Shown one piece after another: positions 1-64,000 of a DNA stretch of 64,000 nucleotides. The notes beneath the pieces were generated by a model, which worked only from the letters and a program-made list of their open reading frames with translations, had not been told where the DNA came from and made no database searches. Source of the stretch: Hyphomicrobiales bacterium (GTDB lineage Bacteria > Pseudomonadota > Alphaproteobacteria > Rhizobiales > Rhizobiaceae); NCBI GenBank assembly GCA_900466875.1, contig UBNQ01000003.1:193570-257569 (forward strand), written 5' to 3'. A program made the translations under genes and the position numbers. Position 1 is the stretch's first letter. The number at the start of each line of letters is the position of its first letter.

Positions 1-44
1 GGCAGGCGGATGAGGGGCAACTCTGAAGCCACCCCATCAATCTA

Positions 45-791
45 TCAGGCCGAAAGCTTGGCCATGACTTCGTCGGAGACTTCGAAGTTCGAATAGACGT
101 TCTGCACGTCGTCATCGTCTTCCAGGTTGCCGATCAGCTTCATCAGCGACTGGGCCTTTTCCTCGTCGACCTCGATCGTGTTTTGCGCCTTCCAGATCGC
201 CTTGACGGTTTCGGCTTCGCCGAGCACCGCTTCCAGCGCCTTGGACACTTCGTTCATGTCCTCGAAACCGCAATAGATCGTATGGCCGTCTTCGTCGGAA
301 ACGACGTCGTCGGCACCGGCTTCGATTGCCGCTTCCATGACCTTGTCGGCATCGCCGACCGAAAGCTTGTAGGTGATTTCACCGACGTGATCGAAGGAGA
401 AGGAAACCGATCCGGTTTCGCCAAGCGCACCACCGGCCTTGGTGAAGATCGAACGCACGTTCGATGCGGTACGGTTGCGGTTGTCGGTCAGAGCCTCGAC
501 GATAACCGCCGTGCCGCCCGGACCGTAGCCTTCGTAGCGAACGGAATCATACGTCTCGGCATCGGCACCCGATGCTTTCTTGATCGCACGGTCGATATTG
601 TCCTTCGGCATCGACTGCGCCTTGGCGTTCTGCACGGCGAGGCGCAGCGCGGCATTCATCGAAACGTCGGGCAAACCTGTTTTCGCAGCAACGGTGATTT
701 CGCGCGCGAGCTTGGAGAACATCTTGGAACGGATACCGTCCTGCTTGCCCTTGCGGTGCATGATGTTTTTGAACTGTGAATGGCCAGCCAT
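45..791 (-). CDS. yebC: YebC/PmpR family translation/regulatory factor
   Basis: The 248-residue product opens with the family signature [17 protein letters not shown] (residues 2-18), followed by [13 protein letters not shown] (61-73) and RYEGYGPGG (85-93), which define the YebC/PmpR/TACO1 family. Family members are cytosolic. They were first described as DNA-binding regulators, and later as ribosome-associated factors that help translation of difficult (proline-rich) stretches. The length is normal for the family. The ATG is preceded by AGGGGTG at short spacing. The gene is transcribed away from the PPOX-like gene, across a 170-bp divergent gap. No ruvC or other usual partner is inside the window. 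Family identity is secure; the molecular role in this organism is inferred. Confidence 0.95.
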
Positions 792-961
792 GGCACCCCT
801 GATAGTTTAGCCTGTTTGGGAATGGGGCCTTATAATTTCGATAGCGCGCCCGTTCAAGGTATTTCGGTCACGCGCGCCCTTCGTGTCCGGCAAATTGAGC
901 AGGAACAAAGCCTTCGTCACTCCGTTTGACTTTTCGAAAACAACAAAAGGAGACGCAGACG

Positions 962-1474
962 ATGGCAAGCCTCACTGAAGCCCGCGAAGCACCCGAGCGC
1001 CAGCTGTGGGACGAGATCAACAGCGTTCACGCCGGCATGCTGGGACTTGAAGGCGCGCACAGGCATTTCCAGCCGATGGCGCCGAATGTCGATCAGAATA
1101 CCAACACGATCTGGTTCTTCACCAAGACGGATACGGATCTGGTGCGCGCGATCGGCGCCGGCGGAAAGGCGCATTTCTGCGTCACCGGCAAGAGCCACGA
1201 TTACCACGCCTGCCTGTCCGGTCTGATCCAGGTCCGCCTCGATCCCGCCAAGCGCGACGAATACTGGAGCGCGGTCACCGCAGCCTGGTACGAGCACGGT
1301 AAGGATGACCCGCTTTTGACCATGCTGGCCTTCAAAGTCGATGATGCCGAAATCTGGGCCTCCACCAACAGCACGCTGAAATTCGGCTGGGAGATCGCAA
1401 AGGCCAACTTGAAGGACGAGAAAGTTCCGGAGGTCGGCGTCAAGCAGCACCTCACCTTCTCTGCCGTTCATTAA
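962..1474 (+). CDS. pyridoxamine 5'-phosphate oxidase-like FMN-binding protein (general stress protein 26 type)
   Basis: A 170-residue split-barrel protein resembling the COG3871 / general stress protein 26 branch of the PNPOx-like family. Recognisable stretches are NTIWFFTKTDTD, the strand HFCVTGKSHDYHACLSG, and a C-terminal TLKFGWEIAKANL. Such proteins bind FMN or F420-like flavins and reduce or sequester small molecules; the substrate is not predictable. The ATG at 962 was chosen over the in-frame ATG at 926 because AAAGGAGA sits about 10 nt upstream of 962. It is a single gene between two minus-strand genes and meets the secreted MBL gene tail to tail. It is not PdxH: the protein is too short and lacks the PdxH C-terminal signature. 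Confidence 0.8.
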   Translation: MASLTEAREAPERQLWDEINSVHAGMLGLEGAHRHFQPMAPNVDQNTNTIWFFTKTDTDLVRAIGAGGKAHFCVTGKSHDYHACLSGLIQVRLDPAKRDEYWSAVTAAWYEHGKDDPLLTMLAFKVDDAEIWASTNSTLKFGWEIAKANLKDEKVPEVGVKQHLTFSAVH

Positions 1475-1497
1475 CCCGGAAATTGTTGCGGGGGCTC

Positions 1498-2349
1498 TCA
1501 GAGCCCCTGCGGCACCAGGATCGTCGGCTTTTTCGGCAAGGACCGCATCGACACCCTGATTGTCTTTTCCTTCGCATACGCGATGTCGAATTTTCCGTCG
1601 AACATGGCAAGAAACGTATCGAGCGGAGGTCCGAACCGGTGCATCGGCAGGATCAGCGAAGAACGCAGCCGCTGTACGACTCGGCTCATGCTGTCCGCCC
1701 CCATCGTCAATCCGCCATCGACCGGAACCATCAGGATATCGAGACGGCCGATCTGCGTATATTGCGCTTCGTTCAGCTCGAAATGCAGATGGCCGAGATG
1801 GCCGATACACAGCCCTGCCACTTCGAAGATGAAGATTGAGTTGCCATTCTCCTCGATGCCGCCGCCCCAGTTGCGAATATCGGACACGACGTTGCGGATA
1901 TAGACGTCGCCGATCATCTCCTGATGCACCGCCTTGTCACCCGGCACATCGCTCCAGCCGTGCAGGACGGTCCTGATCCCCGGATCGGGCGTCAGCGTGT
2001 AATGCGTCGAATGCGCCCGGTTCATCGTCACCACATCCGGCAGCCTGTCGGGCCTATAAACGCCGCTGTAATCGGTCGCAATCCCGATCCCGTCCGGTGT
2101 CTCTATGAAATAGGTGGAATGGCCGACGAAGGTGATCCTCACCTCCTCCCGTTCGGCAAGCGTCAAAGCCTTGCCTGCTTGCGCAAGCTGCACGCCCGGT
2201 GGTGTAAAACTGGCGAACTGCACCTTCGGCAGACTCTGAGCGATCGCCTGGCATTGGCTGATCGGAAGACCTGCATCCTGTGCATGAGCCGAGGAAACTG
2301 CCGAGATAAGAAAGGCCGAAAAACCGAATGCGAGAGTTCGCAGCTTCAT
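1498..2349 (-). CDS. secreted MBL-fold metallo-hydrolase-like protein with altered metal motif
   Basis: 283 residues with a Sec signal peptide (hydrophobic residues 5-20, cleavage likely after AHA at 21-23). The body resembles the COG2220 / UlaG-like metallo-beta-lactamase fold: strand ITFVGHSTYFIETPDG (72-87), a central RAHSTHY (111-117), GHLGHLHF (183-190), and PMHRFG (235-240) near the end. The usual HxHxDH zinc motif of UlaG-like enzymes is not present. At its position the sequence reads AHSTHY, so the metal site is altered and catalysis is uncertain. GGAGTG lies just upstream of the ATG. The protein is presumably periplasmic; no substrate can be named. Monocistronic. Confidence 0.75.
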   Translation of the reverse strand: MKLRTLAFGFSAFLISAVSSAHAQDAGLPISQCQAIAQSLPKVQFASFTPPGVQLAQAGKALTLAEREEVRITFVGHSTYFIETPDGIGIATDYSGVYRPDRLPDVVTMNRAHSTHYTLTPDPGIRTVLHGWSDVPGDKAVHQEMIGDVYIRNVVSDIRNWGGGIEENGNSIFIFEVAGLCIGHLGHLHFELNEAQYTQIGRLDILMVPVDGGLTMGADSMSRVVQRLRSSLILPMHRFGPPLDTFLAMFDGKFDIAYAKEKTIRVSMRSLPKKPTILVPQGL

Positions 2350-2510
2350 GCCACACTCCGAGAACCGCGTTCATGCTCATTCCGGCTGAGAGGATGCGGG
2401 AAGCCCGGGAAAGCGTCCAGCAGGCAATGAAGATCAACGCCTCACAATTCCGTCATTCGGGCTTCCGCAAAAGCCCGATGAACATAGGCTGCGGCCCTGC
2501 GGCATCAGCA

Positions 2511-2870
2511 TCAGATGATCAGCACCCGATGCCCGAACGGCGTATCGTCGTCGAAATTGCGCGTGCCGATACGATCGCTCTCACCCGAAAGCCTGTCATC
2601 TTCCCCCGCATCGTCGCGTGTTTCCGATGCCGTAGCCTCCTGCGGCCGATGCAGATGCCTATCATCAGGCGAGCCTGACGACTCCTCGTCTTCCACGGTC
2701 TGTTCACGCTGCTCGCGAAACTGCTTCATTGCCGCAAGGTCGGCGTTTATCTGGGACTGGCGTTCGGCCGCCCAGACATTGTCGGGTTCGGCTCGGCTGA
2801 CGACACTGCTGTCGACCTGGGTCGCAGTAGAGGCGGACGTCGAAGATATGCGGCTTACGGGTGTCACCAT
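2511..2870 (-). CDS. small hydrophilic hypothetical protein
   Basis: A 119-residue, highly charged protein of no recognised family. It is rich in Ser, Asp, Glu and Arg, with a probable helical stretch (residues 34-60, WAAERQSQINADLAAMKQFR) followed by a low-complexity acidic tail. It has no signal peptide and no membrane segment. The start is supported by GGAGGA six bases upstream of the ATG. An open frame of the same length lies on the other strand, but it lacks a comparable ribosome binding site. The gap to the next gene (YmdB-like) is 95 bp. Probably a genus- or family-level orphan. Coding status is likely but not certain. Confidence 0.55.
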   Translation of the reverse strand: MVTPVSRISSTSASTATQVDSSVVSRAEPDNVWAAERQSQINADLAAMKQFREQREQTVEDEESSGSPDDRHLHRPQEATASETRDDAGEDDRLSGESDRIGTRNFDDDTPFGHRVLII

Positions 2871-2965
2871 CTGATATCCTCCAGCATGCAGGCCCCTGCC
2901 CCGATTAAACGCCGGGCCAAACGGTCACATGCAGGAATGATAGCACGAAAGGCGCAGCGTCCCAA

Positions 2966-3790
2966 TCAACGCCAGAAGCTGGGAATGGTTTCCGCCAGCC
3001 GCGGCCCGATCCGGATTGGCTCGATCTTTTCGGCAAGGCCGGTCGTATCCGAGATCTCGATGCCGAGGCCGCAGAGCGTCGCCGGCCCATGCGCCGCCTC
3101 GAAACGGCCCTTCGGCATTTTCGAGATGAAACGGTTGAGCGGCTCTTCCTTCTCCATGCCGAGAGACGAGTCGTAGTCGCCGCACATGCCGGCATCCGAC
3201 ATGTAGCCGGTACCGCCGTTCAGGATCTGGCAATCGGCCGTCGGCACATGGGTATGGGTCCCGACGACGAGCGAGGCGCGCCCGTCGACGAAATGCCCAA
3301 AGCACTGCTTCTCGCTGGTCGCTTCCGCATGGAAGTCGAAGATGATCGCATCCGCCTGCTCCTTCAAGGGAGCGGCATCGAGAATGACCTCGGCGCTCTT
3401 GAAGGGATCGTCGAGTTCCGGATGCATGAATACCCGGCCCATGATATTGGCGACCAGAATGCGCGCACCGTTGCGGGCGTAATAGAGACCCGACCCCTTG
3501 CCGGGCGTGCCGGCGGGATAGTTCGCAGGCCGCAGGAACTGGTCGTGGCGGCCGGCGAACGTGACGGCCTCCTTCTGGTCCCAGACGTGATTGCCGGTCG
3601 TGACGACGTCGGCACCGGCATTGATCGTCTCGAGAAAGATGTCTTCAGTGATGCCGAAGCCGCCCGCCGCGTTCTCGCCGTTGACGATGACGAAATCGAG
3701 CTTCAGGTCGGAAATCAGGCCCGGCAGTTTTTCCCATACGGTCGTGCGGCCGGTCTTGCCGACCATGTCACCTAGAAAGAGAAGGCGCAT
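2966..3790 (-). CDS. YmdB-type metallophosphoesterase (TIGR00282)
   Basis: 274 residues matching the TIGR00282/YmdB calcineurin-like phosphoesterase family, whose characterised members hydrolyse 2',3'-cyclic nucleotides in the cytosol. Metal-binding motifs are all present: GDMVGKTGR (7-15), NGENAAGG (37-44), GNHVWD (66-71), HAEATSEK (154-161) and GTHTHVPTAD (177-186). Length is typical. It follows the 5-formyl-THF cyclo-ligase gene by 2 nt on the same strand, so the two are surely co-transcribed with the upstream CNNM protein gene. The cyclo-ligase/phosphoesterase pairing is common in rhizobia, though a direct metabolic link is not established. Confidence 0.9.
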   Translation of the reverse strand: MRLLFLGDMVGKTGRTTVWEKLPGLISDLKLDFVIVNGENAAGGFGITEDIFLETINAGADVVTTGNHVWDQKEAVTFAGRHDQFLRPANYPAGTPGKGSGLYYARNGARILVANIMGRVFMHPELDDPFKSAEVILDAAPLKEQADAIIFDFHAEATSEKQCFGHFVDGRASLVVGTHTHVPTADCQILNGGTGYMSDAGMCGDYDSSLGMEKEEPLNRFISKMPKGRFEAAHGPATLCGLGIEISDTTGLAEKIEPIRIGPRLAETIPSFWR

Positions 3791-3792
3791 TC

Positions 3793-4392
3793 CTATCCAA
3801 TCTTTACAATGGCCTCATCGGACAGATCACGAAAGCCGCTTTCAGTCAGGATCCCGTGAAGCCTTATATCATGAGGTTCGTCGGGAACTGATGCCACTTC
3901 CTGGCAGTCGAATGCAATGCCGATCAGCCGTGGATTGCAGCCTTTTTGCTGGAACCGGTGAATCGCACGGTCATAATAACCGCCGCCATAGCCGATCCGA
4001 TGGCCTCTGCGGTCGAACGCCGCAAGCGGCACCAGCATGATGTCGGGTTCGAGTTCAGTGACTTCAGGCCCGGGTCCGACTGTGCCGAAGACACCCGCGA
4101 CAAGCTCGGCCCCATGCACGAATTCGCGGAAAACGATCGTTTGCTTGTCGAGCACGACCGGCACGCAGATACGCGCGCCGCGATCTCTCAGAAGGTCAAG
4201 CAGCGGGCGAACATCGACCTCGGAGCGGATCGGCAAAAAGCCCGATACGATACTCTGCTCACCGAGATCGATTGCCCCCATGCCATGCGATGCCAGCGAC
4301 AGGCTTTTTTCCATACGCTCAGCCGTGTCTATCGCATCGCGTGCCGCGAGCCTCTCGGCCCGCAGCTTCTCCTTGATGGTCTGGCCCGGCAT
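3793..4392 (-). CDS. 5-formyltetrahydrofolate cyclo-ligase
   Basis: Converts 5-formyl-THF to 5,10-methenyl-THF with ATP hydrolysis, returning a storage folate to the one-carbon pool. The 199-residue protein has an N-terminal basic helix (KEKLRAERLAARDAI) for ATP phosphate contacts. It also has the substrate segment FLPIRSEVDVRPL (52-64) and the diagnostic C-terminal glycine-rich motif RIGYGGGYYDR (132-142). The ATG overlaps the stop of the upstream CNNM gene by one base (TGATG), which indicates translational coupling. In many proteobacteria this gene follows the zapA-6S RNA unit. Here it is separated from it by the CNNM gene and the two-component cassette. Confidence 0.93.
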   Translation of the reverse strand: MPGQTIKEKLRAERLAARDAIDTAERMEKSLSLASHGMGAIDLGEQSIVSGFLPIRSEVDVRPLLDLLRDRGARICVPVVLDKQTIVFREFVHGAELVAGVFGTVGPGPEVTELEPDIMLVPLAAFDRRGHRIGYGGGYYDRAIHRFQQKGCNPRLIGIAFDCQEVASVPDEPHDIRLHGILTESGFRDLSDEAIVKIG

Positions 4393-5678
4393 CAGCCCTT
4401 CTCGGCTGCGCGCGACACGAGCAGCTTGTCGATCCGGCGGCCGTCGAGATCGATGACCTCGAAGGTCCAGCCATGCGTCGTGAACTTCTCGCCGAGTTCC
4501 GGCAGGTGCTTCAACTCGTCCAGCACGAAACCGGCAACGGTCTCGTAGCCGGGATCCTCCTCGACCGATATTCCCATCTGGGCGCCGAACTCATCCACCG
4601 GCATCCAGCCGGCAATGAGAAACGAGCCGTCGTCCCGCGCCACGATGGCGGGCTCTTCGGTCGAATTCTCCTGGAACACGCCGGTGATCGCCTCGAGCAC
4701 GTCGCCCGAGCTGATAATACCTTCGAAATGGCCGTATTCGTCATAGACCAGCACCATATGCGCCGGTGCCTTTCTCAGCGCCTGGATCACGTCGAGTGCG
4801 CCTGTCAGGTCGGAGACGACCGGAGCCTCGCGCATCGCGGCCTGGATGTCGAACGGCCTTCCGCCAGCCATGAAGTCGTAGGCGTCCTTGACGAAAAGTA
4901 CGCCGAGGATTTCGTCGGAGCTGCCCTTGCGAACCGGCAGGCGCGAACGCGTCGTGGCACGAAGCTGGGCGCGGATTTCCTCCGGCTCGTCCTCCGTGTC
5001 GATCACCTCGACATCGCGACGCGGCGTCATCAGGCCACGGGCGGTGCGGTCGGCAAGCCGCATCACGCCGGAAATCATCTCGGACTCGCCGCTTTCGATC
5101 ACGCCGGCGCTCTTCGCTTCGGCAAGAACCGTACGGATTTCCTCATCCGTCACCCTGTCTTCCGATTCTCCCTTCTGGCCGAGAATCGCCAGAACGAAGC
5201 GGCCGGAAATATCGAGGAACCAGACGACCGGCGCACCGACAGTCGCAACAAGCTTCATCGCCGGCGCAACACGCGCCGCAACCATCTCGGGCGCACGCAG
5301 GGCAATCTGCTTGGGCACAAGTTCGCCGAGGATCAGCGACATGTAGGTAATGACGACAACGACGCCGCCGACGCCGAGCCAGTCGGCAAGATTTTCCGCC
5401 ATGCCCTGGGCTTCGAGCCAGCCGGTCAGACGCGTGCCGAGCGTCGCGCCGGAAAACGCGCCGGAGAGAACGCCGACCAGCGTAATGCCGATCTGTACGG
5501 AGGAAAGAAAGCGGCCTGGATCTTCAGCGAGTTTGATCGCCGTGGCCGCGCCACGATTGCCCTGTTCGGCCATGACCCTGAGACGGACGGGGCGGGATGA
5601 AACAACGGCAAGTTCCGACATCGCAAGAACACCATTCAAAATGGTGAGTGCAACGACGATAAGGATTTCGGTTAACAA
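4392..5678 (-). CDS. hemolysin-like CNNM/CorC family membrane protein
   Basis: 428 residues with the CNNM (DUF21) - CBS pair - CorC_HlyC architecture. The N-terminal half has membrane helices around residues 4-22, 58-80, 100-122 and 140-165 and the family-typical NGVLAMSELAVVSSRP (15-30). Two CBS motifs cover roughly 205-330. A transporter-associated FAD-binding-like domain forms the C-terminus (GYETVAGFVLDELKHLP). Homologues act in Mg2+/Co2+ efflux or ion homeostasis in the inner membrane; toxin activity implied by the name hemolysin is unlikely. The start is a TTG: no downstream Met keeps the first membrane segment, and AAGAG precedes it. First gene of an operon with the cyclo-ligase and the YmdB-like enzyme. 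Confidence 0.88.
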   Translation of the reverse strand: MLTEILIVVALTILNGVLAMSELAVVSSRPVRLRVMAEQGNRGAATAIKLAEDPGRFLSSVQIGITLVGVLSGAFSGATLGTRLTGWLEAQGMAENLADWLGVGGVVVVITYMSLILGELVPKQIALRAPEMVAARVAPAMKLVATVGAPVVWFLDISGRFVLAILGQKGESEDRVTDEEIRTVLAEAKSAGVIESGESEMISGVMRLADRTARGLMTPRRDVEVIDTEDEPEEIRAQLRATTRSRLPVRKGSSDEILGVLFVKDAYDFMAGGRPFDIQAAMREAPVVSDLTGALDVIQALRKAPAHMVLVYDEYGHFEGIISSGDVLEAITGVFQENSTEEPAIVARDDGSFLIAGWMPVDEFGAQMGISVEEDPGYETVAGFVLDELKHLPELGEKFTTHGWTFEVIDLDGRRIDKLLVSRAAEKG

Positions 5679-5766
5679 AAGGTGCTCTTAGGCTGGGACA
5701 ATATCCTGCGCACAAAAACGTTGACCGCTTGCGGCGGCTGCCGTTGACTTACTGATGTGATCTCGC

Positions 5767-5807
5767 GCGCAGTTCGGAAAACCGTCAGCCGGTTCTCGGA
5801 ACTGCGC
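5767..5807. repeat. imperfect 41-nt inverted repeat (hairpin) between convergent-free minus-strand genes
   Basis: GCGCAGTTC (5767-5775) is exactly complementary to GAACTGCGC (5799-5807), and AACCG pairs with CGGTT inside. It lies 80 nt downstream of the RR/kinase stop and about 90 nt upstream of the CNNM gene start. No T-run follows on the minus strand, so it is not a textbook intrinsic terminator. It could act as a 3'-end stabiliser or be a degenerate REP-like unit. Confidence 0.5.
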
Positions 5808-5885
5808 ACCATCACCTGTGAGCAGAAATCATAAGGTCCGCGTGACCGTATTGCAATGGCTGGAACAACTGAAGTCGCCCGCCGC

Positions 5886-6917
5886 TCAAACAGATAGCGC
5901 GATCGTCATTTCCGCACGCGTGCCCACCGGGCGCGGCACGTATTCGATCGAGGATCCGAGTGTCGAGGCCATGGACTTGACGATCCGGCTTCCCAGACCG
6001 GTTCCCCGTACGATATCGCCCTCTTTCCAGCCGATCCCGTCGTCCTCCACGGCAAGCAATGCCTTGCCGTCCGGCTGGCGCGTCAGAAGGACGCGCACCT
6101 CGCCTTCCGCACCCGGCTCGTACGCGTATTTCAGCGCATTGGTCAGAAGTTCGGTGACGATCATGCCCACGGAGACGGCACGATCCGATGTCAGCATCAC
6201 CTCGTCGGCAGAAAGCCGTATCGACGGACCCTGGCGGTCGGTTACCGTCCCCTGCACCTCGTTGACGAGCGTGCCAAGATACTTGTCCATCTCCACCTGC
6301 CGCACATCATCGGACGTGTAGAGGCTTCGGTGCATGCCAGCGATGGCGGAAATCCGCGCCTGCGTTTCGGCGAGCGCGGCCTTCACGTCGTCGTTCTTGC
6401 TGCTTCCGGCCTGAAGCCGGATCAACGCCGCCACGAGTGCCAGACTGTTGGCCACACGATGGTTCACCTCGGCAAGCAGGACCTCCGCCCGTTCCTTGCC
6501 GATGCGGATTTCCTGGTCAGCCTTTTCCTTCTCGCGCCACAGGTCTGCGGTCGAGATCGCCTGGCCGATCGCATTCTGCATCAGCGGGAGAAACTCATCG
6601 CCGACCGTCTTGATGACGTAATCGGACGCGCCGTTCTTCATCGCCTCGATGGCGATCGTCGCTTCGCTGGAACCGGTGACGTAGATGACCGGAGCCGAGC
6701 AGCCGCGCTCCAGCAGGCGATGGAAGATATCCATCCCGGTCTCGGCACGAAGATAATGGTCGAGAACGATAGCATCGATCCCGCCTTTTTCGAACGCCGC
6801 CATCGCGCTTTCACCGTCGACGGCCGTGACGACATTGTAGCCGGCACGTCCAAGATGGCGTTCCGCGAGACGGGCCAGTGCGACATCGTCGTCAACATAA
6901 AGGATCGTTCGCGGCAT
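5886..6917 (-). CDS. hybrid response regulator - HisKA_2/HWE-like histidine kinase
   Basis: 343 residues: a receiver domain (1-120) with phospho-acceptor Asp53 and the acidic pair DDD at 9-11, then a short helix, then a HisKA_2-type dimerisation box with His153 (EVNHRVANSL). It ends with a HATPase_c domain: N-box TELLTNALKYA (255-265), DDGIG (292-296) and GTGLGS (305-310). This is a soluble kinase with its receiver at the N-terminus, the layout of a cytoplasmic phospho-relay element. It is the last gene of a three-gene cassette, 9 nt after a single-domain response regulator. The family (COG3920-like) is abundant in Rhizobiales and often feeds general stress or light responses; the input here is unknown. 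Confidence 0.88.
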   Translation of the reverse strand: MPRTILYVDDDVALARLAERHLGRAGYNVVTAVDGESAMAAFEKGGIDAIVLDHYLRAETGMDIFHRLLERGCSAPVIYVTGSSEATIAIEAMKNGASDYVIKTVGDEFLPLMQNAIGQAISTADLWREKEKADQEIRIGKERAEVLLAEVNHRVANSLALVAALIRLQAGSSKNDDVKAALAETQARISAIAGMHRSLYTSDDVRQVEMDKYLGTLVNEVQGTVTDRQGPSIRLSADEVMLTSDRAVSVGMIVTELLTNALKYAYEPGAEGEVRVLLTRQPDGKALLAVEDDGIGWKEGDIVRGTGLGSRIVKSMASTLGSSIEYVPRPVGTRAEMTIALSV

Positions 6918-6926
6918 ATCTTCTCG

Positions 6927-7370
6927 TTATTGTCCGGGGATCTGCATCACGGAAAAGAACAGGCCCAGCTGTCGAATGGCGTGTGCAAAACTCTCATATT
7001 CCACTGGCTTGGTAATATAGACATTCGCGCCAAGATCGTAACAGCGCTGAATCTCCCGCTCGTCGTCCGTCGTCGTGAGGATCACCACAGGCAGCCGTTT
7101 TGCATGAGGGTTGGACTTCACCTTCTCGAGGATGTCAATACCCGACATATCGGGAAGGTTGAGATCGAGCAGGATCAGAAGATGACGATCGCTGCTGACC
7201 ATTCCCGAGCGGTCCGCGCCCAGAATGTAATCCAGCGCATCGGTCCCATTGGTGAACGGCACGATCTCGTTGTTGACGCCGGCACGGCGCACATTCTTCT
7301 CGATCAGACGGGCATGCCCCTCGTCATCCTCGATCATCACGATGGTAACTTCTTTGCCGGCAGCTTTCAT
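6927..7370 (-). CDS. single-domain response regulator (Rcp1/phytochrome-partner type)
   Basis: 147 residues consisting only of a receiver domain with no output domain. The acidic pocket (EDD at 14-16), the phospho-acceptor Asp69 (LLILLDLNLPDMSG), the Thr around residue 100 and Lys121 (YITKPVE) are all in place. The long beta3 insertion (GADRSGMVSSDRHLL) is typical of the Rcp1-like regulators that pair with phytochrome-type and CHASE3 kinases. Its ATG overlaps the kinase stop codon by 4 nt (ATGA), so it is translationally coupled to the CHASE3 kinase that most likely phosphorylates it. It probably passes the phosphate on to the downstream RR-kinase hybrid or acts by protein contact. Confidence 0.9.
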   Translation of the reverse strand: MKAAGKEVTIVMIEDDEGHARLIEKNVRRAGVNNEIVPFTNGTDALDYILGADRSGMVSSDRHLLILLDLNLPDMSGIDILEKVKSNPHAKRLPVVILTTTDDEREIQRCYDLGANVYITKPVEYESFAHAIRQLGLFFSVMQIPGQ

Positions 7371-8920
7371 GGCCCGCTACTCCTAACATACTGGGACAAA
7401 TCCATGGGCAGGCGGATGATGAATGTCGCTCCGCCGCCCAGCGTGGATGTCACAGTAATTTCACCGCCTAAATTTCTGACTAACGATCGCACATGCGCAA
7501 GTCCGATCCCCTCGCCCGGCTTGTCCTGCACGCCGGCCCTGCGGAAAAGCTCGAAGACACGCTCGTGATCTTCCGGCGCGATCCCGCGACCATTGTCCGC
7601 CACCTCGATCCGGACCGTGCCACGCCCCATCGGAGACGCCTTCACCGAAAGCTTGAGCGGACGCTCGGGATGTTTGTATTTCACCGCATTGTCGAACAGG
7701 TTACCGAAGATCTGCTCCATTGAAAACCGGTCGGTCAAAAGGCCGCGGGCGGCACCGACGGAGATACTGACCTCGCCCCCGGTTTCGCTGACCTGGTGGT
7801 GCACGCTTGCAGCCGTCGTTTCCAGCAATTCGCCGAGATCGACGCGTTCGGGCTTCAGCTCGCGGCGGCCGTCTCGCGAAATCTTCAGAATCGCATTGAT
7901 CAGGGCATCCATCTTCTTCGTCGAGGAGCGGATGAAGCCGATTGCCTCCGGTAGATCCTCCTCCACCGCAAGGCGCGCCTCGCGCACATCGCCTTCGCTC
8001 GGCGCCGCCCCGTCCGCCAGCACGTAAGCGCTGATCGACTTGAGCGATGCATCCAGCTCGCTGGTAAAGCCCATGATATTGACGAGCGGCGCCCTCAGGT
8101 CGTGGGACACGATATAGGCGTATCGCTGGATTTCGCGATTGGCCTGTATCAGGTCTTCGGTGCGTTCCGTGACACGCTCCTCGAGCCCGACATTCAGCTC
8201 CTCGACCTCGGCGCGCGCGTGATCCAGCTCGCGCACATGCTGCATCACCAGTGCAATCGCACCGCCGACAACGAGGATGATCATCAGGCCGCCGCCGAGC
8301 GTGACATATTGAAGCGTTCCCGCAATTTCGCGGATTTCATCGATACCCTTTATCAGGTGTCCGTCCAGCTCCTGGACGACGTCGCCTATCGTTTGCCGAA
8401 GCTGCTGCATGACGACGAAACCGGATTCGTTGCGCACGATGGCGACGGCATCGGCCACCTTGCCCTCGCTTGCAAGATTGAGCGTCGACTGCATCTCCGT
8501 CACCTTCTCGGCGATCAGGCGGCGGATGTCGTCAAGCGGCACATGGACCGTGCTTTGATTGGTCGCGACACGGTTCAACCGATCGACCTGGGCCGGGAGT
8601 GCTTCGAGCGCCTTCTGATAAGGCTCCAGAAAAGCTTCGTTTTGCACCAGAAGATAGCCACGCTGGCTGGACTCCGCCGAATTGAGCAGGATCAGCATGT
8701 CGGCGGCCACGGATCGCACGGCCCTCAATTTCGTGACGTCGTCGAAATAGGTCCGCGTCATCGACGCGAGAAAGAAGGACGATAGAACGATGGCGAGCAG
8801 CAGCCCTGCACCGATCAAAAGCATGAGAAGCGAAGACCGGGCAAACTTGGCATTTGAAAAGGGCATGAAGGAAACCGTCGATTGAGATGGACGGAATGAC
8901 CTTGTCCGCAACGCTGGCAT
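7367..8920 (-). CDS. CHASE3-domain sensor histidine kinase
   Basis: A membrane sensor kinase of about 517 residues: TM1 around residues 30-52, a periplasmic CHASE3 helical domain (about 56-198, with the typical SAESSQRGYLLVQNEAF), TM2 around 206-228, a coiled coil, HisKA with the phosphorylated His near 273 (YIVSHDLRAPL), and HATPase_c (NLFDNAVKYKHP, NGRGIAPEDH, EGIGLAHV). CHASE3 is a sensory domain of unknown ligand. The start is uncertain: TTG 8926, ATG 8920 and ATG 8866 are all in frame and none has a strong ribosome site. Upstream lies the 6S-like RNA. The gene begins a kinase - receiver - receiver/kinase cassette that looks like a complete signalling relay. Confidence 0.87.
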   Translation of the reverse strand: MPALRTRSFRPSQSTVSFMPFSNAKFARSSLLMLLIGAGLLLAIVLSSFFLASMTRTYFDDVTKLRAVRSVAADMLILLNSAESSQRGYLLVQNEAFLEPYQKALEALPAQVDRLNRVATNQSTVHVPLDDIRRLIAEKVTEMQSTLNLASEGKVADAVAIVRNESGFVVMQQLRQTIGDVVQELDGHLIKGIDEIREIAGTLQYVTLGGGLMIILVVGGAIALVMQHVRELDHARAEVEELNVGLEERVTERTEDLIQANREIQRYAYIVSHDLRAPLVNIMGFTSELDASLKSISAYVLADGAAPSEGDVREARLAVEEDLPEAIGFIRSSTKKMDALINAILKISRDGRRELKPERVDLGELLETTAASVHHQVSETGGEVSISVGAARGLLTDRFSMEQIFGNLFDNAVKYKHPERPLKLSVKASPMGRGTVRIEVADNGRGIAPEDHERVFELFRRAGVQDKPGEGIGLAHVRSLVRNLGGEITVTSTLGGGATFIIRLPMDLSQYVRSSGP

Positions 8921-8977
8921 TGTCAATGCATATCCGGCCGCAGCCGGAATGCATGCACGACAATCGAAAAGAGATAA

Positions 8978-9134
8978 GCGCGATCCACGGCGACCGATGG
9001 AGGTTTACGATCCTGGGTGCCTACAAACGTAGGTGGGCGCCATATGTCCAAGCCCACGGGCCTGGTCAGGGACAGCTCCCTTTGGATCGAGTATGGCCCC
9101 AGGGATTGTGGTTCCTGTCGGGAAGCGCAGAACG
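8978..9134 (-). ncRNA. ssrS: 6S RNA (SsrS) candidate
   Basis: Directly downstream of zapA on the same strand, the conserved position of 6S RNA in proteobacteria. Read on the minus strand, the region can fold as one long interrupted hairpin: CCGA/TCGG and AGG/CCT near the base, ATCCcTGGG with CCCAGGAT, then GTGGGC/GCCCAC and a CCTAC-GTTT-GTAGG hairpin. That rod shape mimics an open promoter and sequesters housekeeping RNA polymerase. A -10-like ATATATT (9142-9148) predicts a 5' end near 9134, giving about 150 nt, the usual 6S length. A CTCTTTT run lies just past the 3' end. No convincing coding frame covers the interval. Identity rests on synteny and fold, not on a covariance-model hit. Confidence 0.7.
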
Positions 9135-9198
9135 CATCCGCAATATATGTTCGATCCACAGACAGCGCCAGTGGTCCGCACTCTATTTTTTGCAGTGA

Positions 9199-9576
9199 TC
9201 AGCTGATCTCGGCCGGCGTGCGCCCGTTGAGTTTTGCGGCAAGCCCTTCGATCCGCGCCGCGAGCTCCGCGATGGTCGAGACAAGCACCTGCTCGTTGCG
9301 CTGCTGCACTTCGAGCGACCCGTCGCGGTTGGACTTCAAGGCATCCAGTTCCGCTTCGAGCGTTGAAACCTTGCGTGTCATCTCGGACAGTTCGTCCATG
9401 ATCATGATACCGGCCATAACCGTTATCCTCAGGTCGCCGATCTCGCCGAACTGACCTTTGAGATGGCCGACATACCGGTCGAGCCTGTCGGCGAGCTGGG
9501 TCAGGTGGTCTTCCTGCCCCTCTTCGCAGGCCATGCGATAGGCCTTGCCATCGATCGTGACTGTAATCTGAGCCAT
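9199..9576 (-). CDS. zapA: cell division protein ZapA
   Basis: A 125-residue ZapA homologue. The N-terminal strand region AQITVTIDGKAYRMACEEGQ followed by LTQLADRLDRYV is the family signature, and a long C-terminal coiled coil (about residues 55-110) mediates dimer/tetramer formation. ZapA binds and bundles FtsZ at the division site in the cytosol. The ATG at 9576 was chosen over the preceding TTG because GGGAGA is spaced correctly for it. It follows the DUF4164 gene by about 12 nt, so the two form an operon, and the 6S-like RNA lies immediately downstream. Confidence 0.9.
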   Translation of the reverse strand: MAQITVTIDGKAYRMACEEGQEDHLTQLADRLDRYVGHLKGQFGEIGDLRITVMAGIMIMDELSEMTRKVSTLEAELDALKSNRDGSLEVQQRNEQVLVSTIAELAARIEGLAAKLNGRTPAEIS

Positions 9577-9588
9577 CAAATTCTCCCG

Positions 9589-9861
9589 TCAGCGATCGAG
9601 CACGGCGCGGATCGTTTCCATGGCCGTCACCAGTCGACGAGACACTTCGCGATTGACTTCTTCCAGACGATTGGCACGAAATTGCGACTGGTCGAGTTCC
9701 TGGGCCAGACGGGCGCGGTCGGCATGGACCCGACGCACTTCGCTATCGACGTCGCGGTTCTCGCGCTGACGCTCGATACGGGCATCCACGGCATTTTCGA
9801 GACTGCCCACCGCTGCGCGGAGTTCCGAAAGCGCCACCTCAACCGTCTTTTCTGCCGGCAT
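9589..9861 (-). CDS. DUF4164 coiled-coil protein
   Basis: 90 residues, almost entirely a predicted coiled coil (heptad-like, rich in Arg, Glu, Ala, Val), matching the DUF4164 family of Rhizobiales. No signal peptide or membrane segment. The gene is immediately upstream of zapA in a short operon, an arrangement conserved in rhizobia. This suggests a partner or modulator of the Z-ring, by analogy with ZapB-like coiled coils; no experimental role is known to me. The promoter region is shared divergently with tkt. Confidence 0.8.
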   Translation of the reverse strand: MPAEKTVEVALSELRAAVGSLENAVDARIERQRENRDVDSEVRRVHADRARLAQELDQSQFRANRLEEVNREVSRRLVTAMETIRAVLDR

Positions 9862-10183
9862 CCATCATATCCCGTGAGAATGCGAAGAAGACCGAATCGT
9901 GCAGCCAAACCTCGCCATTAGGGAAAACAGATTAAGCACCGGTTGAAAGCCGGTCAACAAACCACCGCCGTCTCTGCACCATCGACTTGTGGATCAAGCG
10001 CCTTATATCGTTTTTGCACATGTCTACGCAAACAAGCGGCGGCCTATCACAAGCCTGCTCAATATATAATCGCTATAGCCCCACTTTTGTTGACTTGCGC
10101 GCGCCACCTGATATGGATCAGGCGCTCCCTCAAAGGGCCCATCAACGGGCCTCTGACCGACACTCGGATACAGTGGATTAGCC
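9862..10183. other. 322-bp divergent intergenic region, DUF4164/zapA and tkt
   Basis: No coding frame is supported. On the plus strand TTGACT (10090-10095) followed after about 16 nt by a GATATGG -10-like element gives a plausible tkt promoter about 70 nt before its ATG. On the minus strand, GATATAA within the AT-rich block around 9998-10006 could serve the DUF4164-zapA operon. A GGGCC-rich inverted repeat (AAGGGCCCATCAACGGGCCTC) lies in the tkt leader. Confidence 0.4.
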
Positions 10184-12157
10184 ATGACTTCTCGCGAACA
10201 AAACGACCGGATGGCAAATGCGATCCGTTTCCTCGCCATGGATGCCGTCGAAAAGGCGAATTCCGGCCACCCAGGCATGCCGATGGGCATGGCCGACGTG
10301 GCAACGGTCCTGTTCTCCAAATACCTGAAGTTCGACCCGACGAAACCGAACTGGCCCGACCGCGACCGCTTCGTGCTGTCGGCCGGCCACGGTTCGATGC
10401 TTCTTTATTCCGTTCTCTATCTGACCGGTTATCCGGACATGACGGTGGAAGACCTTAAAGGTTTCCGCCAGCTCGGTTCCAAGACCGCCGGTCATCCGGA
10501 ATATGGTCACGCCACCGGTATCGAGACGACCACCGGTCCGCTCGGCCAGGGCATTGCCAATGCCGTCGGCATGGCGATCGCCGAGCGCAAGCTCGCCGAC
10601 GAATTCGGCTCCGACCTGCAGGATCACTATACATACGTGGTCAACGGCGACGGCTGCCTGATGGAAGGCATCTCCCATGAAGCCATCGCGCTTGCCGGCC
10701 ACCTGAAGCTGAACAAGCTGGTTCTCTTCTGGGACGACAACTCGATCACCATCGATGGCGCTGTCTCTCTCTCGGATTCGACCGACCAGATCGCCCGCTT
10801 CAAGGCGGTCAACTGGCATACGATCCAGATCGACGGTCATGACCAGGCCGCGATCGCAGCTGCGATCGAAGAGGCCCACAAGTCCGACAAGCCGACCTTC
10901 ATCGCCTGCAAGACCGTCATCGGTTTCGGCGCTCCGAACAAGGCCGGCAGCCACAAGGTGCACGGTTCCCCGCTCGGTGCGGAAGAAATCGCCGCCACCC
11001 GCAAGGCGCTGAACTGGGAATACGAACCCTTCGTCGTTCCGAACGACGTTCTCTCCGAATGGCGCGCCGCCGGCACCCGCTCGGTCGATGCCGTCAAGGC
11101 ATGGGAAGGCCGCCTCGAAAAGTCCGACAAGAAGGCCGAATTCGACCGCCGCTTTGCCGGCGACCTGCCGGCAGGCTTCGACGCCGCTATTCTCGACTAC
11201 AAGAAGAAGCTCGCCGAAACCAAGCCGACGATCGCGACCCGCAAGGCTTCCGAAGACGCGCTCGAAGTCATCAACGGCTTCCTTCCGGAAACGATCGGCG
11301 GCTCTGCCGACCTGACGCCGTCGAACAACACCAAGACCAGCCAGATGCATTCGATCACGCCGACGGATTTCGCCGGCCGTTACATGCACTGGGGTATCCG
11401 CGAGCACGGCATGGCGTCCGCCATGAACGGCATCGCGCTGCACGGCGGCCTGATCCCTTACGGCGGCGGCTTCATGATCTTCTCGGATTATTGCCGCCCG
11501 CCGATCCGCCTTGCCTCGCTGATGGGCATCCGCGTCATCCACGTGCTGACGCATGATTCGATCGGCGTCGGCGAAGACGGCCCGACCCACCAGCCGGTCG
11601 AACAGATGGCATCGCTGCGCGCCATCCCGAACCTGATGATGTTCCGCCCGGCCGATGCGGTCGAAACTGCCGAATGCTGGCAGATCGCCGTCTCGACCAA
11701 GGATCGTCCGTCTGGTCTCGCGCTCACCCGCCAGAACCTGACGACCGTTCGCACGGAGTATTCTGAAGAGAACCGCTCGGCCAAGGGCGCCTACACGCTG
11801 TCCGGCGATGCCGACGCCAAGGTCACGATCTTTGCCTCCGGCTCGGAAGTCGAACTGGCCGTTGCTGCAGCAAAGACGCTCGGCGAAAAGGGCACGACCG
11901 TCCGCGTCGTCTCGGTTCCGTCGACCGAACTGTTCTTCGAACAGCCGGACGCCTACCGCGCCGAGATCCTCGGAAAATCACCGGTCAAGATTGCCGTCGA
12001 AGCCGGCGTTCGCGAAGGCTGGGATGCGTTTATCGGTCCTGAAGGCACGTTTGTCGGCATGAAGGGCTTTGGCGCTTCCGGCCCGGCCAAGGACGTCTTC
12101 AAGCACTTTGGCATCACGGCGGACGCCGTCGTCGCTGCCGCTGTCGCAAAAATTTAA
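10184..12157 (+). CDS. tkt: transketolase
   Basis: Full-length transketolase (657 residues), which transfers two-carbon units between sugar phosphates in the pentose phosphate pathway using thiamine diphosphate and Mg2+. Visible features are catalytic His29 (SGHPGMP), GHGSMLLYS (68-76), the ThDP-binding GDG (155-157) with Asn186 completing the motif, the Pyr domain catalytic stretch [20 protein letters not shown], and a C-terminal domain with [11 protein letters not shown]. It precedes gap on the same strand, and a strong hairpin separates the two. The tkt-gap order is typical of Rhizobiaceae chromosomes. Confidence 0.97.
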
Positions 12158-12164
12158 TGCTACC

Positions 12165-12192
12165 GACTGCCCTAGATCAAAGTAGGGCAGTC
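12165..12192 (+). terminator. intercistronic hairpin between tkt and gap
   Basis: GACTGCCCTA (12165-12174) and TAGGGCAGTC (12183-12192) form a perfect 10-bp stem with an 8-nt loop directly after the tkt stop. No U-run follows, so it is more likely an mRNA 3'-end stabiliser, attenuator or processing site than a full intrinsic terminator. Confidence 0.5.
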
Positions 12193-12239
12193 ACAACCCG
12201 CGTTAAAACGTAGCCCCATTATCAGGGAGTAAAGCTCAT

Positions 12240-13250
12240 ATGACTGTAAAGGTTGCCATTAACGGCTTCGGCCGTATCGGCCGCAACGTCCTCCGCGCCA
12301 TCGTCGAATCCGGTCGCACCGACATCGAAGTCGTTGCCATCAACGACCTCGGCCCGGTTGAAACCAATGCCCATCTGCTCCGCTACGATTCGATCCACGG
12401 CAAGTTCCCGGCCGATGTGAAGGTCGACGGCGACAGCATCACCGTTGCCGGCGGCAAGCCGATCAAGGTCACTGCCGTTCGCGACCCGGCCCAGCTTCCC
12501 CACAAGGAACTCGGCGTAGACATCGCTCTGGAATGCACCGGTATCTTCACCTCGCGTGAAAAAGCTGCGGCCCACCTGACCGCCGGCGCCAAGCGCGTCA
12601 TCATCTCGGCCCCGGGCGAAGGCGCAGACCTGACCGTCGTCTTCGGCGTCAACGACGACCAGCTGACCAAGGATCACCTGGTCATCTCCAACGCGTCGTG
12701 CACGACGAACTGCCTGGTTCCGGTCGTCAAGGCTCTGGATGACGCCGTCGGCATCGACCACGGCTTTATGACCACGATCCACTCCTACACGGGTGACCAG
12801 CCGACGCTCGACACCATGCACAAGGACCTGTACCGCGCCCGCGCCGCAGCCCTGTCCATGATCCCGACCTCGACCGGCGCAGCAAAGGCTGTCGGCCTGG
12901 TTCTGCCGCACCTCAAGGGCCGTCTCGATGGCACCTCGATCCGCGTGCCGACCCCGAACGTCTCGGTCGTCGACTTCAAGTTCGTCGCCAAGAAGAACAC
13001 CACGGTTGCCGAAATCAACGAAGCCATCAAGGCTGCCGCCAACGGCAAGCTGAAGGGCATCCTCGGCTACACCGAAGAGCCGCTGGTTTCCCGCGACTTC
13101 AACCACGACAGCCATTCCTCGATCTTCGCGATCGACCAGACCAAGGTGCTGGAAGGCAACTTCGTCCGCGTCCTGTCCTGGTACGACAACGAATGGGGCT
13201 TCTCCAACCGTATGGCCGACACTTCGGTCGCGCTGGCAAAGCTGCTCTAA
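12240..13250 (+). CDS. gap: type I glyceraldehyde-3-phosphate dehydrogenase
   Basis: 336 residues. Oxidises and phosphorylates glyceraldehyde 3-phosphate to 1,3-bisphosphoglycerate with NAD+ in the cytosol. Rossmann motif [10 protein letters not shown] (7-16), NAD-type INDLG (34-38), the catalytic block [12 protein letters not shown] with Cys154, and the sulfate/phosphate-site sequence [19 protein letters not shown] are all intact. AGGGAG lies about 10 nt before the ATG. It follows tkt by 82 nt and is closed by a strong intrinsic terminator. The only GAPDH in the window. Confidence 0.98.
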
Positions 13251-13283
13251 GCCAGGACTTCAAACCCCGCACACAACGATGAA

Positions 13284-13320
13284 GCCCCCCTCCTTCGATG
13301 AAGGAGGGGGCTTTTCTTTT
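13284..13320 (+). terminator. Rho-independent terminator of gap
   Basis: A GC-rich stem (CCCCCTCCTTC with GAAGGAGGGGG, 3-nt loop GAT) followed immediately by CTTTTCTTTT. One of the clearest intrinsic terminators in the window. Confidence 0.9.
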
Positions 13321-13388
13321 TGGGTAGGTCACTCAACGATGGCAGCAGGCCGTCTTTGTTATCCCGGACGTCCGCAGCCCCCCTACAT

Positions 13389-14282
13389 TCAGGCTGCCCC
13401 GAACTCTTCGATGATTGCCTGCACGAAGCTTTGCACCTTGACCGTCGGCCGCCGTCCCGCCGGATAGATGACATGCATCGGCCGGGTCGGCCCTTCATAA
13501 TCCGGCAGGACCCGAACAAGCCGGCCGGCCTCGATTTCCGCTTGCAGCACTCCCTCCGGCCCGAGCGTGATCCCATGACCTTCGATCGCCGCATGCAGCA
13601 GCGCCTTCCAGTCGTTGCTGCGCAGACGCCCCGTCGCGCGCACCTCCTCGATCTTGCCGTCGCGACTGAATTGCCAGCGACAAGGGATGGACGGCGACCA
13701 ATAGGCATAGGCAAGGCAATCGTGCTGCCTCAGCTCGGCCGGAGTTCGCGGGACGCCACGCCGCTCAAGATAATCCGGCGATGCGCAGGCAACCAGCCGG
13801 TAAGGTGCAAGGGGATGGGCCACGAGCGAGGCGTCGTTGACATCGCCCACCCGCACCATCACCTCGAAACCTTCTTCGAGCGGATCGACGAAACGATCGT
13901 TGAGCGTCAGGTCGATCTGCATGTCGGGATACCGGTTGAGATAACGGGTCACGAATGGCGCGAGACTGAAGGCGCCGAAAGTCAAAGGAGCATTGACCCG
14001 CAATACACCCTTCGGCTTGCTGCGCATGTCCTGAGCCACGGATTCGGCAGCATCGACCTCCAGAAGGAGATGCTTGCAGCGGTCATAATAGGCTCTCCCC
14101 ACATCGGTGAGGCTCTGCCGCCGTGTTGTTCTGTGGAGCAGAGCAGTTCCCAGTCGATCCTCGAGGTAAACAACATGTTTGGCCACCATCTGCGGGGACA
14201 TGCCCATCGCTTCCGCAACTGCCGCAAAAGAGCCGAGCTCAACGGCTTTGACGAAGACCGCCATACTGGTAAGCCTGTCCAC
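13389..14282 (-). CDS. LysR family transcriptional regulator
   Basis: A 297-residue LysR regulator: N-terminal winged HTH (MAVFVKAVELGSFAAVAEAM, then SPQMVAKHVVYLEDRLG) and a type-2 periplasmic-binding-like effector domain from about residue 85. I place the start at GTG 14282 because a strong AGGAGGAGGG stands just upstream; the in-frame ATG at 14315 has no ribosome site and lies before it. It is transcribed divergently from the NADP-dependent reductase gene across a 105-bp region, the classical LysR layout. It therefore probably controls that gene and itself. Closest recognisable subgroup is the AaeR/DsdC-like regulators of redox or aromatic-stress genes; the effector is unknown. Confidence 0.88.
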   Translation of the reverse strand: MDRLTSMAVFVKAVELGSFAAVAEAMGMSPQMVAKHVVYLEDRLGTALLHRTTRRQSLTDVGRAYYDRCKHLLLEVDAAESVAQDMRSKPKGVLRVNAPLTFGAFSLAPFVTRYLNRYPDMQIDLTLNDRFVDPLEEGFEVMVRVGDVNDASLVAHPLAPYRLVACASPDYLERRGVPRTPAELRQHDCLAYAYWSPSIPCRWQFSRDGKIEEVRATGRLRSNDWKALLHAAIEGHGITLGPEGVLQAEIEAGRLVRVLPDYEGPTRPMHVIYPAGRRPTVKVQSFVQAIIEEFGAA

Positions 14283-14387
14283 AATTCCCTCCTCCTGATT
14301 GGCAATGTCGTTCAATGATGGATATTTATCCCAATTACGATGGCAATTAAATCTCCGTTATCGCATCACCGACACGGAGAAACAGAT

Positions 14388-15014
14388 ATGAAAATCGGCA
14401 TCATCGGCGCAGGCATGGTTGGGCGCGCTATCTGCAAGCTTGCAGTGGGCGCAGGCCATAAGGTCATGTTGAGCAATTCGCGCGGGCCGCAGACAATGTT
14501 CAGCCTAAGCCGTGGCCTTGCCTGTGAGGTCGGAACGGTCGAGGAGGCATCCGCCTTTGGCGACATCGTTGTTGTTGCCATTCCGCTTGCAGCCTATCGG
14601 TCCATCCCGGTTGAACCGTTGGCAGGCAAAGTGGTTATCGACTCGAACAACTACTATCCCGAGCGCGACGGCAATATCCCCGAACTGGACACAGGCTCTG
14701 TCACGACGAGTGAACTGCTCGCGCACCATCTGCCGGAATCGCGGATCGTCAAAGCCTTCAATGCGGTTACGATGAACGATCTCGAAAAGGACGGGCGCGT
14801 CCAGGGCTCATCGGATCGACGTGCCCTGCCTGTTGCGGGAAACAGTTCCGACGACAAGGCGATCGCGGTCACACTTTACGACGAATTCGGTTATGACGCA
14901 GTCGATGTCGGCCCCCTATCCGAAGGCTGGCGATTTGAGCGCGGCACACCGACATACTGCATACCGATGACCGCTGCCGAATTGAAAAACGCTTTGGCGG
15001 GCACAACACGCTAG
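14388..15014 (+). CDS. NADPH-dependent F420-reductase-like / NAD(P)-binding oxidoreductase
   Basis: 208 residues of the COG2085 family (F420-dependent NADP reductase-like dinucleotide binding proteins). The Rossmann GxGxxG is MKIGIIGAGMVG at the N-terminus, which sets the start at 14388 (GGAGA 8 nt upstream) rather than at 14340. Further landmarks are SNSRGP (phosphate contacts for NADP), VVVAIPLAAY, VVIDSNNYYPER and VKAFNAVTMNDL. Rhizobia generally lack F420, so the true substrate is unknown. Divergent to the LysR gene that likely regulates it; followed by an intrinsic terminator about 240 nt downstream. Confidence 0.82.
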   Translation: MKIGIIGAGMVGRAICKLAVGAGHKVMLSNSRGPQTMFSLSRGLACEVGTVEEASAFGDIVVVAIPLAAYRSIPVEPLAGKVVIDSNNYYPERDGNIPELDTGSVTTSELLAHHLPESRIVKAFNAVTMNDLEKDGRVQGSSDRRALPVAGNSSDDKAIAVTLYDEFGYDAVDVGPLSEGWRFERGTPTYCIPMTAAELKNALAGTTR

Positions 15015-15255
15015 AGCCGGGGGCTCCATCCATTGCCGCTACCGATGGCGACCTCTTGCTGCTCATGTCAGGAGATCAAGCCAAAGCCATATCCACGGCA
15101 TGGTTCGGTCCGCGCATCTTCGACTGGAACAAGACCCGGCGATTATCGGCCTCATGCGGCAATGGTGTTTCCGCAAGCCGCGATGCGCGCGAGATCGCGC
15201 ATCGCCAAAACCTCGTTCGCATTTGGCAAGCTGCGGCAGAAATTGACATCGCACG

Positions 15256-15289
15256 AGGAAAGGGGGCCGAAATGCCCCTTTCCTGTTTT
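15256..15289. terminator. bidirectional intrinsic terminator
   Basis: AGGAAAGGGG (15256-15265) pairs perfectly with CCCCTTTCCT (15275-15284), followed by GTTTT. It sits between the plus-strand reductase gene and the end of the minus-strand bioY-DUF1284 operon. The 240 nt between the reductase stop and this hairpin hold no supported gene. Confidence 0.8.
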
Positions 15290-15729
15290 CAACAACACTC
15301 CACTGCCTCGGCTTGAACGCGCGCCTCGCGGTAAGCATCAGCTGCAATACCGCTGCACAGATCTGCCCACTCGCACCCGCGGCAGGCTTTTCGCGTGACC
15401 CCGTCGGCAAAAGCTTTCCGCATCCGCGCCAGCAGCATCGGGTGCAGCTCGATACCGCTGCCGGCCGAAATCGTCATGTCGAGAAGATCGCCGATGTCGG
15501 CCGCAGCCTGCGCGTCCCGCAGGCGCACACTGTCGCGATGACAGTGCGGATCAGGCTCGCAGAGAAGTGCTGCACAGACATCATCCGGCCCGTCGACGAT
15601 CAGGACACTTTCCCCCTCCGACAGCCTGCGGGCAATGCGGTCGTAATTGGCCACGAAACCGGGCGTATATCCCTTGCCCACATAGGTGAGCAGGCAAAGG
15701 AGATGGTGAGGCCGCAGCCGAACCGTCAT
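15289..15729 (-). CDS. DUF1284 cysteine-rich protein
   Basis: 146 residues, DUF1284 family, starting MTVRLRPHHLLCLLTYVGKGY, the family hallmark. Nine cysteines are present (12, 52, 57, 63, 116, 119, 125 and a C-terminal pair). They include CxxC-x5-C at 116-125 and CxxxxC-x5-C at 52-63, suggesting a metal or iron-sulfur site. The ATG overlaps the bioY stop by 4 nt (ATGA), so it is translationally coupled to the biotin transporter and lies behind the same BioR operator. This points to a role linked to biotin uptake or use, but none is established. The longer upstream in-frame extension is inside bioY and was rejected. Confidence 0.8.
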   Translation of the reverse strand: MTVRLRPHHLLCLLTYVGKGYTPGFVANYDRIARRLSEGESVLIVDGPDDVCAALLCEPDPHCHRDSVRLRDAQAAADIGDLLDMTISAGSGIELHPMLLARMRKAFADGVTRKACRGCEWADLCSGIAADAYREARVQAEAVECC

Positions 15730-16316
15730 GCGGCAAGCTTTGCCCGGCCGCGCACCAGCAGCCGCAGGAGAGCAGCACCGAGCGCGGATTTCAGCACTGC
15801 TCCGACGAGGAAGGGCAGCACTCCGAACAGAAAAGCCTTTTCCGCACCGATCATGAAGGCCAGCACGACACCGCCGATAACAAGGCACAGGAGGTTGGCG
15901 AGCATCATGGCCACAAACGCCATAACCGGACGATGACCGTTCCAGCCCTTTTCCGCCAGAAAACCTGTCATCGCGGCAATGACAGGGAAGGAAAAGAGAT
16001 AACCGGATGTCGGCCCCACGAACGGATGAAGTCCGGCAGCCCCGTTAGCCAGAACCGGCATGCCCATGGCGGCTTCGGCAAGCCATGCGACAACCGTCGC
16101 CGTCCCCAGACGCCAGCCGTAAAGCGCGCCGATCAGCGTGACAGCCAGCGTCTGCATGGTGATCGGCACAGGTATCATCGGCACCGAAACATAGGAAGAT
16201 GCTGCGAGGATACCGGTGCCAAGCACGACAGCCAGGCCCCGCAGGACGAGCGGAGCATTCTGCAGATCAAGCGGGCTGAAAGCCGGTTTGGCAACACGTG
16301 TAGAAGTGTGGTTCAT
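15726..16316 (-). CDS. bioY: biotin transporter BioY (S-component of ECF transporter)
   Basis: 196 residues, six predicted membrane segments. BioY signature VPMIPVPITMQTLAVTLIGALYGWRLG and the substrate-loop GLHPFVGPTSGYLFSFP are intact. BioY binds biotin in the inner membrane and works alone or with an energising BioMN module; no bioMN is in the window. The start is the ATG at 16316 with GGAG six nt upstream (the TTG at 16328 overlaps that site). A BioR box lies 14 nt upstream of the start, and the bioR gene is the next gene on the same strand. Confidence 0.93.
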   Translation of the reverse strand: MNHTSTRVAKPAFSPLDLQNAPLVLRGLAVVLGTGILAASSYVSVPMIPVPITMQTLAVTLIGALYGWRLGTATVVAWLAEAAMGMPVLANGAAGLHPFVGPTSGYLFSFPVIAAMTGFLAEKGWNGHRPVMAFVAMMLANLLCLVIGGVVLAFMIGAEKAFLFGVLPFLVGAVLKSALGAALLRLLVRGRAKLAA

Positions 16317-16329
16317 AGGGATCTCCAAA

Positions 16330-16339
16330 TTATAGATAA
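16330..16339. promoter_or_regulatory. BioR operator upstream of bioY
   Basis: TTATAGATAA (the reverse complement of the known BioR box TTATCTATAA) lies just upstream of the bioY ribosome site. A weaker second copy (TCTATAGCTAA) follows about 12 nt further upstream. Binding of BioR here would block transcription of bioY-DUF1284 when biotin is sufficient. Confidence 0.85.
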
Positions 16340-16435
16340 TTATTAGAATCTATAGCTAATGACTCCACAGAACGAACGAATTGGCAAGTTGCAAAAATCG
16401 CAACCTGCAAAACCGATTGAAATTGCGACAGAATT

Positions 16436-17065
16436 TCAGCCTTTGCGAGGGCTCTGACCAACCCATTGCACATGACGTGCAAGCACCGAGGCCGCCTGTT
16501 CGACATCCCCGACCCTGAGCGAGGAGAGGATGGCACGATGATCCCGATCCGTTGGCGCCTCCCACTCGGCCCGCCATCCGGAAAACAGCAATCGGGCACT
16601 GACCACGTGCAGGTCCTCGATAGATTTCAGGAGACGCGGCATGCCGCAAGGATTTAGGATCAAACGATGAAAGCTTCGGTTTGCCTCGTCCCAAGCCTGC
16701 ACGTCGAGAGCCTTTTCACCGGCATGGTTCGCGGCCTCGGCGGCATCGAGGATCGCCCTTGTGAGATGAGGCGCTGCATGACGCAACGCCAGCACTTCCA
16801 GGGCGGCTCGCATTTCGGCCACCTCTTTCACCTCGTCGAGACTGAAACCCGCGACCCTCACCCCCCGGCGCGGCTCGCTGACGACCAGCCCCTGCGCCTC
16901 CAGTCGCCGAAAGGCTTCACGCACCGGCACATGACTGGCACCGAACTCGTCGGCAATGTGATCCTGCCTGAGCCTTGCCCCGGCGGCGATCACGCCGGTA
17001 ACTATTCGCTCGGCAAGTTCTCGACTGATACGGGAGGCGATCGTGTCTGATTTGGCTGTCGTCAT
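16436..17065 (-). CDS. bioR: GntR-family biotin repressor BioR
   Basis: 209 residues of the GntR/FCD (FadR) subfamily: an N-terminal wHTH (RLRQDHIADEFGASHVPVREAFRRLEAQG) and a C-terminal helical FCD domain with EANRSFHRLIL. Assignment as BioR rests on the two TTATCTATAA boxes, one before bioY and one overlapping this gene's own start, matching the alphaproteobacterial BioR regulon. The protein would repress biotin transport/synthesis genes and itself. The annotated ATG has no Shine-Dalgarno sequence and lies inside a 32-bp perfect palindrome, so leaderless translation is likely. BirA, bioBFDA and other targets are outside the window. Confidence 0.85.
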   Translation of the reverse strand: MTTAKSDTIASRISRELAERIVTGVIAAGARLRQDHIADEFGASHVPVREAFRRLEAQGLVVSEPRRGVRVAGFSLDEVKEVAEMRAALEVLALRHAAPHLTRAILDAAEAANHAGEKALDVQAWDEANRSFHRLILNPCGMPRLLKSIEDLHVVSARLLFSGWRAEWEAPTDRDHRAILSSLRVGDVEQAASVLARHVQWVGQSPRKG

Positions 17066-17089
17066 GAATTATAGATAATTCATGACGAC
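17058..17089. promoter_or_regulatory. 32-bp perfect palindrome with BioR box over the bioR start
   Basis: GTCGTCATGAATTAT (17058-17072) and ATAATTCATGACGAC (17075-17089) are exact inverted repeats around a 2-nt centre, with TTATAGATAA (17069-17078) at the middle. The proximal ATG in the palindrome is the bioR start. On the minus strand TATCTA/TATAAT inside the same palindrome can serve as the -10 element, so operator, promoter and start codon coincide. Confidence 0.85.
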
Positions 17090-17400
17090 ACGGCCGTCGA
17101 GCATTCGACCGACATCTTGTTGGCTTAGCCAACAGGACAACACGCTCGCCCCAGCTTTTCAGCGAAGCATGCATCAGACCCGCCGAGCAGGCCCACCTCC
17201 AGGCATGGGGATGCCATGGCTGCTCCGCCTAGCGATTTCACGGCCTTACACCTTCGATCGTCCCCGCCCTCCCGATCCATGCCTACACCCCCCCTGCTTC
17301 CGTCGCCGGAGTGTTGCGCGAGACGTTCGCGGGCAGGCGGGAGCCGGCGCTTTCGCTTGAACCGTAACGTGCGGCAAGGGCGAAAGGGGTGAAATGCATG
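17090..17400. other. 311-bp intergenic stretch with no supported gene
   Basis: Lies between bioR (minus) and the structured element upstream of the K+/H+ antiporter. Open frames exist on both strands (a 92-codon plus frame, a 98-codon minus frame), but none has a ribosome site, family resemblance or consistent codon use. The part near 17090-17150 presumably holds the bioR promoter upstream elements. Confidence 0.4.
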
Positions 17401-17401
17401 A

Positions 17402-17623
17402 AGGCTGCGGCTCAACACCACAGCCTCCTATCAAGCCTCCCCCCGGCAGCCATGCCGGGTTCGGTTGAGCCGTCCAAGCATCAGCGAAAGCCGATGTGCA
17501 GAGAGGCGAGAGGATCACCCGTAGGGACCGGAAGTCCCGAGAAAACGCCGAAGGCCACGCGAATGCGGAGCCAATTCATCTACCCCATTGAGGTTCCGCA
17601 TTCGTGTGGGCTCTCCGATTTTT
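17402..17623 (+). ncRNA. candidate structured RNA / 5' leader element upstream of the K+/H+ antiporter
   Basis: A dense series of exact helices in a non-coding region. AGGCTG (17402-17407) pairs with CAGCCT (17421-17426). The sequence between them, CGGCTCAAC (17408-17416), pairs with GTTGAGCCG (17464-17472), so the two helices form a pseudoknot or a switch. CCCGGCA/TGCCGGG closes a GCCA loop. CATC-a-GC/GC-c-GATG closes a GAAA tetraloop (17479-17496). GGGAC/GTCCC sits inside GGCG/CGCC (17505-17549). An 18-bp stem, 17555-17572 with 17592-17609, is followed by GATTTTT. I do not recognise the family. It could be a riboswitch-like leader of the antiporter gene (start 217 nt downstream) or a free-standing RNA. 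Confidence 0.45.
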
Positions 17624-17840
17624 GAAATGCTGAAAGCACCAAGGGATGAGACCGTGTTTTTTCCGCCCTGCCCTTCTCTTGCCGGAATTGTTCCTGCCTA
17701 TTGCTTCCAGTAAAGATTCGCTCCGGCCTGTGCCGGATCTGCCCCCGCTCCGACACACGACCCGCGACCGAAAACCGGTTTCGCGACCAGCACGTGCTGC
17801 CCGAGACGGGAGCAAGCGGTAAACGAAGAGGTCGGAGCCT

Positions 17841-19664
<1,824 letters not shown>

Positions 19665-19799
19665 ACTATAGTGGAGAGGGTGCTGCGGCTCTTGGCGCCC
19701 TTGCGTCGGGCCGCAACCATAGTATGGTCCCCCAGTTTCAGCGGTCGGGCGTTTACGGGCGTTCGATCCTATTTCAGCACTCAAGGAGTGGATTAGCCC

Positions 19800-21002
19800 A
19801 TGCCGGCATTCAAGACTATTGACGACATCAGCAGCCCCGCAGGCAAACGCGTCCTCGTGCGCGTCGATCTCAACGTGCCGGTTGCCGATGGAAAGGTGAC
19901 CGACAAGACCCGTATCGAGCGCGTTGCCCCGACGATCCTTGAACTGTCGAAAAAGGGCGCCAAGGTCATCCTGCTTGCACATTTCGGCCGTCCCAAGGGT
20001 GAGCCGGTCGCCGACATGTCGCTGTCGCTCATCGTCCCGGCCATCAACGAAGTGTTCGGCACCAAGATCCTCTTCGCTTCCGACTGCATCGGTCCGGACG
20101 CTGAAAAGGCCGTCGGCTCGATGAAGGACGGCGATATCCTGCTTCTCGAAAACACCCGCTTCCACAAGGGCGAGGAAAAGAACGACGCAGAGTTTACCGA
20201 AGCGCTTGCCGCAAACGGCGATATCTACGTCAACGACGCCTTCTCCGCTGCCCACCGCGCCCATGCCTCGACCGAAGGCCTTGCCCATCACCTTCCCGCC
20301 TATGCCGGCCGCACCATGCAGGCCGAACTTGAGGCGCTGGAAAAGGGTCTCGGCGCACCGGTTCGCCCGACAGTCGCCATCGTCGGCGGCGCCAAGGTTT
20401 CCACCAAGATCGACCTGCTGCAGAACCTGGTGAAGAAGGTCGACGCGCTGGTTATCGGCGGCGGCATGGCCAACACCTTCATCGCGGCCAAGGGCATCAA
20501 TGTCGGCAAGTCGCTTTGCGAACATGATCTCGGCGAAACGGCCAAGGCAATCATGGCAGAAGCCGAAAAGTCCGGCTGCGCCATTGTCCTCCCTGTCGAT
20601 GCCGTCGTCGCCCGCGAGTTCAAGGCCAATGCCGCAAACGAGACCGTCGCCATCGACGCAATCCCGGCAGATGCCATGGCGCTCGACGTCGGTCCGAAGT
20701 CGGTCGAAGCCATCAACGAATGGATCGGCAAGGCCTCCACGCTCGTCTGGAACGGCCCGCTCGGCGCCTTCGAAATCACGCCCTTCGACACGGCGACCGT
20801 CTCTGCTGCCAAGTTCGCGGCAGCACAGACCAAGGCCGGCAAGCTGACATCCGTTGCAGGTGGCGGTGACACGGTCGCTGCCCTCAACCATGCGGGCGTC
20901 GCCGACGACTTCACCTACATCTCGACGGCCGGCGGTGCATTTCTCGAATGGATGGAAGGCAAGGAACTGCCTGGCGTGGCAGTCCTCTCCAAGACCGCCT
21001 GA
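19800..21002 (+). CDS. pgk: phosphoglycerate kinase
   Basis: 400 residues. Transfers phosphate from 1,3-bisphosphoglycerate to ADP in glycolysis, or the reverse in gluconeogenesis. Signature [19 protein letters not shown] near residue 20, substrate residues in HFGRPKG, the hinge and nucleotide site [12 protein letters not shown], and the C-terminal GGGDTVAA are present. AAGGAGTG precedes the ATG. It follows the antiporter on the same strand by 135 nt and is followed by a hairpin terminator before fba. Confidence 0.98.
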
Positions 21003-21033
21003 TCGGCATTTATCCACAGCTCGTCTACAACCA

Positions 21034-21067
21034 GAATGCGCGGACATAGCTCCGCGCATTCGCGTTT
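21034..21067 (+). terminator. hairpin terminator after pgk
   Basis: GAATGCGCGGA and TCCGCGCATTC form an 11-bp stem with a CATAGC loop, followed by GCGTTTC. The T-run is short, so termination may be partial and leave some read-through into fba. Confidence 0.6.
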
Positions 21068-21097
21068 CAAGAAGGCTTTAAATTTTTTAGATCTTTT

Positions 21098-21124
21098 AAA
21101 CGATTGAATTGAATTCAATCGTTT
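21098..21124. promoter_or_regulatory. 27-bp palindrome upstream of fba
   Basis: AAACGATTGAATT (21098-21110) and AATTCAATCGTTT (21112-21124) are perfect inverted repeats around a single G, in an AT-rich block 76 nt upstream of the aldolase start. Size and symmetry suggest a homodimeric regulator site. The AAACGATT ends resemble LacI-family half sites, but the protein is unknown. No T-run follows, so a terminator role is unlikely. Confidence 0.55.
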
Positions 21125-21199
21125 CAAATATTTAGCCGTGGATTTACTTCCGCCCTACATCTGTTATCGCCTCAGATATCAAGTGTTGGAGATCGACAA

Positions 21200-22225
21200 A
21201 TGACCGAACGTCTGGAAGATATTGCAATCAAGATGGTGTCGAACGGCAAGGGCCTTCTGGCTGCCGACGAGTCCACCGGAACGATCAAAAAGCGCTTCGA
21301 TAGCATCGGGATCGAGTCCACCGAAGACAGCCGCCGCGACTACCGCGAAATGCTCTTCCGCACCGAATCCGCCATGAAGAACTGCATCTCCGGCGTCATC
21401 CTTTATGAGGAAACCCTCTATCAGAAGGCAGCGGACGGCACCCCATTCGTAGACATCATGACCGCCGCCGGTTCCATCCCCGGCATCAAGGTCGATATCG
21501 GCGCCAAGCCGATGGCACTGCACCCGCATGAATTCATTACCGAAGGCCTCGACGGCCTGTATGAGCGCCTGCGCAAATATCGCGAAGCCGGTGCCCGTTT
21601 CGCCAAGTGGCGCGGCGTCATCACCATCGGCGACCAGCGTCCGAGCTGGGGTTCGATCAAGGCCAACTCGCAGTCGCTGGCCCGTTACGCCGCACTCTGC
21701 CAGCAGGCTGAAATCGTCCCGATCGTCGAGCCGGAAGTCATGATGGACGGCACGCCCGGTGACCATGACATCAACCGCTGCGCAGAAGTCACCCAGCACG
21801 TGCTGCAGACCGTCTTCGCCGACCTGTTCGACGCGCGCGTCGATCTCGAAGGCATGATCCTGAAGCCGAACATGGTCATTGATGGTATCAAGGCCCGCAA
21901 GGCTTCCGTCGAGGAAGTCGCCGAGCGCACCGTCAAGGTTCTGAAGGCCACCGTTCCGGCGTCGGTTCCGGGCATCGCTTTCCTCTCGGGCGGTCAGACG
22001 TCGGAAGAAGCAACCGCCCACCTGTCGGCCATGGTTGCCGGTTATGACCTTCCCTGGAAGCTGACCTATTCCTACGGCCGCGCGCTGCAGGAAACGGCTT
22101 TGAAGGCCTGGGGCGGCAAGACCGAGAATGTTGCAGCCGGCCAGCGTGCCTTCCAGCACCGCGCCGAAATGAACACGCTCGCCGCCAAGGGCACGTGGAA
22201 GAAGGACCTCGAGAAGGCGGCCTGA
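21200..22225 (+). CDS. class I fructose-bisphosphate aldolase
   Basis: 341 residues of the eukaryote-type (Schiff-base, metal-independent) class I aldolase family. Characteristic stretches are GKGLLAADESTGTIKKRF, ISGVILYEETLYQKA, ARFAKWRGVI (lysine-arginine of the active site), IVPIVEPEVMMDG and LKPNMVI with the Schiff-base lysine, and AFLSGGQTSEEAT. It cleaves fructose 1,6-bisphosphate into DHAP and G3P, or condenses them for gluconeogenesis. GGAGA precedes the ATG. It has its own upstream palindrome and its own downstream terminator, so it can be controlled separately from pgk. Confidence 0.96.
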   Translation: MTERLEDIAIKMVSNGKGLLAADESTGTIKKRFDSIGIESTEDSRRDYREMLFRTESAMKNCISGVILYEETLYQKAADGTPFVDIMTAAGSIPGIKVDIGAKPMALHPHEFITEGLDGLYERLRKYREAGARFAKWRGVITIGDQRPSWGSIKANSQSLARYAALCQQAEIVPIVEPEVMMDGTPGDHDINRCAEVTQHVLQTVFADLFDARVDLEGMILKPNMVIDGIKARKASVEEVAERTVKVLKATVPASVPGIAFLSGGQTSEEATAHLSAMVAGYDLPWKLTYSYGRALQETALKAWGGKTENVAAGQRAFQHRAEMNTLAAKGTWKKDLEKAA

Positions 22226-22297
22226 TTTAGGCCCTCTCACCGCAATCGTTGCAGCCGGTCCGCCGCCTTATTGAGCGCGGATGCTGCAGGGAGGGAG

Positions 22298-22326
22298 AAA
22301 ACCGCGTCGGCAACGGCGCGGTTTTT
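22298..22326 (+). terminator. Rho-independent terminator of fba
   Basis: AAAACCGCG (22298-22306) pairs with CGCGGTTTT (22317-22325), ending in a run of five T. Clear intrinsic terminator. Confidence 0.85.
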
Positions 22327-22409
22327 CCGTTGATTGATACCATCACAAAGTTTGACTGGTGAGCCGAGGCTCCGCCACCTAGCATCAGCTCCCATCACAG
22401 GAGAATGCC

Positions 22410-23327
22410 ATGCCCACCGTCGAATTCGTCACCGTCGATGTCTTCACTGCCGAACGCTTTACCGGCAACCCGCTTGCCGTGATCACCGATGCCCGCGGCC
22501 TGACTGCCGAGCAGATGCAAGAGATCGCCACCGAGTTCGGTTACTCTGAAAGCACCTTCGTACTGCCGCCGGAAGACCCGGCCAACAGCGCCCGCGTGCG
22601 CATCTTCACGCCGACGCTGGAAGTTCCCTTCGCCGGCCACCCGAATGTCGGCACGGCCTACGTCCTTGGCCAGCAGGCAAGCCTGTTCGGCAAAGCCGTC
22701 GGAGACAGCCTTCGTTTCGAGGAGAAGGCAGGACTGGTCGAGGTCGAATTGAAACGCGACGGCGGCAAAGTCACCGCCACCTCGATCCGCGCGCCAAAAC
22801 CGCTCGAAACCGGAGAGACGGTCGCGGCAGATCTCGTGGCCCGTTGCATCGCGATCGACGCCGCAAATATCCGCACCGATCGCCATGAGCCGATCTTCGC
22901 CTCCGTCGGCCTCGGCTTCGTTCTCGCTGAACTGGCAGACCTCGACGCTCTCGGCCAAGCCCGTCCGGACCTTGCCGTCTTCCGTGAAGCAGTCGCCCGC
23001 CATCCCGGCGATGGCCTCGGCTTCTCCGTGTTTCTCTATGTCCGCGATCCGTCGAAGCCGGACCATATCCGTGCCCGCATGTTCGCGCCGCTCGACGACG
23101 TTCCGGAAGATCCGGCAACCGGCAGCGCATCCGGCGCACTTGCCGCCTATCTCGTCTCCAACAGGCCCGAGGCAGATATCCGCTCCCGACTTACCATCGA
23201 ACAGGGCGTCGAGATGGGCCGCAGAAGCATCATCGAACTCGATGTCAAGAAGCAGCTGGGCAACGTCACCGATGTAAGGATCGCCGGGCGCTCCGTCTTT
23301 GTCATGCGCGGCAGCGTCGAGTGCTGA
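22410..23327 (+). CDS. PhzF family isomerase/epimerase
   Basis: 305 residues, PhzF/DapF-like fold with two similar halves. Key motifs: FTGNPLAVI near residue 18, the catalytic Glu47 in [21 protein letters not shown] in the first half and [15 protein letters not shown] in the second half. Family members isomerise small molecules, as PhzF does in phenazine synthesis, but most genomic copies have unknown substrates, and nothing here suggests phenazines. The stop codon abuts, without gap, the stop codon of a small membrane protein gene on the other strand. Confidence 0.88.
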
Positions 23328-23489
23328 TCAGAAGAACTCGCGCCCCAAAAGCGCAATGGTCCAGATGACGAAAGCCAGAACGGCAAGTTTCCAGAAGTCC
23401 ATGCGACGCTTGAGACCTGGAAAACCCAGCGGTTTCATGATCTGGACGACCATGGCAAGCATGAGCAGGATGGATATTGCTTTTGTCAT
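23328..23489 (-). CDS. small membrane protein (53 aa)
   Basis: A short frame starting MTKAISILLMLAMVVQIMKP with an AGGA six nt before the ATG. Two hydrophobic helices (residues 4-18 and 34-49) are separated by a basic loop (GLKRRMDFWK), and it ends in GREFF. Composition and ribosome site support a real inner-membrane miniprotein; the family is not known to me. Its stop codon is immediately adjacent to the phzF stop in convergent orientation. Confidence 0.65.
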   Translation of the reverse strand: MTKAISILLMLAMVVQIMKPLGFPGLKRRMDFWKLAVLAFVIWTIALLGREFF

Positions 23490-23688
23490 TGTTCATCCTG
23501 CTGCGATCTTTTCGCGTCCCGCCACAGGGTAGACATTTTTAAACGCCACCACAGATAGGCTTTGGGAGGGGCAAACACATCAGCGGCGAGCCCCGACCCT
23601 CGTTACCGTTCCAGCCGTCAGGGCGCAACATGTCCTGTGGCAGGAAACGATCCCATTGATTGTTTGACACGAACCCATTTGTGAGACG

Positions 23689-24960
23689 ATGAGACGAAAC
23701 CTGCTTCCCGTCCTCGCCCTTTTATCCGGTACGCTCTTCCTTTTCCTCGGCAATGGCCTTCAGGGCCTGCTTCTCCCCTTGAGGGGAACACTGGAAGGTT
23801 ACTCCAACGAAACGCTGGGCCTTCTCGGTACGACCTGGGCGGCTGGATTTGTCATCGGCTGTTTTGTTGCCCCGAACGTGGTCCGCAGGATTGGCCATGT
23901 CCGCGCCTTCTCGGGCTTCCTCGCGCTGATCTGCCTGAACGTATTGCTGACCGGCCTTCTGGTGGATCAGACTGCCTGGCTGACCTTGCGGGCGATCACC
24001 GGCTTCTGCACCGCCGGCACGTCGATGATCATCGAGAGCTGGCTGAACGAGCGTGCGACGCCGGAAAACCGCGGCACGATCTTCTCCTTCTACATTTCCA
24101 TTACGCTGTTCGGCGTCGTCGGCGGCCAGATGCTGGTCCCCTTCTCCGACGTGACGACGACAACGCTGTTCATGATCTGCGGCATCCTCTACAGCATCGC
24201 CGCACTTCCCACGACCTTGTCCAAGGCAGCCTCGCCACAGCCGCTCAAACGCGCCAGACTGGATCTGAAGGGGCTGTTCAAGAACTCGCCCATATCCTGC
24301 ATCGGCATTTTGCTGATCGGGATCGCCAACGGCGCATACGGCACGCTGGCGGCGGTCTTTGCCAGTCGCGCCGGCCTCTCCCAGGGAGCCGTTGCAGCAA
24401 TGGTGACGATCACCATCTTCGCCGGTGCGATCATGCAGTTTCCCGCAGGCCGCCTGTCCGACCGCATGGACCGGCGACATGTTCTGGCCGGTCTCTCCGC
24501 AGCCGCGGCACTGGCGGGACTATTCGTCGCCGTGATACGGCCGACGGACGCCTACGGCATCATCGTCCTGGTCGCGATCTACGGCGCCGCGGCGAACGCG
24601 CTTTATCCGATCGCCGTTGCCCATGCGAACGACTTTGCCGCGCCAGAGGACTTCGTAAAAGTTTCCGGAGGGCTGCTGCTGCTCTACGGCATCGGCACCA
24701 TCATCGGCCCGACGCTCGGCGGTCCCGTCATGACCTGGGCTGGCCCCTATGCCCTCTTCCTTGTGACCGCGATCGCGCATATGCTGATCACCGCCTACGC
24801 CATCATCCGCAGCCGCCAGCGTGCACCGGTACCGGCAGAACACCGTGATGCCTATACGGTCGCTCCCGCCGCAACCTCACCGATGACGACGCCGGAAAGT
24901 ATTGCGCTCGACCCGCGGTCAGTCCCGGCCGAAGGCACGACAGACGATCGGAGAAACTGA
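23689..24960 (+). CDS. MFS transporter (YcaD-like)
   Basis: 423 residues, 12 predicted membrane helices of the Major Facilitator Superfamily. It has the inter-helix 2-3 motif variant NVVRRIGHVRAF, the block ITGFCTAGTSMIIESWLNERATPENRG typical of the YcaD/ putative amino-acid-permease MFS group, and GRLSDRMDRR at the central loop. The C-terminal 50 residues are hydrophilic. Substrate unknown. It is followed by the DUF1192 gene after 2 nt, so the two are co-transcribed. The ATG has only a weak GAGACG before it. Confidence 0.88.
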   Translation: MRRNLLPVLALLSGTLFLFLGNGLQGLLLPLRGTLEGYSNETLGLLGTTWAAGFVIGCFVAPNVVRRIGHVRAFSGFLALICLNVLLTGLLVDQTAWLTLRAITGFCTAGTSMIIESWLNERATPENRGTIFSFYISITLFGVVGGQMLVPFSDVTTTTLFMICGILYSIAALPTTLSKAASPQPLKRARLDLKGLFKNSPISCIGILLIGIANGAYGTLAAVFASRAGLSQGAVAAMVTITIFAGAIMQFPAGRLSDRMDRRHVLAGLSAAAALAGLFVAVIRPTDAYGIIVLVAIYGAAANALYPIAVAHANDFAAPEDFVKVSGGLLLLYGIGTIIGPTLGGPVMTWAGPYALFLVTAIAHMLITAYAIIRSRQRAPVPAEHRDAYTVAPAATSPMTTPESIALDPRSVPAEGTTDDRRN

Positions 24961-24962
24961 AG

Positions 24963-25154
24963 ATGTCATTTTTCGACGATGACCGCCCGGCGAAGAAAAT
25001 CGCCCACGAGATCGGCTCCGATCTTTCCATGCTGTCGGTGGGCGATCTGGATGCCCGAATCGATCTTCTCAAGCAGGAGATCACCCGGTTGGAGGCCGAC
25101 CGGCAGAAGAAGCAGGCAGGCAAAATGGCCGCCGACAGTTTCTTTAAGAAGTGA
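24963..25154 (+). CDS. DUF1192 protein
   Basis: 63 residues: MSFFDDDRPAKK at the N-terminus, followed by LSMLSVGDLDARIDLLKQEI and a short coiled coil, the DUF1192 signature found throughout alphaproteobacteria. Cytosolic, function unknown. GGAGAAACTGAAG precedes the ATG. It is the second gene of the MFS operon and is followed by the CtrA box and the candidate small RNA, upstream of rcdA. Confidence 0.88.
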   Translation: MSFFDDDRPAKKIAHEIGSDLSMLSVGDLDARIDLLKQEITRLEADRQKKQAGKMAADSFFKK

Positions 25155-25190
25155 GCAGATCCGAAAATACCCAAGTAAAACCTGGGGATT

Positions 25191-25205
25191 TTAAGTGGAT
25201 ATTAA
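25191..25205. promoter_or_regulatory. CtrA box (TTAA-N7-TTAA) before the candidate sRNA
   Basis: TTAAGTGGATATTAA is an exact match to the CtrA recognition pattern. Its second half-site falls at the -35 position of a predicted promoter (-10 CATTAT at 25217-25222), the usual placement for CtrA activation. Confidence 0.6.
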
Positions 25206-25228
25206 TCATTAACAGACATTATCGAACC

Positions 25229-25327
25229 GTCCAGGCTTCCTGGACTCAGACAGTTTCACCACCCGGCGAATGGTCTGATTTCTCCCTGTTTTACCTTGAG
25301 AGCCGCCTTTCCGCGGCTCTTCTTTTT
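25229..25327 (+). ncRNA. candidate trans-acting small RNA, CtrA-controlled
   Basis: About 100 nt with three exact hairpins: GTCCAGG-CTT-CCTGGAC (25229-25245), TCAGAC/GTCTGA (25246-25251 with 25273-25278), and a terminator AGAGCCGC-CTTTCC-GCGGCTCT followed by TCTTTTTT (25299-25327). The single-stranded linker TTTCTCCCTGTTTT can pair with Shine-Dalgarno sequences, a common rhizobial sRNA seed type. A perfect CtrA box and a -10-like CATTAT sit upstream at promoter spacing. The alternative is that it is only the 3' UTR and terminator of the MFS-DUF1192 operon. Confidence 0.5.
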
Positions 25328-25448
25328 TCTGCACCCCTCAAAACCGCGTCAACGGGCCGTGCAATGGCACTTCGCAGCCCTCTTGCGATCAGTGGAAATG
25401 TGTTCCAAAACAAGAACATCCGCACCGGTTTACCGCTTCTTGTGGGTA

Positions 25449-25463
25449 TTAACCTTTCCTTAA
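25449..25463. promoter_or_regulatory. CtrA box upstream of rcdA
   Basis: TTAACCTTTCCTTAA, an exact TTAA-N7-TTAA, lies about 120 nt before the rcdA start, with an ATTATAA -10-like element (25484-25490) downstream. Control of rcdA by CtrA is known in Caulobacter, so this site is likely functional. Confidence 0.75.
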
Positions 25464-25581
25464 TAAACGCCTTGCGGATTTCCATTATAAAGATCATGTT
25501 CAAGTCAATGAGGGCGGCGATGGAACTTTTCGCTACATCCCGCCATTGCCTCATCGTGATTGCGTTAGCAGGATGACATTC

Positions 25582-26094
25582 ATGCAGGAACAGGGTTTGA
25601 ATACCGTCAATTTCGCCGGCCGCGCCGCGAATTCCTCGCAGTTCAAGGTACTTTACACCGAGGGCATGGCCCTGGTGGAAGAGACTGCGACCTATCTGGA
25701 CGGAACGGGCCGCGCCGCGTCGAAAGTACTGCCGCGCATTGCATCCGTACTTTACGCCGCAGAATCTATGCGCCTGACGACCCGTCTGATGCAGATGGCA
25801 TCGTGGCTGTTGCTGCAGCGCGCCGTCAACAACGGCGAGATGTCGAAGGATCAGGTTCTGGCCGAAAAGAACAAGGTCCGCCTCGACGGCTTCAACGTTG
25901 ATCGCAATGCGCCAGGCTGGAACGAACTTCCGGAAGGTTTCCGCGATCTCGTCGAGCGCTCGTTGCGCCTGCAGAACCGCGTCGCCCTTCTCGACCGCGA
26001 GATCTATCGCCCGTCTGACGCAGTTGCCGTTCCGGACAATGAAAACAGCGTCCGCTCGCAGTTGAACCTGCTGCAGACGGCATTCGGCAACTGA
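25582..26094 (+). CDS. rcdA: RcdA-like protease adaptor (DUF1465)
   Basis: 170 residues of the DUF1465/RcdA family: LYTEGMALVEETATYLDG, ESMRLTTRLMQMASWLLLQRAV and NNGEMSKDQVLAEK are the conserved blocks. In Caulobacter RcdA delivers CtrA and other substrates to ClpXP at the cell pole. The ATG at 25582 is favoured because AGGA stands 8 nt upstream; the ATG at 25573 overlaps that site. A CtrA box upstream suggests feedback between CtrA and its own degradation adaptor. It is convergent with the P-loop protein gene downstream. Confidence 0.85.
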   Translation: MQEQGLNTVNFAGRAANSSQFKVLYTEGMALVEETATYLDGTGRAASKVLPRIASVLYAAESMRLTTRLMQMASWLLLQRAVNNGEMSKDQVLAEKNKVRLDGFNVDRNAPGWNELPEGFRDLVERSLRLQNRVALLDREIYRPSDAVAVPDNENSVRSQLNLLQTAFGN

Positions 26095-26619
26095 TCAGAG
26101 ATCGTTTACTCGATCCAGATATTCGATAATTTCGGTGCGGCTTCCAAGCCGCACTTTTTCGTTCGGAAACTCTTCGAACATGCGGATATGGCTTTCAAAC
26201 GAACTCCAGTTGTTCCGCCGCTCCCGATATTTCGACACCCAGTCGATCAGTTCTTCGAAGCTCTCGTCGCTTTCCCCGCGCTGCTTGCCCCTCGCCCTGA
26301 TACTGGCAATGCATTCATCTTCCGGAAGATCGAGAAACACCAGCATGGTCGTGCGTGGCAGGATGACATTGATCAGCCAGCCATAGACACCTTCGATGAG
26401 CCATCTGGATGTCAGCGAGAGCTGCCGCACCTCCTCGATCACGATGGCCTTGTCCCTGGCAATGCCGTGCGGCCCCGGCTGCCAATGGACATCGTCGAGA
26501 TGAACGGGAGCACGGTCGAGAGCCAATGACAGCCGTCTCGCAAGCCAGGTCTTTCCCGAACCGCCATTGCCCATGATCGCCACCCGGCGAAGATGCTCGA
26601 ATTCCTTGTCTTTTGTCAT
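26095..26619 (-). CDS. adenylate kinase-like P-loop protein (FlaR/topology modulation type)
   Basis: 174 residues with Walker A GNGGSGKT (17-24), a substrate-like loop HLDDVHWQPG, a lid region and LVFLDLPEDECIASIRARGKQRGESDE. This places it in the AAA/adenylate-kinase-like group often labelled DNA topology modulation protein FlaR. It is a small cytosolic nucleotide-binding kinase-like protein with unknown substrate. The start is set at MTKDKEFEHLRRVAIMG; a longer frame runs upstream into the rpmE terminator and is not credible. It lies downstream of rpmE on the same strand, beyond the terminator. Confidence 0.78.
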   Translation of the reverse strand: MTKDKEFEHLRRVAIMGNGGSGKTWLARRLSLALDRAPVHLDDVHWQPGPHGIARDKAIVIEEVRQLSLTSRWLIEGVYGWLINVILPRTTMLVFLDLPEDECIASIRARGKQRGESDESFEELIDWVSKYRERRNNWSSFESHIRMFEEFPNEKVRLGSRTEIIEYLDRVNDL

Positions 26620-26654
26620 GACACACCCCCACAGCCCTGCCACGACACAAAACG

Positions 26655-26685
26655 AAAAAAGCCCGGCTTGCGCCAGGCTTTTTTT
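26655..26685 (-). terminator. Rho-independent terminator of rpmE
   Basis: AAAAAAGCC (26655-26663) and GGCTTTTTT pair around an inner GGC-TTGC-GCC hairpin, followed by T residues on either strand. On the minus strand it closes rpmE and lies just before the P-loop gene. Confidence 0.8.
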
Positions 26686-26707
26686 GGGTCCGCCAACGTT
26701 AAGGCTA

Positions 26708-26929
26708 TTAGAGGCCGAGGCCGCCGAAACGCTTGTTGAACTTGGAAACGCGACCGCCACGGTCCATCAGCTGCTGGTTACCGCCGGTCCAGGCCGGATG
26801 GGACTTCGGGTCGATTTCAAGGTTCATGGTGTCACCGGCCGAACCCCACGTAGAGAAGGTTTCGTATTCGGTGCCATCGGTCATGACGACCTTGATCTTG
26901 TGGTATTCGGGATGAATGTCAGCCTTCAT
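26708..26929 (-). CDS. rpmE: 50S ribosomal protein L31, zinc-free type
   Basis: 73 residues starting [20 protein letters not shown], the alphaproteobacterial L31 start; AGGA lies about 9 nt before the ATG at 26929. A longer frame begins 10 codons upstream but lacks family support. The protein has no cysteine at all, so it is the C-minus (zinc-independent) form of L31. It has its own terminator and is divergent from the ABC exporter gene. Confidence 0.95.
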
Positions 26930-27196
26930 GTCGATATTCCTGCTCTGCGGGGTCTCCATGCCGCATTTGCGATCACCGACCCTCTTTAATCAATGAAGCC
27001 GTAGACCAGCACGGTCACGGCTTCCCAATTCGATGCGGAGCCTATACAGGAAGGTCGCGACTAGCACAAGTACCCGCAAGGCCAAGATAAGAGGGCCTCT
27101 ACAGCGTTCTTTGCCCCACATCAATGGCGAGCAGCGAACGGTGAAATATTAGAGTTCGCGTATTGTAAAAATGACGATGCGCAAGCAGGAGATCCC

Positions 27197-28993
27197 GTGG
27201 CAGACATGTCTGAGACCGAAAAGAAGAATCGCAGCCTCAAGCCCCTCGCCCGACTGATTCCCTATCTCTCCCGTTATCGAAGGCTGGTCGCTTCGGCTCT
27301 GTTCTTTCTGGTCCTCGCTGCCGCCACAACGCTCGCGCTTCCGCTTGCCGTGCGGCGCATGGTCGACCACGGCTTCGCATCATCCGACGGCCATTTCATC
27401 AACAACTATTTCGGCATGCTGCTGATCCTCGCCATTCTTTTGGCGCTGGCCAGCGCCATGCGGTATTATTACGTCATTACCATCGGCGAACGGGTCGTGG
27501 CGGATCTGAGAAGCGAAGTCTTCGCGCATGTCACCCGCCTTTCCGCATCCTTCTTCGACGTCAACCAGTCGGGCGAAATCGTCTCGCGCCTGACCGCCGA
27601 TACGACACAGATTAAGTCCGCCTTCGGCTCGGCCGCCTCCCAGGCGCTGCGCAACACCATCCTCTGTCTCGGCGCCATGGGCATGATGATCTACACCAGC
27701 CCATGGCTCTCCGTCATGGTGCTCGGCGCTATTCCAGTCATCGTCTTCCCGATCGTCGGCTTCGGCCGCTCCGTCCGCCGCCGCTCGCGCGCAGCCCAGG
27801 ATACGCTGGCGCAAAGCTCGGCCTTTGCATCGGAAACTGTGGCTGCCACCCGCACCGTTCAGGCGTTCGGTGGTGAGCAGATGGCCAGCGACCGGTATGC
27901 GGCCGCCGTCGAAAATGCCTATGACGCCGCCCGCGTCGCAATCCGCTCCCGCGCACTTTTGACGGGTTTTGCTATTCTCCTCGTCTTCGGCTCCATCGTC
28001 GGCGTTTTGTGGTACGGCGCGCAGAGTGTGCTTGCCGGTGAAATGAGCGCCGGTACGCTTGGCCAGTTCGTGCTCTATTCGGTGATTGCCGCAAGCTCGC
28101 TCGGCCAACTTTCCGAAGTCTGGGGTGAGCTTTCCGCTGCCGGCGGTGCTGCCGAGCGACTGACGGAACTGCTGCACGAAATCCCGGCCGTTGAGGATCC
28201 GCAACAGCCCGTCGCCCTTCCTGCGCCAGCACGCGGCGAAGTCCGGTTCGACCAGGTTTCCTTCGCCTACCCGGCCCGCGTCAGCGCCATCACGCTCAAT
28301 GCCCTGTCCCTGAATGTCCGTCCGGGCGAAACTGTCGCAATCGTTGGCCCGTCGGGTGCCGGCAAGAGCACGATATTCTCGCTTCTGATGCGTTTCTACG
28401 ATCCGCAGACCGGCTCGATATCACTCGACGGAGTGGATCTTCGCGACGCCCGCCTCGAAGACATCCGCTCACGCCTGGCAATCGTGCCGCAGGACGTAAC
28501 GATCTTTGCAGCCTCGATCCACGACAACATCGCCTTCGGCATGCCGGGCGCCAGCCGCGAAGCCGTTCGTGCCGCAGCCATCTCCGCCCAGGCGGACGAG
28601 TTCATCTCCAGGCTCGACCAGGGTTATGACACGATGGCCGGCGAACGCGGCATCACGCTCTCCGGCGGCCAAAGGCAGCGGATTGCGATCGCCCGCGCTA
28701 TTCTTAAAAACGCGCCGGTCCTGCTTCTGGACGAGGCAACCTCGGCGCTCGATGCCGAAAGCGAAACGCTGGTTCAGCGCGCGCTCGACGGGTTGATGGA
28801 AAACCGCACGACGCTCGTCATCGCCCATCGTCTCGCGACCGTCCTCAAGGCTGACAGAATTCTGGTATTGGAAGACGGTCGAGTCGTCGAGGAAGGAACC
28901 CATCAAAGCCTCGTCGCCAAGGGCGGGCTTTACGCCAAGCTGGCACGCCTTCAGTTCCACGATCTGGAACACCGCAGCGCGACAGCAATCTGA
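27197..28993 (+). CDS. ABC exporter, ATP-binding/permease fusion (type IV, MsbA-like)
   Basis: 598 residues: six membrane helices in residues 25-320, then a nucleotide-binding domain with Walker A GPSGAGKST (about 383-391), Q-loop VPQDV, signature LSGGQRQR (about 487), Walker B LLLDEATSALD and the switch His in VIAHR. It is a homodimeric exporter of the ABCB-BAC/COG1132 group; the N-terminal region does not match NdvA/ChvA. The start is GTG 27197 with AGGAGA directly upstream. A glucoamylase-like gene begins 22 nt after its stop, so the exporter may move a glycan or glycolipid; the substrate is unknown. Confidence 0.88.
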   Translation: MADMSETEKKNRSLKPLARLIPYLSRYRRLVASALFFLVLAAATTLALPLAVRRMVDHGFASSDGHFINNYFGMLLILAILLALASAMRYYYVITIGERVVADLRSEVFAHVTRLSASFFDVNQSGEIVSRLTADTTQIKSAFGSAASQALRNTILCLGAMGMMIYTSPWLSVMVLGAIPVIVFPIVGFGRSVRRRSRAAQDTLAQSSAFASETVAATRTVQAFGGEQMASDRYAAAVENAYDAARVAIRSRALLTGFAILLVFGSIVGVLWYGAQSVLAGEMSAGTLGQFVLYSVIAASSLGQLSEVWGELSAAGGAAERLTELLHEIPAVEDPQQPVALPAPARGEVRFDQVSFAYPARVSAITLNALSLNVRPGETVAIVGPSGAGKSTIFSLLMRFYDPQTGSISLDGVDLRDARLEDIRSRLAIVPQDVTIFAASIHDNIAFGMPGASREAVRAAAISAQADEFISRLDQGYDTMAGERGITLSGGQRQRIAIARAILKNAPVLLLDEATSALDAESETLVQRALDGLMENRTTLVIAHRLATVLKADRILVLEDGRVVEEGTHQSLVAKGGLYAKLARLQFHDLEHRSATAI

Positions 28994-29015
28994 CCGACCA
29001 ACAGGATAAGACCGT

Positions 29016-30272
29016 ATGATCGTCGAGCCACTGGACCCGAACGCCCCGCTCGACACCTTGCTGGACAGCGTTCAGTACCAGACCTTCCTGTATTTCTGGG
29101 AAGGCGCGCATGCCGAGAGCAAGCTGATCTACGACAAGCGATGGGTGAACGGCGCGATCGCCACCAACATGATCTCCATCAGCGGCACCGGTTTCGGGCT
29201 GATGGCGATCCTGGTCGCGGCAGAGCGGCAATGGGTGACCCGCGATGAGGCGCTGGAGCGGATCAGCCTCATTCTGGACCGCCTGAACCTCGCCACCCGC
29301 TATCACGGCGCGCTTCCCCATATGGTCGATGGCGCCAGCAGCGCGACCGTCCAGTTCTCGCAATATGACGATGCCGGCGACCTCGTGGAGACGACCCTGA
29401 TGCTTCAGGGCCTGATCTGCGCGAGGGAATATTTCACCGGTGCATCCGAAGCCGAACAGGCTCTGCGGGCCACAGTCACGCGGCTGTTTAACGAAGTCGA
29501 GTGGGACTGGTTCACGCGCGGCAAGGACGATGGTCCGCTTTACTGGCACTGGAGCCCGATCCACAACTGGACCATGAACCTTCCGATCAAGGGCTGGAAC
29601 GAGGCGCTTACTGCCTATGTGCTGGCGGCCGGTTCGGACACGCATCCGATCAAGCCGGAAAGTTATCATGCAGGCTGGGCGCGCTCCGGGGCGATGAAGA
29701 ACGGCGAGAGCTATTTCGGCACCGAGCTTCCCCTTGGCGAGCCTCTCGGCGGTCCGCTTTTCCTCTCCCAATATTCCTTCTGCGCGATCGACCCGCGCGG
29801 CCTCTCCGATCGTTACGCCGACTACTGGCAGCAGGCGGTGGCGCACACGAAGATCAACCGGGATTATTGCCTGAGCATCCCGGCCTATAAGCAATACGAC
29901 GTCTGGGGCCTGACGGCGTCGGAAGCACCCAATGGTTACAACGCCAACTCACCGACATCCGACATGGGCGCCATCGCGCCCACGGCTGCGCTGTCGAGCT
30001 TTCCCTTCCTGCCGAAGGAGGCAGAAGAAGAGTTGCGCGCGATGATCCGTTACGAGGATGGAAAACTGTTCGGCAGCTTCGGTTTCGTCGATGCCTTCGC
30101 CCCGGCAACGGATTGGCTCGCACCGACCTATATCGCCATCGACCAGGGACCGATCGTTGCGATGATCGAGAATCACCGGTCGGGGTTGCTATGGAGCCTG
30201 TTCATGAAGGCCCCGGAGGTTCGGCGCGGCCTGGAGAGACTGGGCTTCACATCAGGCCACTATACGGCTTGA
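29016..30272 (+). CDS. glucoamylase-like glycoside hydrolase (PF10091 / GH144-like)
   Basis: 418 residues with an (alpha/alpha)6 barrel pattern and no signal peptide. The stretch FLYFWEGAHAESKLIYDKRW at the N-terminus, IATNMISISGTGFGL, FNEVEWDWFTRGK, SPIHNWTMNLPIKGWNEALTAYVLAAGS, YDVWGLTASEAPNGY and APTYIAIDQGPIVAMIENHRSGLLW match the glycoamylase-like family. That family includes endo-beta-1,2-glucanases (GH144). Rhizobia make cyclic beta-1,2-glucan, so breakdown of such glucans is a reasonable hypothesis. It is in an operon with the ABC exporter. The ATG has AGGATAAGA before it. Confidence 0.8.
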   Translation: MIVEPLDPNAPLDTLLDSVQYQTFLYFWEGAHAESKLIYDKRWVNGAIATNMISISGTGFGLMAILVAAERQWVTRDEALERISLILDRLNLATRYHGALPHMVDGASSATVQFSQYDDAGDLVETTLMLQGLICAREYFTGASEAEQALRATVTRLFNEVEWDWFTRGKDDGPLYWHWSPIHNWTMNLPIKGWNEALTAYVLAAGSDTHPIKPESYHAGWARSGAMKNGESYFGTELPLGEPLGGPLFLSQYSFCAIDPRGLSDRYADYWQQAVAHTKINRDYCLSIPAYKQYDVWGLTASEAPNGYNANSPTSDMGAIAPTAALSSFPFLPKEAEEELRAMIRYEDGKLFGSFGFVDAFAPATDWLAPTYIAIDQGPIVAMIENHRSGLLWSLFMKAPEVRRGLERLGFTSGHYTA

Positions 30273-30283
30273 TGTAGCAGCTT

Positions 30284-30502
30284 TCACTCGTCCCGTTCGA
30301 AAACCCATTTCACCACATATTTGCCGTTCGGCTTCAGCTTGGTCTTGGTCTTCATCCTGACCGGACCGCCGAGCGCAGCTTCGGCCTGATCGAACATCTC
30401 GCGCGCTTCGGCCATCGCCTGGTGATAGGTGCTGTTGTCGCGGCGCGGCGTGTCCGCCACCGCCTTGATCAGGGCGTTGAGATCGCGCTTTTCCGAAACC
30501 AT
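30284..30502 (-). CDS. small basic hypothetical protein in the MotA/OmpA-like operon
   Basis: 72 residues, soluble, with a helical N-terminal half (EKRDLNALIKAVADTPRRDNS) and a basic C-terminal strand region (MKTKTKLKPNGKYVVKWVFERDE). No family is recognised. It starts 2 nt after the stop of the OmpA/MotB-like gene, so it is the third member of that operon and probably serves the same complex. A good ribosome site is hard to see, consistent with translational coupling. Confidence 0.65.
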   Translation of the reverse strand: MVSEKRDLNALIKAVADTPRRDNSTYHQAMAEAREMFDQAEAALGGPVRMKTKTKLKPNGKYVVKWVFERDE

Positions 30503-30504
30503 GG

Positions 30505-31536
30505 TCAGCGTTCCGTCAGCTTCAGTTCGATGCGGCGGTTCTGCGATCTCACGTCGGGCGTATCGCCCTGCGCAATCGGCTGGAATTCACCGAAGCCGGC
30601 GGCAACCAGCCGGTTGGCAGAAACACCCTTGGATATCAGATACTTCACGACAGACGTTGCGCGGGCGGATGAAAGCTCCCAGTTATCCCGATAGCGGCCC
30701 GTGCCGGAGAGCGGAGAATTATCGGTATGTCCATCGACCCTGAGCACCCAGTTGATTTCCGCCGGGATTTCCTTGGCAAGCTCAAGCAAAGCCATCGCCA
30801 ATTTGTCCATCTCGACACGGCCGGCATCGTCAAGCTCGTTGCCGCCGACCGGGAAGAGCACCTCCGACTGGAAGACGAAGCGGTCGCCGACGATGCGGAT
30901 GTTTTCCCGGTCCGACAGGATCTCGCGCAGGCGGCCGAAGAAGTCGGAGCGGTAGCGGTTGAGTTCCTGCACCCGCGCGGCAAGGGCAACGTTGAGGCGG
31001 CGTCCGAGATCGGAAATCTGCGCCTGCGATGTCGCGTCCTTTGCCTCTGAGGCCTGAAGCGCCTGCTCGACGGCTGCGATCTGGGCGCGAAGTGCTGCAA
31101 TCTGCTGGTTCAGGAGTTCGATCTGGCTGGCGGCGCGCTGGCTGATCTGCTGCTGGTTGCTCAGCTCGCTGGAAAGCTCTCCTACCCGCGCATTGGCAGC
31201 AGAGCTTGAACCCGCTCCGTCATTGAGGAGCTGTTGCAGCCGCGAACGATCGCTTTCCACCGCCGCCAGCGAGGACTGCAGATTGGCGAGCTGGTCTTCG
31301 AGATCCTGGCTGCCGCTTTTTTCCAGCGCCAGGAGGTTGGTCAATTCGGCGATCTGGCTGTTCAGCCGGTTCAACACCTCGTCACGGCCGGTGATTTCGC
31401 GGCTGAGCAGGAACTGCGCCAGCACGAAGACCGTCAGCAGGAACATGATGGCCATGAGAAGCGTGGCAAGTGCATCCACGAATCCCGGCCAGAAATCGAC
31501 ACCACGTTCGCGACGACGGTTCTTGGCGAGCGCCAT
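30505..31536 (-). CDS. MotB/OmpA-like peptidoglycan-binding inner-membrane protein
   Basis: 343 residues: a short cytosolic N-terminus, one membrane helix (about 19-43) with Asp21 in FWPGFVDALATLLMAIMF, the position of the proton-carrying Asp of MotB/TolR. Then comes a long periplasmic coiled coil (about 50-200) with many Gln/Ser/Ala heptads, and a C-terminal OmpA domain (about 225-343) with VDGHTDNSPLSG, NWELSSARATSVVKYL and NRRIELKL that binds peptidoglycan. It follows the MotA/TolQ-like gene by 3 nt. The pair would form a proton-driven stator-like complex that is not the flagellar motor, since no flagellar genes are nearby. Confidence 0.85.
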   Translation of the reverse strand: MALAKNRRRERGVDFWPGFVDALATLLMAIMFLLTVFVLAQFLLSREITGRDEVLNRLNSQIAELTNLLALEKSGSQDLEDQLANLQSSLAAVESDRSRLQQLLNDGAGSSSAANARVGELSSELSNQQQISQRAASQIELLNQQIAALRAQIAAVEQALQASEAKDATSQAQISDLGRRLNVALAARVQELNRYRSDFFGRLREILSDRENIRIVGDRFVFQSEVLFPVGGNELDDAGRVEMDKLAMALLELAKEIPAEINWVLRVDGHTDNSPLSGTGRYRDNWELSSARATSVVKYLISKGVSANRLVAAGFGEFQPIAQGDTPDVRSQNRRIELKLTER

Positions 31537-31539
31537 CGG

Positions 31540-32589
31540 TTATTTCCCTCCGATCTTGTCGGAGAGCCGATCAAGAGTGCGGCGCATGGCCTTCGATTCT
31601 TCCTGTTGCGCTTCGATCCAGTCGCGCAGCATCTGCTGCTCGTTGCGCATGTTCTTCACCAGCCCTTGAATACCCTCCGCCAGATTGGCGAGGCTTGCCG
31701 TCGACCGGTCATGGCCGGCGCCGTCTTGGCTTGCTCTTGCCTGCACGGCGGCAAGCTTGCGCAGCTCGGCAGTCAGCGCCTTGAGCTCGTCCAGCGAGCC
31801 AGCCGACGCGCCATCGGAAATCGGCCCGTCATATCCGACGTCGGTGACTGAAGAGAGCCAGTTTTCCAGCTCCGTGTAGAAGCGGTTCTGCGCACGACCG
31901 GCCTGCAGGTCGAGGAAACCGAGGATCAGAGAACCGGAAAGACCGAGCAGCGACGACGAAAATGCCGTGCCCATGCCGGCGAGCGGCTGGGCCAGCCCGC
32001 TCTTGATGGCGCCGAGAATATCGTTCGAACCGCTGGATGAAGGGTCGAGCGCGCCGATCACGTCGCTGATCGAGCTGATCGTTTCGATCAGGCCCCAGAA
32101 CGTGCCGAGCAGGCCGAGGAAGACGAGAAGACCGATGAGGTAGCGCGAGGTGTCGCGCGATTCGTCCAGCCGCGTCCCGATCGAATCGAGGATCGAGCGA
32201 TAGGCGATGGTCGACAGCGACACCTTGCGGCGGCGGCCGATCAACGTGCGCATCGGCGCAAGCAGCCGTGGTTCGCGCCCGACCTTGTCGGCATTACCGC
32301 CGGCAGCGCGGAAGGAATTGAACCAGCTCACTTCCCGCGCAAGGCTGATCACCTGCACGAAGACGAGCAGGATACCGATCGCCAGAACGCCAAGGATCAG
32401 GCCGTTCAGCCCGGGATTGGTCTGGAATGCGTGTGCCGCCTGCCTGTAGAGGATCGACGCCACGAAGCCGACAAGGATGAGGAAGATAAGCATCGTCCAG
32501 AGGAACGATGCGGGATTGGAGAGCTTGTGTTTGTAGCCGCTGCGGCCCGTTTCCGACTCGTCCAGATCATCCACTGTCGCATTCGCCAT
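31540..32589 (-). CDS. MotA/TolQ/ExbB-like proton channel subunit
   Basis: 349 residues with four predicted membrane helices: FLWTMLIFLILVGFVASILY (29-48), about 61-84, about 149-170 (FLGLLGTFWGLIETI) and about 205-228 (GMGTAFSSSLLGLSGSLILG). The last two carry the MotA/TolQ/ExbB signature. The C-terminus (about 255-349) is cytosolic and coiled. First gene of a three-gene operon with the MotB/OmpA-like partner and the 72-residue protein. By analogy it couples proton flow to work on the periplasm or outer layers. The pair is widespread in Rhizobiales but, to my knowledge, uncharacterised. Confidence 0.85.
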   Translation of the reverse strand: MANATVDDLDESETGRSGYKHKLSNPASFLWTMLIFLILVGFVASILYRQAAHAFQTNPGLNGLILGVLAIGILLVFVQVISLAREVSWFNSFRAAGGNADKVGREPRLLAPMRTLIGRRRKVSLSTIAYRSILDSIGTRLDESRDTSRYLIGLLVFLGLLGTFWGLIETISSISDVIGALDPSSSGSNDILGAIKSGLAQPLAGMGTAFSSSLLGLSGSLILGFLDLQAGRAQNRFYTELENWLSSVTDVGYDGPISDGASAGSLDELKALTAELRKLAAVQARASQDGAGHDRSTASLANLAEGIQGLVKNMRNEQQMLRDWIEAQQEESKAMRRTLDRLSDKIGGK

Positions 32590-32709
32590 AATACGCCTCG
32601 ACTCCGCTAAGGTGAGCGGAGGCTAGTGTAAAATTGCGACGAATTGAAGTGCGCAAGCGTCGGAAAACAGTGCACTATCAATTAGCGGACACTGTTTTTC
32701 TCACACGGT

Positions 32710-33510
32710 TCAGCGGGTTGGAACCGGCCGGTTGACCACTTCCACGAGCGCCTTCTGGATCAGTTCGTTACCGGCGATGACTGTGCGGCTTTCGAACATG
32801 TTCGTCGTGCCCTTCATATCCGACGTGAAGCCACCGGCTTCGCGAATGAGGATCAGGCCGGCGGCGATATCCCACGGCGAAAGCTCGGCTTCCCAGAAAC
32901 CGTCGAGGCGGCCGGCAGCGACATAGGCCAGATCGAGAGCGGCAGCGCCCATCCGGCGCACACCGGCGACTTCACCCATGACGTGGCGAAGCTCGACAAG
33001 GAACTTGCCGTGATTGCCGCGACCCAGATGCGGCACGCCGCAACCGACGACGCAATCGGACAGAACGCGGCGGGCGGCCACGCGGATACGGCGATCGTTG
33101 AGGAACGCCCCGCCACCCTTTTCGGCTGTGTAGAGTTCGTCGGTCGCCGGATTGAAGATCACGCCGGCAACGACCTCGCCATTGCGCTCGAGCGCGATCG
33201 AAACGGCAAATTGCGGAATACCGTGCAGGAAGTTGGTCGTGCCATCGAGCGGATCGACGATCCAGCGATGCGCGCCGTCTGTGCCCTTCTCCTCGCCACC
33301 CTCTTCACCGAGGAAGCCGTAGGTCGGGCGCGCCTTGAGAAGTTCGTCGCGAACGATCTTTTCAGCCTTCAGGTCGGCCTGGGACACGAAGTCGCCCGGC
33401 CCCTTCACGGAAACCTGCAGATTCTGCACCTCGCCGAAATCTCTGGTAAGCGACTTGCCTGCCTTCAGGGCAGCCTGCACCATGACGTTGAGAAGTGCTG
33501 AACGGGCCAT
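32710..33510 (-). CDS. suhB: inositol monophosphatase family protein
   Basis: 266 residues, Mg2+-dependent phosphatase fold. The metal site is made of GFLGEEGGEE (65-74) and WIVDPLDGTTNFLHG (83-97); the third Asp is in LSPWDIAAG. SuhB-type enzymes dephosphorylate inositol phosphate and also act in rRNA transcription antitermination complexes in enterobacteria. The start was moved to ATG 33510 (AAGGA seven nt upstream); the longer frame reaching 33612 has no ribosome site. Monocistronic, transcribed away from the DUF1648 gene. Confidence 0.88.
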   Translation of the reverse strand: MARSALLNVMVQAALKAGKSLTRDFGEVQNLQVSVKGPGDFVSQADLKAEKIVRDELLKARPTYGFLGEEGGEEKGTDGAHRWIVDPLDGTTNFLHGIPQFAVSIALERNGEVVAGVIFNPATDELYTAEKGGGAFLNDRRIRVAARRVLSDCVVGCGVPHLGRGNHGKFLVELRHVMGEVAGVRRMGAAALDLAYVAAGRLDGFWEAELSPWDIAAGLILIREAGGFTSDMKGTTNMFESRTVIAGNELIQKALVEVVNRPVPTR

Positions 33511-33692
33511 TTCGGAATCCTTGAGCCCCAGAATCCGGATGACCGGGAGAGCGGGCGATACTGATTTTGTTGATTGGGCGGCTTCAAGACCACAAATTGC
33601 CGGTAAATTCAAGTCGTGAGGTCAAACGGCAGTGTTGTCATTCGCGTCAGAGCCTGCGAAAGGAAGGCGAACCCGACATTGGAGACAGCCCC

Positions 33693-34043
33693 ATGCGCAT
33701 GCCCGTCCCTCTCTTTATCAGCCTCGGCATGCTCATCACCATGACATTCCTGTCGCTGGGCCTGTGGTCGGCCCTGCCGCCGGAAGTGATGTTGCCGATC
33801 CATTTCGATTTTTCCGGCAATCCCGACAATTTCGCACGCCCGGCGATCGCGCTATTCCTGTTGCCCGGCGCCATGCTGTTTGCAATCGCCGTCTTCGTCG
33901 TATCTCCATCGATCAACCCGAAGGCGCTTGATCGGCCGGGGCTCTATACCGTGATCTGGCTGTTCGTCATCCTTGCGCTCGCCGTGGGCCATGGTTTCAT
34001 CATCCGGGGCGCGTTGTTCGCACTCCAGGCGCTTCAGAGCTGA
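33693..34043 (+). CDS. DUF1648 membrane protein
   Basis: 116 residues with three predicted membrane helices. LPPEVMLPIHFDFSGNPDNFARP just after the first helix is the DUF1648 signature, also found in SdpI-like immunity proteins. GGAG lies 8 nt before the ATG at 33693; the frame extends upstream without support. Probably an inner-membrane protein, function unknown. Its 3' end overlaps the end of the convergent SEL1-repeat gene by 10 nt. Confidence 0.75.
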   Translation: MRMPVPLFISLGMLITMTFLSLGLWSALPPEVMLPIHFDFSGNPDNFARPAIALFLLPGAMLFAIAVFVVSPSINPKALDRPGLYTVIWLFVILALAVGHGFIIRGALFALQALQS

Positions 34044-35128
34044 TTGCGGCGGAACTTGTTGGCGGCGTCGATCGCCTGTTTCTGCTGATCCTCGTTGATG
34101 CCGAGATAGAAATCCTCAAGCCCGGCATCCTGCAGGCCTGCCCGCCGTGACAGCACATACCATTTGGCGGCCTCCACGGGATTTGGCCGCGTGCCGAGCG
34201 CGTTGATATAGAGATAGGCGAGCTTGTTCTGGGCCACGACATTGCCGCGCATGGCGGCAATCCTCAGCCATTCGAACCCCTTGTCGAAATCCCGGTCGCC
34301 GCCGACACCGTTGACATACCAGATACCCATATCGAGCTGGGCGGTATCGTAGCCCGCCTTGGCAGCGCGTTGCATCCAGTCGCGGGCCTGCGACTTTTTC
34401 GTCGGCGCAACGTCTCTCAGCGACATGTAAATCTGCGCAACGGCATATTGCGCATCGGCAACGCCCTGCGTGGCCGACTTTTCATAGAACGGCAGCGCCA
34501 GTTCCATACCCTTTTCACCGGGATTGTCCGAAATCAGGATCTGCCCCCAGTTGAACTGCGCAGCCGAATTGCCGGCTTCCGCAGCGCGGCGCATGTATTC
34601 GTCGGCCTTTTTCTTGTCGGCCGGAACGTCACGCCCCTTCATCAGCAGAAGCGCGTATTGGAACATCGCTGCAGCATCGCCGCCTTCGGCAGCCTGGCCG
34701 TACCAGAAAGCTGCGCCCTTGGGGTCGCGGGCAATGCCATGCCCTTTGGTCATCATCTCCGCAACCAGCGTCTGCGCGGCTGCATCACCCTTCTGCGCCC
34801 GCTCGAGCGCAATCCTCATGGCAGTGACATACATGCCGCGCTGGTAGGCGCCGTAGGCCTCATCGACTTTGCCGTCATACGGCTTTTCCTCGGGCGGTGC
34901 GGGCAATGCCGCCCCCATTCGCCGGTAAAGATCGACGCCGCCCGATGGTACGATACCATCCGGCTGCTGCTGCCGTTCCATCTTGCCGGCCTCGGGGCCG
35001 ACCGGCCGGGTCACGACCCGGCTGGACTGGGCATGCACGGAAGTGGCCGCCGCCGCCGAGATCAGCAAGGCAGAGATGACTTTGACAGGATGGCGAAACA
35101 GGCTTTTCGTCGATGGCATGTCGACCAT
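34034..35128 (-). CDS. secreted SEL1-like tetratricopeptide repeat protein
   Basis: 364 residues: a signal peptide (hydrophobic core about 17-29, cleavage near VHAQ), a Pro-rich linker, then about seven SEL1-type helical repeats such as AAAFWYGQAAEGGDAAAMFQYALLL and YDTAQLDMGIWYVNGVGG. These repeats act as scaffolds; in rhizobia related proteins (for example ExoR-like) regulate surface polysaccharides, but this protein is not clearly ExoR. The ATG at 35128 overlaps the stop of the TenI-like gene by one base (TGATG), so the two are translationally coupled. Periplasmic by prediction. Confidence 0.82.
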   Translation of the reverse strand: MVDMPSTKSLFRHPVKVISALLISAAAATSVHAQSSRVVTRPVGPEAGKMERQQQPDGIVPSGGVDLYRRMGAALPAPPEEKPYDGKVDEAYGAYQRGMYVTAMRIALERAQKGDAAAQTLVAEMMTKGHGIARDPKGAAFWYGQAAEGGDAAAMFQYALLLMKGRDVPADKKKADEYMRRAAEAGNSAAQFNWGQILISDNPGEKGMELALPFYEKSATQGVADAQYAVAQIYMSLRDVAPTKKSQARDWMQRAAKAGYDTAQLDMGIWYVNGVGGDRDFDKGFEWLRIAAMRGNVVAQNKLAYLYINALGTRPNPVEAAKWYVLSRRAGLQDAGLEDFYLGINEDQQKQAIDAANKFRRNQL

Positions 35129-35781
35129 CAACCCTCAAACCGTGGCGCTTTTTCGTCCAGCAATGCATTGGCCCTGGCAACCGCTGCGGCAGGGCCATCA
35201 GCGCTTTCAAACACCGCAGCCCTCAGGGCTACGAATTCCCCTCCGCTCTCGGCAACGGCAACGACCGATTCGGCATCAGTGCCGCCCATGGTGATGCACG
35301 GTATCTCGATCATCGACGCCCACCATTCGGCAAGCGCCACATTCTTTGGATGCGCTTCCGGCTTGATATCGCCATCGAAGCGGCCGAAGAAAATATAGTC
35401 CGGACGCAGTTCGCCGATCTCGAGTGCGGTATGACGCTCGGACGCACCGGCAGCGCCGACGATCAGCTTCGGCGTAAACTTCTCGATCGCTTCGCCCAAT
35501 TCCTCAAGCGAACCAGACATGTGGAGCCCGTCAGCCTTCGCGCGGCCAGCCACCCGGCTGTCGCCGGAAATGATGGCCGCGGCTCCGGCATCCTGGGTGA
35601 TCTGCACCAGCGCTTCCGCGCGCTTCTGGAACGCCTGATCGTCGAGCCCGTATTGCGGCACGATGACCGACGCGACATCGCCGCCGGAGAGCGCCTGTTG
35701 CAACTGGCTTGCCTGGCGCTCCGGATCGGCCTGGTCAGGCACGATCAGCACGAGGCGGCAGCGGTTTTCCGGTTCGGTCAT
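35128..35781 (-). CDS. thiamine phosphate synthase-like (TenI/ThiE family) protein
   Basis: 217 residues, TIM-barrel fold of the ThiE/TenI group: LVLIVPDQADPERQ at the N-terminus, AAIISGDSRVAGRAKADGLHM, RPDYIFFGRFDGD and PCITMGGTDAESV. The ThiE substrate motifs QLR(E/D)K and the two Asp metal ligands are not evident, so thiamine phosphate synthesis is doubtful and TenI-like or structural use is possible. The start is ATG 35781 (GGGAAGAA just upstream); the frame continues upstream without support. It is coupled by TGATG to the secreted SEL1-repeat protein, an unexpected partner. Confidence 0.7.
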   Translation of the reverse strand: MTEPENRCRLVLIVPDQADPERQASQLQQALSGGDVASVIVPQYGLDDQAFQKRAEALVQITQDAGAAAIISGDSRVAGRAKADGLHMSGSLEELGEAIEKFTPKLIVGAAGASERHTALEIGELRPDYIFFGRFDGDIKPEAHPKNVALAEWWASMIEIPCITMGGTDAESVVAVAESGGEFVALRAAVFESADGPAAAVARANALLDEKAPRFEG

Positions 35782-35910
35782 GTTTCTTCCCGTCTTTTTA
35801 ACGGAGCGGCGATCGCATTGTCGATCATCCTGCATCCGCACTCGTTTTCCTTTGCGCAATTCGATAGACCGGACGGATTGAAGGATCAACCACCAGCAGC
35901 CTCCCGCCCG

Positions 35911-36678
35911 ATGATAGATCTGCCCAGCCTCTCGTTTTTCATCGCTGCCGTCCCGGCGGTCATGCTGGTCGGCCTGTCGAAAGGCGGTATCGGCGGCGCG
36001 ATCGGCCTGATGGGCGTACCCATCATGTCACTTGTCGTCGATCCGGTGCAGGCGGCGGCGATTTTCCTGCCGATTCTCATTCTGATGGATGCCGTCGCGC
36101 TTTGGTCATGGCGCAAATACAATGATCCGAAGACCCTGCTGATGATCATGCCCGGCGGGGTGATCGGCATTGCGCTCGGCTGGGCGACATCGGCCTATGT
36201 CTCCGACGATGCGCTGAAAGTGGTGATTGCCTCGGCAACCATCCTCTTCGCCGCTCGCTATTTCTGGCAGGTCTATGGACGTCGAGGCGAAATCGCGGCT
36301 CCTCTCCCTCACCGCCCGGTTGCCGCAACATTCTGGGGATCGCTTTCCGGTTACGCGAGTTTCGTTGCCCATGCCGGCGGCCCGCCGTTTCAGATCTATG
36401 TCCTGCCCATGCAGCTCGATCCGAAGAACTATACCGGCGCCAGCATCCGCTTCTTTGCCATCGTCAACGCCGTGAAGGTCATTCCGTATTTTTACCTCGG
36501 CGCGCTGGATACCCAGAACCTGACCTTGTCGGCAACGCTTCTGCCCGTGGCGCTTGTCTCGACCATGCTGGGAGCAGCCGTCGTCAAGCATCTCAAGGCG
36601 GAAACATTCTATCCCATGACCTATGGATTGGCTTTCCTCGCCGGCCTCAAGCTGCTCTGGGATGGGCTGCCCTTCTGA
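35911..36678 (+). CDS. TSUP family sulfite exporter-like permease (TauE/SafE)
   Basis: 255 residues, eight predicted membrane helices, TauE/SafE family. MLVGLSKGGIGGAIGLMGVPIMSL near the N-terminus and GYASFVAHAGGPPFQIYVLP in the second half are the two characteristic repeats. Such permeases export sulfite, sulfoacetate or related organosulfur anions; the exact substrate cannot be read. The ATG at 35911 has no clear ribosome site, and an upstream TTG at 35878 is a possible alternative. Divergent from the TenI-like gene. Confidence 0.85.
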   Translation: MIDLPSLSFFIAAVPAVMLVGLSKGGIGGAIGLMGVPIMSLVVDPVQAAAIFLPILILMDAVALWSWRKYNDPKTLLMIMPGGVIGIALGWATSAYVSDDALKVVIASATILFAARYFWQVYGRRGEIAAPLPHRPVAATFWGSLSGYASFVAHAGGPPFQIYVLPMQLDPKNYTGASIRFFAIVNAVKVIPYFYLGALDTQNLTLSATLLPVALVSTMLGAAVVKHLKAETFYPMTYGLAFLAGLKLLWDGLPF

Positions 36679-36832
36679 GGGGCACCCGAGCAGCAATGCC
36701 GGAAAACGAAGCTCCAGAAACAATTCTGGCCGTAGCCCGCATGAACCACGACCAGAACAGAAGATTGGGTTTTGTGCCGCTAATGGATCATTTCCAAATC
36801 AAGATCCGCGGCAATGGCTCTTTTAGCTGACC

Positions 36833-37009
36833 TTAATGGCGTGTCGACGCCTTGAGGCGCTGCACTTGGTCTTTGAGACGCAGCTTGCGACGCTTGAGCT
36901 CTGCGATTTCCCGATCGTCTGATGAAGGAGACGAAAGAATCGCCTGGAGCTCCTCCTCGAGATCGCCGTGCTTCTTTTCAAGCGATGCTATATGAGCCTG
37001 GATGGTCAT
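36833..37009 (-). CDS. YdcH-like DUF465 protein (58 aa)
   Basis: 58 residues: MTIQAHIASLEKKHGDLEEEL, then a negatively charged turn, then ELKRRKLRLKDQVQRLK, two antiparallel helices as in DUF465/YdcH. AAGGA is 10 nt before the ATG. Cytosolic, function unknown. A second DUF465 gene starts 230 bp away on the opposite strand, so the two paralogues are divergently arranged. Confidence 0.82.
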   Translation of the reverse strand: MTIQAHIASLEKKHGDLEEELQAILSSPSSDDREIAELKRRKLRLKDQVQRLKASTRH

Positions 37010-37238
37010 GTGGCATGTCCTTCCCTATTGCCTGCTCCGGCCACTCCATCGGCCGAAGCTTCAGGTTTACGACGGAAGTGTGACACGATCTGCCCCGTTT
37101 GTCGAAGGTGTTTTCATGAAAAGAACGCGGCAAATTCGTGACCTCAGCTAACTTCCAGTTAATACGGTTTGGTGATAGGAGCTTGCGCATTAAGCTGGGC
37201 CGGGTCACAAGCCCGGATCGTTATGGGGACTTGAAGAC

Positions 37239-37442
37239 ATGGCCGATCAGGAACAGGCGGACAACCGGCTGGCGCTGGCAAAGCTCCGGCAGGAGCATGA
37301 AGACTACGATGCCGCCATCAACGCCATGATCAAAGTCGGCTGCGATGCGCTGCGCGTCCAGCGCATGAAGAAGAAAAAGCTCGCGATCAAGGACAAGATG
37401 ACCCAGATCGAAGACCAGATCCTGCCCGACATCATCGCTTAG
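37239..37442 (+). CDS. YdcH-like DUF465 protein (67 aa)
   Basis: 67 residues with the DUF465 helix pair ([39 protein letters not shown]). It precedes purE by 10 nt and is therefore the first gene of a DUF465-purE-purK operon, an arrangement seen in many rhizobia. A role in purine synthesis is not established. GACTTGAAGAC precedes the ATG. Confidence 0.87.
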
Positions 37443-37452
37443 GAACGTTGAC

Positions 37453-37947
37453 ATGGCCGAGACACCGCCCGTCGCCATCATCATGGGAAGCCAGTCCGAC
37501 TGGGAGACCATGAAGAACGCTGCCGAAACCCTCGATGCCCTCGAGATCGATTACGAGGCACGCATCATTTCAGCACACCGGACGCCCGAACGCCTGTTCA
37601 ATTTTGCCAAGGGCGCACGTGACGAAGGCTTTCAGGTGATCATCGCCGGCGCCGGCGGGGCAGCCCACCTGCCCGGCATGGCCGCTTCGATGACGCCACT
37701 GCCAGTCTTTGGTGTTCCCGTCCAGTCCAAGGCACTGTCCGGTCAGGACAGTCTTTTATCCATCGTGCAGATGCCTGCCGGGATCCCGGTCGGGACGCTC
37801 GCCATCGGCCGTGCCGGTGCCGTCAACGCGGCTTTGCTGGCAGCAGCCGTGCTGGCCCTCTCGGATGAGGATATCGCCTACCGCCTGGACGAATGGCGCG
37901 CCCGCCAGAGTGCCTCCGTTGCCGAATATCCGATGGACGAAGCATGA
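37453..37947 (+). CDS. purE: N5-carboxyaminoimidazole ribonucleotide mutase
   Basis: 164 residues, class I PurE, which converts N5-CAIR to CAIR in de novo purine synthesis. The active-site loop [10 protein letters not shown] (11-20), His42 in [10 protein letters not shown], and the conserved [11 protein letters not shown] and [16 protein letters not shown] are intact. Its stop overlaps the purK start by 4 nt (ATGA), as expected for two enzymes acting in sequence. Confidence 0.96.
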
Positions 37948-39017
37948 AGGTCCAGACGATCGGGATCATCGGCGGCGGCCAGCTCGGCCGCATGCTGGCT
38001 ATGGCGGCCGCGAGGCTGAACCTCAGCATCATCATTCTCGAACCGCAGGTCGATTGTCCGGCCGCCCAGGTCGCCAACGAGCAGATCATCGCCGCCTATG
38101 ACGACACAGCAGCGCTTGCCGAACTGGCGCAACGCTGCGATGTCGTCACCTACGAATTCGAAAATGTGCCTGTCACAGCCGCGCAAGCGCTGGAACGTTC
38201 CGTTCCGGTCTACCCGCCATCCAAGGCTCTCGAAGTCGCCCAGGACCGGCTGGTGGAAAAACGCTTTCTCAACGGTTGCGGCATCGAGACTGCGCGCTTC
38301 CATGCGGTCAACAGCCAGCAGGAACTTGAAGCAGCCCTCGCCGACTTCGGCGGCAAGGGCGTTCTGAAGACCTGTCGCATGGGCTATGACGGCAAGGGTC
38401 AGCGCGTGTTCCGCTCGCATGACGAGCCAGCCGCAGGCGCCTACGCCGCGCTCGGCTCCGTGCCGCTGATTCTCGAAAGCTTCGTTCCCTTCGAACGCGA
38501 GATCTCGATCATCGCCGCCCGCGCCACGGACGGCACGATCCGCTGCTACGATCCGGCGGAGAACGTCCATCGCGACGGCATCCTGCACACCTCCACCCTG
38601 CCGGCGAAGATTTCCGCCGAGACGGCATCCGCAGCCCGCGCCGCCGCCGAAAAGCTGCTTGCGGCGCTGGACTATGTCGGCGTGATCGGCATCGAGTTCT
38701 TCGCCATGGCCGATGGCACGCTGATCGCCAACGAAATCGCCCCGCGCGTCCACAATTCCGGCCATTGGACGGAGGCTGCCTGCGTGATCTCGCAGTTCGA
38801 GCAGCATATGCGCGCCGTCGCCGGCCTTGCGCTTGGCGATCCGGACCGCCATTCCGACTGCGTGATGACCAACCTGATCGGCGACGACATTCTCGCGCTG
38901 CCGGAGTGGCTTGGCAGGAAGGATGTCCTTGTCCATCTTTACGGCAAGACGGAAGCCCGTCAGGGCCGCAAAATGGGCCATGTCACCGAATTGAAGGGCC
39001 GGAAAACCTCGTCATAA
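37944..39017 (+). CDS. purK: N5-carboxyaminoimidazole ribonucleotide synthase
   Basis: 357 residues, ATP-grasp ligase that carboxylates AIR with bicarbonate and ATP. N-terminal [13 protein letters not shown], the ATP-grasp loop [12 protein letters not shown], and C-terminal [15 protein letters not shown] identify it. The start was placed at ATG 37944, overlapping purE, instead of the upstream in-frame ATG within purE. Last gene of the DUF465-purEK operon. Confidence 0.96.
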
Positions 39018-39152
39018 GGTTGACATGGAGAAAGCCCCGGGTTATCTGCACCCCAACCTGAGGCGCGCCCTTAATCTTAAGGACTAGGCGGCGCGCTTTC
39101 GATTGTTAGAGACAAGCGGCTCTTCGAGCCCACAGACTGCTGGACCAGTACA

Positions 39153-39278
39153 ATGAAGATCAAGAACTCGCTTAAGGCGCTGAAGGCTCGTCACCGCGAC
39201 AACCGTCTGGTTCGCCGTAAGGGCCGCATCTACATCATCAACAAGCAGAACCCGCGCTTCAAGGCCCGCCAGGGCTGA
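39153..39278 (+). CDS. rpmJ: 50S ribosomal protein L36, zinc-free type
   Basis: 41 residues, [20 protein letters not shown] then [21 protein letters not shown]. The sequence has none of the four zinc ligands of classical L36 and is the longer C-minus form common in alphaproteobacteria. Monocistronic; a GC-rich stem-like ACACGGCGGGTTTGCCCGCC follows the stop. Together with cysteine-free L31 in this window it reduces the zinc demand of ribosomes. Confidence 0.95.
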
Positions 39279-39371
39279 TTGCACACGGCGGGTTTGCCCG
39301 CCGGCAATCAAATTGTCGATAGCGCGACAATTCGGCTTTGACCTTCGGCGCATCCGGATTACCTTATCCGG

Positions 39372-40004
39372 ATGCGCCATTTGCTTTTGAGCACCCCTAT
39401 TCTGGCTTTCGCCGCCCTGGTTCCTGTCGCCCACGCACAGGCCCCGCAGGTTGCCCCTCCTCTGGAAGCGGCTCCGCAACCACCAGCCCCCTCTTCAGAG
39501 GAAGCTATGCCCGCCGTAACGGCCGCAAAGCCGGTCGATACGTTGTTCGATGCATTGAAGCGCGAACGCGACCCGGCAAAAGCCAAGGGTATCGCAAGCC
39601 AGATCATCGCCGAGATGAGCGATTCGGGCAGTGCCACGGTCAACCTGCTGATGCAGTGGTCAGAAGACGCCATCAAGGAAAAGAAGAACGCTGCCGCGCT
39701 GGACTTTCTCGACCGCGTCACGCTTCTCGATCCCGCCTTTACGGAAGGCTGGAATCGCCGCGCCACGCTTCACTATACGATAGGTGACCGACGCAAATCG
39801 ATGGCCGACATCGCCGAGGTGCTGAAACGCGAACCTCGCCATTTCGGCGCACTTGCGGGCCTTGCCGGCATATTGATGGAAGCAGAGGACGACGAAATGG
39901 CGCTGAAGGCGTGGGAGCGATATCTCAGCGTCTACCCGGCTGATCGCGATGCGCAGGAAGCCGTATCGAAACTCTCCGAAAAGATCGCCGGAAACCGGAC
40001 TTGA
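39372..40004 (+). CDS. secreted tetratricopeptide-repeat protein
   Basis: 210 residues: a signal peptide (LLLSTPILAFAALVPVAHA, cleavage after AHA) then a Pro/Ala-rich linker (25-55) and three TPR-like helix pairs (ALDFLDRVTLLDPAFTEGWN, SMADIAEVLKREPRHFGALA, ALKAWERYLSVYPADRDAQE). Periplasmic protein-protein scaffold by prediction; no catalytic motif. The alpha/beta hydrolase gene starts 22 nt later, so they form a pair. Confidence 0.82.
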   Translation: MRHLLLSTPILAFAALVPVAHAQAPQVAPPLEAAPQPPAPSSEEAMPAVTAAKPVDTLFDALKRERDPAKAKGIASQIIAEMSDSGSATVNLLMQWSEDAIKEKKNAAALDFLDRVTLLDPAFTEGWNRRATLHYTIGDRRKSMADIAEVLKREPRHFGALAGLAGILMEAEDDEMALKAWERYLSVYPADRDAQEAVSKLSEKIAGNRT

Positions 40005-40026
40005 GCCCTTTGCCGGTCGCGCCCCT

Positions 40027-41067
40027 ATGATTCTGCCATTCGCCCTTCTGGCTATATTTCTTGCCGCAGCCTTCGGCTTTACAGCCTGGAAGAGCAAGGA
40101 GATCGAGCGGCAGTTCCCGCAGCATGGCGAGTTGACGGATGTTGGCGGCTACAGGCTCAATGCCCTGCATCTGCCGGGGCCGTCCAATCCTGCCTTGCCG
40201 CCCGTCGTTTTCATTCATGGCGCGAGCGGCAACCTGCGGGATCAGGAAGCGGCGTTTCGACAGTCCCTGGAAGGCCGTGCAGAGCTTCTCTTCGTCGACA
40301 GGCCCGGTCATGGCTACTCGGAGCGCGGTGGCCCTGAGAACGACTTTCCGGACGGACAGGCTGCGGCCATCAGCAGACTGATGGAACTGAAAGGCATCGA
40401 CCGGGCGATCATCGTCGGCCATTCCTTCGGCGGCGCGATCGCTGCGAGTTTCGCCGTCTTCCATCCCGAAAAGACGGCCGGACTGCTGTTTCTGGCGCCC
40501 GCGACCCATCCCTGGCCGGGCGGCGTGGACTGGTACTATAACGTCGCGGCCGCACCCTATCTGGGCTGGTGGTTCACCCGCCTTGCCAGCCTGCCCGCCG
40601 GCCTCGTCCTGCTGGATGGTGCAACCAGATCCGTCTTCAGCCCCAATCGCCGTCGTGACCGTTATGTCGAGGAAGGCGCCCCTGCCCTGGTGCTACGGCC
40701 GGACAATTTCCGCAACAATGCGATCGACGTTGCCAATCTCCAGGACTATGTCACACGCATCTCGCCACGCTACACGCAAATCAGGACGCCGACCGTGATC
40801 ATAACCGGCGACAGCGACCCGATCGTGCTGGAAGAAATCCACTCGGAAGGTCTTGCTCGCGATATAGCCGGCTCCGAACTCGTCATGATCCATGGCCTTG
40901 GCCACAAGCCGGACTACGTGGTCACCGACGTCGCGATAGCCGCAATCGAAAAGATCGCCGGCATGGACCGCGACCTGCAGGCCTTGGCACGCAGCGCGGA
41001 AACCCGGCTGACGCAATCGGGAGTGCAGAGCCCGTCAACCGTCGGGTTTTCGATCGAGGGAAATTAA
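40027..41067 (+). CDS. alpha/beta hydrolase
   Basis: 346 residues beginning with a membrane anchor or signal helix (MILPFALLAIFLAAAFGFTA). Hydrolase fold: oxyanion region FIHGASGN, nucleophile elbow VGHSFGGA with the catalytic Ser, an Asp in TGDSDPIVL and the His in GLGHKPDYV. A COG0596-type esterase/hydrolase; substrate unknown. It follows the secreted TPR protein closely, so it may act in the periplasm or facing it. It overlaps the convergent EamA gene by 4 nt at the stop. No clear ribosome site before the ATG. Confidence 0.8.
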   Translation: MILPFALLAIFLAAAFGFTAWKSKEIERQFPQHGELTDVGGYRLNALHLPGPSNPALPPVVFIHGASGNLRDQEAAFRQSLEGRAELLFVDRPGHGYSERGGPENDFPDGQAAAISRLMELKGIDRAIIVGHSFGGAIAASFAVFHPEKTAGLLFLAPATHPWPGGVDWYYNVAAAPYLGWWFTRLASLPAGLVLLDGATRSVFSPNRRRDRYVEEGAPALVLRPDNFRNNAIDVANLQDYVTRISPRYTQIRTPTVIITGDSDPIVLEEIHSEGLARDIAGSELVMIHGLGHKPDYVVTDVAIAAIEKIAGMDRDLQALARSAETRLTQSGVQSPSTVGFSIEGN

Positions 41068-41939
41068 TCCACCTTTTTCGGCCTCAAATCCCGGATGCCC
41101 AACACGCTTGCGGCGATGATCATGGCCGCTCCGGCCAGGATGGAAAGGGTCGGCAGATCGGAGAAGAACAGCCAGCCGAACAACAGGCCCCAGATCAATT
41201 GCGTGTATTGGACCGCTGCAATTCTGGATGACGGCGCAAGCCTGAGCGAGACGGTCAGGCAAAGCCTGCCGATACCAAGCAGAGCGCCTGCAGCCATGTA
41301 AAGCAGCCACTCTCCATATGTCGGCTGAACATAACGCCCCGGCAGCATAAGACCGGTTACAACGACGAGAATACCCATCGGTATCAGCATGTCGGCAAGC
41401 GGCGTCGAATGCGCCCTCCAAAGACGCACCAGAATTGTGGAGATGGCCTGCGCCACCGCCGCTCCCGCAGCCAGGCAGACAGCCAACATATCGACGGCAC
41501 CGCCGGGCTCGATAATCAACACGATGCCGACCATGCAGGAAAACAGCATGATCCATTGCAGGCGGTGCGGCCGCTCCCGCAACAAGGCGATGGCGAGCAG
41601 AACCGTGATGACCGGGGCAAGGAACCGAATCGAGTAGACGTTGGCGATCGGCATCAGCGAAATCGCGTAGAGCGTCAGCCAGATCATCGCCACGGACATC
41701 ACCCCACGCGCGATGATGACGGCAGCGCCTCGTCCCGAATGGACCCCGAAGCCACCCAGTGGAGCAGCAAGCAGGACGGCAAAGGTTGAAGCGAAGAGGC
41801 CGGACAGAAACAGGATCTGCGGCAGGGAGTGCGTTTCGCTGAGAACCTTCGAGATCGTGTCTACCGCTGAAAACGCGGCAAAGCCTGCAAGCGACAGGAT
41901 GTAGCCAAGCCTTTCGTTATCACCTTCATCCGTCACCAC
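41064..41939 (-). CDS. EamA/DMT family transporter
   Basis: 291 residues, ten predicted membrane helices in two repeated EamA domains (drug/metabolite transporter superfamily), for example GYILSLAGFAAFSAVDTISK in the first and AVQYTQLIWGLLFGWLFFSD in the second. Likely exports or takes up small metabolites across the inner membrane; substrate unknown. The start is a GTG with GGA just upstream. Single gene, convergent with the alpha/beta hydrolase. Confidence 0.85.
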   Translation of the reverse strand: MVTDEGDNERLGYILSLAGFAAFSAVDTISKVLSETHSLPQILFLSGLFASTFAVLLAAPLGGFGVHSGRGAAVIIARGVMSVAMIWLTLYAISLMPIANVYSIRFLAPVITVLLAIALLRERPHRLQWIMLFSCMVGIVLIIEPGGAVDMLAVCLAAGAAVAQAISTILVRLWRAHSTPLADMLIPMGILVVVTGLMLPGRYVQPTYGEWLLYMAAGALLGIGRLCLTVSLRLAPSSRIAAVQYTQLIWGLLFGWLFFSDLPTLSILAGAAMIIAASVLGIRDLRPKKVD

Positions 41940-42037
41940 GATATTCCGTCATGTATGCGTCAACACATTACAACCTATGAGGGCTTTGAGACAGTCCGAT
42001 GACATGGGAAAAGTGGCTGAGACGATCGAAAGCCGGT

Positions 42038-42562
42038 TCAGGTTCGAGGATGCCGATACACCAAGTCATTCAGGTCATGCCGTTCGGCTGCGTCATCCAG
42101 AACAGCGCCCAGCCTCTCCGCCAGCCGTCGAGATTTCTCGTTGTCGCGGTGAATGTAGCTGACGAGCGTCTGCAATCCGAGCACTTCAAAGCCCCAGCGG
42201 CGCAATTCAGTGGCCGCCTCCAGGGCATATCCCTGTCCCTCGAAGCCGGGATAGAGTAGCCAACCCAGCTCATGCTCGGGAAACAGCGGTCCGGAATTGA
42301 TGCCGACCTGACCGATACAGGTTCCGTCGGCACGGCTCTCGATCATCAGCGAGCCATGCCCCATCAGCGACCATTGCGCGACGTCATGGCAGAACATGCC
42401 CCACGCGGCCGCCTCCGCAACGGGACCGCCCATATAGACGGCGCCGTCCGATGCCATGAACGCCGCATAGACCGGCCAGTCCGCCATGGTCGGCGCCCTT
42501 AGCCTGAGCCGGTCGGTTTCGATCAAAGGCATGGCAGGCAATGACGGATGGCCTTCAGGCAT
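42038..42562 (-). CDS. GNAT family N-acetyltransferase (RimJ/RimL-like)
   Basis: 174 residues, GNAT fold of the Acetyltransf_3 type: LIETDRLRLRAPTMADWPVY at the N-terminus, the CoA-binding ELGWLLYPGFEGQGYALEAA, and VSYIHRDNEKSRRLAERLG. Similar enzymes acetylate ribosomal protein N-termini or small amines. The start was placed at ATG 42562 (GGGG five nt upstream). The longer frame extends back through the pyk terminator and is not real. It sits downstream of pyk on the same strand, separated by that terminator. Confidence 0.8.
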   Translation of the reverse strand: MPEGHPSLPAMPLIETDRLRLRAPTMADWPVYAAFMASDGAVYMGGPVAEAAAWGMFCHDVAQWSLMGHGSLMIESRADGTCIGQVGINSGPLFPEHELGWLLYPGFEGQGYALEAATELRRWGFEVLGLQTLVSYIHRDNEKSRRLAERLGAVLDDAAERHDLNDLVYRHPRT

Positions 42563-42575
42563 AGTGACCCCAACG

Positions 42576-42601
42576 AAAAACGGCCGGATTGCTCCGGCCG
42601 T
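42576..42601 (-). terminator. Rho-independent terminator of pyk
   Basis: On the minus strand ACGGCCGG and CCGGCCGT form a perfect 8-bp stem with an AGCAAT loop, followed by TTTTCG. It lies just after the pyk stop and before the GNAT ribosome site. Confidence 0.85.
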
Positions 42602-42629
42602 CTGGTAGTTCAAAAATATGTCAGTCCGA

Positions 42630-44069
42630 TTACGCGCCGGTCTCGCCGTCTGCGCCGATATAGGCGATGCGCAGCATGTTCGTCGAACCGGGCGTACCGA
42701 GCGGAACACCGGCCGAGATGATGATGCGGTCACCGGGTTTGCCGAACTCTTCGGCCGCGGTGATGCGCGCAGCGCGGTTCACCATGTCGTCGAGATCGGT
42801 TGCGTCATGCGTGACGACGCAATGCAGGCCCCAGCAGACGGCAAGACGGCGGGCCGTCTTGACATTGGGGGACAGCGCCAGGATCGGCACGTTCGGACGC
42901 TCGCGCGAGGCGCGCAGACCGGTCGTGCCGGACTGCGTGTAGGTGACGATCGCGGCAGCCTTGAGCGTTTCGGCAATCTGGCGGGCGGCGAGCGAAATCG
43001 CGTCGGAGCCAGTGGCTTCCGGCGTTGCGCGCTGTGCGTAGATGATGCTCGGATAGAGCGGATCCTGCTCCACCTGACGAGCAATCGACGCCATCATCGA
43101 GACCGCCTCGACCGGATACTGACCGGAAGCGGATTCGGCCGACAGCATGACGGCATCGGCACCTTCGAAGACGGCGATTGACACGTCGGAGACTTCCGCG
43201 CGGGTCGGGACCGGAGCCGTGATCATCGATTCCAGCATCTGGGTTGCAACGACGACCGGCTTGCCGGCGCGGCGGCAGGCACGGGTCAGCTGCTTCTGGA
43301 TGCCAGGCACCATTTCGATCGGCATTTCCACGCCAAGGTCACCACGGGCAACCATGACGGCATCGGAAAGCTCGATGATTTCATCGATGCGCTCGATCGC
43401 CTGCGGCTTCTCGATCTTCGACATGATGCCGACGCGGCCGCGCGCGATCTTGCGCACTTCTGCCAGATCTTCCGGGCGCTGCACGAAGGACAGAGCGACC
43501 CAGTCTGCATCGTCGGTTGCGAGAACCGCATCGAGGTCGGCGCGGTCCTTGTCCGTCAGGACGCCGACGGTGAGGATGGTATCAGGCAGGCTGACGCCCT
43601 TGCGGTCGGAAATGCTGGTGCCGGCAACGACGGTACAGACGATCTTCTTGCCGTCGGACTCAACAGCCTTCAGAGCCAGCTTGCCGTCGTCGATCAGCAG
43701 GCGATCGCCAGCCTTGACGGCTTCGAGGATTTCCGGATGCGGAAGATGCACGCGGGTTTCGTCACCCGGGGCTTCGTTGTTGTCGAGCGTGAATGTCTGG
43801 CCCGGAGCCAGCGTCACTTTCGTGTTGGCAAACTTGCCGACGCGAAGCTTCGGTCCCTGCAAGTCGCAGAGAATGCCGATCGGCCGACCCGACTTCTTCT
43901 CTACCGAGCGGATCCGCTCGATCAGGGTGCGCATCATGTCATGGCTGGCGTGGCTCATGTTGATACGGAACAGGTCGGCACCTGCTTCGTGGAGTTTCTG
44001 GATCATTGCCTCTTCGGACGACGCCGGACCGAGCGTGGCTAGGATCTTTACTTTGCGGTTACGCCTCAT
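42630..44069 (-). CDS. pyk: pyruvate kinase
   Basis: 479 residues. Transfers phosphate from phosphoenolpyruvate to ADP, the last step of glycolysis. VKILATLGPASSEEAMI at the N-terminus, the catalytic MSKIEKPQAIERIDEII with its Lys, GDLGVEMP, and TQMLESMITAPVPTRAEVSD for K+/substrate binding are all present. The ATG at 44069 overlaps the stop of the DUF1036 gene by one base (TGATG). The operon ends in a strong terminator. The only pyruvate kinase in the window. Confidence 0.97.
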   Translation of the reverse strand: MRRNRKVKILATLGPASSEEAMIQKLHEAGADLFRINMSHASHDMMRTLIERIRSVEKKSGRPIGILCDLQGPKLRVGKFANTKVTLAPGQTFTLDNNEAPGDETRVHLPHPEILEAVKAGDRLLIDDGKLALKAVESDGKKIVCTVVAGTSISDRKGVSLPDTILTVGVLTDKDRADLDAVLATDDADWVALSFVQRPEDLAEVRKIARGRVGIMSKIEKPQAIERIDEIIELSDAVMVARGDLGVEMPIEMVPGIQKQLTRACRRAGKPVVVATQMLESMITAPVPTRAEVSDVSIAVFEGADAVMLSAESASGQYPVEAVSMMASIARQVEQDPLYPSIIYAQRATPEATGSDAISLAARQIAETLKAAAIVTYTQSGTTGLRASRERPNVPILALSPNVKTARRLAVCWGLHCVVTHDATDLDDMVNRAARITAAEEFGKPGDRIIISAGVPLGTPGSTNMLRIAYIGADGETGA

Positions 44070-44542
44070 CAATTCTGGCCTTCTTGCGAACCGGGTGTGT
44101 CGGAAAGCTGGACCATCCAGCTTCCCTGACGACCCGTATCATACTCTTTGAAACCCATGCGCTGGTGGCCACGGGTGAAACAATCATTCACGCCGACGAT
44201 TTTGAATTCGTTCTCGGCGACGCACATATTGATATTGCCGGTCCACCGCCCTCCTCGGGCGGCATCTTCGGCATATAGATAATAGTATCGTGACTGCAGT
44301 TCCCCTTCGATCAGAGTAGCGCAGGTGGAAGCAGGAACCTGCCACCATCCTTCGGTATTCCAACCATCCTGGGCACGATAACCAATTGCCACGCCGACAA
44401 GGTTCTGCGTGCCGTTACACACGCGGAAATCTGCATGAGCCGGAGAAGCCATGAGAAGCGGTGTACCAACGCAAAAAACGAAAGCACCCGCCGGAACGGA
44501 AAGGAGCGAACGAAGATAAATTTTAATCGATTTTATCGGCAC
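44069..44542 (-). CDS. secreted DUF1036 protein
   Basis: 157 residues with a signal peptide (LRSLLSVPAGAFVFCVGTPLL, cleavage near AHA) and a DUF1036 domain: DFRVCNGTQNLVGVAIGYR, WNTEGWWQVPASTC, RYYYLYAEDA and INMCVAENEFKIVG with conserved cysteines likely in disulfides. Periplasmic, function unknown. Two GTG starts are possible, 44578 and 44542; I prefer 44542 because GGAAA lies before it and the signal peptide follows at once. It is translationally coupled to pyk, an arrangement conserved in rhizobia without known reason. Confidence 0.8.
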   Translation of the reverse strand: MPIKSIKIYLRSLLSVPAGAFVFCVGTPLLMASPAHADFRVCNGTQNLVGVAIGYRAQDGWNTEGWWQVPASTCATLIEGELQSRYYYLYAEDAARGGRWTGNINMCVAENEFKIVGVNDCFTRGHQRMGFKEYDTGRQGSWMVQLSDTPGSQEGQN

Positions 44543-44760
44543 GGTTTCCGTCAGGTCTCCATGGTTACGTGGAGGCACTTTCTCGCGCGCAACGGGCAGA
44601 AAGTCAACGAAGCTGTGGTTGATTGCGTCGCCCTGCCGCTGCGATTAGTCAAATTCGCCGCATCCCCCTGCCCAGGCTTGCTTTTTGGCAAGCGCAGCCT
44701 CTGCTCTTGCGCCGAAAAGGACGCCATGCGATCACCAAACTCACAACATAATCGTTTGAA

Positions 44761-45564
44761 ATGTACGTGAGCATGCAAAATTTCCATCCATTCGAAATCA
44801 TAGACGGCGACTATGACAAAGGCATGGTGCTTCTTGCGGACCACGCCATGAACCGCCTTCCTGCTCAATATGGCAGCCTTGGCCTGCCCGGCAGCGCTTT
44901 TCTCAGGCATATCGCTTTCGACATCGGCATCGAGGGCCTGACACGCAGGCTTGCCGCGATGCTGGGTGTCCCGGCCGTGCTCGGCTGTTTCTCCCGCCTG
45001 TTGATCGATCCGAACAGGGGCGAAGACGATCCGACCCTCGTCATGAAGATTTCCGACGGTGCGATCATTCCCGGCAATCATCCGATGACCGATGACGAAT
45101 GGCAGGCCCGTCTCGACACCTACCACCGGCCCTACCATCGTGCCATCGAACAGACGATCGCCAGGGCCTCGGCATCAGGCCGGGCACCTCTGGTGCTTTC
45201 ATTGCACTCCTTCACCCCGTTCTGGAAGGATTTTGCGCGACCCTGGCACGCGGCCGTCCTTTGGGACAGTGACGACAGGGCTGTCCTGCCGCTTCTGTCG
45301 ATGCTCCGCGCGCCCGGCGATATCGTCGTCGGCGACAACGAACCTTATGATGGCGCCTTGAAGGGTGACACGATGTATCGGCATTGCATGGTTCCCGGCA
45401 TCCCGCATGCACTCCTCGAGGTTCGGCAGGATCTGATCAGCGATGACGCAGGCATGGATGCATGGGCCGAGAGGCTGGCCCCGGTCTTTACCGCACTCAA
45501 CGCAGACCCCACATTGCACGAATACAGGGTTTTCCCGTCGCGAACCGGCCCCTACCCTGCGTGA
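44761..45564 (+). CDS. N-formylglutamate amidohydrolase-like protein
   Basis: 267 residues of the COG3931 N-formylglutamate amidohydrolase (HutG-like) group: VLLADHAMNRLPAQYG, FSRLLIDPNRGEDDPTL, VLSLHSFTPFW and DNEPYDGALKGDTMYRH are the conserved blocks with putative metal/substrate His and Asp residues. The reaction would release formate and glutamate from N-formylglutamate in histidine breakdown, but no hut genes are near. The start could be ATG 44761 or ATG 44773; the second fits the family better, and neither has a good ribosome site. Followed by DUF1244. Confidence 0.82.
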   Translation: MYVSMQNFHPFEIIDGDYDKGMVLLADHAMNRLPAQYGSLGLPGSAFLRHIAFDIGIEGLTRRLAAMLGVPAVLGCFSRLLIDPNRGEDDPTLVMKISDGAIIPGNHPMTDDEWQARLDTYHRPYHRAIEQTIARASASGRAPLVLSLHSFTPFWKDFARPWHAAVLWDSDDRAVLPLLSMLRAPGDIVVGDNEPYDGALKGDTMYRHCMVPGIPHALLEVRQDLISDDAGMDAWAERLAPVFTALNADPTLHEYRVFPSRTGPYPA

Positions 45565-45588
45565 CGGCATCAATCAGGAGATGTTCCG

Positions 45589-45897
45589 ATGACCGAACTC
45601 AGCAGGGAACAACAAACCGAACTTGAAGCGGCGGCGTTTCGCCGGCTTGTTCAGCATCTGCGTGAGCGTAGCGACGTGCAGAATATCGACATGATGAATT
45701 TGGCGGGCTTTTGCCGGAACTGCCTGTCGAACTGGTATCGGGACGCGGCAACTGACGCCGGCATAGATATTTCAAAGGAGGCATCTCGCGAAATCGTCTA
45801 TGGCATGCCCTATGAAGATTGGCGCAACCTTCACCAGACGGAAGCGAGCGACGCTCAAAAAGCCGCATTCGAGATCAACAAGCCGCCGCATGGCTGA
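45589..45897 (+). CDS. DUF1244 protein
   Basis: 102 residues, DUF1244 family. AAAFRRLVQHLRERSDVQNIDMMNLAGFCRNCLSNW is the family core (split here: AAFRRLVQHLRERSD, then NIDMMNLAGFCRNCLSNW) with a conserved CRNC pair. It ends in KPPHG. Cytosolic, function unknown; found in most proteobacteria. It begins 24 nt after the amidohydrolase-like gene with AGGAGA upstream, so the two are likely co-transcribed. Confidence 0.88.
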   Translation: MTELSREQQTELEAAAFRRLVQHLRERSDVQNIDMMNLAGFCRNCLSNWYRDAATDAGIDISKEASREIVYGMPYEDWRNLHQTEASDAQKAAFEINKPPHG

Positions 45898-45990
45898 AAT
45901 TGCAATGGCGATTGATTGGGCTTGACCTCGCGCCTGCTTTTCGGCACTTGACCACGACTTAAGAGATTTTCCCACCATCAGGAGGCCCCG

Positions 45991-46269
45991 ATGTCTGATG
46001 CTCATGGCGTCGCCCGCGACCAGCTCCGCGCTTTTGTAGAGCGCATCGAACGACTTGAAGAAGAAAAGAAGACCATCGCCGATGACATCAAGGATGTCTA
46101 TGGCGAAGCGAAATCCATGGGTTACGACACCAAGATCATGAAAAAGGTCATCGCCCTTCGCAAGAAGGACGACCAGGAGCGCATGGAGGAGGACCTGATC
46201 CTCGATACATACCTCAGCGCGCTTGGCATGATCCCCGGCGCCGGCACCGACGAGGAAGAAGCCGCCTGA
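45991..46269 (+). CDS. gapR: GapR nucleoid-associated protein (DUF2312)
   Basis: 92 residues of the DUF2312/GapR family: [41 protein letters not shown] and [22 protein letters not shown]. GapR forms a clamp around over-twisted AT-rich DNA, tracks with replication and transcription, and affects chromosome replication and cell-cycle genes in alphaproteobacteria. AGGAGG precedes the ATG. It has its own terminator. Confidence 0.92.
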
Positions 46270-46279
46270 TCCGATTTAC

Positions 46280-46312
46280 AAAGCCCGCCCCCTAAAAGGC
46301 GGGCTTTTTCTT
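46280..46312 (+). terminator. Rho-independent terminator of gapR
   Basis: AAAGCCCGCC and GGCGGGCTTT form a perfect 10-bp stem with a CCCTAAAA loop, followed by TTCTTT. Confidence 0.9.
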
Positions 46313-46354
46313 TGCCGACTGATACAGCCAATCTCCCCTTGCGCGAGTTTTCCC

Positions 46355-47623
46355 ATGGCAGATCACGACGTCATCGTTATCGGTGCGGGCTTTACCGGCC
46401 TCACCGCAGCCCGGGATCTGATCGACGCAGGCCTCGATGTCATCATCGTCGAGGCCCGGAGCCGGGTCGGCGGGCGGGTGGAGTCGGAATATCTGCCGAA
46501 CGGTACCCGTATCGACACCGGCGGCCAGTTTCTTTGCCGGGACATGACGAACCTGATGGAAACCGCGCAACGATACGGAGCGCAGACGGTCCTTTCCTAT
46601 GTCGATGGACAACAGTCCTACCGCCCCGCCATACCGACTGAACAGGGTGACGCCATATGGGATGGCCTGGAGCGCCTGCGCGAAAGAATGCGGTCTCTCG
46701 ACATGTCCGACCCGGCACTGGCGCGCCTGACTGTCGGACAATGGATCGACCGGCAGACGGACATGCCATCGAACGTGACCGGCTCTTTTCGACGATTGGT
46801 AAAAGGATTGTGGTGCCGGGCGCCGGAAGACGTGGCCCTCGCCTATCTCGTGTCCAACGACCGGCGGGTCACCAATACCCACCCGGAACTCGAGATGTTT
46901 TTGGGTGATACCATGCACGCTTTGGCCGATCGCCTTGCCGCAGGCCTCGGCGATCGGTTGCGGCTGTCCGCTCCTGCCACATCCATCACCATCATGCAGG
47001 ACGAGGTGGAAGTCGATGTCGAGGGACGCGCGCTCACGGCAAGACATGTGATCATTGCCGTGCCACCCGTCATGGCGCGCCGGATCGAACTATCTCCACC
47101 GCTTCCACCCACACTGACCAAAGCGCTGGCGGCTTGGGAGCCGGGTTGCGCCATCAAGCTGCAGATCGGCTACGAGACACCGTTCTGGCGTGATAAAGGC
47201 CTCAGCGGATCCGTGATGTGGAGCGATCCGCAAGGCATCTATGCCTGCGACGCCAGCCACGACGACTATTTCGGCATCGTCGTGTTTCTCGGAGGTCCGC
47301 TGGCATCGGATTGGCACCGCAGGCCGCAGACCGAGCTGGCAGATTTTATCACCTCGGAACTCGCTGCGGTATTTGGAAGTCCGGGACAGGAGCCGAGCTC
47401 CGTCTGCATTCGCGATTGGGTCAACGATGCCTGGAGCGACGGTGCCTATAGCGACGTCATCACCGACATTGATGCAACGGATGCGGAAGCTGTCCTGCTT
47501 GAAGGCTTGCCGCGCCTGCGGTTTGCATGTTCGGAACTGTCTGCGTCCTTCCCCGGTTATATCGAAGGGGCGATCGTCGCGGGCAAGCATGCCGCGCGAT
47601 CCATTCTGCAAGGCCAAGAATAG
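46355..47623 (+). CDS. flavin monoamine oxidase-like protein
   Basis: 422 residues, FAD-dependent amine oxidase superfamily: dinucleotide motif VIGAGFTGLTAARDL (8-22), VEARSRVGGRV (33-43) and the C-terminal FAD clasp SFPGYIEGAIVAGKHAA. The family oxidises primary or polyamines or catalyses desaturation reactions; the substrate cannot be told. No signal peptide. Monocistronic between the gapR terminator and the convergent DUF882 gene. Confidence 0.85.
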   Translation: MADHDVIVIGAGFTGLTAARDLIDAGLDVIIVEARSRVGGRVESEYLPNGTRIDTGGQFLCRDMTNLMETAQRYGAQTVLSYVDGQQSYRPAIPTEQGDAIWDGLERLRERMRSLDMSDPALARLTVGQWIDRQTDMPSNVTGSFRRLVKGLWCRAPEDVALAYLVSNDRRVTNTHPELEMFLGDTMHALADRLAAGLGDRLRLSAPATSITIMQDEVEVDVEGRALTARHVIIAVPPVMARRIELSPPLPPTLTKALAAWEPGCAIKLQIGYETPFWRDKGLSGSVMWSDPQGIYACDASHDDYFGIVVFLGGPLASDWHRRPQTELADFITSELAAVFGSPGQEPSSVCIRDWVNDAWSDGAYSDVITDIDATDAEAVLLEGLPRLRFACSELSASFPGYIEGAIVAGKHAARSILQGQE

Positions 47624-47675
47624 GTTTCAGCCCGGGCGGTTAGGCCCGAGCATCAAAGGCTTGAATATTGCCGGA

Positions 47676-49529
47676 TCAGTTAGAACCGCTGAAACGATTG
47701 GGGTCGATTGCCACCGTAGCCGAGACCGGCTTGAAGCCCTCGCTGGCGTAGGCCGCTGAATATTCGCTGTTCAGCGTACGGGTCACCACGCGCGGTGCCT
47801 TCATCGAGACCACGTCACCCGAGCGCTTGTTGTCCAGCGCCCACTTTTCGAGCGTACCCTGCGTCAGGTTGCCCGATTTTGTAACCGTGTCGGGTTTTGT
47901 TGCCCGGCCACCCTTGGTCGGCACGGCGGAAGCAGCGGCAGCGACCCATTTGGGCGTGTCGAATCCGTCACCGAAATGTCCGGTCGCAGAAGGAGACTGG
48001 ATGACCTTTTTCGGCAGCGCCGCAACTTCAGTCGGCTTGCGCGCCTGCGCAGGCACAGGAGCGGCACGATCTGCATCCGCGACCGAACGGATGCCAGCGG
48101 CCGCCCTGCGATCGTCATCAACGCTGCGCGAAAGGGCTGCAACGAGCTCAGGCGTCAAGGCCTGCCCCTGCCTCTCCGGCTCTACCGGCTGAGGGACAGG
48201 AACAACCGAGGCAACCTGTGCGACAGCCGGGCGGTGAGCGGGAAGCGGAACAACCGACAAGTCCTGCAGCGACGGCGGAACGTCGCCGAGCGACGCCATC
48301 ATGGTCGACGTGTCGGCATCCGCCTTCACACCGCGCGAACCGAGCAGGGTCGGAACGGGAACGGAATATTTCGTCAGATCCTCGAAGCCATCGCCATCAG
48401 GACGGCTGTTGGTTGCCGCCGCGGCCTGAAGCGCAAGGGCTTCCTGGGCCGGATTACGCTGCTGCGAATAAAGCGCGGTCGCAAGCGCACCCGGTCCATC
48501 CTGGCGGAAGGCAGGACGCGATGCCGGGATCGGCGCTTCGATCGTTTCGGCTCGCTGCCGCGGCTCGGCGGAAGCAACCATCACACCCGGCAGCGGAGCG
48601 GCAGGTGAGTCGTCCTCGGCCTCTGCAGGCCTGCTTGCCGGTGCGCTCGGGCGCGTGGCCGGCGTGCTGATTTCGCCGTTATCCTCTTCCTCGTCGGCGC
48701 CGCCGCCGAAGAGAGTGGCAAGGAAGCCGCGACGCTTACGCTCGGTCGCAGGTGCGCCACCGGCCGTCGAGGCGATCTCGATCGAGCTAGAACCAACGCG
48801 TTTTTTGTAATCGGCAAGCGCCTGATCATATCCCGGCAACGGCTGACCGTCGGCCGGAAGGTGCAGCGTATTGCCCTTTGGGAAGATAGAAACGAGTTCC
48901 TGGCGCGACATGCGCGGCCACGCGCGAACGCCGCCGACATCAAGATGCACGAAAGGCGAACCGGATTTCGGATAGAAGCCGACACCGCCGACCTGCATCT
49001 GCATGGCAAGTGCACGCAACGTCGCAAGCTTCACGCCCGGAATATAGAAGTCCATCGCCTTGCCGAGCGTATGCTGGCTGTTCTTCGCCACACCGGTATT
49101 GCGCGAACGACCGCGCAGCATGCCGTTGGTGGCCGGAGACCGGTAGGCGGAAACGACGTGGATATAATCCTTGGCGCCACTGCGCCGATAGACTTCCCAG
49201 ACGAGATCGAAAAGCCGCGGGTCCATCTTGGTCGGCTCGTTCTTGCGCCAGTCGCGCAGAAACTGGTTGATCTGCTGGAGACCTCTGGGATCGAATCGAC
49301 CATTGCGCTTGAAAGTGATCTCGGCCTTTTCACCCGTATGGACGAAATAGAGCTTGAGGCTGCGGTTTTCTGCAGCGGCCTGCGTCGCCTGTACGGACCA
49401 GATGGATGCAGCAACGACAGCAAGCGCCGCACCTTTGGCGACACGCCCGGTCAGCGACTGAAAGGCCTGGAGAACGAAGCGACGAACGCTCGTGCCCGAA
49501 GGCATTTCTTTTGCATTCAAATCAGGCAA
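47676..49529 (-). CDS. large secreted DUF882/M15-type protein with long disordered tail
   Basis: About 617 residues. A signal/anchor region (GAALAVVAASIWSVQATQAAA) is followed by a DUF882/Peptidase_M15_2 domain (about 55-230) with the LAS-type zinc residues in SAYRSPATN, SQHTLGKAMDFYIPG and SPFVHLDVGG. This resembles enzymes that trim peptidoglycan peptides. The remaining roughly 380 residues are Pro/Ala/Ser-rich and mostly disordered, with a folded-looking end. I place the start at TTG 49529 because GGGGA precedes it; ATG 49505 is an alternative. The length is well above simple DUF882 proteins (about 180-200 aa). Confidence 0.75.
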   Translation of the reverse strand: MPDLNAKEMPSGTSVRRFVLQAFQSLTGRVAKGAALAVVAASIWSVQATQAAAENRSLKLYFVHTGEKAEITFKRNGRFDPRGLQQINQFLRDWRKNEPTKMDPRLFDLVWEVYRRSGAKDYIHVVSAYRSPATNGMLRGRSRNTGVAKNSQHTLGKAMDFYIPGVKLATLRALAMQMQVGGVGFYPKSGSPFVHLDVGGVRAWPRMSRQELVSIFPKGNTLHLPADGQPLPGYDQALADYKKRVGSSSIEIASTAGGAPATERKRRGFLATLFGGGADEEEDNGEISTPATRPSAPASRPAEAEDDSPAAPLPGVMVASAEPRQRAETIEAPIPASRPAFRQDGPGALATALYSQQRNPAQEALALQAAAATNSRPDGDGFEDLTKYSVPVPTLLGSRGVKADADTSTMMASLGDVPPSLQDLSVVPLPAHRPAVAQVASVVPVPQPVEPERQGQALTPELVAALSRSVDDDRRAAAGIRSVADADRAAPVPAQARKPTEVAALPKKVIQSPSATGHFGDGFDTPKWVAAAASAVPTKGGRATKPDTVTKSGNLTQGTLEKWALDNKRSGDVVSMKAPRVVTRTLNSEYSAAYASEGFKPVSATVAIDPNRFSGSN

Positions 49530-49706
49530 AGCGATCCCCGTCCTGCAGACAACGTCCCTCGCTGTCCCATTTGGCTGACAATTGCGGTCACACGATGGCA
49601 AATCTGCCACACATGTACAAGCATCTCACTTATAGTCAATGATGTGCTAAAGAGAGATTGACAGAAATTGCCACGGTTTCCTTGCCTGAAAATTAACACT
49701 CCCTAA

Positions 49707-51263
49707 TCAAGCGGCTTCCTTCAGCGGATCATCCGGATCGATACCGTAGTCCTTCAGCTTCCGGTACAGCGTCGAACGGCCGATGCCGAGCTTGCGGGCA
49801 ACCTGGCTCATCTGGCCGCGGTAGAATTTCAGCGCGAAGCGGATCAGCTCTTCCTCGACATCGGCAAGCTTCCTCACCTCGCCCGTATCATCCGTACTGA
49901 CGATGACGTTTTCCGATGCCGGATAGGCGGCAGCCAGAAGCGCGCGCGGATCCGGCCTCATCGTGCGGGGCGGCATCATCGGCTGCGGGAAATTCAGGTC
50001 TTCCGAGATCGGACGAAGGACCGAAGAAGGCGAGGTTGCCGATGCGACAGCCGTTGCAGCCAGTTCGGCACTGCGGAATTCCGGCACTTGCGCCGCAATC
50101 TGCGGGAAATCAAGCTCGGTCAGCTCGTCGCCTTCCGCCAGAACGATGGCGCGGAAGATGGCGTTTTCCAGCTGGCGAATATTGCCCGGCCAGTCATAGG
50201 AGGTCAGCAACGCGAGTGCGCCGGCGCTGACGCCGAGGTTTTGCGGCAGCTTCTGCTCGATCGAGAAGCGCTCGGCAAAGACGCGCACCAGGTGTGGAAT
50301 GTCTTCCTTGCGGCGTCGAAGCGCTGGAATGGTGATCGGGAAAACGTTGAGGCGATAATAGAGATCCTCGCGGAACCGGCCAGCGCGAACCTCCTCGATC
50401 AGGTCCTTGTTGGTGGCCGAGATCAGCCGCACATTGACCTTGTGGACGCGTCCGGCACCCACAGTTTCGATCTCTCCGGACTGCACGGCGCGTAGCAGTT
50501 TCACCTGAACTTCGAGCGGCAGATCACCGATTTCATCCAGGAAAAGCGTGCCGCCATCGGCTTCGACGAACTTGCCGGTGTGACGTTCCGTAGCACCGGT
50601 AAACGCGCCCTTTTCATGACCGAACAGGATGCTCTCGACCAGATTTGCCGGGATGGCGCCGCAATTGACGGTGATGAAAGGCTTGCCGGCACGATCGCTG
50701 CCCGACTGGATGGCCCGCGCGATCATTTCCTTGCCGACGCCGGACTCACCTTCGAGTACGACCGGAATATTCGAATGGGCGGCACGCTGTGCCAGATCGA
50801 TGACCCTGAGCATGTCGGGGCTGGCCGAGACGATGTCGTTAAAGCCGACCACGCCGGCACGGCGGCGACCGACCTTTGCCTTGCCCTCGCGATAATCGAG
50901 CTTCAGCGCATTGGCGATCGAGGTCGCAATCCGCTCGGGCGAAACCGGCTTGACCACGAAATCGAAAGCCCCTGCCCGCATCGCCTGAACGACATATTCT
51001 ATGCTGCCCTGCCCGGTCTGCACGATGACCGGTGTCTGGACACCCATCTCACGGAGGGCCCCAAGAAAGGTCAGTCCATCCATTTCCGGCATCATCAGGT
51101 CGAGCACGATGACATTGACGTCGCTGCTGGTACGACTGAGGAAATCAAGCGCGGCCCTTCCGTTTTCGGCCAGATGCGCGACATAACCCTGCCGCTCGAC
51201 TGCATTCTTCAGAAGGCGGCGCTGAATAGGATCGTCATCGACGACAAGGATATGAGCAGACAT
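49707..51263 (-). CDS. sigma-54-dependent response regulator
   Basis: 518 residues: receiver domain (1-120; VVDDD near the N-terminus and phospho-Asp in VIVLDLMMPEMDG), AAA+ domain (about 145-380) with Walker A GESGVGKE, the sigma-54 contact loop GAFTGA, and Walker B GGTLFLDEIGDL, then a Fis-type HTH at the end (QVARKLGIGRSTLYRKL). An NtrC-type activator of RpoN promoters. The start could be ATG 51263 (GGGAG) or ATG 51287 (AAGGG). No cognate kinase is adjacent, so it is an orphan regulator. The DUF882 gene follows on the same strand. Confidence 0.9.
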   Translation of the reverse strand: MSAHILVVDDDPIQRRLLKNAVERQGYVAHLAENGRAALDFLSRTSSDVNVIVLDLMMPEMDGLTFLGALREMGVQTPVIVQTGQGSIEYVVQAMRAGAFDFVVKPVSPERIATSIANALKLDYREGKAKVGRRRAGVVGFNDIVSASPDMLRVIDLAQRAAHSNIPVVLEGESGVGKEMIARAIQSGSDRAGKPFITVNCGAIPANLVESILFGHEKGAFTGATERHTGKFVEADGGTLFLDEIGDLPLEVQVKLLRAVQSGEIETVGAGRVHKVNVRLISATNKDLIEEVRAGRFREDLYYRLNVFPITIPALRRRKEDIPHLVRVFAERFSIEQKLPQNLGVSAGALALLTSYDWPGNIRQLENAIFRAIVLAEGDELTELDFPQIAAQVPEFRSAELAATAVASATSPSSVLRPISEDLNFPQPMMPPRTMRPDPRALLAAAYPASENVIVSTDDTGEVRKLADVEEELIRFALKFYRGQMSQVARKLGIGRSTLYRKLKDYGIDPDDPLKEAA

Positions 51264-51466
51264 GCTTGAACTCCCGGCAACGTTCATCGTGCACCCTTTG
51301 CGGGCTCTTATGCTGGAAGTTGTGCCAGATAGGCTTGAACATCCCCTTTTGAGAAAAGCTCACATTTTAACAGTCTGAACGGAAAACGGACGGGTGGCGA
51401 CGGAAGGCCCGAAATGCTACCCATCCGGCATCTCTTTGAGTGCCCATTTGAGGGAAAGGAAAGTCC

Positions 51467-53329
51467 ATGACGAAACCCATCGCGCAGCCCGAAATCGCTC
51501 ATGCAGCAGCCACCGCAAGTGGTGGCGCAACAGATCCAGCGCTCGGTCTCCTGCCTGTCTGGAAACTCTCCGATCTTTATGCCGCCAAGGATGCACCGGC
51601 GTTTGCCGCCGACCTGAAGCAATCCGAAACGGACGCCGTCGCTTTCGAAAAGAAGTGGAAGGGCACGCTTGCAGAGGCCGCGACGAAGACGGGTGCCGGC
51701 GGCATCGGCGAAGCCTTGAAGGAATATGAGGCGCTGGACGACCTGCTCGGCAAGATCGGTTCCTTCGCCGGCCTCACCTATTTCTCCGACACATCCGACC
51801 CGGCCAATGGCAAGTTTTTTGGCGACGCTCAGGCAAAACTCACCGACATCTCGTCGCACCTGCTATTTTTCGCGCTGGAACTCAACCGCGTCGACGATGC
51901 GGTGATCGATGCCTGCATGGATCGCGATCCGGCAGCCGGCCACTATCGCCCGTGGATCGTCGATCTGAGACAGGACAAGCCTTTCCAGCTGGATGACAAG
52001 CTGGAACAGCTCTTTCTCGAAAAGTCGATGACCTCGGCTTCCGCCTTCAACCGCCTGTTCGACGAGACCATGGCGGAACTGCGCTTCGACATTGACGGCG
52101 AGGAGCAACCGCTCGAAGTCACCCTCAACATGCTGCAGGAAGCAGACCCCGCCACCCGCGCCAAGGCGGCCGCTGCACTGTCGAAGACCTTTGGCGAGAA
52201 CCTGCGCGTCTTCACCCTGATCACCAACACGCTCGCCAAGGACAAGGACATTTCCGACCGCTGGCGCGGTTTCGACGATATCGCCGACAGCCGGCATCTC
52301 GCCAACCGCGTCGAGCGTGAAGTGGTCGATGCGCTAGCCGCCGCCGTTGAGGACGCCTATCCCCGCCTGTCGCACCGCTATTACGCGATGAAAGCGAAGT
52401 GGCTGGGCATGGACCAGCTGAATTACTGGGACCGCAATGCGCCGCTGCCGGAAAGCCCGAAGGCCGTCATTCCGTGGGAAACCGCGAAGGAAACCGTGCT
52501 CTCCGCCTACGGCGCATTCGCGCCGGAAATGGCTGAGATCGCCGCCCGTTTCTTCGATGAGGAATGGATTGACGCGCCGGCCCGCGCCGGCAAGGCGCCG
52601 GGGGCCTTTGCCCATCCGGTCGTGCCATCCGCGCATCCTTACGTTCTGGTCAACTATCTCGGCAAGCCGCGTGACGTGATGACGCTTGCCCACGAACTCG
52701 GCCATGGCGTGCATCAGGTTCTTGCCGCCGGACAGGGCGCGCTGATGTGCCAGACGCCGCTGACGCTCGCCGAAACCGCCTCCGTTTTCGGCGAGATGCT
52801 GACCTTCCGTGCGCTTCTGGAAAAGACGAAGGACAAGCGCGAACGCAAGGCGATGCTTGCCCAGAAGGTCGAGGACATGATCAACACGGTCGTGCGCCAG
52901 ATCGCCTTCTACCAGTTCGAGCGCAAGGTCCACACGGCCCGTAAAGAGGGCGAGCTGACATCGCAGCAGATCGGAGAATTGTGGCTATCGGTTCAGGGCG
53001 AAAGCCTCGGCCCGGCAATCAAGATCTCGGAAGGTTACGAAAGCTGGTGGACCTACATCCCCCACTTCATTCACTCGCCCTTCTATGTTTATGCCTATGC
53101 CTTCGGCGATTGCCTGGTGAACTCGCTTTATGCCGTCTACCAGAACGCCGCTCCCGGTTTTCAGGACAAGTATTTCGAACTCCTGAAGGCCGGCGGCACC
53201 AAGCACCATTCGGAACTGCTGAAACCCTTCGGCCTCGACGCCACCGATCCGACCTTCTGGTCGAAAGGTCTGTCGATGATCGAGGGGCTGATCGATGAAC
53301 TGGAAGCACTGGATAAGGAACTAAGCTGA
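51467..53329 (+). CDS. M3 family oligoendopeptidase (PepF-like)
   Basis: 620 residues, cytosolic zinc oligopeptidase. The HExxH motif is LAHELGHGVHQ with His409, Glu410 and His413; the third zinc ligand Glu lies in LAETASVFGEM about 30 residues later. N-terminal helical part and C-terminal SPFYVYAYAFGDCLVNSLYAVYQ match the oligoendopeptidase F/M3B branch. It degrades short peptides. GGGAAAGGAAAG precedes the ATG. Divergent from the sigma-54 regulator across about 200 bp. Confidence 0.92.
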   Translation: MTKPIAQPEIAHAAATASGGATDPALGLLPVWKLSDLYAAKDAPAFAADLKQSETDAVAFEKKWKGTLAEAATKTGAGGIGEALKEYEALDDLLGKIGSFAGLTYFSDTSDPANGKFFGDAQAKLTDISSHLLFFALELNRVDDAVIDACMDRDPAAGHYRPWIVDLRQDKPFQLDDKLEQLFLEKSMTSASAFNRLFDETMAELRFDIDGEEQPLEVTLNMLQEADPATRAKAAAALSKTFGENLRVFTLITNTLAKDKDISDRWRGFDDIADSRHLANRVEREVVDALAAAVEDAYPRLSHRYYAMKAKWLGMDQLNYWDRNAPLPESPKAVIPWETAKETVLSAYGAFAPEMAEIAARFFDEEWIDAPARAGKAPGAFAHPVVPSAHPYVLVNYLGKPRDVMTLAHELGHGVHQVLAAGQGALMCQTPLTLAETASVFGEMLTFRALLEKTKDKRERKAMLAQKVEDMINTVVRQIAFYQFERKVHTARKEGELTSQQIGELWLSVQGESLGPAIKISEGYESWWTYIPHFIHSPFYVYAYAFGDCLVNSLYAVYQNAAPGFQDKYFELLKAGGTKHHSELLKPFGLDATDPTFWSKGLSMIEGLIDELEALDKELS

Positions 53330-53343
53330 AGGCCTGAAATGAC

Positions 53344-53373
53344 AAACGGTCGGGGAGACCCTCGGCCGTTTGC
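53344..53373 (+). terminator. hairpin after the M3 oligopeptidase gene
   Basis: CAAACGG (53344-53350) pairs with CCGTTTG (53367-53373) around an inner GGG/CCC. There is no long T-run, so termination is likely partial. Confidence 0.5.
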
Positions 53374-53440
53374 ACTCATCACCTACTTGCTGGCTTCGAG
53401 CGAGATTCTCGCTTGAGGCAACAAAGGCTGCCCCAAATTC

Positions 53441-53556
53441 CCTCTTCCCTGTGCTTGTCACAGGGATCCAGCAGTGTCGCGTCTGCGACGCGGAAGAGTT
53501 CCTTCACGCGAAAGACTTCGCGTGGCTGGATTCCTGTGACAAGCACAGGAATGAGG
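53441..53556. repeat. RIME-like palindromic intergenic repeat
   Basis: A 116-bp element with long inverted ends: CCTGTGCTTGTCACAGGGAT at the left and TTCCTGTGACAAGCACAGGA at the right, each themselves hairpins, around a centre with GCGTCTGCGACGC and CACGCGAAAGACTTCGCGTG. This matches the Rhizobium-specific intergenic mosaic element type known from many rhizobial genomes. It lies between convergent genes (M3 peptidase and NfeD), the usual site. Confidence 0.8.
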
Positions 53557-53610
53557 GACGGAGAGCTTCCAGCCCCATCGAGCCACCCTCAATGACGCCG
53601 CTCTATGAAG

Positions 53611-54075
53611 CTACCGCATCACCGGCTCCACCGTCAGGTCGCGACCGCTCGACGCCACGACACGCACCCGCGACCCCACCGGCAGGTCCGGCCCCATCAC
53701 CGACCACATCGTATCATCGAGCCTGATCCGCCCCCGGCCTTCCTGAATGGGTTCCGAGAGCGTCGCCGTTCGCCCGACGAGGCTTTCGCCGCGACGGTTG
53801 AGCCAGGGCTCGTCGCTGGTTGTGCGCTTGCCGTTGTAGATCCGCCGCCCCACGACCGCAAAAACGACAGAGAGCACAGCAAACAGCAGAAGCTGAACAT
53901 GCCAGCCCCAGAATGCGGTATCCCAAAGTGCCAGCGATAGCGCACCCAGCACCACCGCCGCCGCGCCGATCCAAATGAGGAAGACGCCGGGTGCGAGAAG
54001 CTCCAGCACCAGCAGCACGAGACCGATGATCCACCAGCCCCAGGGACCGAGGCTGTTCCAGAGTTCGACCACCAT
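53611..54075 (-). CDS. NfeD family membrane protein (short form)
   Basis: 154 residues: two to three membrane helices in the first 80 residues (WWIIGLVLLVLELLAPGVFL and further ones), then a soluble OB-fold domain of the short NfeD (YbbK) type with SLVGRTATLSEPIQEGRGRI. It is thought to stabilise or present SPFH proteins. It lies directly downstream of the SPFH gene; its ATG follows 5 nt after the SPFH stop, with GAGAGG upstream. Inner-membrane by prediction. Confidence 0.87.
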   Translation of the reverse strand: MVVELWNSLGPWGWWIIGLVLLVLELLAPGVFLIWIGAAAVVLGALSLALWDTAFWGWHVQLLLFAVLSVVFAVVGRRIYNGKRTTSDEPWLNRRGESLVGRTATLSEPIQEGRGRIRLDDTMWSVMGPDLPVGSRVRVVASSGRDLTVEPVMR

Positions 54076-54079
54076 CACA

Positions 54080-55111
54080 TCACCTCTCGGAGGTCGGCGG
54101 GGTGAACGGCGGGACGACAGCCGTCACCGTCGGCGTGCTGCGCACCGGACGCGGTGACTGGCCACGCGGTCCCGTTGGTGCCGGGCCATTGCCGTCACCG
54201 AACACTTCCTTGGCGATGGCGCCGATACCGCCGAGCGAACCGATCAGCGACGAAGCTTCAAGCGGCATCAGCACGATCTTGGAATTGTTGGCCTTGCCGA
54301 TCTCGACCAGCGCCTCGGTATATTTCTGCGCGACGAAGTAGTTGATCGCCTGAACATCGCCGGCAGCGATGGCCTCCGAGACGAACTGCGTTGCTCTGGC
54401 TTCGGCTTCGGCCAGACGCTCGCGCGCCTCGGCCTCGCGGAAGGCCGCCTCGCGCTCGCCTTCGGCCTGCAGCACGGCCGCCTGTTTGGCGCCTTCTGCG
54501 CGCAGGATCTGCGCGTTACGCGCACCTTCGGCTTCCAGAACCAGCGCACGCTTCTCGCGCTCGGCTTTCATCTGTCGGGCCATGGATTCGACAAGGTCCT
54601 TCGGCGGCTGGATGTCCTTGATCTCGATACGGGTCACCTTGATGCCCCACGGATGCACGGCTTCATCGACCACGCGCAGCAGTTTTTCGTTGATGATATC
54701 GCGGTTCGACAGCAGTTCGTCGAGATCCATGGAGCCCATGACCGAGCGGATATTGGTCATGGTGATGTTCTGGATGGCGTTTTCAAGATTGGCGATCTGA
54801 TAGGCCGCCTGCGCTGGATTGAGCACTTGGTAGAAAGCCACGGCATCGGCAGCAACGCTGGCATTGTCCTTGGTGATGACTTCCTGGGTCGGAATATCGA
54901 GCACCTGTTCCATCACGTTCATCTTCGCGCCGATACGCTCGATGAAGGGTGTGAGGATGTTCAGGCCCGGCTGAAGCGTGCGCGTGTAACGGCCAAAACG
55001 CTCGACCGTATAGGCATAACCCTGCGGTACGGTCTTCACCAGGGCGAAGAGAAGCAGGATCGCAAGGATCACCACAACGATGACGAAAATATCGAAACCA
55101 CCCAAGCTCAT
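54080..55111 (-). CDS. SPFH/stomatin-like protein (QmcA type)
   Basis: 343 residues: an N-terminal membrane hairpin/helix (residues 6-26), an SPFH/PHB domain (about 28-190) with [19 protein letters not shown] and [19 protein letters not shown], and a long Ala/Glu coiled coil (about 190-260). The C-terminus is Pro-rich and disordered. It forms oligomeric cages in functional membrane microdomains. Operon partner is the NfeD gene immediately downstream, the canonical pairing. GGGAGGC precedes the ATG. Confidence 0.9.
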
Positions 55112-55208
55112 GAGAGCCTCCCTTATGAATTGCTTAAAATCGGGGCAATCCTATTCAACCGGAGCACCATTCACAAGCACAGGAAGGTAGTCTAGAAGCC
55201 CCTCGAAG

Positions 55209-55240
55209 ACCGGTCGCAGCCTACCCGGATAAAACAAGGA
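55209..55240 (+). promoter_or_regulatory. preQ1-I riboswitch in the queC leader
   Basis: CCGG (55210-55213) pairs with CCGG (55225-55228) around TCGCAGCCTAC, followed by the A-rich tail ATAAAACAAGGA, the compact preQ1-I aptamer pattern. The tail ends in AAGGA, the queC ribosome binding site 8 nt before the ATG. preQ1 binding would therefore hide the site and lower translation of queCDE. Confidence 0.75.
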
Positions 55241-55248
55241 CACCTGAT

Positions 55249-55974
55249 ATGAAGACAATCGTCGTCTGCTCCGGCGGACTGGATTCCGTTTCGCTTGCCC
55301 ATAACATCGCCGCCAAGGGCGAGCTGATGGGCCTTATCTCCTTCGACTATGGCCAACGCCACAGAAAAGAGCTGGACTTTGCAGCAGCCGCTGCAGAACG
55401 CCTCGGCGTTTTCCACCAGATCATCGATATGCGCGCCATCGGCAGCCAGCTCACCGGCTCGGCGCTGACCGATGATGTCGACGTTCCCGACGGCCACTAC
55501 GCCGAAGAGACGATGCGCATTACCGTCGTGCCGAACCGCAACGCGATCATGCTGACCATCGCCTTCGGCGTCGCGGCCGCAAGAACGGCCGATGCTGTGG
55601 CAATCGCCGTGCATGGCGGCGACCATTTTATCTATCCCGATTGCCGACCCGGCTTCATCGACAGCTTTGATACGATGCAGCGCCATGCGCTGGACGGTTA
55701 CGCCTCGGTAAAGCTGCTCGCCCCCTATGTGACCGGTTCAAAGGCCGACATCGTCACCGATGGCGAAAGGCACGGCACTCCATTCGTCGAGACCTGGTCC
55801 TGCTACAAGGGCGGAGAACGCCATTGCGGCCGCTGCGGAACCTGTGTCGAGCGCCGAGAAGCCTTCCACCTCGCCGGGATCGAGGATCCGACCGATTACG
55901 AGGATCCAGATTTCTGGAAGGCCGCGACCGAAGGTTTTAAGGCCCCGGAATTCAAGGCAGAAGAGGTCCGCTAA
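55249..55974 (+). CDS. queC: 7-cyano-7-deazaguanine synthase
   Basis: 241 residues. Converts 7-carboxy-7-deazaguanine to preQ0 with ATP and ammonia in queuosine synthesis. PP-loop ATPase motif SGGLDS (8-13) and a C-terminal zinc site CYKGGERHCGRCGTC mark the family. The stop overlaps the queD start by one base. First gene of queC-queD-queE behind the preQ1 riboswitch; queF/tgt are not in the window. Confidence 0.97.
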   Translation: MKTIVVCSGGLDSVSLAHNIAAKGELMGLISFDYGQRHRKELDFAAAAAERLGVFHQIIDMRAIGSQLTGSALTDDVDVPDGHYAEETMRITVVPNRNAIMLTIAFGVAAARTADAVAIAVHGGDHFIYPDCRPGFIDSFDTMQRHALDGYASVKLLAPYVTGSKADIVTDGERHGTPFVETWSCYKGGERHCGRCGTCVERREAFHLAGIEDPTDYEDPDFWKAATEGFKAPEFKAEEVR

Positions 55975-56330
55975 TGTACCGCATCACCAAGGAATTCCAT
56001 TTTTCGGCCTCGCATCAACTGTTGCATCTACCGGCGGACCATCAATGCGCCAGGCTGCACGGCCACAACTACATCGTCGTGGTCGAACTGGCCTCCCCTG
56101 ATCTCAACGAGGACGGGTTCGTGCGCGACTATCACGAACTGGCGCCGTTGAAGCGCTATATTGACGATGAATTCGACCACCGCCACCTGAACGAGGTCCT
56201 CGGCCACGACCGGGTGACCTCGGAATATCTGGCGAAGCATTTTTACGACTGGTGCAAGGAACGCCTGCTGGAAACCTCGGCCGTGCGTGTCAGCGAAACG
56301 CCCAAGACCTGGGCCGAGTACCGACCATGA
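55974..56330 (+). CDS. queD: 6-carboxy-5,6,7,8-tetrahydropterin synthase
   Basis: 118 residues, PTPS fold. Converts dihydroneopterin triphosphate to CPH4, the first committed step to preQ0. Zinc ligands His14, His29 and His31 (HFSASHQ and LHGHNY) and catalytic Cys25 are seen, along with [10 protein letters not shown]. Overlaps queC by one base and queE by four. Confidence 0.95.
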
Positions 56331-57061
56331 CGACATCTGCAGAAACCATCCGCATCAGCGAGATCTTTGGCCCGACCATTCAGGGCGAAGGCATGCTGAT
56401 CGGCCAGCCGACCGTTTTCGTGCGCACCGGTGGGTGCGACTACCGCTGTTCGTGGTGCGATACGCTGCATGCGGTCGACAGTGCCTATCGCTACGACTGG
56501 ACGCCCATGGACGCCGAGACGATCTGGCAGGAAGTGCGGCAGCTTTCGGGCGGAATGCCGCTGATGGTGTCACTTTCGGGCGGCAATCCGGCCATCCAGC
56601 CGCTGAAGCCGCTGATCCGGCGCGGCAAGAACGACGGTTACCGCTTTGCCATAGAAACCCAGGGCAGCGTCGCCCGCGACTGGTTTGCCGATCTCGACGT
56701 GCTGGTCCTCTCCCCGAAACCGCCGTCGAGCGGCATGGAGACGGATTGGGACGCGTTGACCGACTGTCTCGAGGCGGCGGGAAAAGCGCCGCGCATCGCG
56801 CTCAAATTCGTCGTCTTCGACGATGCCGACTATGCCTTTGCCAGGGAAGCATCGCTGCGCTTTCCGGAACTGCCCGTCTATCTGCAGCCCGGAAACCACA
56901 CGCCTCCCCCACTGGAAGACGACGATGCCCGCATCGATCTCGACGGGATCATGGATCGCATGTTGTGGCTGGTCGACAAGGTGACGGAAGACCGCTGGTT
57001 TTCGGCCACCGTCCTGCCGCAGCTTCACGTTCTGCTCTGGGGCAACAAACGCGGGGTGTGA
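56327..57061 (+). CDS. queE: 7-carboxy-7-deazaguanine synthase
   Basis: 244 residues, radical SAM enzyme that contracts CPH4 to CDG. The cluster motif CxxxCxxC is Cys37, Cys41 and Cys44 (GCDYRCSWC). N-terminal [17 protein letters not shown] is typical of QueE. The ATG overlaps the queD stop by 4 nt. Last gene of the operon; a rhizobial repeat begins about 5 nt after its stop. Confidence 0.95.
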
Positions 57062-57065
57062 CGTC

Positions 57066-57111
57066 ACCCCGAATCCCCCTCTGGCCTGCCGGCTATCTCC
57101 CCCACAAGGGC
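57066..57111. repeat. rhizobial intergenic repeat fragment
   Basis: CCCCGAATCCCCCTCTGGCC, TGCCGGCTATCTCCCCC and ACAAGGGCGGAG resemble a palindromic repeat that I recall as common between rhizobial genes. Here it seems truncated, as the second arm is degenerate. It lies between the convergent queE and SDR genes. Confidence 0.45.
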
Positions 57112-57146
57112 GGAGGGTTTGGAAGGGTACCTCCTTCTAGGTCACT

Positions 57147-57836
57147 CTATTCGGCGTAGATCATCTTCTTCGTCATGCCACCGTCGACGGTCAGCACCTG
57201 CCCGGTGACGAACCCGGCGCCATCCAGATAAAGCACGGCATCGGCAATATCCTTCGGCCGGCCGACGCGACCGACAGGATGTTGCGCCTCGTCTTCTTCG
57301 GACAGTTTCGTCTCGTTGGTGATCCAGCCCGGCGCAATGGCATTGACCCGGATCGTCGGGCCAAGGCTGACGGCGAGTGCATGGGTCAGCGCCACCAGCC
57401 CGCCCTTGGAAGCGGCATAGGCTTCCGAATTCGGCTCCGACATGAAGGCACGGGTGGACGCCATGTTGACCACAGATCCGCCGGCCTTCATCAGCGGCAC
57501 GACAGCCCGCGTCATGAGGAAGGCACCGGTCAGATGGCTGTCGATCACGCGCCGCCAGTCGAGATAGGACATGTCGAGGATGGAAGTGCCGAGCGCACTG
57601 CTGGTGGCACCGGCATTGTTGACCAGAAGATCGAGACGGTTCCAGCCGAGTTCGGCCAAGGCTATATCGACCGAAGCCTCGTCCGAAACGTCGCACTCGA
57701 TGGCTCGTACACCCTCAACGGCGTGGGTCTTGCCGCTTAGATCAAAAGAGGCAACCTCGAAGCTGCGGGCAACCAGCGCTTCGCAGATTCTGCTTCCGAT
57801 CAGCCCGGCTCCACCGGTAACGATTGCCTTTTTCAT
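57147..57836 (-). CDS. short-chain dehydrogenase/reductase
   Basis: 229 residues, classical SDR: cofactor motif TGGAGLIG (7-14), NNAG in DLLVNNAGATS, catalytic Ser in NMAS and YAASK, then the C-terminal RVNAIAPGWI and GQVLTVDGG. Oxidoreductase with NAD(P); the substrate is unknown. Flanked on both sides by intergenic repeats. It carries the whole SDR length with no truncation. Confidence 0.9.
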   Translation of the reverse strand: MKKAIVTGGAGLIGSRICEALVARSFEVASFDLSGKTHAVEGVRAIECDVSDEASVDIALAELGWNRLDLLVNNAGATSSALGTSILDMSYLDWRRVIDSHLTGAFLMTRAVVPLMKAGGSVVNMASTRAFMSEPNSEAYAASKGGLVALTHALAVSLGPTIRVNAIAPGWITNETKLSEEDEAQHPVGRVGRPKDIADAVLYLDGAGFVTGQVLTVDGGMTKKMIYAE

Positions 57837-57894
57837 GGGATGTTCCTTTTGGCTATCTGGCTTCGATATGAGCTTTATCTTGACCTTTGGCGCT

Positions 57895-58033
57895 GCCCCT
57901 CATCCGCCTGCCGGCACCTTCTCCCCGCTCGCGGGGAGAAGGACACGAGACGCGACGTCTCCGCCCCTCTCCAGCGTCAAGCAGGGCATGTCCCCTCTCC
58001 CCGCTTGCGGGGGAGAGGGTTAGGGTGAGGGGC
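57895..58033. repeat. 139-bp palindromic element with 8-bp terminal inverted repeats
   Basis: GCCCCTCA (57895-57902) and TGAGGGGC (58026-58033) are perfect ends. Inside are two strong hairpins: CCTTCTCCCCGC/GCGGGGAGAAGG (57917-57942) and CCCTCTCCCCGC/GCGGGGGAGAGGG (57993-58019). The sequence matches a mosaic repeat type spread in Rhizobiaceae intergenic regions. It lies between the SDR and trpS genes, both on the minus strand. The trpS stop is 26 nt away, so the repeat forms its 3' UTR and may act as a terminator. Confidence 0.75.
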
Positions 58034-58058
58034 ACCTTGCTGCCAAGAGCAAATCTTC

Positions 58059-59123
58059 TCAGCGCAGGAAGCCGATGATGTCGAAGACTTCGCCCATCAC
58101 CTTCTGGGCGCGGGCACCGGCGCGCTCGCCGCCGTCCTTGAGGATTGCGTCGATATGCGTGGTGTCGTCGAGCAGGCGGCGCATCTCGGCACCGATCGGC
58201 GCCAGAACCTCGACGGCCAGATCTGCGAGTGCCGGCTTGAAGACCGAGAACTGCTGACCGCCGAATTCTTTCAGCACATCGGCCTTGGTCCTGTCCGCCA
58301 GTGCCGCATAGATGCCGACGAGGTTGTCGGCTTCCGGGCGACCGGCCAGGCCTTCCAATTCGCTCGGCAGGCCTTCCGGATCGGTCTTGGCCTTGCGGAT
58401 CTTCTTGGCGATATCGTCTGCGTCATCCATCAGGTTGATGCGCGACAGGTCGGACGGGTCGGACTTCGACATCTTCTTGGTGCCGTCACGCAGCGACATG
58501 ACGCGCGGCGCGGGGCCATCGATCAGCGGCTCGACCAGCGGGAAATAGCCGTGGATCGGTTCTTCGCCGACAACCATGTCGACGCCGGTGCCGGTCGCGC
58601 GGATCTTGTCCTGGAAGTCGATGTTGAACTTCTGGGCGATGTCGCGGGCAAGTTCCAGATGCTGCTTCTGGTCGTCACCGACCGGAACATGGGTGGCGCG
58701 GTAGACGAGAATGTCGGCCGCCATCAGGCTCGGATAGGCAAGCAGGCCGAGCGAGGCGTTTTCACGGTCCTTGCCGGCCTTGTCCTTGAACTGCGTCATG
58801 CGGTTCATCCAGCCGATACGGGCAACGCAGTTGAACACCCAGGCAAGCTCGGAATGCTGTGGCACGGCCGACTGGTTGAAGACGATATGCTTCACCGGGT
58901 CGATGCCGGAAGCGATGAAGGCTGCGGCGATCGAGCGGATCTGGCCGCGCAGGTCGTCATGCACGAGCTGCGCGGTGATCGCGTGCAGGTCGACGACGCA
59001 ATAGATGCAGTCGTTGTTTTCCTGCAGCGCCACGAACTTGCGGATCGCGCCGAGATAATTGCCGAGATGGAGATTGCCGGTCGGCTGAACGCCGGAGAAA
59101 ACGAGCGGCTTAAAGGTGTTCAT
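58059..59123 (-). CDS. trpS: tryptophanyl-tRNA synthetase
   Basis: 354 residues, class I synthetase. HIGH-like motif [12 protein letters not shown] near residue 15 and KMSKS motif KKMSKSD are present, with [18 protein letters not shown] between them. Attaches Trp to tRNA-Trp. Monocistronic by spacing. murJ and glnD lie on the same strand upstream, beyond the plus-strand M15-like gene. Confidence 0.97.
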
Positions 59124-59600
59124 GATGTCCTCGAACAGGCTGGTGGAAGGCCTCAGGCCTCAAGGTTACGCGCCCCCGGCAGGTTTGAAGTCTCCGGCAA
59201 TCGCGCCCCGCGGGCCATGTAGCTAACGCCGCGCTCTAAGCACGTCGGGCAGGCCCCCATCAAGGGTCGTGACGGCTTTATTTCGGTACAGGTGCAATTT
59301 GGCGTCATTTTTTGCTGCTCTACCCCAATTTTTTTGGGGGTTTCAGCAGCCCAGGGCGCGGTAAGTCCGGACATGCAGCAAGTTCGACTTATGTAACAGT
59401 TTTATAACGAAGATTTGGCGTCGAATGTCCTAATATAACGGCGATCAAGACTACAGTTAGTTAACGGATATTAAGATTTATGGTCCATTAATCTCAATTC
59501 GAGGTAAATCCCACCTTATTCACGTCACTTTTCAGAATGAAATACCCCGCTACGACGAAGTCGACCGTCATGACGACTGGTCTTTTCCTAGGGGACAACC
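59124..59600. other. 477-bp divergent intergenic region, trpS and the M15-like gene
   Basis: No coding frame is supported (a 73-codon minus frame has no ribosome site). It contains an imperfect hairpin: GCTGCT (59314-59319) pairs with AGCAGC (59345-59350) and CCCCAA with TTGGGG inside. An AT-rich block (59400-59520) follows that should hold the promoter of the M15-like gene. TTAA-N6-TTAA at about 59458-59471 resembles a CtrA box, but the spacer is one short. Confidence 0.45.
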
Positions 59601-60086
59601 ATGCGCATTTTTTCTCGCGTCGCGCTGGCCTGCCTTTTGGCATTCAGTATGAGTATCGACGCCGAAGCAGCAGGCAAGAACGACAAACGCCGCGGCACAG
59701 CAATCAAGCACGACTACTCGGCTTTCTACACGGTACAACGTGTCAGCGTCCGTACCGGCTGTTTTCCCGACAAGCTCGAAGCCATCCTTGCCCATATCGC
59801 CAAGCAGACAGGCAAGAAGCCGATGGTGACATCCGGTCATCGCCCGCGTTCGGGCAAGTCACAACATAGCCGCTGTTTCGCCGCAGACATCCGCGTGCCG
59901 GGTGTCTCGGAAACACGCATATTGGCCGCGGCCCGCACCGCGCCGGGCATCGGCGGCATCGGCCGTTACTGCAACGGCATCGTGCATGTCGATATCGGCC
60001 CGAGCCGGACCTGGGCGCACTGTGGCAAGAAGGGCAAGGGCAGCCTCGCCAACCTGAAGCGCAAGGCCAAGGGACGCGATACCTGA
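59601..60086 (+). CDS. small secreted M15-type D,D-carboxypeptidase-like protein
   Basis: 161 residues: a signal peptide (VALACLLAFSMSIDAEA) and a Peptidase_M15-like domain with the LAS zinc residues in SGHRPRSGKSQHSRCFAADIR and GIVHVDIGPSRTWAHCG (shown in parts: SGHRPR, SQHSRCFAADI, HVDIGPSRTW). The C-terminus is basic. Probably acts on peptidoglycan peptides in the periplasm. AGGGGA lies 6 nt before the ATG. It is convergent with murJ. Confidence 0.75.
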   Translation: MRIFSRVALACLLAFSMSIDAEAAGKNDKRRGTAIKHDYSAFYTVQRVSVRTGCFPDKLEAILAHIAKQTGKKPMVTSGHRPRSGKSQHSRCFAADIRVPGVSETRILAAARTAPGIGGIGRYCNGIVHVDIGPSRTWAHCGKKGKGSLANLKRKAKGRDT

Positions 60087-60117
60087 TCGCGGCACCTTTT
60101 CCGCGTTGTCCGAATTT

Positions 60118-61692
60118 TCAGGACTGCGCCTTGGGCTTACGCTTGAGATTGCGGCGGATCATGCCGAGATCGGCCCCGCCGATCAGGAAAGCCACGCCGA
60201 AATAGACGACCATGGCAAGCGCGATCAGGACACCGAGAGCCGTGATCTGGCTCAGGAGGTGCGCACCCGGCGCCAGCCACGAGCCCGCGTAAGGCAGGGC
60301 GTAGATCAGTGCCGCGCCCATCACCCCGGCTGAGACGAGCAGCAGAGCGGTGCGTTTGGCCATCTGCCATTCCCAGACGAGATCGCCGCGCCAGACAAGA
60401 ATAGCAAACAGCAATACCGTGTTTATCCAACCCGCCGTTGCTTCCGCCGTGGCGATGCCACGCTCGGCGAGGATCGGGAAAAGCGAAATCGCCAGAGCCG
60501 AATTCACCACCACCGCAAGCATGGTGATGCGCATCGGCGTCTTGGTATCCTCGCGGGCGTAAAAGCCCGGCTGCAGCGCCTTGATGAGCACGAAACCCGG
60601 CAGGCCGAGGCCATAAATGGCGAGAATGCCGGCAACGACCGTCGTGTTTTCGGCCGAAAAGGCGCCGCGTTCATAAAGCACGCGGATGATCGCATCCGAC
60701 AGGACCCAGAGCCCGACGGCAGCGGGAAGCGTCAGGAACAGGACGAATTCGATCGAGCGGTTCTGGATGCCGGCCGCTTCCTCCAGCTTGCCACCCTTCA
60801 GCGCCCGCGACAGTTCCGGCAGCAGCACGACACCAACGGCCACGCCCACCACGCCGAGCGGCAGCTGATAGATGCGATCCGCATATTGGAGAGCCGCGAT
60901 CGCGCCTTCCTTGCTGGAGGCGATCGCCTGGCCGATGATCTGGTTGATCTGGGTGACGCCACCGGTGATGGCCGCCGGGACTGCAAGCCACAGAAGCCGC
61001 TTGACGTTGGGTGTCATACGCGGGCGGCGAAAGCCGATATTGATGCCGGCATGGCGCACGCCGATATAGACGACGGCAAGCTGCAGCACGCCGGCGACAA
61101 GCACGCTCCAGGAGAGATACCAGGCAATCTGCTCCGGCTCGGCACCGATCCACAGGCCATACACCAGAGCGGCAATCATCACCACGTTGAGGAAGACCGG
61201 TGCGATTGCCGCAGCGAAGAAATGATGCAGCGAGTTCAGCATGCCGCTCATCATCGCGGTCAGCGACATGCACATCAGGTAGGGGAACATCACTGCGGCC
61301 ATGCGGATGGTCAGCGAGGTCTTTTCCGCATCGTCGGCAAAACCGGGTGCGATCACCCAGCGCACCAGCCACGGCATGGCAAGTTCCATGGCGATGGTGA
61401 TGATCAGGAGCGCCGAAAACAGCACCCCAAAAACCTCTTCGGAAAAGCGCTTTGCCCCCGCAACGCCATTCGCCTCGATCTCCTTCGAGAAGAGCGGCAC
61501 GAAAGCTGCGTTGAAGGCGCCTTCGGCAAACAGGCGGCGAAACAGGTTCGGGAAGCGGAAGGCGGCATAAAAAACGTCCGCCATCGGCCCGGTGCCGAGC
61601 GCTGCCGCCATGGCGGTTTCGCGGGCAAAACCGAATATGCGGCTGCCAAGCGTTGCGCCGCCGACGGTTGCGAATTTCTTGACGAGGCTCAT
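60118..61692 (-). CDS. murJ: lipid II flippase MurJ
   Basis: 524 residues, 14 predicted membrane helices, MATE-like MVF fold. MSLVKKFATVGGATLGSRIFG at the start, ADVFYAAFRFPNLFRRLFAEGAF and VLYERGAFSAENT are diagnostic. Moves lipid II across the inner membrane for peptidoglycan synthesis. It begins 13 nt after glnD on the same strand; the glnD-murJ pair is typical of Rhizobiales. Confidence 0.95.
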   Translation of the reverse strand: MSLVKKFATVGGATLGSRIFGFARETAMAAALGTGPMADVFYAAFRFPNLFRRLFAEGAFNAAFVPLFSKEIEANGVAGAKRFSEEVFGVLFSALLIITIAMELAMPWLVRWVIAPGFADDAEKTSLTIRMAAVMFPYLMCMSLTAMMSGMLNSLHHFFAAAIAPVFLNVVMIAALVYGLWIGAEPEQIAWYLSWSVLVAGVLQLAVVYIGVRHAGINIGFRRPRMTPNVKRLLWLAVPAAITGGVTQINQIIGQAIASSKEGAIAALQYADRIYQLPLGVVGVAVGVVLLPELSRALKGGKLEEAAGIQNRSIEFVLFLTLPAAVGLWVLSDAIIRVLYERGAFSAENTTVVAGILAIYGLGLPGFVLIKALQPGFYAREDTKTPMRITMLAVVVNSALAISLFPILAERGIATAEATAGWINTVLLFAILVWRGDLVWEWQMAKRTALLLVSAGVMGAALIYALPYAGSWLAPGAHLLSQITALGVLIALAMVVYFGVAFLIGGADLGMIRRNLKRKPKAQS

Positions 61693-61705
61693 CTGGCGGT
61701 ATCCG

Positions 61706-64000
61706 TCACGCGCGCGCCTTGCTCTTGCGCGGCTGCTGTTCTTCTGCGGCGGTTGCCGGTGCGGGGTTCTTCTTTGCCTCTTCGTCGTGATCGGTCATGA
61801 CCGCCTTCAGCCGTGCAGAAATCGTGTTCTGCCGATTGTCGTTGGTGACCTTCTGGCCGACCAGATCGGTGACGTAGAACGTATCGATGACCTTTTCGCC
61901 GAAGGTGGTGATGCGCGCCGACTGGATGTCCAGCGACAGGTCGGCCAGACCGGCCGTGATATCCGCGAGCAGGCCGGTGCGATCGAGGCATTCGATCTCG
62001 ATGACGGTGAACTTGTTGGAGAGGCCGTTCGAGATGGTGACCGATGGCGAGATGTCGAAAGCCTTTGTCTTCTTGCGGGACTTGGCGCGGGTGGCAATGA
62101 CTTCCGGCAGCCGGCGCTTGCCCGACAGAACGTCCTCGATCATCCGGCCGATCGTTCCGGCGCGGCGAAGTTCGTCCTCGTCCACCGCAAATTCCCGGTT
62201 GATCAAGATCGTATCGAGCGCGCGGCCATCCGTCGTCGTAAAGATCTGCGCATCGACGATATTGGCGCCAGCGGCCGCGCAGGCGCCAGCGATGATCGAC
62301 AAAAGGCGCGGATGGTCGGGAGCCAGAACGGTGATTTCGGTGATCGCCCGGAAGGCATCGGTGCGGACCATCGTTGCCAGTGCATGCCCGGCGTGATCCG
62401 TACCGCGGATGAAGGTCGCATGGCGGATCTGATCGTCCAGCGACACGGCCAGGAGATAAGGCTGGTAGTGAAGCGACGAATAAGTCTTGCGCTCCTGTTC
62501 GTCCCAGGCAGCCAGCCCGTCGTGAAGCGCTTCTTCGGCGACACTTGCCCGCTCGCGGCGCGGCAGGTCGGAAAAGCCGCCGGAAAGCAGGATTTCGGTC
62601 TCGTAATAGAGGGTGCGCAGAAGCTGGCCCTTCCAGCCGTTCCACACACCGGGACCGACGGCGCGCGTATCGCAGATAGTCAGGACCAGCAGCAGCTTCA
62701 GCCGGTCCATGGACTGCACCACCTCGGTGAAGTCGCTGATCGTCTTGCGATCGTGCAGATCGCGGGTCTGGGCCGTCATCGACATGACGAGATGCTGCTC
62801 GATCAGCCAGACGACGATCTCGGTCTGCTTCTGGTTCAGGCCGAGCCTGGGGCACAGTTTGCGGGCCATGCGGGCTCCGGCGATCGAATGGTCCTCCTGC
62901 CGGCCCTTGGCGACATCGTGGAAAAGCACGGCGACGTAAAGCGCCTCACGTTCCTCGATGCCCGGCATGATCTTCGTGGCAAGCGGATGCGCTTCCTTCA
63001 TCTCGCCCTTGTCGATCTCCGACAGGGCTTCGACCGAGCGGATCAGGTGCTCATCGACGGTGTAGTGGTGATACATGTTGAACTGCATCATCGCCACGAC
63101 CTTGCCGAATTCGGGGATGAATCGACCGAGCACGCCAGCCTCGTTCATGCGGCGCAGCATCAACGCCGGATCGCGGCGCGATGTGAGGATCGACAGGAAC
63201 AGCCGGTTGGCCTCCTCGTTCTCCCGCACACTGTTGTCGATCAGCGAAAGCGACCGGGTCATGCGCTTCAGCGCATCCGGATGCAGTTCCAGTTCGTGAA
63301 TATCCGCCACATGGAAAAAGCGGATGATGTTGACCGGATCGCGGGTGAAGACATCCGGCGAGGCGAGCGTGATGCGGCCGCGATCGGTGACAAAATCCGT
63401 CGTGCCGGGGATCTTGTGCAGGCGCTTGGTGAAGCGCGAGATGACACGATTGGCAAGCCCTGGTGCGGCCTTGGCCTGCTGTTCTTCCAAAGCTGCGCAG
63501 AAGATGCGCGTCAGGTCGCCGACATCCTTGGCGACCAGGAAATAGTGCTTCATGAAGCGTTCCACGGCGGAAAGGCCGGGACGGGAATGGTATCCGAGAG
63601 AGGCTGCGATCTCGCGCTGGATATCGAAAGACAGACGCTCTTCGGACTTGCCGGTCAAGAAATGCATGTGGCAGCGGACGGCCCAGAGGAAATCGTCCGC
63701 CTTTTCGAACAGCCGGAATTCGCTGCGGGAAAAGACGCCAAGCTTGACCAGGTCAGCTGCGTCCTTGACCCGGTAGTAATATTTGGCGATCCAGAACAGG
63801 GTGTGAAGATCGCGCAGGCCGCCCTTGCCTTCCTTGACATTGGGCTCGACCAGATAACGCGTATCGCCGGATTTCTGATGCCGCTGGTCGCGCTCGGCGA
63901 GTTTGGCGCTGACGAATTCCGCACCGGTATCGGCCACGACTTCCTTATCGAACCGGGATTCGAGATCCGCATAAAGCCTCTCGCAGCCGCAGATCAGGCG
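61706..64000 (-). CDS. glnD: bifunctional uridylyltransferase/uridylyl-removing enzyme GlnD (5' end outside window)
   Basis: 765 codons are visible and the frame stays open to the window edge, so roughly the first 170-200 residues are missing. After the end of the nucleotidyltransferase domain come the linker domain ([24 protein letters not shown]), an HD domain for removal of UMP ([21 protein letters not shown]), and two C-terminal ACT domains that sense glutamine ([19 protein letters not shown] and [18 protein letters not shown]). GlnD modifies PII proteins to signal nitrogen status. A GTG at 63937 is an internal codon, not the start. Followed by murJ. Confidence 0.96.

Follow-up and report, generated by a model that had tools for sequence, protein, structure and literature searches.

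The stretch of DNA analysed here (64 kb, hereafter the window) carries a gene for a small RNA (sRNA), whose upstream neighbours are an MFS transporter gene and a DUF1192 gene ending at 25154, and whose downstream neighbour is rcdA. Two copies of the palindrome TTAA-N7-TTAA, both putative CtrA sites, lie in front of the RNA (box 1) and in front of rcdA (box 2), respectively (Table 1). An earlier note on this DNA had described two perfect CtrA boxes, and both indeed match the pattern exactly and are its only two occurrences in the 64 kb, as compared to a mean of 0.05 in shuffled sequences, none of which contained two (n = 100). In the whole genome of 5.61 Mb the pattern occurs in 37 places and a backwards control pattern in 50. 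As the palindrome is not enriched genome-wide, boxes 1 and 2 become persuasive only through their conservation. A pattern scan of positions 24800-25800 found no sigma-70 consensus promoter. Box 1 is followed by an additional TTAA (TTAATCATTAA, 25202-25212), which is also present at many loci of the genus and is perhaps an extra half-site. The sole Rfam match at the curated threshold in the window is 6S RNA (RF00013, 75.8 bits), encoded on the minus strand at 8978-9136.

Table 1. Features of rcdA and of the region upstream of it (window positions)
Feature	Position	Strand	Basis
Box 1, TTAA-N7-TTAA, TTAAGTGGATATTAA, putative CtrA site of the sRNA promoter	25191-25205	+	exact match
Putative -10 element CATTAT	25217-25222	+	by eye; an A/T-rich hexamer recurs there in the promoter rows printed
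Small RNA gene, sm84/SmelC671 orthologue	25229-25328	+	fold, synteny, published length of 100 nt, CUCCCUGU anatomy
Hairpin 1	25229-25245	+	fold; changes on both sides in 3/6 pairs
Hairpin 2	25246-25278	+	fold; changes on both sides in 3/5 modelled pairs
Linker between hairpin 2 and terminator	25279-25297	+	fold
Conserved core CTCCCTGT, putative anti-Shine-Dalgarno seed	25282-25289	+	alignment and folds
Intrinsic terminator	25298-25328 (stem 25298-25321, T-run 25323-25328)	+	fold and pattern scan
Box 2, TTAA-N7-TTAA, TTAACCTTTCCTTAA, putative CtrA site before rcdA	25449-25463	+	exact match
rcdA (DUF1465)	25573-26094	+	Pfam PF07323, E 1e-58

The small RNA and its relatives

The predicted fold of the sRNA has an energy of -39.4 kcal/mol (z = -4.86), and none of 200 shuffled sequences was equally stable. 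The fold and a terminator scan agree with the three hairpins, CU-rich linker and intrinsic terminator that had been proposed for about 25229-25328. The coordinates of hairpins, linker and terminator were taken by eye from the predicted fold, and the 5' end was set from the published SmelC671 length of 100 nt; in the genus, with the 5' end fixed by rule from the box, the RNA is 97-110 nt long. The core is invariant in 34 aligned rows, all of which were picked for holding CTCCCT, and CTCCC is mostly unpaired in all 54 folds. In the 34 core-selected rows the two upstream helices are paired in 96.0% of the cells, 45 cells being altered on both sides, and their covariation of 0.484 compares with at most 0.132 in slid versions and was reached by none of 500 shuffles. 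The sequences themselves show the RNA with its covarying helices and core, as well as the conserved box discussed below. The U-rich tail of the terminator is the only Hfq-relevant feature visible in the sRNA. In the window's genus the linker around the core is open, whereas outside Rhizobiaceae (e.g. L016, L046, L057, L058) the CCUCCC core is often found in the loop of an additional small hairpin.

Judged by position and anatomy, rather than by comparison with the S. meliloti sequence, the window RNA is orthologous to the already catalogued Sinorhizobium meliloti RNA sm84/SmelC671. According to the available portions of the original reports, sm84 is encoded between SMc03988 and SMc03989 (the latter, from synteny, presumably rcdA) and gives a Northern band of ~80 nt and a microarray signal (PMC2573895), while SmelC671 is 100 nt long by RNA-seq (PMC2873474). 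The accessible text of PMC3927594 gives the anatomy of the SmelC671 family as variable hairpins, a terminator and, between them, a single-stranded CUCCCUGU domain, and it lists ReC71 of R. etli as a relative. With sm84/SmelC671, as well as ReC71 and the family model RFMSmelC671, the window RNA shares the same intergenic position, a length of ~100 nt, CUCCCUGU and the 3' terminator; of the characters that define the family, the exposed CUCCCUGU, the 3' terminator at ~100 nt and the conserved neighbourhood were all found. The distance to the 6S RNA gene is 16.1 kb in the window and, by the printed coordinates, 14.2 kb in S. meliloti, with the same relative strands. R. johnstonii 3841 (L130), a strain that figures in the accessible part of the published sm84 alignment, also has the RNA before rcdA.

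The earlier note had called an sRNA gene here and proposed a search of Rfam and of sRNA catalogues. The call is borne out by the reported expression of the S. meliloti orthologue (Northern, microarray, RNA-seq, as far as the accessible texts go), and the search led to the catalogued sm84/SmelC671 and to a sub-threshold match with Rfam family RF02356 (BjrC1505). The latter aligns end to end with the window sequence and is homologous by position and core, but the score of 26.5 bits lies below the gathering cut-off of 50, and the window RNA is not counted as a member. Above the cut-off, 21 matches to RF02356 were found in 20 of the genomes of 60 relatives. The window's genus contributed none of these, and 16 have a DUF1465 gene immediately downstream on the same strand; in 14 control genomes, Caulobacter included, there was no match. 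The model stretch, corresponding to 25183-25326 of the window, spans box 1, so that promoter DNA may form part of the 5' side of the Rfam entry. Multiple matches to the RNA family occur in some genomes: L072 (G058), L169/L217/L218 (G237), and L070/L071 (G052), the last two being RF02356 matches in a genome from which the DUF1465 gene is absent.

EcpR1 and GspR are rhizobial sRNAs that act on cell-cycle mRNAs, and their loci differ from that of the window RNA. EcpR1 (SmelC291) was ruled out as its identity by the locus, being encoded beside divK-pleD/rpmG and not among MFS, DUF1192 and DUF1465 genes. GspR (SmelC775) lies between SMc03844 and SMc03845 and occurs in the genus Sinorhizobium only, and it was likewise ruled out because the neighbours differ and the window RNA is spread family-wide. 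A CUCCCU linker and a terminator are common to the window RNA, suhB/MmgR (RF00519) and SorY (RF02651); the scores, 18.2 against a cut-off of 41 bits and 18.1 against 111 bits, do not make it a member of either family. SorX has the same elements in common with some class-wide relatives and is below its Rfam cut-off in those that were searched. CcnA of Caulobacter, encoded at the replication origin and 182 nt long, differs from the window RNA in locus and length.

Since the RNA has been catalogued before, the addition made by this analysis is its promoter box. Control of non-coding RNAs by CtrA is in itself not new, as CcnA and six such RNAs in Caulobacter show. In the literature covered, chiefly open-access main texts on CtrA, sRNAs and rcdA, we found no link of this RNA to CtrA; in the text available of PMC2573895 and PMC3927594, both of which describe the RNA, "CtrA" occurs 0 times.

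Conservation of box 1

In 60 relatives from the order, 58 rcdA loci were found, of which 54 have the RNA immediately in front of rcdA by our rule; the other four were dropped. A box was called when at least 7 of the 8 fixed bases of TTAA-N7-TTAA were present, and its offset was measured from the start of the box to the conserved CUCCCUGU core. With an offset range that was set after the genus had been seen, and in related rows whose counts are not independent, box 1 is present in all 36 loci of the same genus, window included (34 perfect), and in 16 of the 18 loci of other families (7 perfect), the misses being G056 (6/8) and G036 (5/8). Its offset stays within 84-103 nt, while the distance from core to rcdA varies from 154 to 323 nt, and 40 different seven-base N7 cores occur in the 52 boxes. 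Blocks of 30 positions taken as controls in the vicinity of these loci, which omit the 150 nt before rcdA (box 2) and include coding DNA that is probably less AT-rich than the promoter, reached 7/8 in 0/475 and 0/224 cases; for single control positions the figures are 0/15385 and 1/7368.

Among named loci, box 1 was found in 80 of 80 (76 perfect), these having been kept from 552 and stemming partly from the same genomes as the order set. At the family level, a model of the RNA only (R1), for which the rows used stop before reaching the box, matches 90 of 101 genomes, and 8 of the 11 genomes without a match measure at most 2.6 Mb. Besides the window, 29 family-level loci were examined, of which L285 and L291 have no core by our rule and were left out; in the remaining 27, all scorable, box 1 is present (22 perfect). 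The comparison of relatives, which the earlier note had recommended for Rhizobiaceae, found both box 1 and the RNA helices conserved, and a conserved TTAA-N7-TTAA site, by which members of the CtrA regulon are recognised, is present at this gene.

The terminators were misaligned, so that R1 contains no terminator pairs and its matches lean on sequence. Under strict filters it matches 59 of 289 genomes of the class, the window's included. Because a grouping by core context had been made after the rows were seen, we counted instead the strong matches (E <= 1e-5), which besides the window number 32, in 29 genomes and 17 families. The box is present in 24 of them, representing 14 of the 17 families, and starts 75-108 nt before the core, whereas it occurs in 20 of 844 class control blocks of equal width, some of them likewise in coding DNA; the corresponding figures for perfect boxes are 12/32 and 2/844. 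The eight strong matches scored as misses include f133 (6/8 twice) as well as L182, L183 and L184, which have no recognisable core; a looser rule gives L183 a 7/8 box. At L177 the box starts only 75 nt before the core, which is the edge of the searched range. Of the weaker R1 matches, 6 out of 31 have the box.

A second sRNA-like type, characterized by AGACGT(G)AAGCCTCCCTGT and, where printed, a terminator-like end, has 13 class-wide matches (L186, L189, L191, L193, L194, L196, L198, L200, L202, L203, L205, L206 and L214). It has only the CCTCCCTGT-terminator module in common with the RNA studied here, and the box was found in none of the 13.

The box could also be a generic AT-rich promoter element, or the site of another AT-preferring regulator, leaving the RNA independent of CtrA. 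The pattern is, after all, not enriched genome-wide, some loci retain only 5-6 of the 8 bases, and earlier authors gave sm84 a sigma-70 promoter (PMC2573895, in its accessible portion). We nevertheless consider this unlikely, as the N7 spacing is exact while the cores vary freely (40/52), the position is nearly fixed, the control rate is close to zero, and the element is missing from the second RNA type; besides, a published S. meliloti ChIP-seq peak of CtrA lies in the promoter region, according to the part of PMC4433202 that is available.

At 18 of the 32 strong matches, rcdA follows on the same strand at no more than 1 kb, and 13 of these 18 have the box (4 perfect), as do 11 of the 14 at which it does not (8 perfect). 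In the order, the box is kept in unlinked or second copies of the RNA, namely L069 (8/8) and L072, L073 and L074 (7/8 each); the RF02356 loci L070 and L071 of G052 lack CTCCCTGT and were not scored. Although related rows are not independent, the box is also found on class-wide and order copies away from rcdA and goes with the RNA rather than with rcdA. Its nearly fixed distance in distant relatives makes it probable, as far as can be told from sequence, that the RNA has long belonged to the CtrA network. The same copies away from rcdA bear on the idea that the RNA acts in cis, as a leader or attenuator of rcdA, and not in trans, to which its place directly upstream in 54 of 58 rcdA loci and the several start sites of agrobacterial rcdA (available text of PMC10469942) could point. 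Because RNA and box occur together away from rcdA, we rejected it as the main reading and regard it as highly improbable; the strong terminator, and the 100-nt RNA and ~80-nt band in the accessible S. meliloti reports, also speak against it. The RNA has a terminator of its own, so that it forms a transcript distinct from that of rcdA.

Box 2 and rcdA

Box 2 has a narrower distribution. Perfect copies occur at all 36 genus loci, at all 80 named loci (kept from 552) and at 20 of 26 rcdA-linked loci at the family level, where the other six have at most 6/8. None of the 18 loci of other families has a perfect copy, and three of these reach 7/8. The simplest reading is that box 2 is younger than box 1, and control of rcdA by CtrA via box 2 would then be a separate feature of part of Rhizobiaceae.

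In S. meliloti, CtrA was located at the rcdA promoter region by ChIP-seq, and depletion of CtrA had no effect on rcdA transcription; the terms "sRNA" and "small RNA" are absent from the available text of that report (PMC4433202). A site that serves the RNA would account for binding near rcdA without an effect on rcdA. For S. meliloti, a scan of protein-coding genes only had also predicted a CtrA motif ahead of an rcdA start site (PMC3616915), and a possible CtrA site accompanies the several start sites of agrobacterial rcdA, agrobacterial CtrA sites being situated further upstream than those in Caulobacter (PMC10469942). As far as the accessible parts of these papers go, the published rcdA data fit, rather than prove, a CtrA promoter that belongs to the RNA.

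The earlier note had envisaged a compact module in which CtrA drives the sRNA together with rcdA. Only half of this proposal is supported. Box 1 accompanies the RNA even where rcdA is located elsewhere, whereas box 2 is perfect only in part of Rhizobiaceae, and in the available text of PMC4433202 depletion leaves rcdA transcription unaffected; a single module driving both finds no support as stated. We lean, with some caution, towards an ancestral, class-wide, CtrA-driven RNA of the SmelC671/BjrC1505 kind, which would be older than, and independent of, the control of rcdA by CtrA, so that the CtrA peak at S. meliloti rcdA would at least partly represent the promoter of the RNA.

Proposed function and search for targets

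We think it probable that the window RNA is the local copy of an old alphaproteobacterial sRNA with an activating CtrA-site promoter, which serves as an anti-Shine-Dalgarno repressor arm. Taking 25229 as the transcription start, which we deduced from the SmelC671 length, box 1 has its first base at -38. Phosphorylated CtrA would bind there, over the -35 region, and the RNA would be switched on when CtrA is high. In Caulobacter ctrA, a full CtrA site at -39 (P2) is read as activating and one at -14 as repressing, according to the portion of PMC4287350 available. As -38 matches the -39 of P2, we liken box 1 to an activating site, and the promoter distance claimed for it before can be restated: box 1 is a conserved promoter element in a position resembling that of activating CtrA sites. 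The position alone does not prove activation, since in Caulobacter a full site can activate or repress, according to how far it lies from the start (PMC4287350, same portion), and CtrA on box 1 could repress the RNA or gate it jointly with SciP or another factor. Given the activating placement at -38, relative to the deduced 5' end, and the repressing example at -14, we find such an arrangement rather unlikely.

For the RNA activated by CtrA, the exposed UCUCCCUGUU just before the terminator would pair with Shine-Dalgarno regions of mRNAs and reduce their translation, a kind of pairing that the exposed CUCCCUGU suggests. CtrA would thereby gain a post-transcriptional repressor arm, comparable to the sRNA arms that stress sigma factors have. 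The neighbourhood of rcdA would be usual for the gene and not required for the box. What is deduced here from sequence includes the binding to box 1 itself, the activating effect, the mode of action and the targets. If this is true, many Alphaproteobacteria possess a deeply conserved non-coding output of CtrA, the binding of CtrA at rcdA without an effect on rcdA finds a direct explanation, and a regulatory context is provided for an sRNA family that has been catalogued since 2008, with no function found in the literature covered.

The RNA might also loop back on the cell-cycle core via the mRNA of ctrA, gcrA or rcdA, which would be compatible with its activation by CtrA. An AAGGGGA stretch precedes the ctrA start in 18 of 18 genus rows examined, and GspR and CcnA show that sRNAs can act on ctrA. 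However, among 111 start regions of the window's genome, which include ctrA, come from a crude gene caller and are partly biased towards seed matches, ctrA ranked 12th by duplex energy, gcrA 30th and rcdA 53rd. None of the three stood out in this set, and we judge a loop of this kind quite unlikely.

Small trial searches revealed no conserved target among the matches listed. For cysE, at least 9 complementary bases were present in 3 of 30 loci (G000, G004 and G010; 30 of 58 matches), and the candidate was discarded as not conserved. A DUF533 gene has AACAGGGAG in its start region in 18 of 30 genus loci, among the matches listed (30 of 40 genomes). Two observations led us to drop it: the window's genome lacks AACAGGGAG, and inspection by eye makes the motif one arm of a hairpin that spans the start region of the gene itself. 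This hairpin, seen in L296-L325 upstream of the DUF533 gene (G000:C37:84643-85221 in the window's genome), covers, again by eye, the Shine-Dalgarno region, and its arms seem to change together between species, as a possible cis-regulatory element of the DUF533 gene might.
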